The translations under genes were made by a program, and so were the position numbers. This document shows, one piece after another, positions 1 to 64,000 of a DNA stretch of 64,000 bases. Below the pieces are notes generated by a model. It did not search any database. It was not told the origin of the DNA and saw only the letters and a list, made by a program, of their open reading frames with translations. The DNA comes from Congeria kusceri. Lineage: Eukaryota; Mollusca; Bivalvia; Myida; Dreissenidae. Numbering within the stretch: the stretch's first letter is position 1; every line of letters begins with the position of its first letter. The stretch covers positions 20,320,480 to 20,384,479 of the forward strand of contig CM051034.1 of the NCBI GenBank assembly GCA_027627225.1, in the 5' to 3' direction.

Positions 1-380
1 AGAGGAGATCACCTTGACAGTATTCCGGGTAGCCAGGTCGTCAAATGTTTCGTAGATTGTTTTTTTGCTGGGAAGATTCAGTGTGGAAAAATACTATTGT
101 ATACCGTGTAGCAGGAGAGATCACTGGGATTTATTTTGACGAATATCGCGTAGAAGAGGGATCAATGTGAAGAAAATAGTATAGAAGAGGTGATCTCTGT
201 AAGAAATATCTCGTACCAAATAAGATAAGTGTGATGAATATCGCGTAGCAGGGCAGATCGTTTTTAGGAATACCACATAGATGCGAAGATCAACTAGATG
301 AACATCGCGCAGAAGATCGTATTACGAGGAAAACAGTAGCACAGGAGATCACTGTTATGAATATCGCGCAACAGAGAAGT
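1..380. repeat. Degenerate tandem repeat around GAATATCGCGTAGCAG
   Basis: Diverged units combine GAATATCGCGTAG, AGRAGAGATCACT and GTGA motifs at intervals of roughly 30-45 bp. The array runs off the left edge of the window. No coding potential. Confidence 0.6.
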
Positions 381-504
381 TATTGTTACAGTTTGTATCA
401 AGGTTACATGCAGTTAAGATTAATGCATAAACCTGTTGGAAGCCAGCGACGAAGTAAGTGTGTTGTTCTTGTAGAATTCTAACGACGGTGAAACTCCAGA
501 TCCA

Positions 505-790
505 GTGCAAACTGCATTGCAGTAAACCTGGAATATAGAAAAGGAATGTAAGAGAGTTCAAAACGCATTATAGTACACCTGGAATATCGAAAATGAATTA
601 AGGAATGCAATACGCATTGTAGTACACCTGGAATATAGACAAGGAATGGGAGAGTTCAATAATCATTGTAGTAAATCTAGAATATTACCAAGGAATGAAA
701 TTGTGCAATACGCATTACAGTACACCTGGAATATAGATAAGGAATGAAAGTTTGGTATACCCGTTATAGAACATCTGGAATATGCACAAT
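505..790. repeat. Degenerate tandem repeat, about 58-bp unit, five copies
   Basis: Units share GCATTRTAGTACACCTGGAA, then TATAGAMAAGGAATG. Spacing is 45-65 bp. Confidence 0.7.
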
Positions 791-1918
791 TACAGGTTAC
801 TCAGCGGACAGTTGACGCTACCGGCGTGTTCTAAGAATTCAACAAGAACTAAATGCATCGCAAAACTAACGTCACTACATACACAACGGTGAACTATTGA
901 ACAAAATCGTAATTAACTATACGACAATACGGACAAAGTTTAACACGCACTACTGTGATGACGTCATCAATGGAAAAATAAATCATTCGTACTCAATTAT
1001 TGTAATGCTTTTCAAATAAATGCACTAAACTTCAGTATACACCGATATGTTCATAGTTGCAAACGTTTCTACAAAAGTTTGGAACACACTTTAGTTGCTA
1101 TCTACACAACTTTGAACATGTCAATTTCAATATACAATTCCTTAATGGCGTCTCAAAACAATTCGGTGTCGCGTGTTCTTCGAATAAATCTATCGGTACG
1201 GTCAATTTGTGTGCTCCTTTTTAATAATATATACATTAACATATGTGTAATCTGTGTATTCATATTGAATAAAAAGGTCATGCCTCACTACGAAATGTAT
1301 GTAATATGGTATTATCCAGTCAACTTTTTTTAACTGTTCATGAACTCGTGTAATTGCCGGTTCAGCCAAATCAACGCTGCTCTTAATTTGTATCATAAAA
1401 TTTGCTGGATTGATGTAATGTTTAGAGAATCTTGGTATGATAAATACTGCCTTGCTGTGTGTAATGTATCAGGCAGTATTCTGTTTTTCTCTTTAACAAT
1501 GTCTTTTACGCCTGATTTCCTGAAACATAAACACTTAAAAAAAAAAATAGAACCAACGAGTCAGAGCGTCAAGTAACTTGCCCTTGCAAATACATGCGGT
1601 TGCATAAACATTCATTCACTGATCGTAATACAGTACATGCATATTTAAAATTGTTACAATCAAGCTTATCAGATATGAAATTTCCGTTATGTGTTTTTCG
1701 TTTACGTACGTCAACACGTTCTTTTTTTGTCTATATTGTAAAATGTTTGCACAAGCCTTACATTTCGGAATGTGTGTTTTGTATTTCTTCATCTTATTCA
1801 ATATGAATTAGAAATTAAACAAGTTATGTTTGCCTGAAATGAACGACCACATAACATGGGTGATTGAATACTGACCTAGGTCAGTTTGAATATCGATTGA
1901 TATCAATGGATACCATTA
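791..1918. other. No gene recognised
   Basis: AT-rich sequence with only short frames; none resembles a known protein and none shows convincing splice context. Confidence 0.5.
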
Positions 1919-1922
1919 TAAA

Positions 1923-2183
1923 TAGGAGGCGTGTCGAGGGAAAACCGGGCTTAATGCAAGTGCGTAAAGTGTCATCCCAGATTAGCCTGTGCAGTCCGCA
2001 CAGGTTAATCATGGACAACACTTTCCGCTTTTATGGTATTTTCTGTTTAAAACAAGTCCCTTCTAAACATAAATCCACTGTAGGCGGGAAGTGCCGTCTT
2101 GGATTAGCCTGTGTACAATCTAATGCGGGACGACACTTTGCGCACATGAAGTAAGCTCGGTTTTCCCTCGCCACGCCCTCATA
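1923..2183. mobile_element. Short palindromic MITE, copy 1
   Basis: Ends are inverted repeats: GGAGGCGTGTCGAGGGAAAA on the left and the complement of TTTTCCCTCGCCACGCCCTC on the right. The interior holds GATTAGCCTGTGCAGTCCGC and CTTTCCGCTTTTATGGTATT. The same element occurs at 12706-12937 and 61702-61928. It has no coding capacity and is non-autonomous. Confidence 0.85.
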
Positions 2184-2189
2184 TAAACA

Positions 2190-5100
2190 TTGTGAAGCTC
2201 CAGCCGCATCAGCAGAAACACAATGTCATTTATTAAAGTAACCAAAACAACACAGCACAATACAAAAACACGTTACACATAACACAAATATGAATAATAT
2301 TGGGGTCACCGCTGTAAAACGGTCAAATATAAGCGTTGTTGTTTTTTTTAAAATCCTACCTGGTTGAGTCGACCGCTCCTGGCCCGTACGTAGCCCCCGT
2401 CTGGTATTTCGAACCCTCTAAAGGTCACATTCAACGCGCAATTCGGGTCAATGGACAAAAAAGCATCTGCTGAGAAAGAAGACCTTACGCAAACTCTTAC
2501 ATATGTGTACACAGTGCATGAAGTACCACGCGACAAGGAAAGGTTAGTGTGACAATATAGAAGTATATTATTATTTACGAGATAATAATACATATAATAT
2601 TAAGTAAGACACATACCACCAATGTATATCTTTTATAAGTGTTTGATATTCATATGTTTGCTGTATTTAAGAACGCATGTTTGTTCAAGTAATATTGAAT
2701 ATATAGACAATAAGAAAATTGTTCGTATGCCCCCGTATTATGTTCACTTTCAGTATAATTTAATATTTGACAAAATACGTATAGTATGAGTGGCTCAATA
2801 TGTATTTCGTCGCCATTTTAAGGTAGCAACATTATAATGGATCAGTGTTATTGTGTCTTTAAATACACTAACCATAACCCCAGTTAATTTTGCAGTATGT
2901 AACATTCCGGCGCCATTGAACTCAAACGTTAGCATTTTTGCCACGAAGCAAATTTTTAAAGCAAAATATAAACTTACCGATATAAACGATACAGTGAAAT
3001 ATTCGTATAAAACGCAACATTATGGCTGTTTGTATTCGTATTGAAACAAAGCGTAACTTCGTCTCAATCTTTACGGAATTATCAATTAAGAATGCCGGCA
3101 CTTGGGATGCAGGTTTTATATAAAGTCTTATTTTCCGGTGTCGGGAACTCGACGAGAGGTTATCAGAGTGTTACATAAGCATGACCTAATATTTTGGTGT
3201 AGTTACTAACTGCCTAATTATGTTCTTGTAGTCCTTAAAAAAACTGTTTTAAATAGAGTGCAAACGACTTTAGGAGATATGTATTCAGTAGGAGTAAAAA
3301 TGCAACAACAATAAAAGTATGCACGATAATAATTTTCGAATGCAAGCCAGACCAAGCGCGAAACAGGCGATTTTTTAGTCCCGAAATAAAGAGCTATTTA
3401 CCGTCGAATATTTTGTAACAATAAGTTTGATTAGTTTGTCTAACTGTATTTGTATTTGTTTCTATACAATTACATTTTAGTTTATCTTAATATGGTTTGT
3501 TTATAATAATGTTTGATAAATTTATACACAATGTATAGTCCCCAATGTATACATACGTTTTTTGCTCATTTCACTTATTACGCAATGCTAAATTCTTCAC
3601 AGACTATACAGTGCCAATTTGTCAATGATAAGCTTATTATTCAGTAGCCTTGGAAACACTTTTATTTTGCAGTTATTGTGAAATTAAGCCAATAAATTTT
3701 GATACATAAATGAAAGGAAGCAAAAAAACTGGCGTTATAGGAATAGTGTCGTATTGGACTCGTACCAATGCACTAAAATAATCAAAGCGTAGAAACGCTC
3801 AAAGAAAACTGCCTTAACAAAAACTCGCTGTTTTTTTCTCTTGAATATTACCACATTTTTCAGTGGTTAATTAATATAGTATCAAATCTATTTGCTATAA
3901 CAAATGGTTTTCATTGGCGTGACTAATCTATTTTATATTTTATAAAAATCGTCTATATTCCTGGAAGATGAAACTATATATATTACGGTAAGTTTGCATC
4001 ATATTTTTGAATCAACGTAACACTGTTTGTGTTGTCTAGTATACGTATGACGATGTAATAATTATTCTTAATTTATTAGCAAAATATCATAAAAATACCC
4101 ACAATTTATTCATTTACACATTTAATTTCAGCTTCAAAACTTCTTTCATCTCTTCAGAACAAGCTAAACGAATGTTGTAGATTTTTTATTAATTTTATTA
4201 ATATTACGTTACCGCCAGTTAATTATCAAACGCAGTCCGCTGTCCTTTTTTATTATCGAACTTTATCAATTATATTCAGTTCTTCGAGTTCTTATCAAAC
4301 AAGTTCTTAACTATTCATTTCTCTACAGTTCTTAAAAGAAGTCCCACTACCTTTTTAACGGCAGCTCTTTTATACTAAGCTGGACGACGACAGATTTCCA
4401 AAAACGTCAACCCGCCAGATGTTACGACTTTAATTGTTTGAAGTGTGAGAGTGCACTGACAATTCATAAATATTGGGATGGTTTTCTGTATAAGTTTGCC
4501 AAATGATATAAAATGGCATAACGGTTTGACGAATATTCATGTAGGAATTTTGCAGCAGCCTTTGTTTCTACATATCAAGTAATTTTCCTTCGTAACCATG
4601 TGCATGTTATACGTGCATTGTTGCAGGCGAGTCAATACACTGTCACTGCGAGACAACATCCATTAAAAAGCCACCAAAAATTAATAATTATTAACTTATA
4701 ACGGATAAGTAAACATAATACCCACTATGTTACAATATGTTTAATATTGTGTTTATTCTAAAGTACTTTTTTAAATATTTTTTCCGATATGTTACGGTTA
4801 ATATTCAATATACATAATGTGCTTGTTTGATAAGTAATTGTGAAGTCAGTATTTGGCCATTCTGGGGCAAAGAAATCTTCTTAGAGATTACCCAATTGTT
4901 TACCACCTGCTTTATAAAAAGGAGCATACTTGACAAACATATTTATGCACAAAAAAATAGTTAATTTATGCTGAAAGGGATTGACTCCCTTGCTTCCAGA
5001 GTTGGGTTGTGTTATTGTTTAGTTTGTTAAACGATGTATAGACAGTTATTTTATGTTTATGAAACTATGTATTTTAAACTCTTAGATTTCAGTTGCCTCA

Positions 5101-5950
5101 ACAGCAAACCCCTAGTAGCAGTACCTTTCAGCAATACTCACCCATTCTGGTGAATGAAGTGCCGTCCCTGCAGGTAATTCAAGCGAATCAACATTACAAA
5201 GAAAGTATATACGCATAGCAGCTGTCGAAAAGGCGTCATCATTAATAGAAGTTTAGAGATTATACTTAAGACTTAGTGTGTCAAAAGGTCAAACGATTGA
5301 ATCAACTAAAACAATACAGTCAGCCGGATTTAGAGATTCAACCAGAGGGGAAAATAAGGTGCGGGCAATTTTAAATTGAATTAAACCAGAAACAATATAT
5401 GAGCTTTGAGAGAATAAAAGCTTCAATGATAAAACGCTTTTACATGCAGTGACAACAGTTATGTTGATGACAGTGATTACTTTATTTATTTAAAGACATG
5501 AACAGAACTAATGTGATGCTAAACGTTTGATAAATTTCATCATTGTAACAGTTTTATAATATAGAAAACAATTATACCCAACGACAACCGCGTCAGTGCT
5601 GGTATTGTTCGTGTTTTCGTATTGCAATATAATTTATGGACAAAATCAATGTCAATGCCTGAAATGTAGTACCGTACTAGAAGTATTTTTATTTAATGTT
5701 TAAATAACGGAAATAATACAGTGAAATTATTGCTATAGTGAACAACTATCGTGACTGTGAATATTACTTGAAATCTGTGTTGCTAGAACCCAGCTGGGTA
5801 TGTATATAAATATCGAAGAAAAATAAAAAATAAAACAGTTCGGTCTGAAAACGATCGGAACAAAAGTTTTTAATTTAAAAGTATTCTTATCAAAGATCTC
5901 CTTTTTAAATTGCAAATGTTAATACTTCCGCTGTGATTATGTATTTAAGT
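2190..5950. other. No gene recognised
   Basis: AT-rich sequence with stops in all frames at short intervals. No splice-linked frames, RNA genes or clear repeats were seen. Confidence 0.5.
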
Positions 5951-5954
5951 TCAA

Positions 5955-6268
5955 TGTATATAGAGAATACATGGTTGGTGCCGGGATGGAGAAAGTTTAT
6001 CCGGTGAGGCTTAGAAAATGAAAATAGGGCGAGCTTTAGCGAGTCCTATTTTTGTTTTCGGGCCGAACCGGATAAACTTTCTCCTTCCCGGCACCTACCG
6101 TGTATTCTATTTATCCTGATTTCTATTCAATTAAATTTAAAAACACCAAACACTAAAGTTTTACATTTAAAAAAATAATTCTAGACGGGCCTCGACCTAA
6201 TAACTCGCTTGCATGAATGCGTACTACCAGGAAAACATAGTTCTCTACTTCTTAGTCACCTTTTTCAA
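5955..6268. mobile_element. Foldback MITE, copy 1
   Basis: The arms pair as inverted repeats: AGAATACATGGTTGGTGCCG, GGAGAAAGTTTATCCGGT on the left, and ACCGGATAAACTTTCTCC, CGGCACCTACCGTGTATTCT on the right, around GGGCGAGCTTTAGCGAGTCC. Homology with the copy at 41047-41361 continues through TTCTAGACGGGCCTC to about 6268. A third copy is split by a LINE at 56515-57815. Non-coding. Confidence 0.85.
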
Positions 6269-6651
6269 AAATATATATACTCGGATAGTTGTGGGTGGAG
6301 GACAGTGTAACTGAAAGTGAAATAAATCATAAAATGTTTAGTTCTACGTTAAAATTTTGATAACTTTTTTCATTTCTTTTCATCGGAAATTAATATAAAA
6401 GATTATTTCTTTGATGAATATGCTCTTTTGGTTGACCAAAGAAAGTCTATCCACAAAGAATAACCCGCTTGCATCAGATTCAAGTGTGTTGAAATGGAAT
6501 GGAACTGGAAGGAAGTTGTTGTTAACCAGTCAAATGGAATGTGAGGACAAACAACTCATTTGTTTTTTAACTCTGTTAAACTAGACAACACAAAGTTTGT
6601 ATCGATGAAAAACTCAGGTAAGTAGACTTTATGCTGTATCATTCTCGACAA

Positions 6652-6733
6652 TGTTGTTATCCGGCGCGTAGGAATACCTATTGACGGTATATCACAGTCA
6701 CGTGATCTAATGCCGGATATCAACAAGTTTATA
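6652..6733. repeat. Small inverted repeat
   Basis: GTTGTTATCCGGC and GCCGGATATCAAC are 13-bp arms with one mismatch, about 55 bp apart. This may be a tiny MITE or chance. Confidence 0.35.
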
Positions 6734-6734
6734 C

Positions 6735-7880
6735 GGTCACCGCTTTATTAGGTCACTGTTTGGGTTAGTAGCAGGATAAATATACATATACACATGTCCG
6801 ACGTCAGTGGTTAGTAACTTTGATGTATAGTCATAATTAGTGTATATTAAATGTATAATGTATGCTTACATCTTTGTATACTGAAGGCGTAATTATTTTA
6901 GCGGGGCCAAACTTAAGCGTTCTGGCGTTATTTTTCAAAATGCGAAATATTGGCGTGTACATGAATAAGCGCTTTCGTGTTACCTCTTACATATAATATT
7001 AGCGCTCTGATGGATCTGACATTTTACCAAAAAACGAAACTCGCAGTAAATCTTCGTAAGATGTTGAATTGATAAACATATATCGAAAATCCGATAATAG
7101 CCCAATTATACGATTAAGCTGGTTTGCAATTCATCGTTACTTACTCGCAAGTGCGAAAACGTTAATTGTTAACATAAATGTATGATGGCTTGAACAAACA
7201 TTTCAATAATTATATGTTTCTATTACTAGTAGCTAATATAAACTTAAATTATTTTGCTATGTGTATGGTGTTAGAAAAAAAATAGTTTGAAACAAATAAT
7301 ACATCTATTGTATGTATTAAATTGAAACTAGTAATAAGAAGTTACCTTTGGAATAAAATTGAGCCATTATTTAATCAAAGAAATATTCCCGCTTGCCAAA
7401 TAAATATGTAGGAAAATATTTACAAACTGACGCCTTCTACTTTTGAAAATAACTACTTCAACCGCACATTACATTGTGTCAATATCGTATTATAAAATAT
7501 AAATTATTTCAATGTTCCTAACAATTTATATAGAATTATCTGAATAAACGTTTTTTTAATAATGTACAATGAATTTCGATATAATATTGTAAATTTATCC
7601 ACATCTGAGCCTTATCACAGTTTCTACAGTGAGCTAAACCGGAACTTGGTGATATGTACACCGCTGATCAGTTAATTGCCAACTGCTGAAAACGCAGTAA
7701 GTGACACAATTTTTATTTTTATTTGACTTTGAGTCTGAATATAACGGATTTTAAACGTGTACGTTACTTATGATCCTATTTGTCACACATGTGGGACTGG
7801 ATATAACATTATTAAAACTTGTATGTTAATTATTGTCCTATTTGTCGCACATGTGCTTTGTGATTTGTGTAGAAAGTGTG
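6735..7880. other. No gene recognised
   Basis: AT-rich, no recognisable frame. A loosely repeated motif ACTTRTGATCCTATTTGTC occurs at about 7766-7850. Confidence 0.45.
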
Positions 7881-7884
7881 TTGT

Positions 7885-9348
7885 CGTTGATAATTCAGTA
7901 GTTGATCACGGCAAATAAGTGGAAACGATGATAATTCAGTAGTTGATCACGGCAAATAAGTGGAAACGATGATAATTCAGTAGTTGATCACGGCAAATCA
8001 GTGGAAACGATGATAATTCAGTAGTTGATCACGGCAAATCAGTGGAAACGATGATAATTCAGTAGTTGATCACGGCAAATCAGTGGAAACGTTGATAATT
8101 CAGTAGTTGATCACGGCAAATCAGTGGAAACGATGATAATTCAGTAGTTGATCACGGCAAATCCGTGGAAACGATGATAATTCAGTAGTTGATCACGGCA
8201 AATCAGTGGAAACGATGATAATTCAGTAGTTGATCACGGCAAATCAGTGGAAACGATGATAATTCAGTAGTTGATCACGGCAAATCAGTGGAAACGATGA
8301 TAATTCAGTAGTTGATCACGGCAAATAAGTGGAAACGATGATAATTCAGTAGTTGATCAATAAGTGGAAACGATGATAATTCAGTAGTTGATCAATAAGT
8401 GGAAACGATGATAATTCAGTAGTTGATCACGGCAAATCAGTGGAAACGATAATAATTCAGTAGTTGATCACGGCAAATCAGTGGAAACGATGATAATTCA
8501 GTAGTTGATCACGGCAAATAAGAGGCAAATAAGTGGAAACGATGATAATTCAGTAGTTGATCACGGCAAATAAGAGGAAACGATGATAATTCAGTAGTTG
8601 ATCACGGCAAATCAGTGGAAACGATGATAATTCAGTAGTTGATCACGGCAAATCAGTGGAAACGATGATAATTCAGTAGTTGATCACGGCAAATCAGTGG
8701 AAACGATGATAATTCAGTAGTTGATCACGGCAAATCAGTGGAAACGATGATAATTCAGTAGTTGATCACGGCAAATCAGTGGAAACGATGATAATTCAGT
8801 AGTTGATCACGGCAAATCAGTGGAAACGATGATAATTCAGTAGTTGATCACGGCAAATCAGTGGAAACGATGATAATTCAGTAGTTGATCACGGCAAATC
8901 AGTGGAAACGATGATAATTCAGTAGTTGATCACGGCAAATAAGAGGAAACGATGATAATTCAGTAGTTGATCACGGCAAATCAGTGGAAACGATGATAAT
9001 TCAGTAGTTGATCACGGCAAATCAGTGGAAACGATGATAATTCAGTAGTTGATCACGGCAAATCAGTGGAAACGATGATAATTCAGTAGTTGATCACGGC
9101 AAATCAGTGGAAACGATGATAATTCAGTAGTTGATCAATAAGTGGAAACGATGATAATTCAGTAGTTGATCACGGCAAATCAGTGGAAACGATGATAATT
9201 CAGTAGTTGATCACGGCAAATCAGTGGAAACGATGATAATTCAGTAGTTGATCACGGCAAATCAGTGGAAACGATGATAATTCAGTAGTTGATCACGGCA
9301 AATCAGTGGAAACGATGATAATTCAGTAGTTGATCACGGCAAATATGC
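7885..9348. repeat. 41-bp minisatellite, about 35 copies
   Basis: Unit: GATAATTCAGTAGTTGATCA, CGGCAAATCAGTGGAAACGA, T. Units differ mainly at one position (AATCAGTGG versus AATAAGTGG or AAGAGG). Three shortened units lack the CGGCAA block (near 8357, 8392 and 9137). Homogeneity points to recent expansion. There are no spacers between units, so this is not a CRISPR array. Confidence 0.95.
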
Positions 9349-9595
9349 TCAAACGATCGAAAAAGAAATTGAAGTAATGTCCATGTAGTTCTTTTGTATT
9401 CGCGTAAATGTGTAAAACTGTGTGTTGCTTTACAACTATAAACACTCATTACACTATAAACATTAATTAATAACGGATTATGTTTGTAAAATCAAAGATA
9501 TTTACCGTTTAATTCAGTCACTGTTTGTTGATTGACTGTATTTATATGCGTTATTTATTTCCCTTTCAAGTTTATCAAAATTGAATATACTGCTG

Positions 9596-9966
9596 CTAGA
9601 TAACTTGTAAAATGGAACCAGTAAATATATAAAAGTAGTCAGCAAAACTATAGTCCCAATACGTTTCTTGGTGTTGAACGTACACTTCGTCTCCTCAGAG
9701 GCGCATGCATCCCAGCCAGTATCTCCTGCCAGTATCCTCCCTGCAATAATTCCGTTGTTCATTAGTTGAAGTACAACGTAATTACCGTGTGCAGAACAGG
9801 AGGATACGGAAAACATGTAAGTGCCGTTAACGGATGCAATAAACACTCCCACGTTTATGGTCGGCGTTGCCAAGGTTCAACTGCACATCGTCATAAATGA
9901 TGCACTGAATCTGTCCAGGATGAAAGGAAGTGGTCAGCTTAGCTTTAAATGCAATTGGTTGGATGT
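9596..9966 (-). pseudogene. C1q domain exon 2, frameshifted pseudogene
   Basis: The exon has an acceptor (TTATTTTAG) at 9967-9968 and begins with a C1q N-terminus (QPIAFKAKLTTS..., YDDVQLNLGNA). The frame breaks just after NLGNADHK, near 9858, by a net 1-2 nt change, then resumes as GVFIASVNGTYMFSVSSCS...LAGDTGWDACASE. A deletion then joins CASE directly to GDEVYVQH, removing about ten residues of the SETTVTELNAG strand and changing frame again. The tail continues to ILQVI and a TAG stop at 9596-9598. No first exon was recognised between 10 and 12.7 kb. It is a decayed member of the cluster, same orientation as most others. Confidence 0.85.
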
Positions 9967-10549
9967 CTAAAATAAACAAAATAGGCATGCATTGAGGGCC
10001 ACTATGGTGTCATCTTAATAAGTAGCGTTGTTTTATAAACGATGAATTGAAATAAAAGTAGACTAAATAAACTTACCTAGTATAAATATCATTTAAAATG
10101 AAGATCTGAATCGCCATGTTTAACAAATGTGACCCTAATCGGATTTTATTCATGATTAAAAAAAATAAATAATTGCGCTTATAAACTTGAGAACACTGTC
10201 TTCTGATACACAGACACACCTAAAAAAATCGACGAAGTGGCAATTATTTCATCTGACCTAGCAACCTAGTTTTCTTCAGAAGACCGATAATTTACTATAA
10301 ATTAAGGTTCCCATAGCTTTAAGAAGCTTTTTTTCATATATTATTTGAGCAAGCGATACATAGTTTGACTGAAGATGACCCATATTTACTGGAACATAGA
10401 TTTCATGCAGTTTGATAATCTGAGTGAGGTTCGTAGTTTATAAAACAGTTGAACAAATGAACCATATTTGAAATGGATCCATATTATCTATGTGAAGGAA
10501 CTGCAAACATTTCAACCTGATCAGATAAAACAAATGAAGCCGCTAGAGC

Positions 10550-10657
10550 TTAAATGCCGCTTCAAAGGTTAAAAAAGACTACTGCCATCCGCTTCAAAGG
10601 TTGGTAAAGAGACTACTGCCATCCGCTTCAAAGGTGGGAAAAGAGACTACTGCCATT
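10550..10657. repeat. Tandem repeat, about 38-bp unit, three copies
   Basis: CCGCTTCAAAGGT followed by AAAGAGACTACTGCCAT, three imperfect units. Confidence 0.75.
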
Positions 10658-11410
10658 TTTTTTTGACCGGACATGACCTTTATATTACAATAAACTAGAT
10701 TTCATGGAGGATAACAAGCTGATCAGGTTCAACCTGAACTGATAAAAAGTTTTGCTTTTTAATCGAGTGTCAAAATTTCATATAAAAATAACCCGCTACA
10801 GAGTAAACGCCACTTAACAGCCTTATTAGCCTGATATAGTTTTACCTGTAAATGAAAAAGTGATCAAAGCAAGTGAAAATTGACGTAATTTGCACTCAGA
10901 CACACACTTTCTAACAGTTTTTCACGACACATTACTTAATTTATCCTTTTTGTGTAATATCGTAACAAAACCTTTCTATTCGAACTTTAATTAGTAAGTT
11001 TTGAAATAGAACGAGCGTGACTCCCGTTGATTATATGGCCTCCGGAACAGGATTACAATGCTAGCTTACTAACAAAACACATCCCAAAAATAACTATTAC
11101 ACTGACCATATAGATTGTTTTTAATCAGAATTTACTATTCTATATTTTGATAGATGATTTTAACCTACTTATTAGGCTAACAATAGCTAGTATTACCGAA
11201 TTTGTAACAATTTCTATAAATATCGACATTATTATTTTGGTCATAAATTACCGAAGAGAATTATGACAACATTTTCGTGAGACTGTATCGTTAATAGTAT
11301 TTAAGACGAATACATACACTATGCAGGTGGTTATACTTTTGTGTTAGTTGAAAGTTGATTATTGACGTTGACAATACTGTTACAACAGGTGATCGTGAGG
11401 ATTTTTACTA

Positions 11411-11522
11411 ATAAACATAAGTTGGTTGTTTCATCAGTACAAGCAAAATAAACATAAGTTGGTTGTTTCATCAGTACAAGCAAAATAAACATAAGTTGGT
11501 TGTTTCATCAGTACAAGCAAAA
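11411..11522. repeat. 37-bp tandem repeat, three copies
   Basis: ATAAACATAAGTTGGTTGTT, TCATCAGTACAAGCAAA repeated with a 37-bp period and no differences seen. Confidence 0.9.
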
Positions 11523-12705
11523 AAGGTTTTATAGACCATTGCATTAACTAAAACATACAATCGTGAAGCATTTGTAATTGTTAAACTCTAGTGTTATCCC
11601 CTTGATCAATGGCAGAAGGCAAAACTATTGGTTTAATGCTTCTGTTGTTGTTTTTTATTGGTGTAAAGAACACGTATCACGGTATTAAGTCGTAGTTCCA
11701 TACAGACTGTGTATGTACACACGAATAAGACATGAAAAGTAATAAACAAAAAAACATGCAAGAATTAAACTCTTGACAAACATCAATGCGTGTAACTATG
11801 TGTATGCGACTGTGGGTGAGACGTCATGCAAGAACCATTTGCATAAAAGGAAGTATGCTATCGCGTGAAAGAAACCTTACGCATTGAAGTTTTGTATGAA
11901 ATAAAGTACATGAATTCAGACTTCTGAGCCGAATTCCAATTAACTGGTTCAATTAATGTTGTATAAACTTTTCCTTTCCGTAGTTATCGCAATGACCCCT
12001 GGCTTATTAGAAGGTATCAATGTGTATGTGTTGATTTAAACGAGAGCAAAGTTTCTATCTAATATGATCATCACCTCCAAGAAACATTTAGTTTGAATAC
12101 GTGCGAAAGTACAAAATATAGGAGACGATAATTTCCAGAGTAGACCATTCGTCTTAAGAGCCCTGTGCCCAGTGTGAAACACCGATTACATTGCCCATCG
12201 GTTTATCGTCTCATGCGATAGGAAGAAATATTTATAAAATACGAACGTGAATTTATCAATTTTTTTGTATGTACAGGAATAGTCTGATACAATCAGTGAA
12301 CTAGTTTCAAAACGGTATGCCAGTTCACTAATATTATTCCTTGGTATGTCATATAATCTAGACAAAACATTATCATTTGATTTAGAAGTGATGTTTCTTT
12401 TATTATATTATTTGTCCATGTGTTTTGTTGCTTTATAAAGATGTCTTAAACTAGCAAACATTGAATTTATGGGGTTTTATTGTTTATTGACACTCAGACA
12501 ATATAACATTTCTGTAGTTTGAAGTATACCGTTGTTATTGCTGTATTCGGTATATGTATTATTCGCCTAATTAGAATGGCAAACATATATTGATCATCTG
12601 CCTGTGTATTGGAGCCCAATTATGGCTAGCGAAAGCGATATGTTTCTACATATCATCCAAAGAACGCTGGTAGTCATTTCATAAAAGCGACGTGTTTAAC
12701 AAATA

Positions 12706-12937
12706 TGAGGCGTGTCGTGGGAATACCGGGCTTAATACATGTGTGTAAAGCGTCGTCCCGGATCAGCCTGTGCAGTCCGTACAGGCTAATCCGGGACGGT
12801 ACTTTCCGCTTTTATGGTATTTTCTATTTTAAGGAAGTTCTAAACATAAATCCACTGAAGGCGGAAAGTGCCGTCCTGGATCCGGGACGACGCTTTACGC
12901 ACATGCATTAAGCCCGGTTTTTCCTCGACACGCCTCA
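12706..12937. mobile_element. Short palindromic MITE, copy 2
   Basis: Ends TGAGGCGTGTCGTGGG and its near complement CCTCGACACGCCTCA, flanked by AT-rich ATA/TATA. It has the same interior blocks as the copy at 1923-2183. Confidence 0.88.
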
Positions 12938-13072
12938 TATATATTTTATTTTCAGTATTGCACATTATCGTTGGTAGCTTAAACAAGTCTCCAAAATTCA
13001 TTGTGTTATTAGCGTACTTTTCCGTTTCATAAGTTTAGATTTTTGGATACAGACATGAAAAAACGAATGCTT

Positions 13073-13476
13073 TTATATAACCTGCAACAGAGCAGCGGTA
13101 AAGCTGTTAAGTACATCCTCAGCTGTATCAATATAGTCACCAGATAAATAATGGTGTTGAACATACACTTCATCCCCAGCATTCAGTTCGACCACGGTTG
13201 TCTCAGACGAGCAGTCGCGATAGTCACGATCCCCCGCAAGTACTTTGCCAATCATGATTCCATTTCTCATTAGGTCAAGTACCATATAATGTCCATCGTA
13301 TGAACATACGGAGACAGAAAACAAGTAGACGCCTTTCAAGGGAGCAAGAAAACCACCAAGGTGTTGACGGTAGGCGTTACCAAGATTAAGCTGCACGTTG
13401 TCAAAGACGATGCGCTGATTTGGACCAGGGCTGATAGGCGAACTCAGGTGAGCTTTGAAGGCAACCGGTGGGTGAT
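13073..13476 (-). CDS. C1q domain exon 2, intact (gene with damaged exon 1)
   Basis: This 404-nt exon has the same length as the exon of the intact gene at 43658. The acceptor is CTTTTTAG at 13477-13478. It encodes an uninterrupted C1q domain: HPPVAFKAHLSS, NQRIVFDNVQLNLGNAYRQHLGGFLAPLKG, VLDLMRNGIMIGKVLAGD, CSSETTVVELNAGDEVYVQHH, LNSFTAALLQVI and stop. Every conserved block is in place, so selection may have acted on it recently. The partner exon 1 at about 13672-13800 keeps its coiled segment but its signal-peptide part is interrupted by a minisatellite, so a secreted product is doubtful unless another start is used. Confidence 0.8.
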
Positions 13477-13671
13477 CTAAAAAGAAATAATATCACGAAC
13501 AGAAAAGTACAAACACATACATATATATATATGTATGTACAACAAGCATCATTTATTCTATGCATTGGTAATTTATAGCACCCTCTCTTAATGTTTACGT
13601 CAGGGTTCGTTAAAATTATAATGTGTCGATACACAAATTTCCTATAATTACACTAAGAACTATGATCACAC

Positions 13672-13800
13672 TAAGTTTTGCGTCGTGTTCATTGACTTTC
13701 CGTGTCAGAGCATCTAATTTTTGTAGAAGGTCAGGAATGTTCGGCTCCGAAACAAATCGCCTTTCTTCACCTTTTGTGGGAACAACCAGTTTTGCGTGTC
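13672..13800 (-). pseudogene. C1q exon 1, 3' part, broken by minisatellite
   Basis: The minus strand encodes KLVVPTKGEERRFVSEPN then IPDLLQKLDALTRKVNEHDAKL, matching exon 1 of other cluster members (RFVAEPGIPDLVQRLDALTRKVNE). It ends in phase 1 at a GTGTGA donor, weaker than the GTAAGT of the relatives, about 195 nt upstream of the intact C1q exon at 13476. Towards the start codon the reading frame runs into a 75-bp tandem array (13800-14200). On its far side an ATG near 14280 opens a short frame (MHSVLSTGTAALYLG...) that stops inside the array. Whether any start gives a signal peptide is unclear. Confidence 0.65.
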
Positions 13801-14200
13801 TCTTCCTCAATATTAATTTTTATATTTGCCTGCCGCATGGTAGGCGGATTTTGCGTGCGTGGCGTGTATCTTCCTCAATATTAATTTATATATTTGCCTG
13901 CCGCATGGTAGGCGGGTTTTTGTGTGCGTGGCGTGTCTCTTCCTCAATATTAAGTTATATATTTGCCTGCCGCATGGTAGGCGGGTTTTTTGCGTGCGTG
14001 GCGTGTCTCTTCCTCAATATTAATTTATATATTTGCCTGCCGCATGGTAGGCGGGTTTTTGCGTGCGTGGCGTGTCTCTTCCTCAATATTAATTTGTATA
14101 TTTGTCTGCCGCATGGTAGGCGGATTTTGCGTGCGTGGCGTGTCTCTTCCTCAATATTAATTTATATATTTGCCTGCCGCATGGTAAGCGGATTTTGCGT
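13795..14200. repeat. Minisatellite, about 75-bp unit, 5-6 copies
   Basis: Units contain TTCCTCAATATTAATTTATA, TTTGCCTGCCGCATGGTAGG and GCGTGCGTGGCGTGTCTC in order. Units differ by single bases and by the length of a G/T run. The array sits inside what should be the signal-peptide coding part of a C1q first exon. Confidence 0.85.
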
Positions 14201-14879
14201 CGCGTGATAATTATGTTGTTTTCTGTTCCTACTGTTCCTAGATACAAAGCGGCCGTGCCGGTCGATAATACGCTATGCATTTGCTCTACAAAAACACTGT
14301 CTGTACCATTATAACTAAATTTTTAAAAACAACAACAATGTGTTAAGGGGAGTCGCTATGTTGTGATGCATCCTTCTCAGCAACATTTATAGGACTATTA
14401 AATAGTGCCTTTCGTACTGAGATGTTTAACTTTGTATTTATTTTATTTATTACTTACATATTTGCAAGATAAAAAGGTGCCAATTGACTGCCAATGCACA
14501 ACAAACATTTGTATACATACATACATACGGAACCTTAATGGTTAAATCAATTGATTGCTGATAGAAGAGGATTTTTGTCTTGATGTCATGTGTTAAAATA
14601 TTGCTGAAATATTTATTGTTTCCTCCGAGGTTATATTGCTTTGTTTTTATTGATTGTTCCATAATTGACATTTAAATTGCAATCCACAATAATTTTATTC
14701 ATAAACATAAATATGTATAACATTAAATATACAGTACATTCATTCACACTTGATTAGAAGTGTTCATAATTATAAATAAAATACCCTGTAGTTCACTCAT
14801 ACATAATAACTGACACACCCAGACATGTTAAACAATTTTTGTCAACAAGATGAGTTCGTTAGTCACATAAATATACTTA

Positions 14880-14955
14880 TGCATGTACGCACGCACACAC
14901 GCACACGCACGCTCACACACACACGCGCGCGCACGCACATACACGCACGCACACA
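14880..14955. repeat. CA/CG dinucleotide microsatellite
   Basis: Interrupted run of CACA, CACG and CGCG. Confidence 0.8.
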
Positions 14956-15561
14956 TATTATTTGTTCGTTTCAGGAATGTGGATAATAAAAATAAGGTTT
15001 ACTTTATAAATATGTGTTACATACAATTATTAATTGCATGGACATCATCATATTATTATACATAAAAATGTATAATATATCAGTAGAAAAATGGTGAATG
15101 AAGTGGATACACTTTTGTTTATTTTTTTCGTACTTGTTTTAATAAAGACGATTTCTGCTTCGGAATTCGTATGTTTTACCGGCGTCGGTGTATTGTCCTT
15201 TTGATAGTTAGTTAGCCATTTTACACATAAAGCGTTTTCTAAGAATGTTGAAATTGACCAATGAACACTCTGTACGACTTTTAAACAGATTCTTTCCATT
15301 GGCAGAAAGGGCATATTTCAATATTATGTTGTATAACTAATTCGTTGCACAGCACATGGGAGCATTTAACTGTCTTGATAGATCTGCGCAGTGCAAGTGT
15401 TTTTAGTGGCTCATGTTTGACCAGAAGTTATAGTGTTGAATGATTATGGGTTATGGTGATTGAACATCAGTATAATTTGAAGGTTTTGTTTAGCCCGGGT
15501 AGGTTGACAAAATGGTCAACCATATGTCTGCGTGAAGAAACGATCTAAAGAACAGTTATTG

Positions 15562-15806
15562 CTCGGACACATTGACCTGACACTAAACCTTCATGCATGA
15601 ATATATTAAAAATCCATCAATATGAATATATTAATTTTCGCCCTCGAATGGAGCTAAATCGATGAAAGTGTACCCCTTTGAACAAATAGTTACGGTTATT
15701 TGTGAAACACGAGCACGAACATAGCCGAGTACAAATATAAAAAACAATTCGAACGCTGAATTTATTCTAATAGAGTAAAAAAAAGTGTCAGGTTAACGTG
15801 TCCGAG
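15562..15806. mobile_element. Short TIR element (MITE)
   Basis: 23-bp terminal inverted repeats with two mismatches: CTCGGACACATTGACCTGAC (plus ACT) on the left and AGTGTCAGGTTAACGTGTCC (plus GAG) on the right. The 245-bp element has no coding. A relative of its left end starts at 54116. No clear target-site duplication was found. Confidence 0.7.
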
Positions 15807-17788
15807 TTAAATATAAAGTAAGCCAGTAAAGTAAAGTAAAGTAAATAAAGAAAGTGAACATAATTAAATTTCTATTTTGTTACGCTAATATTTGATGGCA
15901 ACATTCATACAACATTTACTGTTGAAAAAATACTCTCCTATGATTGCATCTGAATCCTAGCAGAGCGTTTTATTTTAACAAAAAAGTAGTTTGTCTGCAT
16001 AGTCTAAACTATGTATACGGAATCGTGAAACATCAGTTGATATTAGGGGTTGAAAAAGAAAATAAATATTTATATAAAAATGTAAATATTTAATGATAAA
16101 TATAATCAATAATCACTTGGAATAACCATTTGTAAAAAAAAAATCAATATTTCTTGTTCATTAAATAATCAAATCTCACGAATAAAAAAAATGTGATTTA
16201 ATATAGGAATAGATTAGCGGAATACCAACCTAAAACCAAACAAAACAGTTAGTGCTGTTCTATTACCAGCTCGTTTGTATTGATCAAAGGCGTTTAAATA
16301 AATTGTACCCACTGGTTGAAATTTGTATTTGTATTTCTCTTTCTTATCATCGGTTTCGGTTGACAAAGACAGAAATAACAGTATTTGAAAATGTTCGCTA
16401 GTAAATATGTTTAGCATGTGTGGATCAAATCCCTTTAACCGAATTCGCACACTTGTTTCAAATCATGTGCAGTCATAATTGCTTGACATAGTTTTGCAAA
16501 AAAAAAAGGTTCCTTTGCATTAAAGGTTCCACAGTGTGTACATGATGGAGTTACGTATGCCAGATAGGTTCATATTGCTGTAATTATATGATTTTAATTG
16601 TCAAAGGGAGAATACGCATATTCGGCGGTGATCGGTTTTCAAATGGCAGAATTATCGAAACATAACTTGCACGAAAATTGTGACATATGCAGTGGAACAG
16701 AAGTAAACATTAGAAAAATGTTAATTTGTGAAATGATATGATATTCGTTCGATTTTGTATTGAATTGCTAGATATAACATTAGAAATTGTGAAGTTATGT
16801 CCTTAGCAACTATGGCAACAATAATTACTATTTTGAAAATATTGTATTCGACAAATAAGTATTAGATTTTTAAATAAATTTACGAATATTATAAATTCTT
16901 ACCAATTCGGAGAGTACAGAAATTTTGAGGAGCGTACGACCCAAGATCGATAAACTCTTTAAATACATTTTGATTTGTAAATGTTGTTTGTTTGTTTCTA
17001 CAAATATCGTTTTACAACAATAATGAAACAGTGTAAGTTGAATGTTTTTAAAGTTGCGTTCGCGAGGCGTAAGTAAAAGCGTCCATGCCGCTTCTGTTTC
17101 CGGTGATGCGAAATACGTTATATTCTAACTGAAGTATCGGGTAAAAGCAGCGTATAATGTCATCATTTTGATGTTATTCAGAACTTCGTTAAATTTCAAT
17201 TGTGAATCAATTTGATGAATAACAACTAAATCTCAGTAAATTGATTAATGCGGTGATAGGAGTTTTTGTTTTGACAGATATTTTATACGCAAATATATGG
17301 CTGAATTTTTACAGGAATATAAAAGCATCGTTAAATAATCATATATTAAGGAACTTTTTAGTATATAACACCTATGACAAGACATAAATTAGCAATACTG
17401 GCGGTAATTTAAATACAAACATTTTGCAACGTCACATATTTTCGCGACCCCGTGAACATTTTCGTCGCCGACTTCAAAGATCACAAACATTTGTAAAACA
17501 CCTGCAAACACATAATTTGGTGTTTAATATCACCAATAATTGCTCCTTTCTTAGGTTTTTGTGTTGTAAAACCTGTTTCACAATTACACTACTTGACAGT
17601 AACTTACGCTTTGGTACCTGCCTGCTGTACTGTAATCGACGCATCATGACTTTTTACTAGGGCCTACAAAGACCATCAATTGCTAATTGCCCAGAATTTA
17701 CCAGTTTTAAAATTAATTATTGGTATAAAAATATTGTTTTATAAGACATGATTAAGTATTATGCATTATCATTATAATTGCATAACCC

Positions 17789-17827
<39 letters not shown>

Positions 17828-17828
17828 T
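17789..17828. repeat. AAT trinucleotide microsatellite
   Basis: About thirteen perfect AAT units. Confidence 0.95.
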
Positions 17829-18734
17829 ACTATTATTATTTACATTATTATTTTATTTATAACTGTCATATATTGTATAAATTTATAAATTGTTAAAATT
17901 CCATTCCCTCTCGCGTGTCACATACTTAACTTTTATTTCTTTTCTATTTGGGACTCCTACTTTTGGGGAGGAAGGAGTCCCAGGACTCCTATTTTAAAAT
18001 CCTAGTGAGATCCCTGGGATGATGGTAAAACAATTACCTCCGTAACGCCTAAAAGATTTATCACAACCTACTGTACATTAAAATCGCGCGACCTTATCTA
18101 ATAAAGGCGAACGCGGCAGTTCATATCTTTTATTTGAATTATAACGCCTTTACAAATAAATAAATGTCTTTATTTTTTTAAATATGCAGACCGAAAACTG
18201 AAAACAAATCCAAAGCAATCAAGAAATAAGAATAAATCTTTAGGTGGTACATGTTTTGCCTTGAGGTCTGCACTGCCCATGTGCATGCAGATTTACATTC
18301 GAACATTACTTAAGGTTTTTACAGCGTCAGTTCACAATTGTCTGTATGTGGCCTTACCTGACACATTATTTCCCAAATTAATGTACCTTTGGAGGATTCT
18401 CATCCTGCTTACGCAAGGTAGATTGTACAATAAAATTACATATTTTACAGTAGCTAGTTATCTACAAACATGGTTGTCAGTGTATTTATCGTAAACTTTC
18501 GCGTATGTCATTTGTTAGTTGGTTTTTATTTGTCCATCATTTGTAATACACTGTGAACAAAATAGCATAGAGAAATACGTTTTCTTTTTGTGTGTGTAAA
18601 GTTATCATTCATAATACAATTTTGTCAGCTTGTACATAATCTATGTATTAAAATGGGTGAAATAATACAATAATGTCTGATTTGCATTAAGTCCGTTTTT
18701 GTACGAGAACTTTCAATGACAGTATTGATATGAA

Positions 18735-19072
18735 AACGTAAAAGGGACACGCCATATCTGCACATGTGTTCTAATTTATTCCATTGATATGATGCCTTAT
18801 GTTAGTTACTGTAATACGTAAAAGGGACACGCGCCATATCTGCACATGTGTTCTCATTTATTCCATTGATATGATGCCTTATGTTAGTTACTGTAATACG
18901 TAAAAGGGACACGCGCCATATCAGCACGTGTTCTCATTTATTCCATTGATATGATGCCTTATGTTAGTTACTGTAATACGTAAAAGGGACACGCGCCATA
19001 TCTGCACATGTGTTCTAATTTATTCCATTGATATGATGCCTTATGTTAGTTACTGTAATACGTAAAAGGATA
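18735..19072. repeat. Tandem repeat, about 81-bp unit, four copies (copy 1 only)
   Basis: Units start ACGTAAAAGGGACACG and contain GATATGATGCCTTATG. There are four units in duplication copy 1. Copies 2 (from about 25091) and 3 (from about 31202) have one unit each, which accounts for the length difference between copies. Confidence 0.85.
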
Positions 19073-19276
19073 TGGTCGAATGTGAGAACAGTCATGGTAT
19101 TTAAATGCCTATAACATCAAACAATCGTGATCTTGGTTTTCTTCAATTTCATGTTTCTGTCTTCAGAAAATCGCTCCAGCAAAATACCAACAGTCACATC
19201 GTCGGATACCCACGGCTTATCATTCCGTTATGCTCCAGTATTAGTTAATCGTTGAATGTAGAGAAACGGAATTTAA

Positions 19277-19615
19277 TCAATTATTTGGGCGCACATTTAA
19301 CAATAACGAGAGTCTACGAATATGCGTCGAATGTTTGCAGGCGATTATTAATAATAAACGGAAAATAAAGCGTCTATTGATTCCGATTTCCGAACAAAAC
19401 TGTCAGAATACAATGTACATGTGGTTCACCTGTGTGCTTATCTCTCAATTATTTCGGCGCACGTTTAACAATAACGAGAGTCTACGAATATGCGTCGAAT
19501 GTTTGCAGGCGATTATTAATAATAAACGGAAAATAAAGCGTCTATTGATTCCGATTTCCGAACAAAACTGTCTGAATACAATGTACATGTGGTTCACCTG
19601 GGTGCTTATCTCTAA
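19277..19615. repeat. Direct repeat, about 168-bp unit, two copies
   Basis: Two units (starting about 19277 and 19445) share CAATTATTT, GGCGATTATTAATAATAAAC and TGTACATGTGGTTCACCTG. A plus-strand frame (19335-19679) stays open across both because 168 is a multiple of three. There is no resemblance to a known protein. The same pair recurs at 25388-25726 and 31499-31837. Confidence 0.8.
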
Positions 19616-19745
19616 GAGGTGTTGTGACATTGAAAGCAGGGAAGCAAAGCAGGGAAACACTCTTTTCCCTAACGAATGAATGAGGGTCAGGACGGCCCAA
19701 GTCGTTGAAGGCCCAGACCATGACGCCCCAGTCCATGACGGCCCA

Positions 19746-19790
19746 TTGTCTGTCTGCCTGTCTGTCTGCCTGTTTGTCTGTCTGTTTGTC
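19746..19790. repeat. TCTG/CCTG tetranucleotide microsatellite
   Basis: An imperfect (TCTG)n run recurs in the other copies at about 25857-25901 and 31968-32012. The frames open across it (VCLSVCLFVCLF on one strand, DKQADRQADRQ on the other) are simple-sequence artefacts. Confidence 0.75.
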
Positions 19791-20196
19791 AGCCTCTTTG
19801 TCCATCAATCCGCACATTCGCCTGAGGAAACTGCTGCTATAAAGGCTATTTCTACTTGTTTTGATAATTGTTTCTGTTTGAACTGTAATGATGACAATGT
19901 TTTATTTATGCTTACTGTTTATTTTCATGAAAGCCTGTTGCTGTAGAAGTAACGATCTGTCTCTCTGTCAGACTGTCTCGTTGTCTCTCTGTCCCACCGT
20001 CTTGAGGAAACTGCGGCTGCAATTACCTCTATGGCGTTTTCAAATAGTTGTGTACTAAAGGCCTTCTTCATATTAACTTTCACACGAAAGAAGGTCAACA
20101 CGACGAGGGTTGCATCATGCACAAAAGCAGATAGGTGCATTGCCCTCTTGTCCTATGTGGCAACGCACCTTGGTGTCAACTCAATTTCGGTGTTAC

Positions 20197-20262
20197 TAAT
20201 CATCATCATCAACAACAACAATAACATTATCATCATCATAATCATCATCATCATCATCATAT
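20197..20262. repeat. ATC/AAC trinucleotide microsatellite
   Basis: Mixed (ATC)n and (AAC)n run just before the first foldback element; also at 26308-26373 and 32419-32484 in the other copies. Confidence 0.8.
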
Positions 20263-20317
20263 TTTTACAAAATAACATCAAACAACTACAACGTGATAAA
20301 TTCCTGGTGCACCGGTA

Positions 20318-20780
20318 GACGCGAGACTCGATATTCAGGCGATATTTGAACGATACAATATCGTGCCTTGCTTGAATATCGTGTATCGCTTCGTGTCTCG
20401 TGTATCGTTGTTTGATACACGATACAATATCGTGCCTCGCTTCGTGCCTCGCCTGAATATCGTATATCGCTTGGTGTCTCGCTTCGCATCTCGTGTCTCG
20501 ACCTTTGAACGCGAGGCACGAGAATTGCGCGAGACACGAAGCGAGGCACGATATTTTACCGCGAGACACGAAGCGAGACACGAGAATGGCTCGAAACACG
20601 AAGCGAGACACGATATTTTGCCGCGATATTTCGTGGTATGGGATACTGCGACAATGCGAGATCTCGTTTTACAATATCGTGCCTCGCTTCGTGTCTCACG
20701 GGAATATCGTGTCTCGCTTCGTGTTTCGCGCAATTCTCGTGTCTCGCCCTTGCCGTAAGAGGCACAATATTTCATATGGC
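20318..20780. repeat. Palindromic foldback element, rich in GAGACACGAAGCG
   Basis: The element is built from many forms of CGAGACACGAAGCGAG and its complement CTCGCTTCGTGTCTCG, so most of it can fold on itself. It starts near GAGACTCGATATTC and ends near TTTCATATGGC. Its CpG-rich composition differs sharply from the AT-rich surroundings. Long frames on both strands here are artefacts of the repeat. It also occurs at 22436-22870, and in the other copies at 26429-26891, 28547-28981 and 32540-33002. Confidence 0.85.
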
Positions 20781-20856
20781 CTAACCGGATTCCGTAGAGG
20801 TGCCAACTGTTTGCACCTTGTATATTGTTTTTCTTAAACGCCGTATCTATTTATGG

Positions 20857-21270
20857 GCCATCAGCCGATCGCATTCAAAGCTCACCTCACTGGCGCTTTG
20901 AGCCCTGGACCAAATCAGCGCATTGTTTACGACGACGTAAAACTGAATCTTGGCAACGCCTACCATCAACATTTTGGCGGCTTTCTTGCACCTTTCAACG
21001 GCACTTATTTGTTTTCTGTGTCCGCGTGCTCGCACAGTGGACATTACATTGTACTTGACCTGATGAATAATGGGACGTTGATAGGTAAAGTACTTGGTGG
21101 TGATACATATTACGACGATTGCTCTTCTGAGACCACAATAACTGAACTGAAAACAGGTTGACGAAGTGTATGTTCAACACCATGCAGTAAATGGCGATTA
21201 TATCTATGTTCATGAAATTGTACTGAATAGTTTTACTAGTTTTATTGGTGTGCTTTTGCAAATTGCGTAA
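20857..21270 (+). pseudogene. C1q domain exon, frameshifted, copy 1 of duplicated block
   Basis: Plus-strand C1q domain: HQPIAFKAHLTG, NQRIVYDDVKLNLGNAYHQHFGGFLAPFNG, VLDLMNNGTLIGKVLGGD, CSSETTITELKTG, then a one-base insertion (extra T at about 21158) that gives an immediate TGA. In the shifted frame the domain continues as GDEVYVQHHAVNGDYIYVHE...LNSFTSFIGVLLQIA with TAA at 21268. The expected acceptor AG before the histidine codon reads GG (20855-20856), so splicing is also lost. It is opposite in strand to the rest of the cluster and to the orphan exon 1 at 23071-23230. It is 414 nt because of three extra residues plus the insertion. Confidence 0.88.
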
Positions 21271-21917
21271 GTCACAGCAGACAATTATTATAACGCACAT
21301 ATTGCATAACGTTGAATACCAACATCACTTTGTTGTTTGTATGTCTTGACACCATCCATGCAATGACGCAGATGGTAATCGGGGTCGAAATCGCATTATT
21401 AAATTTTTATTGTTAGATAATTGTGACGATATTGACTGAGAATTACAATCTTAATACATTCTGTTCTGTTATATAATTGTAACATTGATTTCAGACTTCC
21501 TAATTTGACCAAGCAAAGTAACTTGTCAAACCAAACCGTATATAATTTATTTACAGTAAAGCACCGCTGATACGACCACTTTGGGGGTCTTAATAAAAGT
21601 GGTCTTAATGGCGGGGTAGGTCATATTATTGAGGTACGGCAGATCACCGAGTCGGTGCATGCATTTGTACACATAAACTTAATACTGCAACGTTAATTAA
21701 TTTAGTCCAAACTTCAATTGATATTGAACGCTACAAAAAGGGGTTCGCTCCGTTATGATTTTCCAAAAAATAAATGATCGACTGAGTAGTTGGCAATAAT
21801 TAATAAAAGACGCATGCTGCAGTTTTCATAGGGCCAAAAATGTGTTTGTTTCCGCTAACGTCTTTGAAAAAAAGGTATGGTAGGTAGATAGGTATAACTT
21901 GTTTTTCGTTAACTTTT

Positions 21918-21999
21918 TTCATTCGCGACCCACTATTTTCCCTACTTTCATTCGCGACCCACTATTTTCCCTACTTTCATTCGCGACCCACTATTTTCC
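21918..21999. repeat. 27-bp tandem repeat, three copies
   Basis: CATTCGCGACCCACTATTTT plus CCCTACTT, repeated. There are three units in copies 1 and 2 (28029-28110) but two in copy 3, whose homology ends a few bases later at about 34199, so the duplication boundary lies at this repeat. Confidence 0.8.
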
Positions 22000-22435
22000 C
22001 TTCAAGCATGGATCCACAACCGTTTAACAACTTTTTTTAGTAATTGGTTATATCTGAATCTTTATAACGTATTAAACACACTTAATATGGGGAACTTATC
22101 AGCTAAGAATATGAAAAAAATGTACTAAAACAAAAACCACACTCGATATAAGACATTTTGTATCATACAATTTGAAAACCAAAGCCAAAGTTTTTCAAGT
22201 TTACAAACTTCACTTCTGACCTGAGCAGTTCTAAATTCCTTTTCCCATACCGGCGCAGTATTATTGGATATTTCCCAATTTCAACACACTTTGTACATAT
22301 TGGTAGTACAGATTTTCGATTTCAAAGACATATCAATACGAGCACCAGGGGAACCACAATGACCACAAACATCCTTCCTTGAAAGTTGCAAGTATAAAAA
22401 ACGTGTCAATAGGGTTTCAACAATTGATGTTCCTG

Positions 22436-22870
22436 GTGAGACTCGATATTCGTGCGATATTTGAACGATACAATATCGGGTATCGCTTCGTGTGTCGCCT
22501 GATTCTCGCGTCTCTCTTCGTGTCTCGCGTATCATGGTTTTAAAATCTACCTCGAGACTCGAGATTCGGGCGATATTTGAACGATATAATATCGTGCCTC
22601 GCTTCGCGTCTCGCCTGAATATTGTGTATCGCTTCGTGTCTCGCTTCGCATCTCGAGTCTCGACCTTTGAACGCGAGGCACGAGAATTCCGCGAGACACG
22701 AAGCGAGGCACGATATTTTACCGCGAGACTTGAAGCGAGACACGAGAATTGCGCGAAACACGAAGCGAGACACGCGGGAATATCGCGTCTCGCTTCGTGT
22801 TTCGCGCAATTATCGTGTCTCGCCCTTGCCGTAAGAGGCACGATATTTCATATGGCACTAACCGGATTCC
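22436..22870. repeat. Second palindromic foldback element in the 6.1-kb unit
   Basis: Same family as 20318-20780: identical motif set, start (GAGACTCGATATTC) and end (GCCCTTGCCGTAAGAGGCAC, then TTTCATATGGC). The two elements flank the plus-strand C1q exon and about 1.65 kb of sequence. Equivalent in copy 2: 28547-28981; absent from truncated copy 3. Confidence 0.85.
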
Positions 22871-23070
22871 GTACATCTCCATCATTTTAATGAAATTTCT
22901 GATTTACAAATATTTCGGTAGTTAACTCGCGCGCTACGTGGAAGAATACTTAAGGCTGCCATTACAGTAGGCATCGTGTTTTATTATAAACAAATATCAT
23001 TAATTATGTTGATGAATTATTGGAACTTGTTTGTAACATATTGTAAAATAGGAATGTTGCGAATACTTAC

Positions 23071-23230
23071 TGAGTTTGGTGATCTTGGCTTCATTTTCAT
23101 TAACTTTCCGTGTCAGAGCATCCAGTCTTTGTACAAGATCTGGAATACCCGGTTCCGCAACAAATCGCTTTTCTGGATGGTCTGCACCAACAACAAGTAT
23201 CAAAGCAAAACATGCTATATTTTGTGCCAT
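23071..23230 (-). pseudogene. Orphan C1q exon 1 (signal peptide and coiled segment), copy 1
   Basis: ATG at 23230; 53 complete codons plus one base, then a GTAAGT donor (phase 1). Residues 1-16 are a signal peptide (MAQNIACFALILVVGA), followed by DHPEKRFVAEPGIP and the helix DLVQRLDALTRKVNENEAKI. A TATAAAAG box sits about 42 bp upstream. The exon itself is intact, but no minus-strand C1q exon follows. The nearest C1q exon (20857-21270) points the other way. It is therefore orphaned, probably by an inversion. It could still be transcribed; a different downstream acceptor cannot be excluded. Confidence 0.75.
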
Positions 23231-23271
23231 AATGGACAACGCAGAATGTAAAGTTATTTCGGAGTGTCGTG

Positions 23272-23279
23272 CTTTTATA
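23272..23279 (-). promoter_or_regulatory. TATA box of orphan C1q exon 1, copy 1
   Basis: TATAAAAG on the minus strand, 41 bp upstream of the ATG at 23230. This is the clearest core promoter motif in the cluster. Confidence 0.5.
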
Positions 23280-23904
23280 GGATTGAACATCTGCAAAATC
23301 TTCTCTCAAATTGATGTTTGCGCGCGAAACAGGTTTATCTGCTTAACATTTCTGTATCAGATACAATAGTTTCACGCTCAATCATCGAAATGCGCATAAT
23401 TGAACGAAGATTTTGACCCTTCCTAGTTTACCGGTCAGACGAAATAGCCAGCTGGTAACTATTACTGGTAAGTGTTCCAAATTGAACGAGTGTCGTGACA
23501 GAAGACATTCGTTCTGAATACTATCTGCGAGAAATTTGCAATATAAATATGCTTCGAAGAATTGCTTTTGTGTAAGTCCCAAACAAAATTCCACTAGTAA
23601 ATCTACAAATATGTACTTAATAAAAGATGTGTTTAATATACAAGACTATACCTTTCTGTGACATGTTATACAGGTAAGAAAAGGTACGACTGGCGCAACG
23701 TAAGGTGTGAAAAAAATATGTTTGTTTCAGGTTACATGCCCAAACAAATTAGGGTAGGTAGGTCGGGAATTTTTTTTTAATTAGGTAAATGGTCAACTTG
23801 AAGGTCTAAAACTGAATAAATATTCAAAACATATCAGTAATAGTGTTGCGGGTCAGGCTGGCTGGCTTTCGCGGTGACCCCTGTGTGGTTCAGTGTCGGT
23901 TATT

Positions 23905-24140
23905 CTGGGGATGGCGCTGAGGCTGCTGCTGATGCTACTGGTGCTGTTGCTGTCCCCAGTAATGCTGCTGTCGCTGCAAGTACTGTTGCTGTTGGCACTG
24001 CTGCTTTGATGATTATGTGGATGCTAACGCTGCTGCTGCTAGTGCTTTTGCTGCCGCTGATGATGATGATGTTGCTGCTACAATGCTACTGCTGGTGCTT
24101 ATGTTGGTGCTGCTATTGTTGTTGTTACTTTGCTGTTAAA
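23905..24140. repeat. GCT/GAT-rich trinucleotide low-complexity tract
   Basis: A run of TGC/GCT triplets with GATGATGAT. The plus frame gives alanine/valine then leucine- and cysteine-rich strings typical of simple repeats, not of a protein family. Duplicate at 30016-30251. Confidence 0.7.
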
Positions 24141-24589
24141 TTGATGTTGTGAGTGGTTGCGAGTGATTGCTGTTGTTAATAACTCCAACTTATAGGGTTT
24201 AAAATAAAGAAGAGTCAGAATATAATGTTCCACAAGTTTATTAGGGCCTGAATAGAATATGTTATTCAGGAAATAATGTACGATGCTATAATGCCAAATC
24301 TTAGTACAATGTAACCTACTACTCTAACAGATGAAAGTATTACAATTGTCGAAAAGAGGTCAATTCTGCATAAAGACTATTATATTCTGATTAATTTGTA
24401 TTTAGAAAAATTACTTATCCTATTCAAAGTATCAAATTCTTAATAGGTTAAGATATGGCGCGCACTTAGTACTGAACTTCGAAAATTCCCAAGTTCTAAG
24501 TGTCAGCAAAATGGACAAATCGAGACGGAGTTTGCCTTAAGAAAATTGTCGGAGTCCACGCACGAACGCGTGCAGGCTATTTATACTTG

Positions 24590-24715
24590 GACAGAGTGCA
24601 ACATGTTGCACAGTGGCGTGCGACAAGTTGCGTTGTGGCATGCAACATGTTGCATTGTGGCATGCAACACGTTGCTCGCCACACTGGTGCATGCAGCGCT
24701 TTTGTTGCATGACGC
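24590..24715. repeat. Imperfect short repeats of GTGGCATGCAACATGTTGC
   Basis: Three to four overlapping direct and inverted copies of GGCATGCAACATGTTGCA-like sequence, self-complementary around ATGCAACATGTTGCAT. Duplicate at 30701-30826. Confidence 0.6.
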
Positions 24716-26967
24716 AGCATATTGTGGCAGCTAGGTGCGCGTCAAGTACAATGACTTTTACTAAAGATAACACTCAGTTATGTTTATAAAATACACTTAG
24801 ACGCATAATAAAGTACATTTAACATCTAAAACACACCTGAAATCTGGTTTTGGAAACTCTACTGAGATTTAACATAATTTTTATTTGTCCATCATTTGTA
24901 ATACACTGTGAACAAAATAGCATAGAGAAATACGTTTTCTTTTTGTGTGTGTAAAGTTATCATTCATAATACAATTTTGTCAGCTTGTACATAATCTATG
25001 TATTAAAATGGGTGAAATAATACAATAATGTCTGATTTGCATTAAGTCCGTTTTTGTACGAGAACTTTCAATGACAGTATTAATATGAAAACGTAAAAGG
25101 GACACGCCATATCTGCACATGTGTTCTAATTTATTCCATTGATATGATGCCTTATGTTAGTTACTGTAATACGTAAAAGGATATGGTCGAATGTGAGAAC
25201 AGTCATGGTATTTAAATGCCTATAACATCAAACAATCGTGATCTTGGTTTTCTTCAATTTCATGTTTCTGTCTTCAGAAAATCGCTCCAGCAAAATACCA
25301 ACAGTCACATCGTCGGATACCCACGGCTTATCATTCCGTTATGCTCCAGTATTAGTTAATCGTTGAATGTAGAGAAACGGAATTTAATCAATTATTTGGG
25401 CGCACATTTAACAATAACGAGAGTCTACGAATATGCGTCGAATGTTTGCAGGCGATTATTAATAATAAACGGAAAATAAAGCGTCTATTGATTCCGATTT
25501 CCGAACAAAACTGTCAGAATACAATGTACATGTGGTTCACCTGTGTGCTTATCTCTCAATTATTTCGGCGCACGTTTAACAATAACGAGAGTCTACGAAT
25601 ATGCGTCGAATGTTTGCAGGCGATTATTAATAATAAACGGAAAATAAAGCGTCTATTGATTCCGATTTCCGAACAAAACTGTCTGAATACAATGTACATG
25701 TGGTTCACCTGGGTGCTTATCTCTAAGAGGTGTTGTGACATTGAAAGCAGGGAAGCAAAGCAGGGAAACACTCTTTTCCCTAACGAATGAATGAGGGTCA
25801 GGACGGCCCAAGTCGTTGAAGGCCCAGACCATGACGCCCCAGTCCATGACGGCCCATTGTCTGTCTGCCTGTCTGTCTGCCTGTTTGTCTGTCTGTTTGT
25901 CAGCCTCTTTGTCCATCAATCCGCACATTCGCCTGAGGAAACTGCTGCTATAAAGGCTATTTCTACTTGTTTTGATAATTGTTTCTGTTTGAACTGTAAT
26001 GATGACAATGTTTTATTTATGCTTACTGTTTATTTTCATGAAAGCCTGTTGCTGTAGAAGTAACGATCTGTCTCTCTGTCAGACTGTCTCGTTGTCTCTC
26101 TGTCCCACCGTCTTGAGGAAACTGCGGCTGCAAATACCTCTATGGCGTTTTCAAATAGTTGTGTTCTAAAGGCCTTCTTCATATTAACTTTCACACGAAA
26201 GAAGGTCAACACGACGAGGGTTGCATCATGCACAAAAGCAGATAGGTGCATTGCCCTCTTGTCCTATGTGGCAACGCACCTTGGTGTCAACTCAATTTCG
26301 GTGTTACTAATCATCATCATCAACAACAACAATAACATTATCATCATCATAATCATCATCATCATCATCATATTTTTACAAAATAACATCAAACAACTAC
26401 AACGTGATAAATTCCTGGTGCACCGGTAGACGCGAGACTCGATATTCAGGCGATATTTGAACGATACAATATCGTGCCTTGCTTGAATATCGTGTATCGC
26501 TTCGTGTCTCGTGTATCGTTGTTTGATACACGATACAATATCGTGCCTCGCTTCGTGCCTCGCCTGAATATCGTATATCGCTTGGTGTCTCGCTTCGCAT
26601 CTCGTGTCTCGACCTTTGAACGCGAGGCACGAGAATTGCGCGAGACACGAAGCGAGGCACGATATTTTACCGCGAGACACGAAGCGAGACACGAGAATGG
26701 CTCGAAACACGAAGCGAGACACGATATTTTGCCGCGATATTTCGTGGTATGGGATACTGCGACAATGCGAGATCTCGTTTTACAATATCGTGCCTCGCTT
26801 CGTGTCTCACGGGAATATCGTGTCTCGCTTCGTGTTTCGCGCAATTCTCGTGTCTCGCCCTTGCCGTAAGAGGCACAATATTTCATATGGCCTAACCGGA
26901 TTCCGTAGAGGTGCCAACTGTTTGCACCTTGTATATTGTTTTTCTTAAACGCCGTATCTATTTATGG

Positions 26968-27381
26968 GCCATCAGCCGATCGCATTCAAAGCTCACCTCA
27001 CTGGCGCTTTGAGCCCTGGACCAAATCAGCGCATTGTTTACGACGACGTAAAACTGAATCTTGGCAACGCCTACCATCAACATTTTGGCGGCTTTCTTGC
27101 ACCTTTCAACGGCACTTATTTGTTTTCTGTGTCCGCGTGCTCGCACAGTGGACATTACATTGTACTTGACCTGATGAATAATGGGACGTTGATAGGTAAA
27201 GTACTTGGTGGTGATACATATTACGACGATTGCTCTTCTGAGACCACAATAACTGAACTGAAAACAGGTTGACGAAGTGTATGTTCAACACCATGCAGTA
27301 AATGGCGATTATATCTATGTTCATGAAATTGTACTGAATAGTTTTACTAGTTTTATTGGTGTGCTTTTGCAAATTGCGTAA
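26968..27381 (+). pseudogene. C1q domain exon, frameshifted, copy 2
   Basis: Copy 2 of the exon at 20857-21270, 6111 bp further on, with the same extra T, the same TGA and the same missing acceptor. No difference from copy 1 was seen in the exon, so the damage predates the duplication. Confidence 0.88.
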
Positions 27382-29181
27382 GTCACAGCAGACAATTATT
27401 ATAACGCACATATTGCATAACGTTGAATACCAACATCACTTTGTTGTTTGTATGTCTTGACACCATCCATGCAATGACGCAGATGGTAATCGGGGTCGAA
27501 ATCGCATTATTAAATTTTTATTGTTAGATAATTGTGACGATATTGACTGAGAATTACAATCTTAATACATTCTGTTCTGTTATATAATTGTAACATTGAT
27601 TTCAGACTTCCTAATTTGACCAAGCAAAGTAACTTGTCAAACCAAACCGTATATAATTTATTTACAGTAAAGCACCGCTGATACGACCACTTTGGGGGTC
27701 TTAATAAAAGTGGTCTTAATGGCGGGGTAGGTCATATTATTGAGGTACGGCAGATCACCGAGTCGGTGCATGCATTTGTACACATAAACTTAATACTGCA
27801 ACGTTAATTAATTTAGTCCAAACTTCAATTGATATTGAACGCTACAAAAAGGGGTTCGCTCCGTTATGATTTTCCAAAAAATAAATGATCGACTGAGTAG
27901 TTGGCAATAATTAATAAAAGACGCATGCTGCAGTTTTCATAGGGCCAAAAATGTGTTTGTTTCCGCTAACGTCTTTGAAAAAAAGGTATGGTAGGTAGAT
28001 AGGTATAACTTGTTTTTCGTTAACTTTTTTCATTCGCGACCCACTATTTTCCCTACTTTCATTCGCGACCCACTATTTTCCCTACTTTCATTCGCGACCC
28101 ACTATTTTCCCTTCAAGCATGGATCCACAACCGTTTAACAACTTTTTTTAGTAATTGGTTATATCTGAATCTTTATAACGTATTAAACACACTTAATATG
28201 GGGAACTTATCAGCTAAGAATATGAAAAAAATGTACTAAAACAAAAACCACACTCGATATAAGACATTTTGTATCATACAATTTGAAAACCAAAGCCAAA
28301 GTTTTTCAAGTTTACAAACTTCACTTCTGACCTGAGCAGTTCTAAATTCCTTTTCCCATACCGGCGCAGTATTATTGGATATTTCCCAATTTCAACACAC
28401 TTTGTACATATTGGTAGTACAGATTTTCGATTTCAAAGACATATCAATACGAGCACCAGGGGAACCACAATGACCACAAACATCCTTCCTTGAAAGTTGC
28501 AAGTATAAAAAACGTGTCAATAGGGTTTCAACAATTGATGTTCCTGGTGAGACTCGATATTCGTGCGATATTTGAACGATACAATATCGGGTATCGCTTC
28601 GTGTGTCGCCTGATTCTCGCGTCTCTCTTCGTGTCTCGCGTATCATGGTTTTAAAATCTACCTCGAGACTCGAGATTCGGGCGATATTTGAACGATATAA
28701 TATCGTGCCTCGCTTCGCGTCTCGCCTGAATATTGTGTATCGCTTCGTGTCTCGCTTCGCATCTCGAGTCTCGACCTTTGAACGCGAGGCACGAGAATTC
28801 CGCGAGACACGAAGCGAGGCACGATATTTTACCGCGAGACTTGAAGCGAGACACGAGAATTGCGCGAAACACGAAGCGAGACACGCGGGAATATCGCGTC
28901 TCGCTTCGTGTTTCGCGCAATTATCGTGTCTCGCCCTTGCCGTAAGAGGCACGATATTTCATATGGCACTAACCGGATTCCGTACATCTCCATCATTTTA
29001 ATGAAATTTCTGATTTACAAATATTTCGGTAGTTAACTCGCGCGCTACGTGGAAGAATACTTAAGGCTGCCATTACAGTAGGCATCGTGTTTTATTATAA
29101 ACAAATATCATTAATTATGTTGATGAATTATTGGAACTTGTTTGTAACATATTGTAAAATAGGAATGTTGCGAATACTTAC

Positions 29182-29341
29182 TGAGTTTGGTGATCTTGGC
29201 TTCATTTTCATTAACTTTCCGTGTCAGAGCATCCAGTCTTTGTACAAGATCTGGAATACCCGGTTCCGCAACAAATCGCTTTTCTGGATGGTCTGCACCA
29301 ACAACAAGTATCAAAGCAAAACATGCTATATTTTGTGCCAT
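29182..29341 (-). pseudogene. Orphan C1q exon 1, copy 2
   Basis: Identical in translation to the exon at 23071-23230, with the same start, donor and upstream TATAAAAG (29383-29390). It lies in the second unit of the segmental duplication. The third unit is cut before reaching this exon. Confidence 0.75.
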
Positions 29342-29382
29342 AATGGACAACGCAGAATGTAAAGTTATTTCGGAGTGTCGTG

Positions 29383-29390
29383 CTTTTATA
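29383..29390 (-). promoter_or_regulatory. TATA box of orphan C1q exon 1, copy 2
   Basis: TATAAAAG on the minus strand upstream of the ATG at 29341; duplicate of the site at 23272-23279. Confidence 0.5.
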
Positions 29391-32300
29391 GGATTGAACA
29401 TCTGCAAAATCTTCTCTCAAATTGATGTTTGCGCGCGAAACAGGTTTATCTGCTTAACATTTCTGTATCAGATACAATAGTTTCACGCTCAATCATCGAA
29501 ATGCGCATAATTGAACGAAGATTTTGACCCTTCCTAGTTTACCGGTCAGACGAAATAGCCAGCTGGTAACTATTACTGGTAAGTGTTCCAAATTGAACGA
29601 GTGTCGTGACAGAAGACATTCGTTCTGAATACTATCTGCGAGAAATTTGCAATATAAATATGCTTCGAAGAATTGCTTTTGTGTAAGTCCCAAACAAAAT
29701 TCCACTAGTAAATCTACAAATATGTACTTAATAAAAGATGTGTTTAATATACAAGACTATACCTTTCTGTGACATGTTATACAGGTAAGAAAAGGTACGA
29801 CTGGCGCAACGTAAGGTGTGAAAAAAATATGTTTGTTTCAGGTTACATGCCCAAACAAATTAGGGTAGGTAGGTCGGGAATTTTTTTTTAATTAGGTAAA
29901 TGGTCAACTTGAAGGTCTAAAACTGAATAAATATTCAAAACATATCAGTAATAGTGTTGCGGGTCAGGCTGGCTGGCTTTCGCGGTGACCCCTGTGTGGT
30001 TCAGTGTCGGTTATTCTGGGGATGGCGCTGAGGCTGCTGCTGATGCTACTGGTGCTGTTGCTGTCCCCAGTAATGCTGCTGTCGCTGCAAGTACTGTTGC
30101 TGTTGGCACTGCTGCTTTGATGATTATGTGGATGCTAACGCTGCTGCTGCTAGTGCTTTTGCTGCCGCTGATGATGATGATGTTGCTGCTACAATGCTAC
30201 TGCTGGTGCTTATGTTGGTGCTGCTATTGTTGTTGTTACTTTGCTGTTAAATTGATGTTGTGAGTGGTTGCGAGTGATTGCTGTTGTTAATAACTCCAAC
30301 TTATAGGGTTTAAAATAAAGAAGAGTCAGAATATAATGTTCCACAAGTTTATTAGGGCCTGAATAGAATATGTTATTCAGGAAATAATGTACGATGCTAT
30401 AATGCCAAATCTTAGTACAATGTAACCTACTACTCTAACAGATGAAAGTATTACAATTGTCGAAAAGAGGTCAATTCTGCATAAAGACTATTATATTCTG
30501 ATTAATTTGTATTTAGAAAAATTACTTATCCTATTCAAAGTATCAAATTCTTAATAGGTTAAGATATGGCGCGCACTTAGTACTGAACTTCGAAAATTCC
30601 CAAGTTCTAAGTGTCAGCAAAATGGACAAATCGAGACGGAGTTTGCCTTAAGAAAATTGTCGGAGTCCACGCACGAACGCGTGCAGGCTATTTATACTTG
30701 GACAGAGTGCAACATGTTGCACAGTGGCGTGCGACAAGTTGCGTTGTGGCATGCAACATGTTGCATTGTGGCATGCAACACGTTGCTCGCCACACTGGTG
30801 CATGCAGCGCTTTTGTTGCATGACGCAGCATATTGTGGCAGCTAGGTGCGCGTCAAGTACAATGACTTTTACTAAAGATAACACTCAGTTATGTTTATAA
30901 AATACACTTAGACGCATAATAAAGTACATTTAACATCTAAAACACACCTGAAATCTGGTTTTGGAAACTCTACTGAGATTTAACATAATTTTTATTTGTC
31001 CATCATTTGTAATACACTGTGAACAAAATAGCATAGAGAAATACGTTTTCTTTTTGTGTGTGTAAAGTTATCATTCATAATACAATTTTGTCAGCTTGTA
31101 CATAATCTATGTATTAAAATGGGTGAAATAATACAATAATGTCTGATTTGCATTAAGTCCGTTTTTGTACGAGAACTTTCAATGACAGTATTAATATGAA
31201 AACGTAAAAGGGACACGCCATATCTGCACATGTGTTCTAATTTATTCCATTGATATGATGCCTTATGTTAGTTACTGTAATACGTAAAAGGATATGGTCG
31301 AATGTGAGAACAGTCATGGTATTTAAATGCCTATAACATCAAACAATCGTGATCTTGGTTTTCTTCAATTTCATGTTTCTGTCTTCAGAAAATCGCTCCA
31401 GCAAAATACCAACAGTCACATCGTCGGATACCCACGGCTTATCATTCCGTTATGCTCCAGTATTAGTTAATCGTTGAATGTAGAGAAACGGAATTTAATC
31501 AATTATTTGGGCGCACATTTAACAATAACGAGAGTCTACGAATATGCGTCGAATGTTTGCAGGCGATTATTAATAATAAACGGAAAATAAAGCGTCTATT
31601 GATTCCGATTTCCGAACAAAACTGTCAGAATACAATGTACATGTGGTTCACCTGTGTGCTTATCTCTCAATTATTTCGGCGCACGTTTAACAATAACGAG
31701 AGTCTACGAATATGCGTCGAATGTTTGCAGGCGATTATTAATAATAAACGGAAAATAAAGCGTCTATTGATTCCGATTTCCGAACAAAACTGTCTGAATA
31801 CAATGTACATGTGGTTCACCTGGGTGCTTATCTCTAAGAGGTGTTGTGACATTGAAAGCAGGGAAGCAAAGCAGGGAAACACTCTTTTCCCTAACGAATG
31901 AATGAGGGTCAGGACGGCCCAAGTCGTTGAAGGCCCAGACCATGACGCCCCAGTCCATGACGGCCCATTGTCTGTCTGCCTGTCTGTCTGCCTGTTTGTC
32001 TGTCTGTTTGTCAGCCTCTTTGTCCATCAATCCGCACATTCGCCTGAGGAAACTGCTGCTATAAAGGCTATTTCTACTTGTTTTGATAATTGTTTCTGTT
32101 TGAACTGTAATGATGACAATGTTTTATTTATGCTTACTGTTTATTTTCATGAAAGCCTGTTGCTGTAGAAGTAACGATCTGTCTCTCTGTCAGACTGTCT
32201 CGTTGTCTCTCTGTCCCACCGTCTTGAGGAAACTGCGGCTGCAAATACCTCTATGGCGTTTTCAAATAGTTGTGTTCTAAAGGCCTTCTTCATATTAACT

Positions 32301-33078
32301 TTCACACGAAAGAAGGTCAACACGACGAGGGTTGCATCATGCACAAAAGCAGATAGGTGCATTGCCCTCTTGTCCTATGTGGCAACGCACCTTGGTGTCA
32401 ACTCAATTTCGGTGTTACTAATCATCATCATCAACAACAACAATAACATTATCATCATCATAATCATCATCATCATCATCATATTTTTACAAAATAACAT
32501 CAAACAACTACAACGTGATAAATTCCTGGTGCACCGGTAGACGCGAGACTCGATATTCAGGCGATATTTGAACGATACAATATCGTGCCTTGCTTGAATA
32601 TCGTGTATCGCTTCGTGTCTCGTGTATCGTTGTTTGATACACGATACAATATCGTGCCTCGCTTCGTGCCTCGCCTGAATATCGTATATCGCTTGGTGTC
32701 TCGCTTCGCATCTCGTGTCTCGACCTTTGAACGCGAGGCACGAGAATTGCGCGAGACACGAAGCGAGGCACGATATTTTACCGCGAGACACGAAGCGAGA
32801 CACGAGAATGGCTCGAAACACGAAGCGAGACACGATATTTTGCCGCGATATTTCGTGGTATGGGATACTGCGACAATGCGAGATCTCGTTTTACAATATC
32901 GTGCCTCGCTTCGTGTCTCACGGGAATATCGTGTCTCGCTTCGTGTTTCGCGCAATTCTCGTGTCTCGCCCTTGCCGTAAGAGGCACAATATTTCATATG
33001 GCCTAACCGGATTCCGTAGAGGTGCCAACTGTTTGCACCTTGTATATTGTTTTTCTTAAACGCCGTATCTATTTATGG

Positions 33079-33492
33079 GCCATCAGCCGATCGCATTCAA
33101 AGCTCACCTCACTGGCGCTTTGAGCCCTGGACCAAATCAGCGCATTGTTTACGACGACGTAAAACTGAATCTTGGCAACGCCTACCATCAACATTTTGGC
33201 GGCTTTCTTGCACCTTTCAACGGCACTTATTTGTTTTCTGTGTCCGCGTGCTCGCACAGTGGACATTACATTGTACTTGACCTGATGAATAATGGGACGT
33301 TGATAGGTAAAGTACTTGGTGGTGATACATATTACGACGATTGCTCTTCTGAGACCACAATAACTGAACTGAAAACAGGTTGACGAAGTGTATGTTCAAC
33401 ACCATGCAGTAAATGGCGATTATATCTATGTTCATGAAATTGTACTGAATAGTTTTACTAGTTTTATTGGTGTGCTTTTGCAAATTGCGTAA
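33079..33492 (+). pseudogene. C1q domain exon, frameshifted, copy 3
   Basis: Copy 3 of the exon at 20857-21270, a further 6111 bp on, with identical lesions. The block it belongs to is truncated at about 34199, so this copy has no matching exon 1. Confidence 0.88.
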
Positions 33493-34359
33493 GTCACAGC
33501 AGACAATTATTATAACGCACATATTGCATAACGTTGAATACCAACATCACTTTGTTGTTTGTATGTCTTGACACCATCCATGCAATGACGCAGATGGTAA
33601 TCGGGGTCGAAATCGCATTATTAAATTTTTATTGTTAGATAATTGTGACGATATTGACTGAGAATTACAATCTTAATACATTCTGTTCTGTTATATAATT
33701 GTAACATTGATTTCAGACTTCCTAATTTGACCAAGCAAAGTAACTTGTCAAACCAAACCGTATATAATTTATTTACAGTAAAGCACCGCTGATACGACCA
33801 CTTTGGGGGTCTTAATAAAAGTGGTCTTAATGGCGGGGTAGGTCATATTATTGAGGTACGGCAGATCACCGAGTCGGTGCATGCATTTGTACACATAAAC
33901 TTAATACTGCAACGTTAATTAATTTAGTCCAAACTTCAATTGATATTGAACGCTACAAAAAGGGGTTCGCTCCGTTATGATTTTCCAAAAAATAAATGAT
34001 CGACTGAGTAGTTGGCAATAATTAATAAAAGACGCATGCTGCAGTTTTCATAGGGCCAAAAATGTGTTTGTTTCCGCTAACGTCTTTGAAAAAAAGGTAT
34101 GGTAGGTAGATAGGTATAACTTGTTTTTCGTTAACTTTTTTTCATTCGCGACCCACTATTTTCCCTACTTTCATTCGCGACCCACTATTTTCCCTTCAAT
34201 TTATTATGCAAAAATATCCAGCCTGAGAAACTTTCAAGTGGCAAACTGCAAGTCGGCATTGTTTGAAGACGTATTATGACTTCATTAGTTATTTTTCGAA
34301 TCGAATCCATAAACAGTGACCTAATACGTTAATTGATCTGATTGTTTAAATTTGTATGC

Positions 34360-34522
34360 GGTCTTGTGCTGTGTTGGGAAACCGGAGTACCCGGAGGAAA
34401 CCCCACTTGTCCAATATTGTGACAGCCAGCCAAATTCACATGTTCCGGGCTGGAATCAAATCCGGGCATCATAGGTGAGAGGCGAGTATGCTAACAAATG
34501 CGCTAGTCGGACAGCCTTATAA
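34360..34522 (-). mobile_element. tRNA-derived SINE, copy 1
   Basis: On the minus strand: pol III box A-like CTAGCGCATTTGTTAGCA, box B-like GGATTTGATTCC, then a core with GGGTTTCCTCCGGGTACTCC and GGTTTCCC. The second copy at 42090-42262 has the same order of blocks. Confidence 0.75.
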
Positions 34523-35139
34523 AATTATTTAAAGCATACTAACCTTGTCCGACAAGGAGGCGTGTATGACCGTTGGCCTTGCAAGCTATTTAGGACTGTT
34601 TACGATATTACGATATTAAATTAGAACAGTGTACAGTCCTAAAAGATAAGGCAGCTACATTATATAGATCGCAATATGTGACATTAAGTCGTGTGTGTAC
34701 CAGCGCAGAAATAAAATAAACTTGTAAGATTTACGTTTATGGAAATTCGTGCAAACGTGCGGAAATTGAAAATACAATACAATTCAAATATTTTAAGCAT
34801 GATGTAGTACAAATAGTACTTATTATTTGCACGTGTACTTGGTTGTTTTCATGTGTCTGTATTGATTACGATAGTTAGAATATTATAGATTTCTAAATTA
34901 TTACAATATTTCTGTTTATGTTTAAAAGAAGCTAATCTTTTATTCTGAAAGAAGCAAAACCTTCTTGTTCATACAATTGATACACCTTTCAAATATTAAA
35001 ACAAATTAATGTTTATTATTTGAATAAGCTCATCAGCAAGCTCAGAATAAAAGCAAAATCAACTGTTTAATTAATAGCAGCAGGTTAAAATATATGATGT
35101 GGAACAGATATCATATAAATTGTAAATCATACACATTTC

Positions 35140-35594
35140 TTATCGCAACGGTTTTAATTTTGATATAGTAAACATACTCCGTGACAAATAGTACAATACT
35201 TGTAAAGGTGAAACAGTAAAGCTACCGATGGTAATGGAAACAACCAAAATAAATTTATCGCTTGCTGCATGATGTTTAACGTACACTTTGTCCCTTGCAT
35301 TCAGTTTGGCGCATGTGGTCTCACAGTTGCATGATGTGTCTTGCGAGTTACCCGCAAATGAACGGCTTATCATGATTCCACTTTTAATAAAGTCTAAAAC
35401 TGTGTAATGCCTATGAAAGTAGCACACGGAAACATAATCAAATAGGTGCCGTTCAAAGGTGCAAGAAATCCTCCAAAGATGGTGATGGCATGCGTTGCTA
35501 AGGTTCGAGTTGACATTGTCATAAATAATGCGCCGTTTTAGACCAGGGTTGACACCACTAGACAAGTGGGCTTTGAAGGCAGCAGGTGGATGAT
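35140..35594 (-). pseudogene. C1q domain exon 2, decayed
   Basis: The acceptor TTTGTAG is present at 35595-35596 and the start of the domain is recognisable (HPPAAFKAHLSSGVNPG, RRIIYDNVNSNLSNA). The central strand reads HHHLWRISCTFERHLFDYVSVCYFHRHY, out of register with the family's HLGGFLAPLNGTYLFSVSVC. Compensating indels between about 35430 and 35500 restore the frame (YTVLDFIKSGIMISRSFAG...CETTCAKLNARDKVYVKHH). The normal stop after LQVL is lost and reading continues about 14 residues. Many conserved positions are changed (LNLGNA to SNLSNA, GDEV to RDKV), so constraint was lost long ago. Confidence 0.85.
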
Positions 35595-35709
35595 CTACAA
35601 AAAAAATGATAAAACACAGATGCAAAATGGATGCCACGTAAATCAACAGTCGTTTTTGATATTTATATTTAAAATACTATCCAAACAACTACAATAGAGG
35701 AATACTCAC

Positions 35710-35835
35710 AGCATTTGGTTTCAAGGTGACCCGAACGCTGCACAGGTTCTTAAAGGTCTATTGAACTCTTGTTTCACATGCAGTTGCTGAGGCAACAATT
35801 AATCATATGGAAAAACACGTTATAATCTGTAAAAT
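35710..35835 (-). pseudogene. C1q exon 1, start codon lost
   Basis: This segment aligns with the 5' part of the exon 1 at 44831-44963 (shared upstream GCWGAAAACCAT). The ATG has become ATT (35833-35835), an in-frame TGA follows within a dozen codons, and the 3' end still shows LETKC-like codons before a GTGAGT donor at 35704-35709. It is the partner of the decayed domain exon at 35140-35594. Confidence 0.6.
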
Positions 35836-36595
35836 GGTTTTCAGCAAGAGTGGATGTTCCCTGGATTTTCAGAGAACAACCGCTATTTTTACTGACGTAT
35901 AGAATACATCAGTTGGCAGTTCTCACGTGCTATCGGCGTGCCGCCAGGTCTGTTGCATTGAATGCAGACAAAGTATAAGAGTTAAACTGTAAACATTTAT
36001 TATAATTTTAGCGTCAAATAAAAAGGCCAACATTTATCCAAGTGTAGTTGACCGAACATATTCATATGTGAACTTATATGTTTATTGACACAATGCGGTG
36101 AAAAAATAATTAAGCATTTAATGAAAGATAGAAAATTACCACGGAAAAGCATCGACGAAGACAAAATACACCATAGTAAAAAAGTGTTTAGTTCTTGAAT
36201 GTTACTTCATGGAGTGAGTCTCAGAATGCATAAAAGGCTAAACAGTTCTTGACTTTTTTTAACTGTTGTATTGTGCAGTGTATGACATGATGGAACATAT
36301 AGCACAGTTTACAATAAATAATAAATGTATATTTGTTTTGTTAGATTATGCATATTTGTTAATGTTATTTTATATTTTAAAGCGACCTATTTATTAAAAA
36401 CGTTTTTAACAGAAACCAAAAATAACATTTTTGAAACTACCTGAACCATTTAAATAGAATATAAACTGTCTTACCGAGACTTTTGAGCTGGACGTCTATG
36501 TCATAGCTTACACATTTTGCTTGTTGTTGTTTTTTAATGATTGTCTTCATATAATATCCAAAGTTTATAGTCTAAATGGGCTAGTCTTTAAACTT

Positions 36596-37419
36596 AATGC
36601 TAGGTTCCCGCTATCACGATTTGCGTCACGATTGAAATCGTGGTCCTAATCGTGGACCAATCGTAGTGATCCTGTCAGATCTTGAGGTCAGTCGTGGCAA
36701 TCGTGTTATTCGTAGAAAAGTTTGAACGGTTAAAAAATTCGCTACGATTAAACCCATTAACTGCGATCAATTATCCATCGGGATCATCGTATTAGATCGT
36801 ATTGCATCGTAACAAACCGCGATCGTATCTAATCGTGCATCCAAATTGTGGTGATCGGGATCGATCGTAGACGAGAAAAAACGCCGCGCTCTGTCAAGAT
36901 GTGTTGCGATCTCAAGAAAAAATGGAGTCAATAATCAGTCGGGCTGTATTTATATCATTCGGGTCCAGTCGTAGCTCAAATCGTGATCTCCATCGATCAT
37001 GATCGTGAAAGACATCGCGACCACAATCGTATCCTATCGTAACGGAGCGCACTGATTCTTGATAAGCGTATCGAAACTTATCTGTACGTACTTGAACGTT
37101 CTTATTCGGAGAACTCGATCGTGATGATTGTGTCAGATCGAGACCCAATCGTGGACTCGATCGAAACAATCCTAACGGAACGTATGTAATCTTATCTAAA
37201 CTGGAGATCAGACCGGCACAGATCGTGACACCTGTAATTGACAAATTGTGACCAGATCGCAACAGAGCGCAAAACATCGTACCAAAGCGCATGGACTCGC
37301 ATCACATTCTGAAATCATGAAATCTGAATCCTGAAATCTCAGAGAAATACCACGATCAGCTACGAGTGACCAATCATGGCATTCGTGACGGATCGCACGA
37401 TAGTGGGAACCTAGCATAA
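36596..37419. mobile_element. PIF/Harbinger-like non-autonomous element
   Basis: The element runs 36599-37416, flanked by TAA on both sides (36596-36598 and 37417-37419), the 3-bp TWA-type duplication typical of PIF/Harbinger. The ends TGCTAGGTTCCCGCTATCAC and the complement of GTGGGAACCTAGCA form inverted repeats that continue imperfectly for about 30 bp. The interior is full of ATCGTG/CACGAT words on both strands. No transposase; the frame at 36912-37292 is a by-product of the repeat. Confidence 0.75.
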
Positions 37420-38030
37420 TCGTAGAAAAATGTTTAACGGTTCAAAAATTCTCTACGATTAACACGATCAACTGCGATCAATTGTCCATAGGGATCATCG
37501 TATCAGATCTTATTGCATCGTAACAAAGCACGACAAATCGTATCTAATCGTGCATCCAAATTGTGGTGATCGGGATCGATCGTTGACGAGAAAAAACACC
37601 ACGCTCGGTTAAGATGTGTTGCGATCTCAAGAAACAATAAAGTCAATAGTCATTCGGGCTGTATTATATTATTCGGGTTCAGTCGAAGCTCATATCGTGA
37701 TCTCCATCGATCATGATCGTGAAAGACATCGCTACCACAATCGTATCCTATCGTAACGGAGCGCACGGATTAGTGATAAGCGTATCGGTAGTTAGCTGTA
37801 CCTACTAGAACGTCCTAATTCGGAGAACCCAATCGTGATGATCGTGCCAGATCGAGACCCAATGGTGGACAAGATCGAAACGGTCCCAACGAAAACGTAT
37901 ATAATCGTATCTCAACTGGAGATCAGATCGTGACAGATCGTAACACTTGTAATTGACAAATCGTGACCAGATTGCAACAGAGCGCAAAACATCGTTTCAA
38001 AACGTATGGACTCGCATCACATCGTATCCG
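37420..38030. repeat. Direct repeat of the interior of the Harbinger-like element
   Basis: This segment repeats 36710-37310 in the same orientation (for example ATCGTGCATCCAAATTGTGG, GACGAGAAAAAACRCC, AAGATGTGTTGCGATCTCAA), about 85-90% by eye. It has no TIR at either end and starts exactly where the complete element stops. Confidence 0.8.
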
Positions 38031-40388
38031 ATATGGGTCTCACGATATTAGAAATCCATGTTGCAATATATTGCGATATTTTTTATTTTATTACTATATT
38101 TATTGCAAAATATTGCGACCTTTCTATCTATTATTTAATAAACTTCAGACTGATAAAATCACTATAGACAGCGCAATATTTTTTTGAATGGTATTTTAAC
38201 TTTTTACTAACACCGATGTTGATGAAAGTCGCAACAACAGCGACATATACACAGCAGACAGAAAAGCAAAACAGTTATAAGCGACACTCTCAAACCGTCT
38301 GTCATTGCTGTTCACTGTATTTATTATATTACATTTAGAGTGTATTTTTTTCTGCGTAGCTGTTTAGCCCAACTTTTGACGTTCCTGAATATCCAATCAA
38401 ATGTTGTAAAAATTTCCCGCCAGTAGTCCCGAATGAATAAATCCTTACTTTCCATCAGCTAATTTACCATAAATTCCCACTACACTAGTCGTAAATACGT
38501 AGGTGCCACATCCCAACAACATAGCAGACGAATTCGTCACATGTGTGGAATACTTATGGCAAATTCAATAAGGGAATAACAGTTCGCACAAAATAAGTGT
38601 TTTCGTATATGCGCAACGCTTTTGAAATGATTTGACATGACATTTGACATGTTAAAAAGCAATAAATTTGATATTTTGCAACAATTTAACTGACACACTT
38701 TTTACAGTTGAGTGTTTTGTTTTATATTCTTACACAATAGATACAGCGACCCTATTAATATCAGTTCTCTCACCAGGCGGATAGTCTATATTGAGGGCTA
38801 TATGATCATGCGCTCGCTCGCCTGCAGGTCAGTGTAGGGTCAAACTGACAGTTGAAAAGGCGAGATTCTTGAAAAATATCATTGTCGACATACATGTATT
38901 CTCTACATCTCAACAAGATTTATCTAGCCATAAATAGTTTAACATATTTAGGCGCATGCATACTTTAAATAGAAATGTACTCGTTAATAAAGGGTCTTGC
39001 TGTGTATGCTCCGGCTTGTCGATGTATATATTACCGTTTATGCATCATGTTCTGTGTTGATGAATTTATTGTTTTAATTTCATTAGATAATCCTTAGTTA
39101 ATCAAAGAGCATATATAAAATGTTGATGTTTAAAAAAACAGCATATATTAAGTAACGTATATAAAAATGTATATAATGGTATGTTAGGAGGCGTAATCTA
39201 CTAGTATTGTTTAATATTTTAGCATTATATGCCATTCGGATCTAGTCTTAGTTACATTGCTTTGAATATTTATGCAGAAGTTTAATTTAAATTCCTTACG
39301 AATGTTTAATAAAAACTCAACAGTTATAAGTTAAGTTCTTTAATAATTAAAATAAACTATACAGTGCACATAGTCCACACTGTTTCATGGAGTGTATAGA
39401 ATAGCAAATCAATTTATGGAACTGAAATGCGCTCCCCCAAATTGCCTCTCCACTCTTTTCAGTTGCAATGGTGCACTTAGAACTGAAGGAAAAGAACTAA
39501 AATTAAGTTAAATAAAAATGTCTTATTTTCTTTCCCACCAAAAAGATCATGTGAATTTACCAAAAAATTATCCAGTTAAAATAATCAGAATTGGGTAAAA
39601 ACCCACTATACAAATTGGGAGAAGATCGACCAGGTCACATACTATTGAATAAGAAGCCATAATATCAAGTTTAAGGGTGAGAAAATGTAAATTGAACTTC
39701 ATTCAAACAAATGTTTCCGTTTTAGCAAAAATGCACTCATAATTCGCATGATTTTTGTTTTTTTTGTCGCCAACAGTCTTTCTATGTTGTCAGCGTATTG
39801 ATTAACAATAGTTCTCAGAAATTAATGTTGGATTAGCGAAAAAACAATACTTAATACACGAATGTTTCGATATGTAGTCCTTTTTTTCTTCTGAGTAATA
39901 AACAATTTGACTGTTTTCGTATGTGACTTGTAAATTGAGTCTTTCTAAGTGGAAGCCGAAGTATCGCCATGTCACATTTGAACAGCAAGCTGCAGCATTT
40001 GGAGAAATTGTTTGGACACACATTTGTTTTCATAAACAGGAATCTATTAAATCGTTTGGCGTAATTATTAAAAAATGCATTAACATCAGAACATGGATTC
40101 TGAATCTGAAGTTAAAACACATAGGAAAATTGTAAGATGCGGGTTTTAATAAATACTATTTAAGGTTTCATCAGTTGTGTACTTGCTACATGCTTCTTCG
40201 AAAAATCGTAAAAAGCAACGGATTTATTCATAGAGGTGCAGATGTCGTATATCCCCTAATGATTAAGTCATTTACTTACCCCGTGCCGACGGAATCGGAC
40301 GATTTAAACGTCATACTTAACACATATTGATTCAGTATCACAAAGTGTTTATTTTCCAAAGATTATCAAGTCCTACACTTAGCAAACT
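38031..40388. other. No gene recognised
   Basis: AT-rich. A frame pair at 39802-40135 opens on both strands for 60-70 codons but resembles no known family. Confidence 0.45.
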
Positions 40389-40741
40389 CTACAGAATATG
40401 CAAAAGAACGCCAGTAAAACTGTTTAGGACAATTTCATGGACCTGGATGTAATCGCAACTTTGTTTGTGATGCTGAACATACACTTCGTCTCCTTCCTTC
40501 AGCTCAGTGATTGTGGTTTCTGATTAACAGTCTTCGTTTTGCGGATCTCCACCAAGTATTCCAATCATCTTCCCACTATTCATCAGGCCAAATACTATGC
40601 ATTGCCCAATGTGCGAGCATGCGGATACAGAAAACAAAGTAGGTGCCGTTGAAAGGTGCTAGAATGGCACCCATATGTTGGTGAAAGGTGTTGCCATGGT
40701 TTAGTTAAACATTGTCGGAAATAAAGCGCTGATTTGGACCA
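40389..40741 (-). pseudogene. C1q domain exon 2, truncated and with stops
   Basis: Minus-strand translation begins at SGPNQRFISDNV; the first ~20 residues of the domain (VAFKAHLS block) and the acceptor are missing. A TAA replaces the glutamine codon in DNVQLN, and a second TAA replaces serine in DCSSETT. A one-base insertion shifts the frame in NGTYLFSVS. The end is well preserved: ELKEGDEVYVQHH...LNSFTGVLLHIL then TAG at 40389-40391. The truncation point touches a hammerhead-like relic, suggesting a retroelement-linked deletion. Confidence 0.85.
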
Positions 40742-40759
40742 CTAAAGAACACTAAATAT

Positions 40760-40795
40760 AGCCAACGCGTTTCGCCAAAGCTCATCTGTTCATGA
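40760..40795 (-). ncRNA. Degenerate hammerhead-like relic
   Basis: On the minus strand this reads CAGATGA, then GCTTTGGC, then GAAACGCGT, closely resembling the hammerhead at 44690-44731. The second core base is changed (CTGATGA to CAGATGA), the triplet after stem III reads GTT, and the flanking arms no longer pair. It is probably inactive. It lies directly beside the point where the C1q exon at 40389-40741 is truncated. Confidence 0.5.
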
Positions 40796-41046
40796 ACAAC
40801 AAATGCGAGACCCCTCCACAAGACAGAAGTCTTTAAGTAAACACCTGGATGAGTGTTCTACATCTGAACCGAAATTTCAAATTTTTCCTTTTTATAAGCT
40901 ATTTTCGGACAGTGTTTTAGGTAGGTTAGCGAAAGAGCAATATTTTATTCATATATTTAAACCACAATGAAATTGTATGTAATAATTGTTGACGTTATGC
41001 CGTCATAATTGAAATGACGTTATCTCTATCATATTTTGACGTTATG

Positions 41047-41361
41047 ATATATAGAGAATACATGGTTGGTGCCGGGATGGAGAAAGTTTATACGGTGAGG
41101 CTTAGAAAATGAAAATAGGGCGAGCTTTAGCGAGCCCTAATTTTGTTATCGGGCCGAACCGGATAAACTTTCTCCTTCCCGGCACCTACCGTGTATTCTA
41201 TTTATCCTGATTTCTATTCAATTAAATTTAAAAACACCAAACACTAATTAAAGTTTTAAATTTAAAAACATTCTAGACGGGCCTCTACCTAATAACTCGC
41301 TTGCATGAATGCGTACTACCCGGAAAAAATAGTTCTCTATTTCTTAATCACCTTCTTCAAA
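41047..41361. mobile_element. Foldback MITE, copy 2
   Basis: Same arms and tail as 5955-6268 with a few substitutions. It lies between exon 1 (41735-41860) and exon 2 (40389-40741) of a dead C1q gene, that is, in its former intron. Confidence 0.85.
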
Positions 41362-41734
41362 AAGCAAAAGTAAAATATTAATAAATCTTATTTGCTGATG
41401 TCAGTACGACACGAAAATGACGTAGTAAATTTGTTTTTGTTTTAAACCAGATTATATTGGTTTTTAAAGAGTGAAATTACGTCACACCAACTACGTCATT
41501 CATTTTGAGTTGTAAGTTTATACAATGTAGTCAAACGAGAACGCGAGTGTTTTGCAGTTTAAAATACATGAAATCGGAATAAATATTTAGTGTTTCTGTG
41601 TTTTGGATGGAGTATATTATGCAAGAGCATTCAGATAAAAAGTGTATGGAATATTTGCCTCGAATGGAAACGGTGAGATTGATCCCTTTTGATAATAGGT
41701 CATCGATTTAAAATTGAATTAACTCGTATCCAGT

Positions 41735-41860
41735 TTGGCTTCCGATTCATTAAGGGACTTTGTCAGACCATCCAAATAGGGACAAGATCAGGAATATCCG
41801 GTTCCGCACAATAAAACTCTTGTTTGTAAAAACGGTAAACTGCAACATATACAAATCCTG
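41735..41860 (-). pseudogene. C1q exon 1 relic
   Basis: The minus strand reads AEPDIPDLVPIW then, after a one-base frameshift, LDGLTKSLNESEAKL, matching other exon 1 helices (EPGIPDLVQRLDALTRKVNENEAK). A possible ATG near 41855 gives MLQFTVFTNKSF. No good donor follows. It lies about 1 kb upstream of the domain relic at 40389-40741, with a foldback MITE (41047-41361) in the former intron. Confidence 0.65.
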
Positions 41861-42089
41861 AGGCAAGCTATACAAATAGTGGTGTATGTGTGTGTGTGTT
41901 TGTATGTGTATTACGAAATTCTTTAGGTCTTTCCGCACCGCAGCTGTATAATGTGAAGACCCGGGGTATGTCCCGGCACCCATGCCTAATTTACATTTTT
42001 ATAGACACATCGAAAGTTTTGGACAAATTTTGAATAATAGCTGCAATTTCTAGCTATTTATTTTTACTGACACATTTATTTTTATATTT

Positions 42090-42262
42090 TGATGTTGACT
42101 TGTGCTGTATGGGGGTAGGGGACCGGAGTACCCGGAGGAAACCCCAGCTGTCTGTTATGGTGACCACAAACCAAACTCACATGCGCAAGGCGGGAATCGA
42201 ACCCGGGCAACCTAAATGAAAAGCGAGTGTGTCAACTACTGCGCCAGCCAGTCAGCCTTATA
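42090..42262 (-). mobile_element. tRNA-derived SINE, copy 2
   Basis: Minus strand: AAGGCTGACTGGCTGGCGCA (box A region), GGGTTCGATTCCC (good box B), and the core GGTTTCCTCCGGGTACTCCG. The tRNA head is better preserved than in the copy at 34360-34522. Confidence 0.8.
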
Positions 42263-42304
42263 ACTTCAAAAACGAGGTAAACAAGACGAGCATTAATTAT
42301 ATTG

Positions 42305-42562
42305 AAATATTTTAGGGATGGCATCGAATACCAAAATCGGTATTCGAATATTCGCATTTTCATTCAAATGAATATTCGAATATTGGCATAGATTCTCATA
42401 TAAGCTACTTTGAGCTTTGTGATCTAGTCGACATACTATTTGTATAAGGTTTCAGTACCAATTAGCGAGTAACAGCTTCATTAACAAATTGCACAAACAT
42501 TTGAATACATTAATGACGCGCTATTAAGAATTAAATAATGGAAATAAAGGTCCCGGTTTTAA

Positions 42563-42650
<88 letters not shown>

Positions 42651-42768
42651 CCTGCGTGCGTGTGTGCGTGCGCGTGTGTGTGTGTGTGCCTGTGTGTGCC
42701 TGTGTGTGCGTGCGTGTGTGTGCGTGTGTGTGCGTGTGTGTGCGTGTGTGTGCGTGTGTGTGTGTGCG

Positions 42769-42800
<32 letters not shown>

Positions 42801-43305
42801 TGCGTGTGTGTGTTTGTGTTTTGTTAAAGATGTTATTAATAATCACTTATCCATAGATGTATAATCTATTTGGACACGTGCCTGACATTAAGCATACTTT
42901 TAATTTGAGCAATATTTCTCAGCTATAGTGTGTGATCGCTCTTCTGTAATACATTTTTGGTTACACTTTTAAGGTGTAATTTCCAATTAACCAGTTGGGG
43001 TTTCACGTTGTTTGATGAAGGTGTTCCTTACTGGCAACTAGACGAGTGGTCACTGACACTTTAATACCCGTATATTTAATATCTCTTAGTCTGCCACGTG
43101 ACACGGAACCATTCTATCGAAAACACGGTATAACTGTAGGCATCTATTGGTAAAATATTTTTTGATGAAAAATAAAGTTTGTATGATCGGGTATTTTAAA
43201 GCAATACAAATGCGAATATTCGAATGGCGTCTTAACTATTCAAATAGCGATCATTTAATCGAATATTTGAATATTCGAATAGTTTTTGCCATCACTAAAA
43301 TATTT
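42305..43305. mobile_element. hAT-like non-autonomous element with 8-bp target duplication
   Basis: The element runs 42313-43297 (985 bp). Ends are TAGGGATGGCA and, on the complement, TAGTGATGGCA, followed on both sides by palindromic ATTCGAATATTCG words. AAATATTT flanks it exactly on both sides (42305-42312 and 43298-43305), the 8-bp duplication diagnostic of hAT insertion. No transposase frame is present. The interior carries a (GT)n microsatellite. Confidence 0.85.
42567..42820. repeat. GT/GC dinucleotide microsatellite
   Basis: About 250 bp of GT with interspersed GC, inside the hAT-like element. The frames open in all directions (cysteine/valine or threonine/histidine repeats) are artefacts. 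Confidence 0.95.
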
Positions 43306-43593
43306 GGCAAAAGAGGTCATTGTTTATGTAATTTACAGACAAGTCTTTGGATTATAAAATAGGCGCACATGTGTATATTGAAAATTGGAAATTACGATTT
43401 GTAATGGTGTATATACATTTAAACTTCCAATCCCTTTAGGCAAGTCACAATTTCTTATTCACCACTGTATACCACATGGAAACACATAAATATGAAACGC
43501 AATGCGTCTTCTCTGTTTGTATCTGAACCCTGATATACCATCGAAATATTTCGCAATATTGACAACAATAATAACCAAACAGATACAATGTAT

Positions 43594-43599
43594 TTTATT
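43594..43599 (-). promoter_or_regulatory. Polyadenylation signal of the intact C1q gene
   Basis: AATAAA on the minus strand, about 59 nt past the stop codon of the gene at 43658-44963. The position is normal for a short 3' UTR. Confidence 0.6.
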
Positions 43600-43657
43600 T
43601 ATCTTTGTAATTACAATGGTCTGATATTTGAAACAATTATAGACTCAAAGATATACA

Positions 43658-44963
43658 CTATATTACTTGTAAAAGTGCGCCTGTAAAGCTGTTGAGGATG
43701 TCCGGACTGACGTGAACCAAATCACCTGTAATCATATGGTGCTGAACATACACTTCGTCGCCTGCTTTCAGTACAGCGACAGTCGTCTCCGAGGAGCAGG
43801 CAATATAGACATTATCACCCGCAAGTACTCTGCCAATCATTGCTCCATTCCTCAGTAGGTCTAACACAATGTAGTGACCCGCTTGCGTGCATACAGATAT
43901 AGAAAACATGTAGGTGCCGTTCAAAGGGGCAATGAATCCTCCAAGATGCTGATGGTAAGCATTTCCAAGGTTTAGTTGTACATCGTCGAAAATGATGCGC
44001 TGATTTGGTCCTGGATTTACACCAGTAGACAAGTGGGCTTTAAAGGCAACAGGTGCATGATCTGCAGATTATAAATACACATGTAACCAATATACAGTTA
44101 TGTGTGTAAGGTGATGTGTGAACGAAGTGTGATAGGTGTTCACTGTCCTAATTGGTTATGAGCGTAATGTAATCCCCATACCAAGCTATCAATTAGCTAA
44201 CATGTCCATTTTTCTAGGAAGAAACCCAGCACATTCTTACAGTTGTCACCAGAGACTTCAGTCATTACATACTTAGAAATAGTAGCCTGCAAAGGAATAT
44301 TGTTGAAGTCATTTTGCCCTGCTTGGTAAGATTTGTATTTTATTTTTGTCTTACTGTATTTTGTTCTCTTACTTTATGCAGTTAACCTAGTTGCTTAATG
44401 AATTGTATTGTTGAATTTATTGTATAATTAAGTTATGCAATTTATAATATATTTAATGCATATTAATTATTGCATGTAATATATTTAATGCATAATCTCT
44501 ATTTTTCAGGTTTATTATTTTATATTTAAAATACTGGAATAAATATCGAAACTTTACAACGAGTTGACCTCATTCAACACCCCGTTACACACATAATAAA
44601 CAAAGGTTAAGCTATCACATAAATCAATAAATCAGCACTTAACAAAACTGAAAACACGTCGCATGGGTTTAAAAAAATTGCATTTATTTGATATATGCCG
44701 ACCGGTTTCGCCAAGCTCATCAGGGCATATCACATATAAATAATAACGTCAAAATTGTCAAAGTAACGACGTCAATTAACAGTCATTTAATGTAATTCAA
44801 TCATTGGTAATTACATAGAGACAAACTTACTGCATTTGGCCTCAAGTTTATCAAGTCGTTGTACGATTTCTGGAATGTCCACTTCTCCAACAAAGCGTTT
44901 TGTATGCTCTCTTGCCGAGACGAAAATCAACCCAACGGTAAAATATACAATTAGCAGTAGCAT
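43658..44963 (-). CDS. Secreted C1q domain-containing protein, intact two-exon gene
   Basis: Exon 1 is 44831-44963 (ATG at 44963) and exon 2 is 43658-44061. The intron has a GTAAGT donor and a CTGCAG acceptor, phase 1. The joined product is 178 aa. Residues 1-17 form a hydrophobic signal peptide (MLLLIVYFTVG...). Residues about 28-44 are a short amphipathic helix (DIPEIVQRLDKLEAKC). Residues 46-178 are a complete C1q domain with family landmarks VAFKAHLS, NQRIIFDDV, NLGNAYHQHLGGFIAPLNG, CSSETTV, GDEVYVQHH and LNSFTGALLQVI. C1q-domain proteins form trimers and bind ligands in innate immunity; in bivalves they are mostly secreted and lack collagen. No collagen repeat is present. This is the only fully intact member of the cluster. 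Its intron holds a hammerhead motif on the sense strand. Function beyond recognition or agglutination is inference. Confidence 0.9.
44690..44731 (-). ncRNA. Hammerhead ribozyme motif (minimal type I)
   Basis: Read on the minus strand from 44731: stem I 5' arm GATATGCC, core CTGATGA (44723-44717), short stem II GC-TTG-GC, core GAA with stem III ACC/GGT, cleavage triplet GTC ending at 44700, then stem I 3' arm GGCATAT(ATC). Stem I has seven consecutive Watson-Crick pairs. All conserved core positions of the hammerhead fold are present. Stem III is only three pairs with no loop, as in minimal hammerheads of Penelope-like retroelements, which may need dimers to cleave. It lies in the intron (44062-44830) of the intact C1q gene, same strand. 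No reverse transcriptase is nearby, so it is probably a retroelement remnant. Confidence 0.8.
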
Positions 44964-45009
44964 GGTTTTCTGCAAGAGTGAACGTTCGCCTATTTGTTGT
45001 CTCAGCGAA

Positions 45010-45078
45010 CAAAGACTATTTGTACTGATGTACAGTTGGCATCAGCTGGCAGTTCCCATGTGTTATCTAGTATGTCAT
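45010..45078 (-). promoter_or_regulatory. Conserved upstream block of C1q genes with kappaB-like site
   Basis: The sequence about 50-115 bp upstream of the ATG at 44963 resembles the region upstream of two other C1q first exons (about 35885-35940 and 59925-59985). The shared core includes GGGAACTGCC (45048-45057, minus strand), one base off the Rel/NF-kB consensus GGGRNNYYCC. The equivalent at 59937-59946 is GGGAAATGCC. The same bases at 35915-35924 read GAGAACTGCC. Conservation between paralogues may reflect common descent only; promoter activity is inferred. Confidence 0.4.
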
Positions 45079-45091
45079 GATAATTGTTGCC

Positions 45092-47053
45092 TTAAGGTAG
45101 TACAACTGTAATCATTTCCCGCGTTGTTATTTCTAAGATCGGCCGATATCGGTGACTGTCGGAAAGTTTCGTTACCCAGTTCGAAATATGCCCGTTTGGT
45201 TCCGATTCCTATCGAACACATGATAGTTTTAATAAAAGTACATTATTTTATATTATCACATTATTTTATACATGTTAGTGTCATATATATATAGTTCTGA
45301 CGAAATGCAAACAGATAAATATTTTGACATAACGAAAAATTGATAGAAATCGAAACCGAAAGTCCACATTTTTTCGCGGTATAAACAACTGTCAAACGAA
45401 AATTATAAATACGAGCAAAAAGCGAATGCTTACTGAAAGAAAATCGGAGCCATATAAATAACCGTCACCAGATCGTACATAATTATGATGAACCAGCTTG
45501 AATCCTGATAATAAGGAGATGAAACACACGTAAGTAAAACAAGAACGTGAAAGAATTGTAATTGTATTCTGAAATTTCTTAATATATTGATATTTGTCTA
45601 CTATCAAATCAGAACGTAATTCATTAGAGGATAACGTGATGCTTCTCATTCAATGCTTGAGCTCCGAAATTGTATTGCTTAAATGTACAATTAATATATT
45701 AGTATAAGTAATATTATTTACATGTATTTGTGTTTGTCCATATTTATATATATACTTACAGTATACATGTAAGTAAATGAACATACAAGTCATGAATTAC
45801 ACGTATGATGTGTCAGTCCCTTAGTTTTGAAGCGTCAAGACAGTTTAATAGTTCGAGTACTTATACTTAATATGTGTGCCATTTTGCTTATGAATGTGTG
45901 CAACAGTGTTTATTCGTGATCAGCATACTAATTCATTCCGTAATTACACAGTTTGACATTAATTTTACCTAACACTGAAAAGTATGGCTTACTAGGTCGG
46001 GTTGCACATATTCTGGAAGTTTAGTATGTATATTGTTAAATATGTAGTGGCAAACAATCAGTTATTGGATTATTCTAAAATATTTTTTGAAGCTGAAGGA
46101 AGAGAATTGCCACAAATCACTCGGAATGCTTCCCTGGGGGTCATACCTTGTGGCTCAACACAGTACACGTGTTTTTCTTGACTGTGCCGTTGGTGAAGAT
46201 GCAGCCTGAATTACCAGCATATACAGCCTCAATTACCAGCATAAACATTGTTGACATTAAGATGATTGGAACGAAGATTATAAATAAGACACTTATTGTT
46301 TATGTACGGTGTGTTTGTCCCCAGAGCGGAAACGTTGCAGGGGTGTGGGTGGCATTTGTGTTCCTCTAGGGAACTGAATTTTGAAAAAAGTTAGTTTAAC
46401 TGAAATAATAACTTTTAATTATTAATATATTTAGTTTAACATGTATAAATGGTATATTTAACTTAAAATGCATAATTTATGTCACATTTGATAATTATTT
46501 TGTTGTGGAATTGCCTGAATATAGCTGTCTATTTTTTTAAGGGTATGATAGTTTTTTTCACTTTTTCAAAAAGTACACGGTAAAATTGTTTCTTAACTTT
46601 TTATTTTAGTCAAATATATGTCATAGATGAAAAATAAATAATATTTAAGTTAAAAAACATATTAGTCCAGGAAAAACCAAAATCTTTAAGACAACAGATT
46701 ATTTATCTGTTCTGTCAGCTTCAAGTTTATGCTGAGCTTCCATAGAAAATTGATAAATATCAATAGTTTTATCTTCTGTAACGCCTTATGTTTATAATCT
46801 TCAATCATTATTTGTATAAGACACCAACATTTTAGATACATTTGCAACTATAATTGAGTTATCTTTTTTGTTTCATCCATAGGATAAATGATTTTTGATG
46901 AAAAATGGAAAAAACGGGTCGTCCTGGACATTAAAATTGGCATGGAAAGCCACCCTCAAAATTTGTAATAAGATCAGTGATGTAATACAGATAATGGAAA
47001 TTATATTTAAAATTATGTTTGGAATATTGCCCAATACAGTTGTACTACCTTAA
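45092..47053. mobile_element. Interval with piggyBac-like ends (TTAA flanks)
   Basis: TTAA at 45092-45095 is followed by GGTAGTACAACTGTA, and the exact complement of GGTAGTACAACTGTA precedes TTAA at 47050-47053. TTAA target duplications are the hallmark of piggyBac. The 1954-bp interior has no transposase; its only frames are short. The insertion lies directly upstream of the promoter region of the intact C1q gene. It could also be two solo MITE ends from separate insertions. Confidence 0.6.
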
Positions 47054-47407
47054 AACCAGTACAATAAACAAGGTTTGGATTTGAACTTTCAAACGTTAAA
47101 GCAGCAAATTAAATATCCGACATTTTGCAACGTATGTGAACTTACTGAACAACTTTTCAACATATTTGAACTATTTAAAAAACTGAATTGAGCATCGGAA
47201 CAAATATTTATCCATTTATAACTGATAACGTTTGATAATATATTAGAGGGCTATTCACTGGCAAATTGACCATTCTGAACTTTTTGTCACAATTCCAATA
47301 GGAAAAGTACGTTATATATTATATAACAAAATCAATAACACTCCCGACATGGACAATTATGTGTTGTTTAATTAAACAAGAGCACGGCCTACGGGTGCTG
47401 GGTGCTG

Positions 47408-48225
47408 GACGCTCGACTTTCTCGTATTTGATAGTCAGTATTGTGTTATACCGGTAATATAGGTTTCATCACTGTCATGAAGTATGTTGAATTTCAAGTC
47501 AATACCTCTTATAGATTTTGAGAAATTTGACCTACAGCAAAAATTCTAAGTTGAAAAAGGGCAATAACTCAACCAAAAATCCTTGATATAGCTAGCCTCA
47601 TCTTGTCTACAGAATGGCTTTATAACTCTGAGTTTAAAATCAATACCTGTTATAGATATTGTGAAATTTGATCTAAAGCCAACATTCTAAGTTGAAAAAA
47701 GGGCAATAACGTAAGAAAAATAATTGAATATAATTATCTCCTCTTGTCCTACAGATAAATTCATCGCTGTGATCAAGTACTTTGAGTTTAAAGTCAATAC
47801 CTCGAGAAATTGGCCTAAAAGGAAAATTGTAAGTTGAAAAAGGGTAATAACTCCAACAAATTTATTGAAAGAGTTACCTCTTCTTGTCTGCAGAATGGGA
47901 TCAGCACTATAAACAAGTACCTTGAGTTACAAATTAATGTCTTCGATAGTTATTGAAAATTTTTATACTTTCCAAACCATTCTCAAAATATGCTCAAACA
48001 AGGGCAGATAACTCTGGAAATACAAATCACAGGAGTACCTGTCTCCATTTGGTAGTAACAAGTATGAAAGTTTCAAAGGGATACCTTTGATAGTTTTTGA
48101 GAAATGGACTCTAAAAAAAAAAATCAACCAAAAAAAAATTAACGAACGTAGAGGCAGGACGCAGACGCAGAAGACAGTGCGAAGACATTAGCTCGATTTT
48201 TTTTCTTTCGAAAGTCGAGCTAAAA
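47408..48225. repeat. Interspersed repeat with diverged ~150-bp subunits
   Basis: Ends GCTCGACTTTCT and CGAAAGTCGAGC are inverted repeats. The interior has four to five diverged subunits built from AGTTGAAAAAGGGCAATAAC, GATATAGCTACCTC-like and TCTTGTCTACAGAATGG. Non-coding. Confidence 0.6.
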
Positions 48226-48864
48226 ATGAAATGAAAAAAACAAGACACGTTCAGCCCTTAGTGTTAAAATTACATCTTAATAAACAAGGACAATAATGTG
48301 AACATTCTCTGTGTTGTTGTTTAGATTCATCCTTATGCCAATATAAAGCGCATACGTGCAAGGCGTACCTAATTCCTCCTTTAACCACTGCAGTGTAGTC
48401 TCCTTTTGTTTACATTTTTTTCTTTGGTATAGGGCGCAAAACAGCATACTTGTTTCTTCTTTTTCCCTGACTGTGTCTGTTTTCCTTTTTTTTTTTATTT
48501 CAAGAAGAACTTGAATTTATCGTGCCACAGTCTAAACTTCAATATGGCAATTTCCAAATACTGAAACTCGCTCCATTCTTTTTGAGTCATTTAATCTCTC
48601 TCAGCACTGCAGCATAATACGTTTCAGTCCTTCAAACTCATACGACAAACTCAGGTACATTATTTTGGAGTAATTCTAATCTGTATTTCCTTTCTACAGA
48701 CTAAGTGTTTGGGTGGAAGATGATCTCTAATTCTCCGGGAATAAACATATTTAAATTCATATTTTAAAACGTGATAGTTGTGCTGACAAACTCATACAAA
48801 AGATATGAATGTGGATATTTTTGTGAATTAGATCAAGCAGCAATATCGGACTTGTTATTTTTTA

Positions 48865-49445
48865 TTTTTTTTAACTCCGCGTGAATTTGATGGTTCTAAA
48901 CTGGAGCTTGATACATAATTATCATTTGAATTGTCATCTTGTTCTGAATCAGAGTATGAGCTGTCATTGCTTTCGGAGACTAAGCAAGCCTAGGGATGAA
49001 ATTCATTTTCTAACTAGCTTTTTTAGCAAGTTGTTTTAAAACCTAAATGGTTACGCTTCTTTCTGCCTTATTAATTGAGATGTCTGCCTGTGTGTTGTGT
49101 CACTAGCACTAGCACTACTGTTCGGAATTGATTGTTTACTGTTTGTTTTAGGACTTTTTGATTTACCCTTTAGCGATTTAAATTCTTCCCGCTTTTTTTA
49201 AATTCCGTTTTTGCTGCAATATATTGTTTTTGTTTTCTCTTGTCTAGTCTTTTTAGTGTTATCTGCAATTGTTTCAAACTTACAAGTTCCTCTTTTATTG
49301 ACTCGTGTATCAGTTTGTTGAATATCTCTTCACATTTGGAAATATATGCTCTATGTTCCGATTTATCGAGGTCGCCATCTTGGTTAATTTTTCACATAGA
49401 CTCTATGCCGGTATCCGAAGTATATTCTGTTTTTTGTTTTAATCT
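48865..49445 (-). pseudogene. Decayed minus-strand coding relic, unknown family
   Basis: Two in-phase-looking stretches survive on the minus strand. About 49440 to 49175 reads TEYTSDTGIESM, TGA, then KINQDGDLDKSEHRAYISKC, EEIFNKLIHESIKEELVSLK, QLQITLKRLDKRKQKQYIAA, KTEFKKSGK. About 49000 to 48865 reads SESNDSSYSDSEQDDNSNDN, YVSSSSLEPSNSRGVKKNKK and stop. The lysine-rich coiled stretch and the acidic serine-rich tail with a basic end look like protein, not repeat. I do not recognise the family; a transposon-encoded protein is possible. Confidence 0.3.
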
Positions 49446-49995
49446 TAAATCTGTTTAGCACTTCTTCTTCATTCGTGTGTTTTGTTTTGTTACGTATTCC
49501 CTTTTGGTTCGACTCCTCATGACAATTCTTCTTTTTATAAAGTCTTTATTTCACTTTGTGTCAAGATTAACACTTCCATGGGGAGAAAATGCATTGTTGA
49601 AGCCTCCCCTGAAAACCACAAATGAGCCCGTCTTCGTGGTAGATGATTCTGATTTAAAATAAACTCTTATCTTAACGAGAAACTGTAAAAGGTTCAATTA
49701 TTTCGTTTATGAACTTACTATAAAAACTCTACATGTTTAGATAACGATATACATGTATATTGAATAATTAACTAGAATTCATTAAATGCTCGATACAAAA
49801 AAGCTCTACATTACAAAATATATTCTTTATTGCGTTTTAGAACACTAAATTTCGAAGAAAAAACTTTTGAGTACTATACAGAAACACAAACAAGTATGAT
49901 CTTCTTTGTACTTGCCCAGCAAATTAATCTCAGAGCCAATCCAAAAGAAATTCAACGTAAAATTTTAATGTGGATTAAAATTAGCCGATTAACAA

Positions 49996-50069
49996 GTTCG
50001 GTTGGCCTAGTGGTTGGCCTGACAGACTACTAAGAAGGTGGTAGTATGTTCGAAACCCGGATGAGGCAC
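49996..50069 (+). other. tRNA-like sequence, probably a degenerate SINE head
   Basis: It contains a good box A (TGGCCTAGTGG) and a box B-like TGTTCGAAACCC at tRNA spacing, but the T stem and acceptor stem do not pair. It is therefore unlikely to be a functional tRNA. Confidence 0.35.
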
Positions 50070-51700
50070 ATTTTTTATCTTGCATCCTTTTCTTCATAGA
50101 ATATTTAGGTTCGTAACTGTTGATGTTTCCATATAAGTGAATCAGATGACATTCTTTTTAAAATCGAACTGTTCGTGTGTAATATAGAATATGAGATGTT
50201 TATTATGCGGCATGTAGTTATTGCAATTTCGGGCAGTGTATCAACATGCCAGATACGTTTCCACTAGTTGACTAAAACGACAGATTAGATAACAATTTAA
50301 AATGATTGTATTTATTTTTGGTTCATTGCTACATTTATTTTAAAAATATTAGATCTACCAGAAATATATTGTAAAAGAGTCCCACAAACTAATTTCAGTG
50401 CCCTCCATGTCTTTATCAGCTGTCCATCTGTCATATCGGGTTGAATAAATGCGTTGTAATTATTAAACAAGTGTGTTTGAACTTTTGTTAATGTTTGAAC
50501 AATGTTACTTCAGTCAGTAAGGCTAATTGACTATTCAATAGATAAAAAAAAGTGTTCATCTTTTTAGCCAATCTCCCAATTTGTGACGTGGCAGCTTCAA
50601 ACGCATAAGTGTACATCATACATTTGTTAAATGCAATAAACTGTCGGCAATATACCACGCATGTCGAAGAATTAAATCTATACATGATGGCCCATTAAAA
50701 TAACAGTCGAACTTCACTTAATTAAAGGTATTAAATCGAAATCGATCGTACACCATTTTTTTTAAACAAGATGGTCCATTGAAACTTAAGCCTGAATGAA
50801 ATGTACACTCTGGCACTCGTATATCCGTATCTAGCGGGAGAGTAGTTAAGTGGTTTATGTTTACGGACAATTTAGTTGAAAATAGTTGATTAGGGTTAGG
50901 GTTAGTCTTTTATGTGGCTAAAAAATGCTTTTACGTGGCTATTTTAAGACACTTAACTATCTTTTTTTCGCAAGGGAGCCACTTAAGTATCATCTCGTAA
51001 GGACTTCCGTATCTTAATTATACAGATTTGGACTTCAGAATTTGTAACTGTTGCGAAAAACCACAACTGCTATCAACAGCTCTACCACCTGATACAGAAC
51101 TACTATTGCTCTGCCTCCAAGATATAGATCTAATGACGATGCTGGTGGCGACACTTAAAAGCTTCTTCGATTAACTGAATGCTGACTACATATTCAATAT
51201 GTAAGCTATTTGTGTATTAAAATTAAATTATTATTTTATATCCAAAAACAACTTAACAACCAGGTCGACCTGGTCTGGTCGATCTTGAGTAGTGATCGAA
51301 ATGAGGTTGAGTTCGTCAAGATTGTGAAGCGGTCAAATACGAATATTACCTGGTTATAATAGTCCATGGGCACTTATGGATATGGTGTTACTATATTTAT
51401 AAGTAAATATTTTATGCGTGTTCATTATTTGTGTAAGGTATATATCACCGCAGTTGTAATGCTTCATAAAGTAGTTTGATTTCTTGAACATAAACGTTTG
51501 GTTATTAAAGCAGTACTTTTTTTATTCATTATTCTTTTTCGTTTAAAAAGCATGCACAAAGTGCCAGTTTTGATGTTGTATTCCAATAATGATTTTCGTC
51601 AAAATGCACATATGATGACTTGATCTAACATAAACAACTTCTTATATAAACCCATTTAAGGATAGAAACTAAACAGGAACTAAGGAAAAACACTTTAATG
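50070..51700. other. No gene recognised
   Basis: AT-rich, short frames only. It contains TTAGGGTTAGGGTTAG, a short telomere-like run, at 50890-50905. Confidence 0.45.
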
Positions 51701-51921
51701 CAATTTTAAAGTCTTAAGTTGGCAACCAATGCATACAGTTTAATACATGGAATATGAGATGTTTCGTTTCAGTAGAAACTAATAACTGAGTATCATACTT
51801 ATCTTGCTTTTGTAGTGTTGGTTTGTTATATTGGCGTAGTGGTGTGATATTTGAAATACATATGCAATAATTAAAATTCAATGTATGTTCGTTCGCCTAA
51901 ATCAGGCATATTCTACAGTAT

Positions 51922-52300
51922 TTACAAAAGGTAAACTGTAAAGCTGTTGAGATAGTCTTGACGAAAATATATCAAGTCAACGGTCGACATATGATGCTGA
52001 ACGTACACAGTTCGGTTACTGTGGTCTCAGAGGAGCATTCGTCAAATGTTTCATCGCCCACAAGTACTCTGCCAATCATATTTTCATTTTTCATCAGGTC
52101 AAGTACCATGTAATTATTTCCTTGCGAGCAAGCGGACACAGAAAACAAGTAGGTGCCGTTCAATGGTGCCATAAATCCGCTCAGATATTGAAGGTAAGAG
52201 TTACAAAGGTCCAGCTGTACGTCGTCGAAGATAATGCGCTGATTAGGGCCGGGTCTAATAGAACTACTCAGGTGAGCTTTGAATGCCACCGGCTGGTGAT
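51922..52300 (-). pseudogene. C1q domain exon, tandem copy B, with internal deletion
   Basis: The sequence encodes HQPVAFKAHLSSSIRPG, NQRIIFDDVQLDLCNSYLQYLSGFMAPLNG, YMVLDLMKNENMIGRVLVGD and CSSETTVTEL. A deletion of roughly 16-17 nt near 52007 then removes NAGDE and shifts the frame. The correct frame continues VYVQHHMSTVDLIYF...LNSFTVYLL with TAA at 51922. The acceptor (AATAAAG) lacks a pyrimidine tract. It differs from copy A by a handful of bases (for example RPGPN versus RHGPN), so the duplication is recent and both copies inherited the deletion. Confidence 0.85.
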
Positions 52301-52627
52301 CTTTATTGCAGTTATGATGGATCAGAAATGTGAAATCGGACCTAGAACATTTCTTCATTTTTACATTTTTCATACAGATAAAAAAACAATTTTGCCTATA
52401 ATGTTTTTCTTTTAAAGTCTTAAGTTGGCAACCAATGCATGCAGTTTAATACGTGGAATATGAGATGTTTCGTTTCAGTAGAAACTAATAACTGAGTATC
52501 ATACTTATCTTGCTTTTGTAGTGTTGGTTTGTTATATTGGCGTAGTGGTGTGATATTTGAAATACATATGCAATAATTAAAATTCATTGTATATTCGTTC
52601 GCTTAAATCAGGCATATTCTACAGTAT

Positions 52628-53006
52628 TTACAAAAGGGAAACTGTAAAGCTGTTGAGATAGTCTTGACGAAAATATATCAAGTCAACGGTCGACATATGA
52701 TGCTGAACGTACACAGTTCGGTTACTGTGGTCTCAGAGGAGCATTCGTCAAATGTTTCATCGCCCACAAGTACTCTGCCAATCATATTTTCATTTTTCAT
52801 CAGGTCAAGTACCATGTAATTATTTCCTTGCGAGCAAGCGGACACAGAAAACAAGTAGGTGCCGTTCAATGGTGCCATAAATCCGCTCAGATATTGAAGG
52901 TAAGAGTTACAAAGGTCCAGCTGTACGTCGTCGAAGATAATGCGCTGATTAGGGCCGTGTCTAATAGAACTACTCAGGTGAGCTTTGAATGCCACCGGCT
53001 GGTGAT
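52628..53006 (-). pseudogene. C1q domain exon, tandem copy A, with internal deletion
   Basis: Copy A of the 706-bp tandem pair, nearest to exon 1 at 53522-53672. It has the same SSETTVTEL deletion and frameshift as copy B and the same poor acceptor at 53007-53008. The only residue change noticed in the domain is histidine for proline in SIRPGPNQ. Confidence 0.85.
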
Positions 53007-53521
53007 CTTTATTGCAGTTATGATGGATCAGAAATGTGAAATCGGACATAGAACATTTCTTCATTTTTACATTTTTCATACAGATAAAAAACAATTTTGC
53101 CTATAATGTTTTTCTTTAAAGAATATGACAGAGTTAGGGGGATTAAATGTATGTGTTCTTAAATAATGTGACTTACATGCACGTTTAATTATTGTATTAG
53201 TATATTTTCAACTCAAATATATTAAATCAAAAAGGTTTCGAAAAATAACGGTTCGTTTTAATTCTTTATTGTTCAAAGGTTTTAGACGGATAATTAAATA
53301 GACATAAATAAATCTTACAAATTGAGTCATCTCATTAATTTAATTAATGACAATTTGACTTTGAATGAAGATTTTACTATAGTTACCATTACACCATCAC
53401 GTATTATGAAATCAAACATTTAAATTAGTTTTACAAGAAGTATTGATAGAACTATTACATTTAACTTTATTTTGCTTTAACATCATTAGTCGTTTCAAGC
53501 AAATTAATAATGGACACTTAC

Positions 53522-53672
53522 TGTATTTTGCTTTGAGGTCATTGAATGATTTCGTTAGAGCATCCAGTATCTGTACAAGATCAGGAATGTCCGGCACTGC
53601 AACAAATCGCCTTTATGGGTCGTTTGTGGCAATTAGCAACCGAATGAATACAAATGATACTAGCGGCAACAT
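53522..53672 (-). pseudogene. C1q exon 1 with nonsense codon
   Basis: ATG at 53672, hydrophobic start (MLPLVSFVFIRLLIA), then TNDP followed by an in-frame TAA where relatives have EKR, then RRFVAVPDIPDLVQILDALTKSFNDLKAKY and a good GTAAGT donor (phase 1). It is 151 nt, within the family range. It is the partner of the duplicated domain exons at 51922-53006. The whole locus is dead by three criteria: nonsense in exon 1, a deletion in both domain copies and a weak acceptor. Confidence 0.75.
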
Positions 53673-54115
53673 ATTACTAAGACCGTGTGCTGGTTTGAGT
53701 GTAAATTCTCATTTAAAGCTATTGTCAACATTCCATTTCATATTATATCAGTCAGCTGGCAGTTTTGCACGTTTTGTATTTTATCGTTGTACCTCAATTT
53801 AACCCTTGAGATATAATATCAGAAACTGAAAGATTAACATGTTCACTTCAGAATTAAGATGTATTTAAATGCACTAGTAGTAGTAGGGTAGCATTTAGTA
53901 GTAAGTAAAATAAAGGATACAAACATATGTCCCCCTTTGTTGGTGGTGCATGCATGGTCTTATGCAACAACAGTTTATATATTTCTATAAAGATGCGGCA
54001 TAAATAAATATTTGTTTTCAATGAGCAATCATCAACAATCTTAGAATTGTTCATGACCTCGGAATACACGAAATGGTTTTTAAACAGTCTTACACTGCAA
54101 CTAACAGAGGTCTAG

Positions 54116-54250
54116 CTCGGACACATTAGCCTGTCACTTTATGCCTGTATATATTATTAATCCGTTAAGTAGAATACATTAGTTTCTTTAATTGAATCCA
54201 GTTAAATCGATGTGATAATAATAGACAATCATACTTAAATTAATCTGCAA
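54116..54250. mobile_element. Partial TIR element related to 15562-15806
   Basis: It begins CTCGGACACATTAGCCTGTCAC, close to the 23-bp end of the element at 15562, and retains TTAAATCGATG from its interior. The right end was not found. Confidence 0.45.
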
Positions 54251-54385
54251 TATTATCCAATTATCGCACTTGGATATCACGTGTTTAGCGGTTAAACTAT
54301 TTCATACAAAAAAGCACGTACATGATGTTTGTGATATTCAAAAGAGCACCTGGTAATGTTTGTGATTTTCGATAAATGGAAATTA
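54240..54385. repeat. Diverged direct repeat, copy 1 (copy 2 at 56085-56225)
   Basis: The copies share GATATCACGTGTTT, CGGTTAAACTATTTCATACA and TGGTAATGTTTGTGATTTT in the same order. This indicates an older local duplication. Confidence 0.7.
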
Positions 54386-54769
54386 TTCCTTTAACAATAG
54401 CTAAAGTTAAAACATCGGTGAGTGCAATGGGCTAACTAAAGTATGAGTTGGGTAGTGGATGTGCGTTTTTTGCTTATGGTTCTCAAATCATTTTTCTCGA
54501 TATTCTTACCTGACCCTTTTTCATTTAGTCATTGATAATTCTGGAAAATGCACAGACAGTAGATTTTGATGTCTTGTTCGCAAACAGTTTTGGAAAACTA
54601 GTTGCAATGCGATAATTGCGATGGCTGTGCTATAAGGTAAAGTTTTGCTTTTTCTTTGATAATTTTCTTTCTAATGATGATAAAATGATGTTAATGCAGG
54701 CTCTGAAGACATCAAAGTACAAATAACTGCATGCAAGTCTTGCAACTGTTTGAAATCAAATTTTATCAA

Positions 54770-55680
54770 TCAATTTTTATGGTCATACACAAACTGTGTA
54801 AGTTTGGTCAAAATTGAATTAAAAATCGTGTGTGCAAGCCAATTATTGATAACGTTTTGTTGTTTTTTTCCAAACATAAGGGGCAATAACTCTGGTGTTA
54901 CTGACCCGATCATGCTTATATTCTACTTCACCTGCAGTCTTTTTTACGTTCATAGACAAACTGTACACGATTGGTGAAGATTGGATGAAAAATGAGTCTC
55001 TATCCTGAATAATGCCCATTTTTACATACTTTTTCACAAACAAAGGGCAATAACTCTGGTGTTTATGGTCCAATCTTGCTTATATTCGACTTCACCTTTA
55101 ATCTTATGGTCATAGACAAACTGTACAAGATTGGTAAAGATTGGATGAAAAATGAAGTCTCTATCCTGTATTATGTCCATTTTTGCATATTTTTTTCACA
55201 AACAAAGGGCACTAAAAATGTCTCTCTCTATCCTGAATAATATGCTTTTTGTATATTTTATACATAAACAAAGGGCAATAACTCTGGTGTTTGAAAAACG
55301 ATCTGGCCCATTTTTGACGTTTGCTGAGGTCTGATGGTCATACACAAACTTTGAAAGTTTAGTTAAGATTGGATGGAAAATAAAGGTCTATACGTTGGAA
55401 AAGGGCACTTTTGCACTTTTTTGCATGAAAAAGGGGGCAATAACTCTGGTGTTACTTCGTATGATCTGACCCAGTAACAATCGTATCTGAGATTGTATAG
55501 TCTTACACAAACTGTGCAATTTTGGTCAAGATTGAATAAAAAAAATGTAGTCTTTATCGCGATAACGGTCCAAATTGTTGACGGCACATTGACGACGGAC
55601 GAAGGATGATAGACGACGGACGACGCCGGAGAGGTCCCCTATACCAATAGCTCACCGAGCACTTCATGCTTAGGTGAGCT
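54770..55680. repeat. Interspersed repeat with GGGCAATAACTCTGGTGTTA subunits
   Basis: Four to five diverged subunits each carry a form of GGGCAATAACTCTGGTGTT, CATAGACAAACTGTACAAG and GATTGGATGAAAAATGA. The end has GACGACGGACGACGCCGGA and AGGTGAGCTAA, a frequent terminus of mollusc interspersed repeats. Non-coding. Confidence 0.65.
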
Positions 55681-56514
55681 AACAAGCTATTACCTGCACA
55701 ATAATAAACGACGCAGAATGTATAGTGGGTTTGAGGTGTAGTGTCTTGATAGGTTATAGCATCTGCAGATTGCCGTCTCGAATGCGCATTATCTCTTAAA
55801 CACAGTTTTGGAACTAAAGTAGTTCACCGGACAGACTGATGTACAAATTTGGTGTTCCAAATCGTACAGTTGACCAGTAGATACTTGTCAATCAATGATT
55901 GAGTTAAACAATTGTGGGTTTATATTTAGGTGGTAAATAATACCCAGTAGCACATGGTTGCATAATCCAATCGATGTCTTTCAAATCCTTGGACAAACAA
56001 CCTTGGACAAACAGAAAGGCGGAGCGATCTATGTTCGTCTACTGGTTAATAGACGCTTCCATAATGTCAATCATATGCAAATCTATCTGCAAAATTACCC
56101 AATCATTGCTCTTTGATATCACGTGTTTAACGGTTAAACTATTTCATACAAAAGAGCACGTGAAGTTTGTTTGTGATTATTCAAAGAGCATATGGTAATG
56201 TTTGTGATTTTGGATGAATGAAATTTAATATTTTAACAATATATCGGAAAGAGTTTAAACTATTGATGGCAAAACCCGGATCGGTCGTGCATGTGGACAT
56301 TCGGCCTGAATAAGATTTGCGCGATATTTACAATACAAATTTGCATCAGTAAATTATTTTAATTTAAGCTCTAAGAAATCATTTACATGGCTACAAGCTT
56401 GTACTTTATTATTAGCGGTGTTCAAAATATAACATAAAGTACCGTACAACTCTGCGGCTTCTTACAAGTACACACACAGGATAAAATATTATTTCCGCTA
56501 CTTAATCATTAAGA

Positions 56515-57815
56515 TATACATAGAGAATACTAGGTTGAATAAAGATAAGTTTATTTAACGAGGCTTGGAAAACCTGAACCATAACATAACATAACATAAC
56601 ATAATCTTTATTAGGCATTAAACAGCATATTGCAAATTTATAGCCTATACATACAATATATTGGTGAGAAAGCAAAGACATTGTACATATATTTGGGAAG
56701 TACAACACTTATGTAAATTGTAAAAAATAGTATCCAAAACCAAGAAAATTAACCTCATTCATGTCATTCTAGGCATTTAATACAAGGATATAGTTAGTTA
56801 TTGTATAAAATATTGACGTACAAAAGGAGAAATGTCCAAAAAAATGGTTCAATAAATTATTAATGTCGGTAAACATTAAATACATGCTTAGCTTATAATT
56901 GTAAAAAGTATAAACAAACAAACAGAGGAATTTCAAGAATTGATACAAAAATATTAATGTCAGTGTACATTTAATACATAGATACTAATTATTGTGTCAA
57001 GTATAAACATACAAAAGCGGAAACGTCAGAAATTGGTAGACATATGTTTAGTGTACAGTCGATCTCAATTTAAGAGCAAAATATATATATTTCGATATAT
57101 TGTTTAATACTTTAGGGGATTTTGATGTCATTAGGATTTCAAATTTGTTTAATGTTGGCCAGTGACAATAGTACGGTTTCAGATAGTGTTGTCTAATTTC
57201 CTTATATAAGGGACATACTAATAAGAAATGAAATTGCTTTCTATAACATTCATATAACAGTATATACATTTTCTATGTCCATGACGGCCTTTTTCTATGG
57301 CTAAGTTATGTGCCGAGAGTCTAAACTGTGTAAGAGCAACTCTAAATTTATTGTCATTAATGCATTTTAAATATTTTTCGGATACGAAGTCATGTTTAAA
57401 ATGTCGATAAGCTGCTAGCCTACTTGAGTTATTTATATTCGAATACCAGGTCTGTCTGTATATATTTCTAAGATGCGGTCTGATGTTATTTTCAGGTCGT
57501 ATTCGTTGGGTGTATACGTATGCTGCTGTAAACATATTCGAGATAGTTCAATGCGGTCTAGCAGTACTTTAATTTGATAAGCCCACTTCTTACCGGCATA
57601 TGTATTATTATTGTCTGCATCATTCTTAAGCAAATTATATATATTTTTGGTTAATAAGGTATTACTTGGATTCATGATTTTTATCCAGTATTTAACTAAT
57701 ATTAACTGACGTTTTACGTACATTGGGTAAAACCATGAGCCTCGGAGAGTGGTTCACATTTTCGTGCCGAGCAAATAAACTTATCTGTATTCAGTACTTA
57801 CCTAGTATTATATTT
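56515..57815. mobile_element. Foldback MITE split by a LINE insertion
   Basis: The left arm (56515-56580: AGAATACTAGGTTG, AAGATAAGTTTATTTAACGA, GGCTTGGAAAA) and right arm (57750-57815: TCGTGCCGAGCAAATAAACT, TATCTG, ACCTAGTATT) match the two arms of the foldback MITE at 5955-6268. The LINE fragment lies between them. Confidence 0.65.
56581..57728 (-). mobile_element. 5'-truncated LINE, reverse transcriptase C-terminal tail
   Basis: The minus strand encodes, across three frames, YPMYVKRQLILVKYWIKI, NNTYAGKKWAYQIKVLLD, QTWYSNINNSSRLAAYRHFK, FRVALTQFRLSAHNLAIEKG, CIYCYMN, FHFLLVCPLYKEIRQHYLKP and SKYIYFALKLRS. This is the C-terminal region beyond the RT domain found in many animal non-LTR elements, including the Cys-x2-Cys-like and FHFLLVCP segment. 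Two frameshifts (near 57500 and 57245) inactivate it. The 3' UTR has diverged ~75-bp direct repeats (56740-57050) and ends in a (TTATG)n tail at 56583-56606. Possible imperfect target duplication: AAAACCTGAACC and AAAACCATGAGCC. Confidence 0.8.
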
Positions 57816-58176
57816 ATTCCATCATTTTATGTCTTTATGTTGAAAATAAACGAAATATTACGAAAAACATAAAATGGCGTACAGAAAATAATCAAGGTGA
57901 TGTCATTTTAGTGCGGGTGTTTGCTGTATCACCACAGTGTTGAAATACTGCAAAGTTTAGTCCATGTGGGTTTATTATAACAGTTAATATGCATACCTTC
58001 TAAGACATATGTAGTTACTAGTAGATCTTATCTGGAATAATTATTGATTATGCAAAATGATCAAGACTGAAAAACGTTGATGGACAAAACGCATGTCTGC
58101 ACTGTATGAATACAAATAAATTCTTACTTCACTAGTTAAAATACAAAATCGAATATATAAGCGGTGACAGAATATT
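57816..58176. other. No gene recognised
   Basis: AT-rich intergenic sequence. Confidence 0.5.
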
Positions 58177-58308
58177 CTAATTAGCTCTTCGATCAGGAAT
58201 ATCCATTGTTGATAACGCATTTAACCCATCATCAACTCGTGTCCCAATAGCAGGTGTCGCTGCAACATATCCAAAAGCTACGGCAGTGCATATCATTAGT
58301 TGAAGCAT
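58177..58308 (-). pseudogene. Short signal-peptide ORF, possible C1q exon 1 remnant
   Basis: A 43-codon frame from ATG at 58308: MLQLMICTAVAFGYVAATPA, then IGTRVDDGLNALSTMDIPDRRAN and TAG. The start looks like a signal peptide, and MDIPD plus spacing from it recall the VDIPE/PDIPD motif of C1q first exons in this cluster. The helix after DIPD is absent. It lies upstream in genomic order of no obvious minus-strand domain exon. The family assignment is tentative. Confidence 0.35.
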
Positions 58309-59183
58309 ATTAGTCTTTTCCGTCAATGTAGCTCGGACGACTGTAGTTAGTCATTGCTGCTATTAAGGATTGCTTTAGATTTTTAACTAGAACATTGTGC
58401 AGTCCGAAGAGATAAGGCACTATAGTATTTATATAGACCACATTTAGAAATAACATTTAGAATGATCATGTAAGGCGTATGTGAAAGTCGAGTAAATGTC
58501 TGCAAAAGCGCAGAATTGATATGAACATAGGATGAAAAGGTCCAATACGGTTTTAAGCATATTCAACATATATTCTACCATTTATTTAGTGTCAATGACA
58601 TAGCAGTGTTAAAGTGGCTGCTCTATTTCAGTCGATGTTACGAGTTTAAATAGTTGTTAGCATATATATTTTATTCAAGTCGAATCCGATGTATCTATGA
58701 AAACTGTTGGTTGATATAAATAACTTGTCAATGAAATGCTTCGCAATTAACATAATATTTATTGAATCAGCTTTCAGAAGTTTGTTACTCATACTCACGA
58801 ATGAAATAGTCTAACACAGCCAATAGAACATGATAAACTAATAATGGATGTGTAACTCCGCACGAAACCGAGCCAGTTACGGTGCACGATTAACTACTTT
58901 CAATAACTAGCGTTCCTAAACGTTCGTATACGTATGTTGGACGAGTGTCATTGTAACTTTAGTAACTTCTTCAATTGGTTTGTGCTAAGAAATAAAAAGT
59001 AGTAGCCATTTAACTGGATTTTGCAAATATAAGAAAATATATTTGAATTCAAATTTGAAATGTAGAAATGTACTAAATGAAACTTAAATACAAGTTTAGA
59101 TAAACTACGGTCTGTGATGCTAAGGACAATTGTGTTTGTCTTTTCTCCCTTTATTACAACAGTCAAAAGTACACAAACACAGA

Positions 59184-59841
59184 TTACACTACTTGTAAGA
59201 GGAAGCCAGTAAAGCTGTTGAGGACCCCTTGTTGCACATGAACTAAATCACCGGCAGTTCCAAGATGCTGAACAAACACCTCGTCTCCTGCGTTCAGCTC
59301 GGCGATAGTAGTCTCAGAGGAGCAGGCCGTGTAGCCAGTATCACCCGCAAGTACCCTGCCAATCATGTTTCCATTCCTCAGTAGGTCTAGTACGCTGAAA
59401 TTACCAGCCGCAGAGCATACGGAGACAGAAAACATGTATGTGCCGTTCAAAGGAGCAATCAATCAGCCCAAATGCTGATGGTAGGCATTTCCCAGGTTTA
59501 GTTGCACATCGTCGAAAATGATGCGCTGGTTTGGTCCGGGGTTGACAGCACGAGTCAAGTGGGCTTTGAAGGCAACCGGTAAATGATCTCTAAAGAAAGA
59601 TATCCAGGAATAACGTACGGAATCATTTTGCAAAACATGTTGACAATTATTTGATAAAACAGGAAAATAACGAATACTTACTGCATCTGCATTTGGCTTC
59701 ATGTTCATTAAATCTCGTCGTCAACGTATCCAATCGTTGTACGAGTTCTGGAATGTCTACTTCTCCAACAAATCGCGTTTCGTGTTCTTTCCCAGATGCC
59801 AGTATAAGTCCAACAGCAAAATAGGCAAACAGTCATAACAT
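59184..59841 (-). pseudogene. C1q domain-containing gene with two TGA stops
   Basis: Exon 1 is 59682-59841 (160 nt, GTAAGT donor); exon 2 is 59184-59587 (404 nt, canonical length, acceptor TTTAGAG). Exon 1 reads ML, TGA, LFAYFAVGLILASGKEH, then ETRFVGEVDIPELVQRLDTL and TTRFNEHEAKCRC. Exon 2 reads HLPVAFKAHLTRAVNPG, NQRIIFDDVQLNLGNAYHQHLG, TGA, LIAPLNGTYMFSVSVCSAAG, CSSETTIAELNAGDEVFVQHL, LNSFTGFLLQVV and stop. Apart from two TGA codons (codon 3, and the second G of LGGF) everything is intact, splice sites included. The two changes are single-base. It is a very young pseudogene, or the stops are allelic or assembly errors. Its upstream region resembles that of the intact gene. Confidence 0.88.
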
Positions 59842-59959
59842 AGTTTTCAGCAAGTCAGTGTCCCCAGATGTTTATCTCAGAAGTCAGTGATGTTCTTTCA
59901 GATGACAATGGCTATTTGTACGAAGATACATCAGTTGGCATTTCCCGCGTGTTTTCTGG

Positions 59960-61130
59960 TATGTCATTGATTGCGGTATCATGAATGTAGTACAAGGAAC
60001 AAGTTTTTAATTTGAACTTCAATTAATTGCCAGACGATGTTAGCATTAAATTAGATAACAGATATTTTGTCACATGTTATTGCACATGTTTATTTCTTGA
60101 TTTCGTTAGCTTATAGTGAAATGTTTATTTTTAAACAGCTAGCTTAAAGGGGCATATGGACGGTAATATTTAATAGACACATGATAAAACAACACATCAT
60201 ATTTCCATTTTATAGAATACATTTCTTCAATAATACTATATTGATCAAATCGTTAAGATAAAATACATATATATCCCTATAGATTTTTTTTGATACACGG
60301 TTCCAGTAGGATTAAACTCACGCCTAAACAATTTCGCACTTCATTGAAATCTATCCTACGTTACACAACGTTTATCAATGTGCGCATGCGCGCAACGGTT
60401 CTTCATGTACATTTCATTCATATCGATTTTATTACTACTTCAAATTTCTTCCATTACTACTCGCGCCCGCGAATGTGTCATCGATGACACCTGATATATA
60501 TAGTTATTATAAAGCAAGACCATCGTTTTTAACAAGGCTTCAAGGTTTATTCTCTGTAAATGAACTTTTTGCAAATGTTATTGTCGATCTACCGTCGACA
60601 AAACCATTTAATGAAGGAAAATATAGGCCAATTATAAAAGAGCATGAGGTTAAGCGGCTAAGAACTGAAGTTAGACCCACTCAAAAGCAGTTCAGATACG
60701 AAAATGGGTAAGATGTTTGGACAATAACTCCTCAAGCTGGAAAGGGTTAAAAAACCTTACAAGTTCACCTCTGAACGCTTCCTTCAAGAATAACCTAGAT
60801 ATCTAACCAACTCAAAGGAGAAAACATAATAATTCATTGTAAAGACATATTGTCTTCGGCAGCTAAGTGTGTGTTCTAAAATTCAAAAGGTACCACTTTA
60901 AACCCACATTCAAGAGAAACACAACCAGAAAAAGAAAGAGCAGGAAAGAGTCAGGACGGCTCGATGTCAATCCACACCCGATCATAATGGGATCTCATAT
61001 AAGGTGTACAAGAACTGCCCAAGACTGCTGATGAAAAGTGTCCCAGTAGCAGGCGGATGTGTGGATAAAAAGTGTCTCTGTACCAGGCGTCTGCCGGATA
61101 GCTGAATGATGTTTGACACCAAAAGAGAAG
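59960..61130. other. No gene recognised
   Basis: A 78-codon plus-strand frame at 60475-60711 (SFLTRLQGLFSVNELFANVI..., ending KQFRYENG) is open but matches no family I know. The rest is AT-rich with short frames. Confidence 0.4.
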
Positions 61131-61139
61131 AACTTGAGT

Positions 61140-61617
61140 GATGTTCTTTCTTAACCTGGATGGCAAAATCTAGAATTTGAAGGATTGGGTCATGTGACAC
61201 CGCTAACATGTACATAAACACATCTGTACAGAACGGAGACATGTCAACAAGAAAGATCTCACAGTGGTGTGGTGGAATCTTCCTAATGGATCCATCCCTC
61301 TCGATGTCATACAGGATTCCCTTATCCACTATCACCTACCAGATAGGGCGAAGAACCTAGTGGTCGGCTTTTGCAACAATCAACTACTGAGGTTCAGCAC
61401 CAGGTCCAGCAACTTTACCACTAAGTGGATCACTGTGCAGTGGTGGATCATCACAGACTGTACATGGAGTCAGGCATCAAATAGAAGTACCATGTTCAAC
61501 TTCAGAATTACACGTAATCTCACATATGTTAGATGGATTCTCTCGTTATCGAAAGAGTCAGTGACATGGGCTAAAATGCAATTCAAGCCGAACAAGTCAA
61601 AGTGCTTGGTTAATTGA
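61140..61617 (+). pseudogene. Reverse transcriptase relic of a retroelement
   Basis: Fragments match, in order, a reverse-transcriptase type common in animal genomes: FFLNLDGKI (about 61146), SVQNGDMS (about 61225), then from about 61248 NKKDLTVVWWNLPNGSIPLD, LIHYHLPDRAKNLVVGF, LLRFSTRSSNFTTKWITVQW and, after an apparent internal deletion that removes the catalytic motif region, VRWILSLSKESVTWAKMQFK, PNKSKCLV and stop. Several stops and frameshifts separate the blocks. Clade not determined. Confidence 0.65.
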
Positions 61618-61701
61618 AAAAGGTGATGTATGGTCCCCAGCTATGGACGCTTTGTACCTAAAGAAGCAATACAACGACCGCAATCTGCTCAAAAATAAAT
61701 A

Positions 61702-61928
61702 TGAGGCGTGTCGTGGGAAAATCGGGCTTAATACATGTGCGTAAAGTGTCGTCCTGGACAAGACTGTGCAGTCCGCTCCTGCTGATCCTGGACGACACTT
61801 TCCGCTTTTATGGTATTTTGTGTTTAAAGAAGTCTCTTCATAACATAAATCAATTGTAGGCGGAAAGTGTCGTCCCGGATGACCCTGTGTGGACTGCATT
61901 ACGCCCGGTTTTCCCACGACACGCCACA
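61702..61928. mobile_element. Short palindromic MITE, copy 3
   Basis: Ends TGAGGCGTGTCGTGGGAAAA and TTTTCCCACGACACGCCACA (one mismatch as a terminal inverted repeat). The interior has GTGTCGTCCTGGA and CTTTCCGCTTTTATGG. Confidence 0.88.
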
Positions 61929-62028
61929 TAGATAAAATTATGCTAGTATGGTGTTCTGTGCACTAGTATCGGTCTAGTTGGTTGTGGCAATTTCTACCGC
62001 ACCAATACCAAACTAGTGTAATATTAGA

Positions 62029-62347
62029 TTGCTAACAGACAAATTTACGCAAATTATGTTGTTCTCGGAATTGAGTTGTGTAATAATTAACGATTCTACA
62101 GACACATTTACGCAAATTATGTTGTTCTCGGAATTGAGCTGTGTAATAATTAACGATTCTACAGACACATTTACGCAAATTATGTTGTTCTCGGAATTGA
62201 GCTGTGTAATAATTAACGATTCTACAGACACATTTACGCAAATTATGTTGTTCTTGGAATTTAGCTGTGTAATAATTAACGATTCTACAGACACATTTAC
62301 GCAAATTATGTTGTTCTCGGAATTGAGCTGTGTAATAATTAACGATT
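62029..62347. repeat. 63-bp tandem repeat, five copies
   Basis: Units contain ACATTTACGCAAATTATGTT, GTTCTCGGAATTGAGCTGTG and TAATAATTAACGATTCTACA. Because 63 is divisible by three, frames stay open on both strands; this is not evidence of a protein. Confidence 0.92.
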
Positions 62348-62399
62348 ATAAGACAAACACTTCAGATCAGAATGGAAAGGCCGTTGGCCATGCTAGGTA

Positions 62400-64000
62400 G
62401 AGTGGATTTCATTATCTTATTTAAATTTATATTGTGTTAACTACATAATAAAACGCCACCACTGTCTGCTATTTTCTCATGCGACTATTATTTAATGATG
62501 GTTGAATAAATAAGGTTAATGGTTATAAAACAGTAAAACAAGTTTGAGTGTGATTGTTTGATTTGTTTGTTCTTGTGTTTTTGTTGTTTTTTTTGTTCTG
62601 GAAATGTATGTCGAAATGGTGGTGTACCAGGATGAAACATTCGTAGTGGGAGATAATCAAATATTTTTTATGTTTGTTCCATGAATTACACGCCAACCTA
62701 GATCTACACACTATAGTGGAAGTTGTAAATAGTCGATACATCAAATTAAGTTGTAAAGCTCAAAATGTTTTGAAACTTTTGAAGACTAAAACTGTTTTGT
62801 ATTCTTTGCAAATATAAATTCCAAAATGTATTAATCTGCAGAACGCGATATCATGGCATACAGAAAATAAAACAACACATTTACCCATTAAAGTTGTATG
62901 TGCTTAGTTAGTAGAAGGCATAAAATATTTAAAATGTTATGTTTAGGTTTTGCTATAGCTAGATGACTCAAAAGTTGCCCTGTCAGTCTTGAAATGGTAA
63001 TAGAAAAATTGTTAATGGGTATACATGCATGTGTATTCGTGCACGCCGGGTGAATCATTGCGACCACAGATGTTCGCTTGGTACCTTCGTTGATGTTACA
63101 ATTATTGAAAACATGTGCAATAAGGATTAATACATAGTCGAGTTCAAAAACGATTTTATCGGAGCAACTACTACAAATATTGTTTTAATGATATGCGTTT
63201 TGCAATAGACACGCACAAAATTTTCAATAAAGAATTGTTCCAGTGCCTAAAGTTGACTGCGCATTACATATAGCAAATTAAGACATATATTTCTCCTGTC
63301 CACATTAAGTTACATTACTATTCAATTTATTTCATGTATTCATTTTATTTTATAGTTGATTGTTAAAATATGATATAAGTTGTTTCAATAAAATTATTTG
63401 CTACTGCTTGATTGTTTAATTATATTTTGAAGATTAAAAAAATCACAACGTGATCGTTGGAATTTTGCGCTCAACCTCCGAATGAAGTCGTTGAACCCCA
63501 ATATAATGCACCACAAAATAGATTTTGTTCATACTCTATACATGCGAGTTAACGTAGAGTTAATTTTCATCGCTGAGGGTTGGGGACCTAGTCGTCCCTA
63601 AAGGCCTGGCCTTTTTTATTTTATTTAAAAAAATAATAATAATACTAATTTTTTTTTTTTTTGGGGGGGGGGAGGGGTCGTAGCAGTCTAACCCGACGTT
63701 CAACATTGCCAACACTTTCTCCATAACCAATAAATTGAAGTGGAAATTCCTAACGAATAGTCCAGAACGAACAAATCCAAATATTGGATCCGTTAATTAC
63801 AGTACAACATGAAGGGAAAAGGTCATTATCAATATCGATTAATGATACTTATCATCTCATTCTAGTATACATTACAATGCTCTCTGGACTCAATCTGTGT
63901 AAAAGCATCAAAGCTACATTTAAGTAAAAATTCTTACAAATAATACAGTTTAATTGATTATTTATTATTTGCTGAACAACAACCATAAAATGAAAAATAC
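62400..64000. other. No gene recognised
   Basis: AT-rich sequence to the window end, with a T-run followed by a G-run at about 63649-63672. Confidence 0.5.

Follow-up and report, generated by a model that had tools for sequence, protein, structure and literature searches.

Introduction

Minimal type I hammerhead motifs are dispersed in the non-coding DNA of animals (PMC7761336). Those without helix III have been described as parts of Penelope-like elements (PLEs) which may work as dimers, and cleavage of such dimers by way of a palindromic helix III has also been described (PMC7761336, PMC6155905, PMC6466107). In the account of PLE anatomy given by PMC11167929, a reverse transcriptase (RT) and a GIY-YIG endonuclease are encoded in one ORF, the pseudo-LTRs (pLTRs) are in tandem, the targets are AT-rich and the hammerhead sits at the boundary between pLTR and ORF. 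Among the bivalves, about 5000 type I hammerheads have been reported from the genome of a mussel, and PLE hammerheads of mussels are already published (PMC7229834). In two hard clam assemblies the share of Penelope elements is 0.36-0.50% (PMC8905726). A role of intronic hammerheads in splicing or intron decay has been proposed for the amniote genes RECK and C10orf118, and intronic hammerheads conserved among amniotes are reported (PMC3088659, PMC6155905). The literature that was searched held no report of a hammerhead from Dreissena or from the intron of a C1q gene.

The present study concerns a hammerhead motif in the intron of a C1q gene of Congeria kusceri. It lies in a stretch of 64 kb which was analysed as a whole and is called the window (C11:20320480-20384479). 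With the minimal type I hammerheads of PLEs (Cervera and de la Pena 2014; Lunse et al. 2017), the motif shares the core, the missing helix III loop and the palindromic helix III, and its family appears to share the association with pseudo-LTRs and the tandem copies within the element. It differs from them in its stem II, which has 2 bp and a 3-nt loop, and in that the window holds a single copy. Poseidon of Anolis carolinensis, PAc, would be alike in being a canonical PLE with GIY-YIG, a hammerhead pLTR and AT-rich targets; the ORF of PAc begins at stem II of the hammerhead, whereas the fragment found here is a non-coding tail (PMC11167929). The retrozymes of Mytilus galloprovincialis also present a type I hammerhead in many copies in a bivalve genome, but each of them is a non-autonomous repeat with a length of about 350-390 bp, and one such repeat, cloned from the genome, showed cleavage in vitro (PMC7229834). 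The hammerheads of RECK and C10orf118 resemble ours in lying on the sense strand of an intron and are thought to be repeat-derived; they stand apart as hammerheads that are reported to cleave in vitro and to have long been conserved (PMC3088659). It is argued below that the motif is very probably the hammerhead of a PLE, the copy in the window being a 5'-truncated and most likely neutral insertion of the element's tail in the C1q intron.

Anatomy and folding of the motif

Read on the minus strand from 44730 to 44693, the motif runs AUAUGCC / CUGAUGA / GCUUGGC / GAAACCGGUC / GGCAUAU. Its parts are listed in Table 1 together with the features of the gene around it. Every core position of a type I hammerhead is present, with CUGANGA ... 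GAAA ... UH in order and with stems I and II. Helix III has the form that is expected of minimal type I motifs, reduced or loopless and palindromic, as it consists of ACCGGU without a loop. The motif differs in this from the intronic hammerheads of amniotes, in which helix III is closed. The first-pass annotation of this DNA had described the ordered core elements on the minus strand, a seven-pair stem I, a short stem II and a missing stem III loop, and reading of the sequence bore out each of these. Its assignment of the motif to the minimal type I, PLE-like and dimer-dependent kind is likewise in keeping with the anatomy of helix III. By its letters, ACCGGU is predicted to require two RNA copies for its full closure, and we agree with that annotation that a lone copy should be weak, since its helix III cannot close in the monomer.

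Table 1. Positions in the window of the hammerhead motif, of the C1q gene that contains it and of the repeats in the intron
Feature	Position	Strand	Basis
Minimal type I hammerhead motif	44693..44730	minus	read from sequence
Stem I, 7 Watson-Crick pairs	44730-44724 with 44699-44693	minus	
CUGAUGA core	44723-44717	minus	
Stem II, 2 pairs and UUG loop	44716-44710	minus	
GAAACCGGUC core segment	44709-44700	minus	
Predicted cut site	between 44700 and 44699	minus	
Palindrome ACCGGU, helix III without a loop; could pair with another copy	44701..44706	minus	
C1q coding exon 1, signal-peptide-like start	44831..44963	minus	tblastn 44963-44832 and donor site
C1q intron, 769 nt	44062..44830	minus	GTAAGT donor from 44830, AG acceptor 44063-44062; neighbouring copies share the exon junctions
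C1q coding exon 2 with C1q domain	43658..44061	minus	ORF and Pfam
C1q stop codon	43660-43658	minus	
Dispersed-repeat fragment carrying the hammerhead, 149 bp	44640..44788	minus	alignments to other genomic copies
Possible second insertion, MITE-like, about 499 bp	44098..44596	minus	imperfect inverted ends of about 20 bp

The core patterns had a single match in the window, which is the hammerhead motif itself. A looser descriptor used in the window scan added one weak candidate at 4157 (three alternative foldings). Simulation with an order-3 Markov model gave 2 comparable motifs in 4000 windows when a stem I of at least 7 pairs and a short helix III were counted, and 0 when only Watson-Crick pairs were allowed. 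With any helix III allowed, the same model gave 15 motifs in 4000 simulated windows and an order-2 model gave 2 in 400.

A covariance-model search, which had been put forward as a check of the motif, did not turn out in its favour: Rfam gave no match at the gathering score and weak hammerhead matches below it. The best of the latter were Hammerhead_HH9 with 17.7 bits (E 0.18; cut-off 52) and RAGATH-1-hammerhead with 18.3 bits (E 2.5; cut-off 56.3). This miss says little, because a motif from a viral contig whose helix III is closed also falls under the Rfam cut-off (23.5 of 52 bits). The viral motif is type I hammerhead-like and lies in the IMG/VR contig IMGVR_UViG_3300037485_002668 (L001 24-93, minus strand); its sub-threshold score is to Hammerhead_HH9, with an E of 0.0021. 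Another match in a viral contig (L002) was taken as chance, its stem I being unpaired beside the core, and a third hammerhead pattern had no match in the viral contigs.

The local fold energy of the motif was ordinary as compared with that of shuffled sequences (z -0.28). Constrained to the hammerhead core fold, the monomer reached -8.6 kcal/mol; folded without constraint it has its minimum at -11.2 kcal/mol. A hammerhead fold of the dimer is possible at -23.3 kcal/mol, and the best alternative duplex is lower at -31.4 kcal/mol. The anatomy of the element and the published work on PLEs suggest that the motif could cleave as a dimer.

The C1q gene and its intron

The spliced protein of the gene matches Pfam C1q with 62.7 bits, and its best relatives are proteins of Dreissena polymorpha and Mya arenaria, to which it is 66% and 63% identical, respectively. 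The donor and acceptor positions confirm what had been stated at first, that the motif is in the 769-nt intron and has the sense orientation of the C1q gene. The cut site would be 130 nt past the donor.

Further C1q matches were found in the window by tblastn at about 9.6, 13.1, 20.9, 27.0, 33.1, 35.2, 40.4, 52.0, 52.7 and 59.2 kb. In the copies near 13.1 and 35.2 kb the C1q exons are open; exon 1 of one of them enters a minisatellite, and in the other a stop interrupts exon 1. The remaining copies show stops, frameshifts or partial matches in tblastn. The description of the focal gene as the only intact C1q gene thus holds roughly, at the level of tblastn, and has to be qualified for the open C1q exons at 13.1 and 35.2 kb. 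The hammerhead motif was present in none of the other C1q copies of this tblastn set. Pfam searches with nine other ORFs of the window, taken from those of at least 100 aa, found one weak C1q piece and two matches far under the cut-off; RT was absent among these nine.

The focal intron was aligned with the neighbouring C1q introns in order to mark the insertion, and past the first 20 nt or so they proved too diverged for this. The same intron may have received a second, MITE-like insertion. Its inverted arms (44098-44117 and 44577-44596) are 85% complementary, and its imperfect inverted ends carry TTATGTGTGTAA. The hammerhead falls outside it.

A dispersed repeat

With up to 3 mismatches, the 24-nt core of the motif is present in at least 119 places of the 1.549-Gb genome (54 forward and 65 reverse), at least 36 of which are exact. 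A control with the reversed pattern of this core found 0 places in the whole genome. All these genome counts are lower bounds, and as the copies of a repeat share descent, the count of at least 119 is by itself no proof that the motif functions. Thirty loci with an exact core were compared (L003-L032, the window copy being L031), and in all 29 of the others similarity to the window copy extends past the core. Where the alignments are at least 100 bp long and in the expected position, identity to the window fragment is 86-96%. The upstream start of the shared sequence differs from copy to copy, which is consistent with 5' truncation. Comparison by eye identified no target-site duplication around the window fragment. 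The initial claim of a notable intronic ribozyme belonging to the C1q gene is therefore not supported, as the motif sits in 149 bp that derive from a repeat dispersed in the genome.

A stem I of at least 6 pairs was kept in 17 of the 30 exact-core copies, the window copy included, and the intactness of the latter is for this reason no sign of selection. For a closer look at pairing, 73 distinct and closely related copies were obtained from 99 of the 119 places (36, 41 and 22 places with 0, 1 and 2 mismatches, respectively). In these copies the pairing of stem I did not exceed that of a shuffle control: 441 of 511 cells were paired as against a shuffle mean of 439.7, and the observed figure was reached in 694 of 2000 shuffles. 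Variation in the columns of stem I was 0.09-0.10 as against 0.14-0.20 in the outer flanks, which were compared ungapped and are inflated by indels. It should be noted here that all copies were chosen by their core, so that counts of conservation are biased; the columns of stem I were not part of the selection.

Inverted sister copies were seen next to some of the hammerhead copies. Identity between them (L003-L006 oriented 1050-2153; L035 oriented 2112-3052) and the adjoining hammerhead copies is about 70-72%; to the window fragment, the sister copy in L003-L006 is about 76% identical over 103 bp.

The parent element

Upstream of the hammerhead, the better-preserved copies have a frame reading YVLVC..C...YIGQTGDKLRNRR. 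With tblastn, 17 of the 30 exact-core loci matched this GIY-YIG-like frame, several of the matches being short, broken or rearranged in order or orientation; the other 13, the window's among them, had no GIY-YIG match. Where the frame is continuous it stops 97 nt short of the core, as the matches of L003-L006, L016, L017 and L032 do. Against the Pfam GIY-YIG domain (PF01541, cut-off 22.6), scores of 21.4 bits in L003, 23.2 bits in L026 and 25.8 bits in the inverted sister copy of L005 were obtained. When the GIY-YIG fragment of L026 was searched for relatives, 55 of 56 candidates were relatives at E <=0.001 and many of them carried a precomputed GIY-YIG domain; the one name displayed among them was 'hypothetical protein'. 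A second GIY-YIG-looking frame in L026, which probably belongs to another element, had no Pfam match, and a PDB search with the GIY-YIG fragment gave no useful match.

Frames reading LVSFDVINLYSNIPH and RYLDDCF in L034 and L035 are, we presume from their motifs, RT-like. They and the hammerhead copy are on opposite strands. In the inverted sister copy of L035, the YLDD-type frame continues into a homologue of the frames upstream of the hammerhead. Nothing above the Pfam cut-off was found for the RT-like frames of L034, L035 and L041, and a PDB search with the RT-like piece of L035 gave unrelated weak matches only.

A possible arrangement of the element is seen in L041. This locus has two exact cores, each in a 150-bp direct repeat (2827-2976 and 4712-4861), and the two repeats are 90% identical. 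The sequence between the cores holds a frame of 813 nt as well as a piece that reads IIIKKADKGGGIVVV. RT-like frames are presumed in this locus by their motifs; the 271-aa frame between the cores had no homologue at E 0.001. From its sequence we read this single locus as a pLTR-ORF-pLTR arrangement with a hammerhead in each repeat. The window copy is without coding sequence and comprises only the 149-bp non-coding tail. The search for full-length elements that had been suggested at the outset led to at least 119 core places and to GIY-YIG-like frames; the RT-like frames are without database support.

Frames that presumably resemble a second PLE lineage were also seen near the hammerhead copy in L009 (oriented 1838-3024). 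The one of them that was checked had no Pfam match above the cut-off.

Discussion

The assignment to a PLE is based on the dispersal of the repeat, the GIY-YIG-like frame upstream, the direct-repeat cores of L041, the varying 5' ends and the orientation of the copy. The published anatomy of PLEs fits these observations and was counted in favour of this assignment (PMC11167929). The parent element would encode an RT with a C-terminal GIY-YIG endonuclease and would bear hammerheads in its pseudo-LTRs. A product of reverse transcription that was cut short at its 5' end could have inserted in the first intron of the C1q gene, where it left 149 bp from the tail of the element in sense orientation. 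Within the element, tandem hammerheads on one RNA would pair through ACCGGU and cleave as a dimer. The C1q pre-mRNA would hold a lone copy, whose helix III is not expected to close by itself, and cleavage there would be slow or would not take place. The insertion is most likely neutral for the C1q gene, and the single copy in its intron probably has weak cleavage activity or none. The view of the lone copy as inert is weakened by the report of a PLE hammerhead that cleaves itself at 3-25 mM magnesium; the same source has one PLE hammerhead that showed no cleavage in vitro unless the protein of the element was present (PMC11167929). The ribozyme is most likely an ordinary relic of a transposon and not a new device for gene control. 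A new ribozyme specific to this gene was rejected, because the motif is part of a dispersed repeat, its helix III is unclosable in the monomer and intact copies are common.

A relic of a PLE could still have been kept by the host if cleavage of the C1q pre-mRNA tuned splicing or decay of the intron. The intactness of the window motif, its sense orientation and a cut site 130 nt after the donor would suit such a domesticated hammerhead, and so would the conservation of intronic hammerheads in amniotes (PMC3088659, PMC6155905). We consider it very unlikely. Against it stand the ordinary nature of this intactness (17 of the 30 exact-core copies keep at least 6 pairs of stem I), a helix III that is not predicted to close in the monomer and the restriction of the motif to a single one of the C1q copies that tblastn detected in the window. 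The inactivity in vitro of one PLE hammerhead deprived of the element's protein also speaks against domestication, and here again the self-cleavage at 3-25 mM magnesium cited by the same paper has to be kept in mind (PMC11167929).

The fragment could also be the tail of another family of retroelements that shares the hammerhead and is not a PLE. That the RT-like frames lack support from databases and that the L041 frame lacks a homologue at E 0.001 would be in accord with such a family. However, the better copies have the GIY-YIG-like frame directly upstream, and in canonical PLEs this domain is found beside the RT (PMC11167929). An origin from another family is accordingly judged to be very improbable.

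A further proposal grants the intact sense copy an activity in vivo, in which the C1q pre-mRNA would pair through ACCGGU with abundant transcripts of the element, bearers of the same motif, and be cut in trans. If this were true, expression of the element would lower or alter the expression of an immune gene. We give cleavage in trans only a very slight chance.

A retrozyme would consist of small tandem repeats that are non-autonomous, carry a type I hammerhead and give rise to circular RNA. Retrozymes with type I hammerheads are known in a mussel (PMC7229834), and in one locus of the present genome three cores follow each other at distances of 56 and 63 bp (C9:5466972-5467114). But the window copy is single, coding sequence of the GIY-YIG-like kind is upstream in the better copies, and helix III is of the PLE kind and not canonical. 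The tandem non-coding units of about 170-400 bp by which a retrozyme is known were not found, as the window has one motif and the flanks elsewhere are coding; membership in this class was rejected and is in our opinion extremely unlikely. The locus with three cores (L038 oriented 2910-3006) has two of them on one strand and one inverted, and the cluster adjoins a copy that bears GIY-YIG. A chance resemblance to a hammerhead, for which the low Rfam scores and a fold energy no better than that of shuffles could be quoted, was rejected as extremely unlikely in view of the 2 motifs in 4000 simulated windows and of the at least 119 dispersed copies as against 0 in the control.

Dimer-type minimal hammerheads are already published as parts of PLEs, and the hammerhead of the C1q intron is for this reason a known kind at a new address. 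The origin of what appeared to be a new ribozyme in the intron of an immune gene is settled, with the tail of a dispersed element as its most probable source. The bivalves gain a family of elements that carries a loopless, palindromic hammerhead in at least 119 core copies. In addition, one intact intronic copy offers a concrete case for asking whether ribozymes stranded by retroelements act on the pre-mRNA of their host.

The neighbourhood of the gene has a further peculiarity. Between 19277 and 34195 of the window a unit of 6111 bp is present three times in tandem, with matches to C1q exons at 20886, 26997 and 33108, and the same minisatellites recur there at a spacing of 6111 bp. This tandem triple is either a recent triplication or an effect of the assembly.
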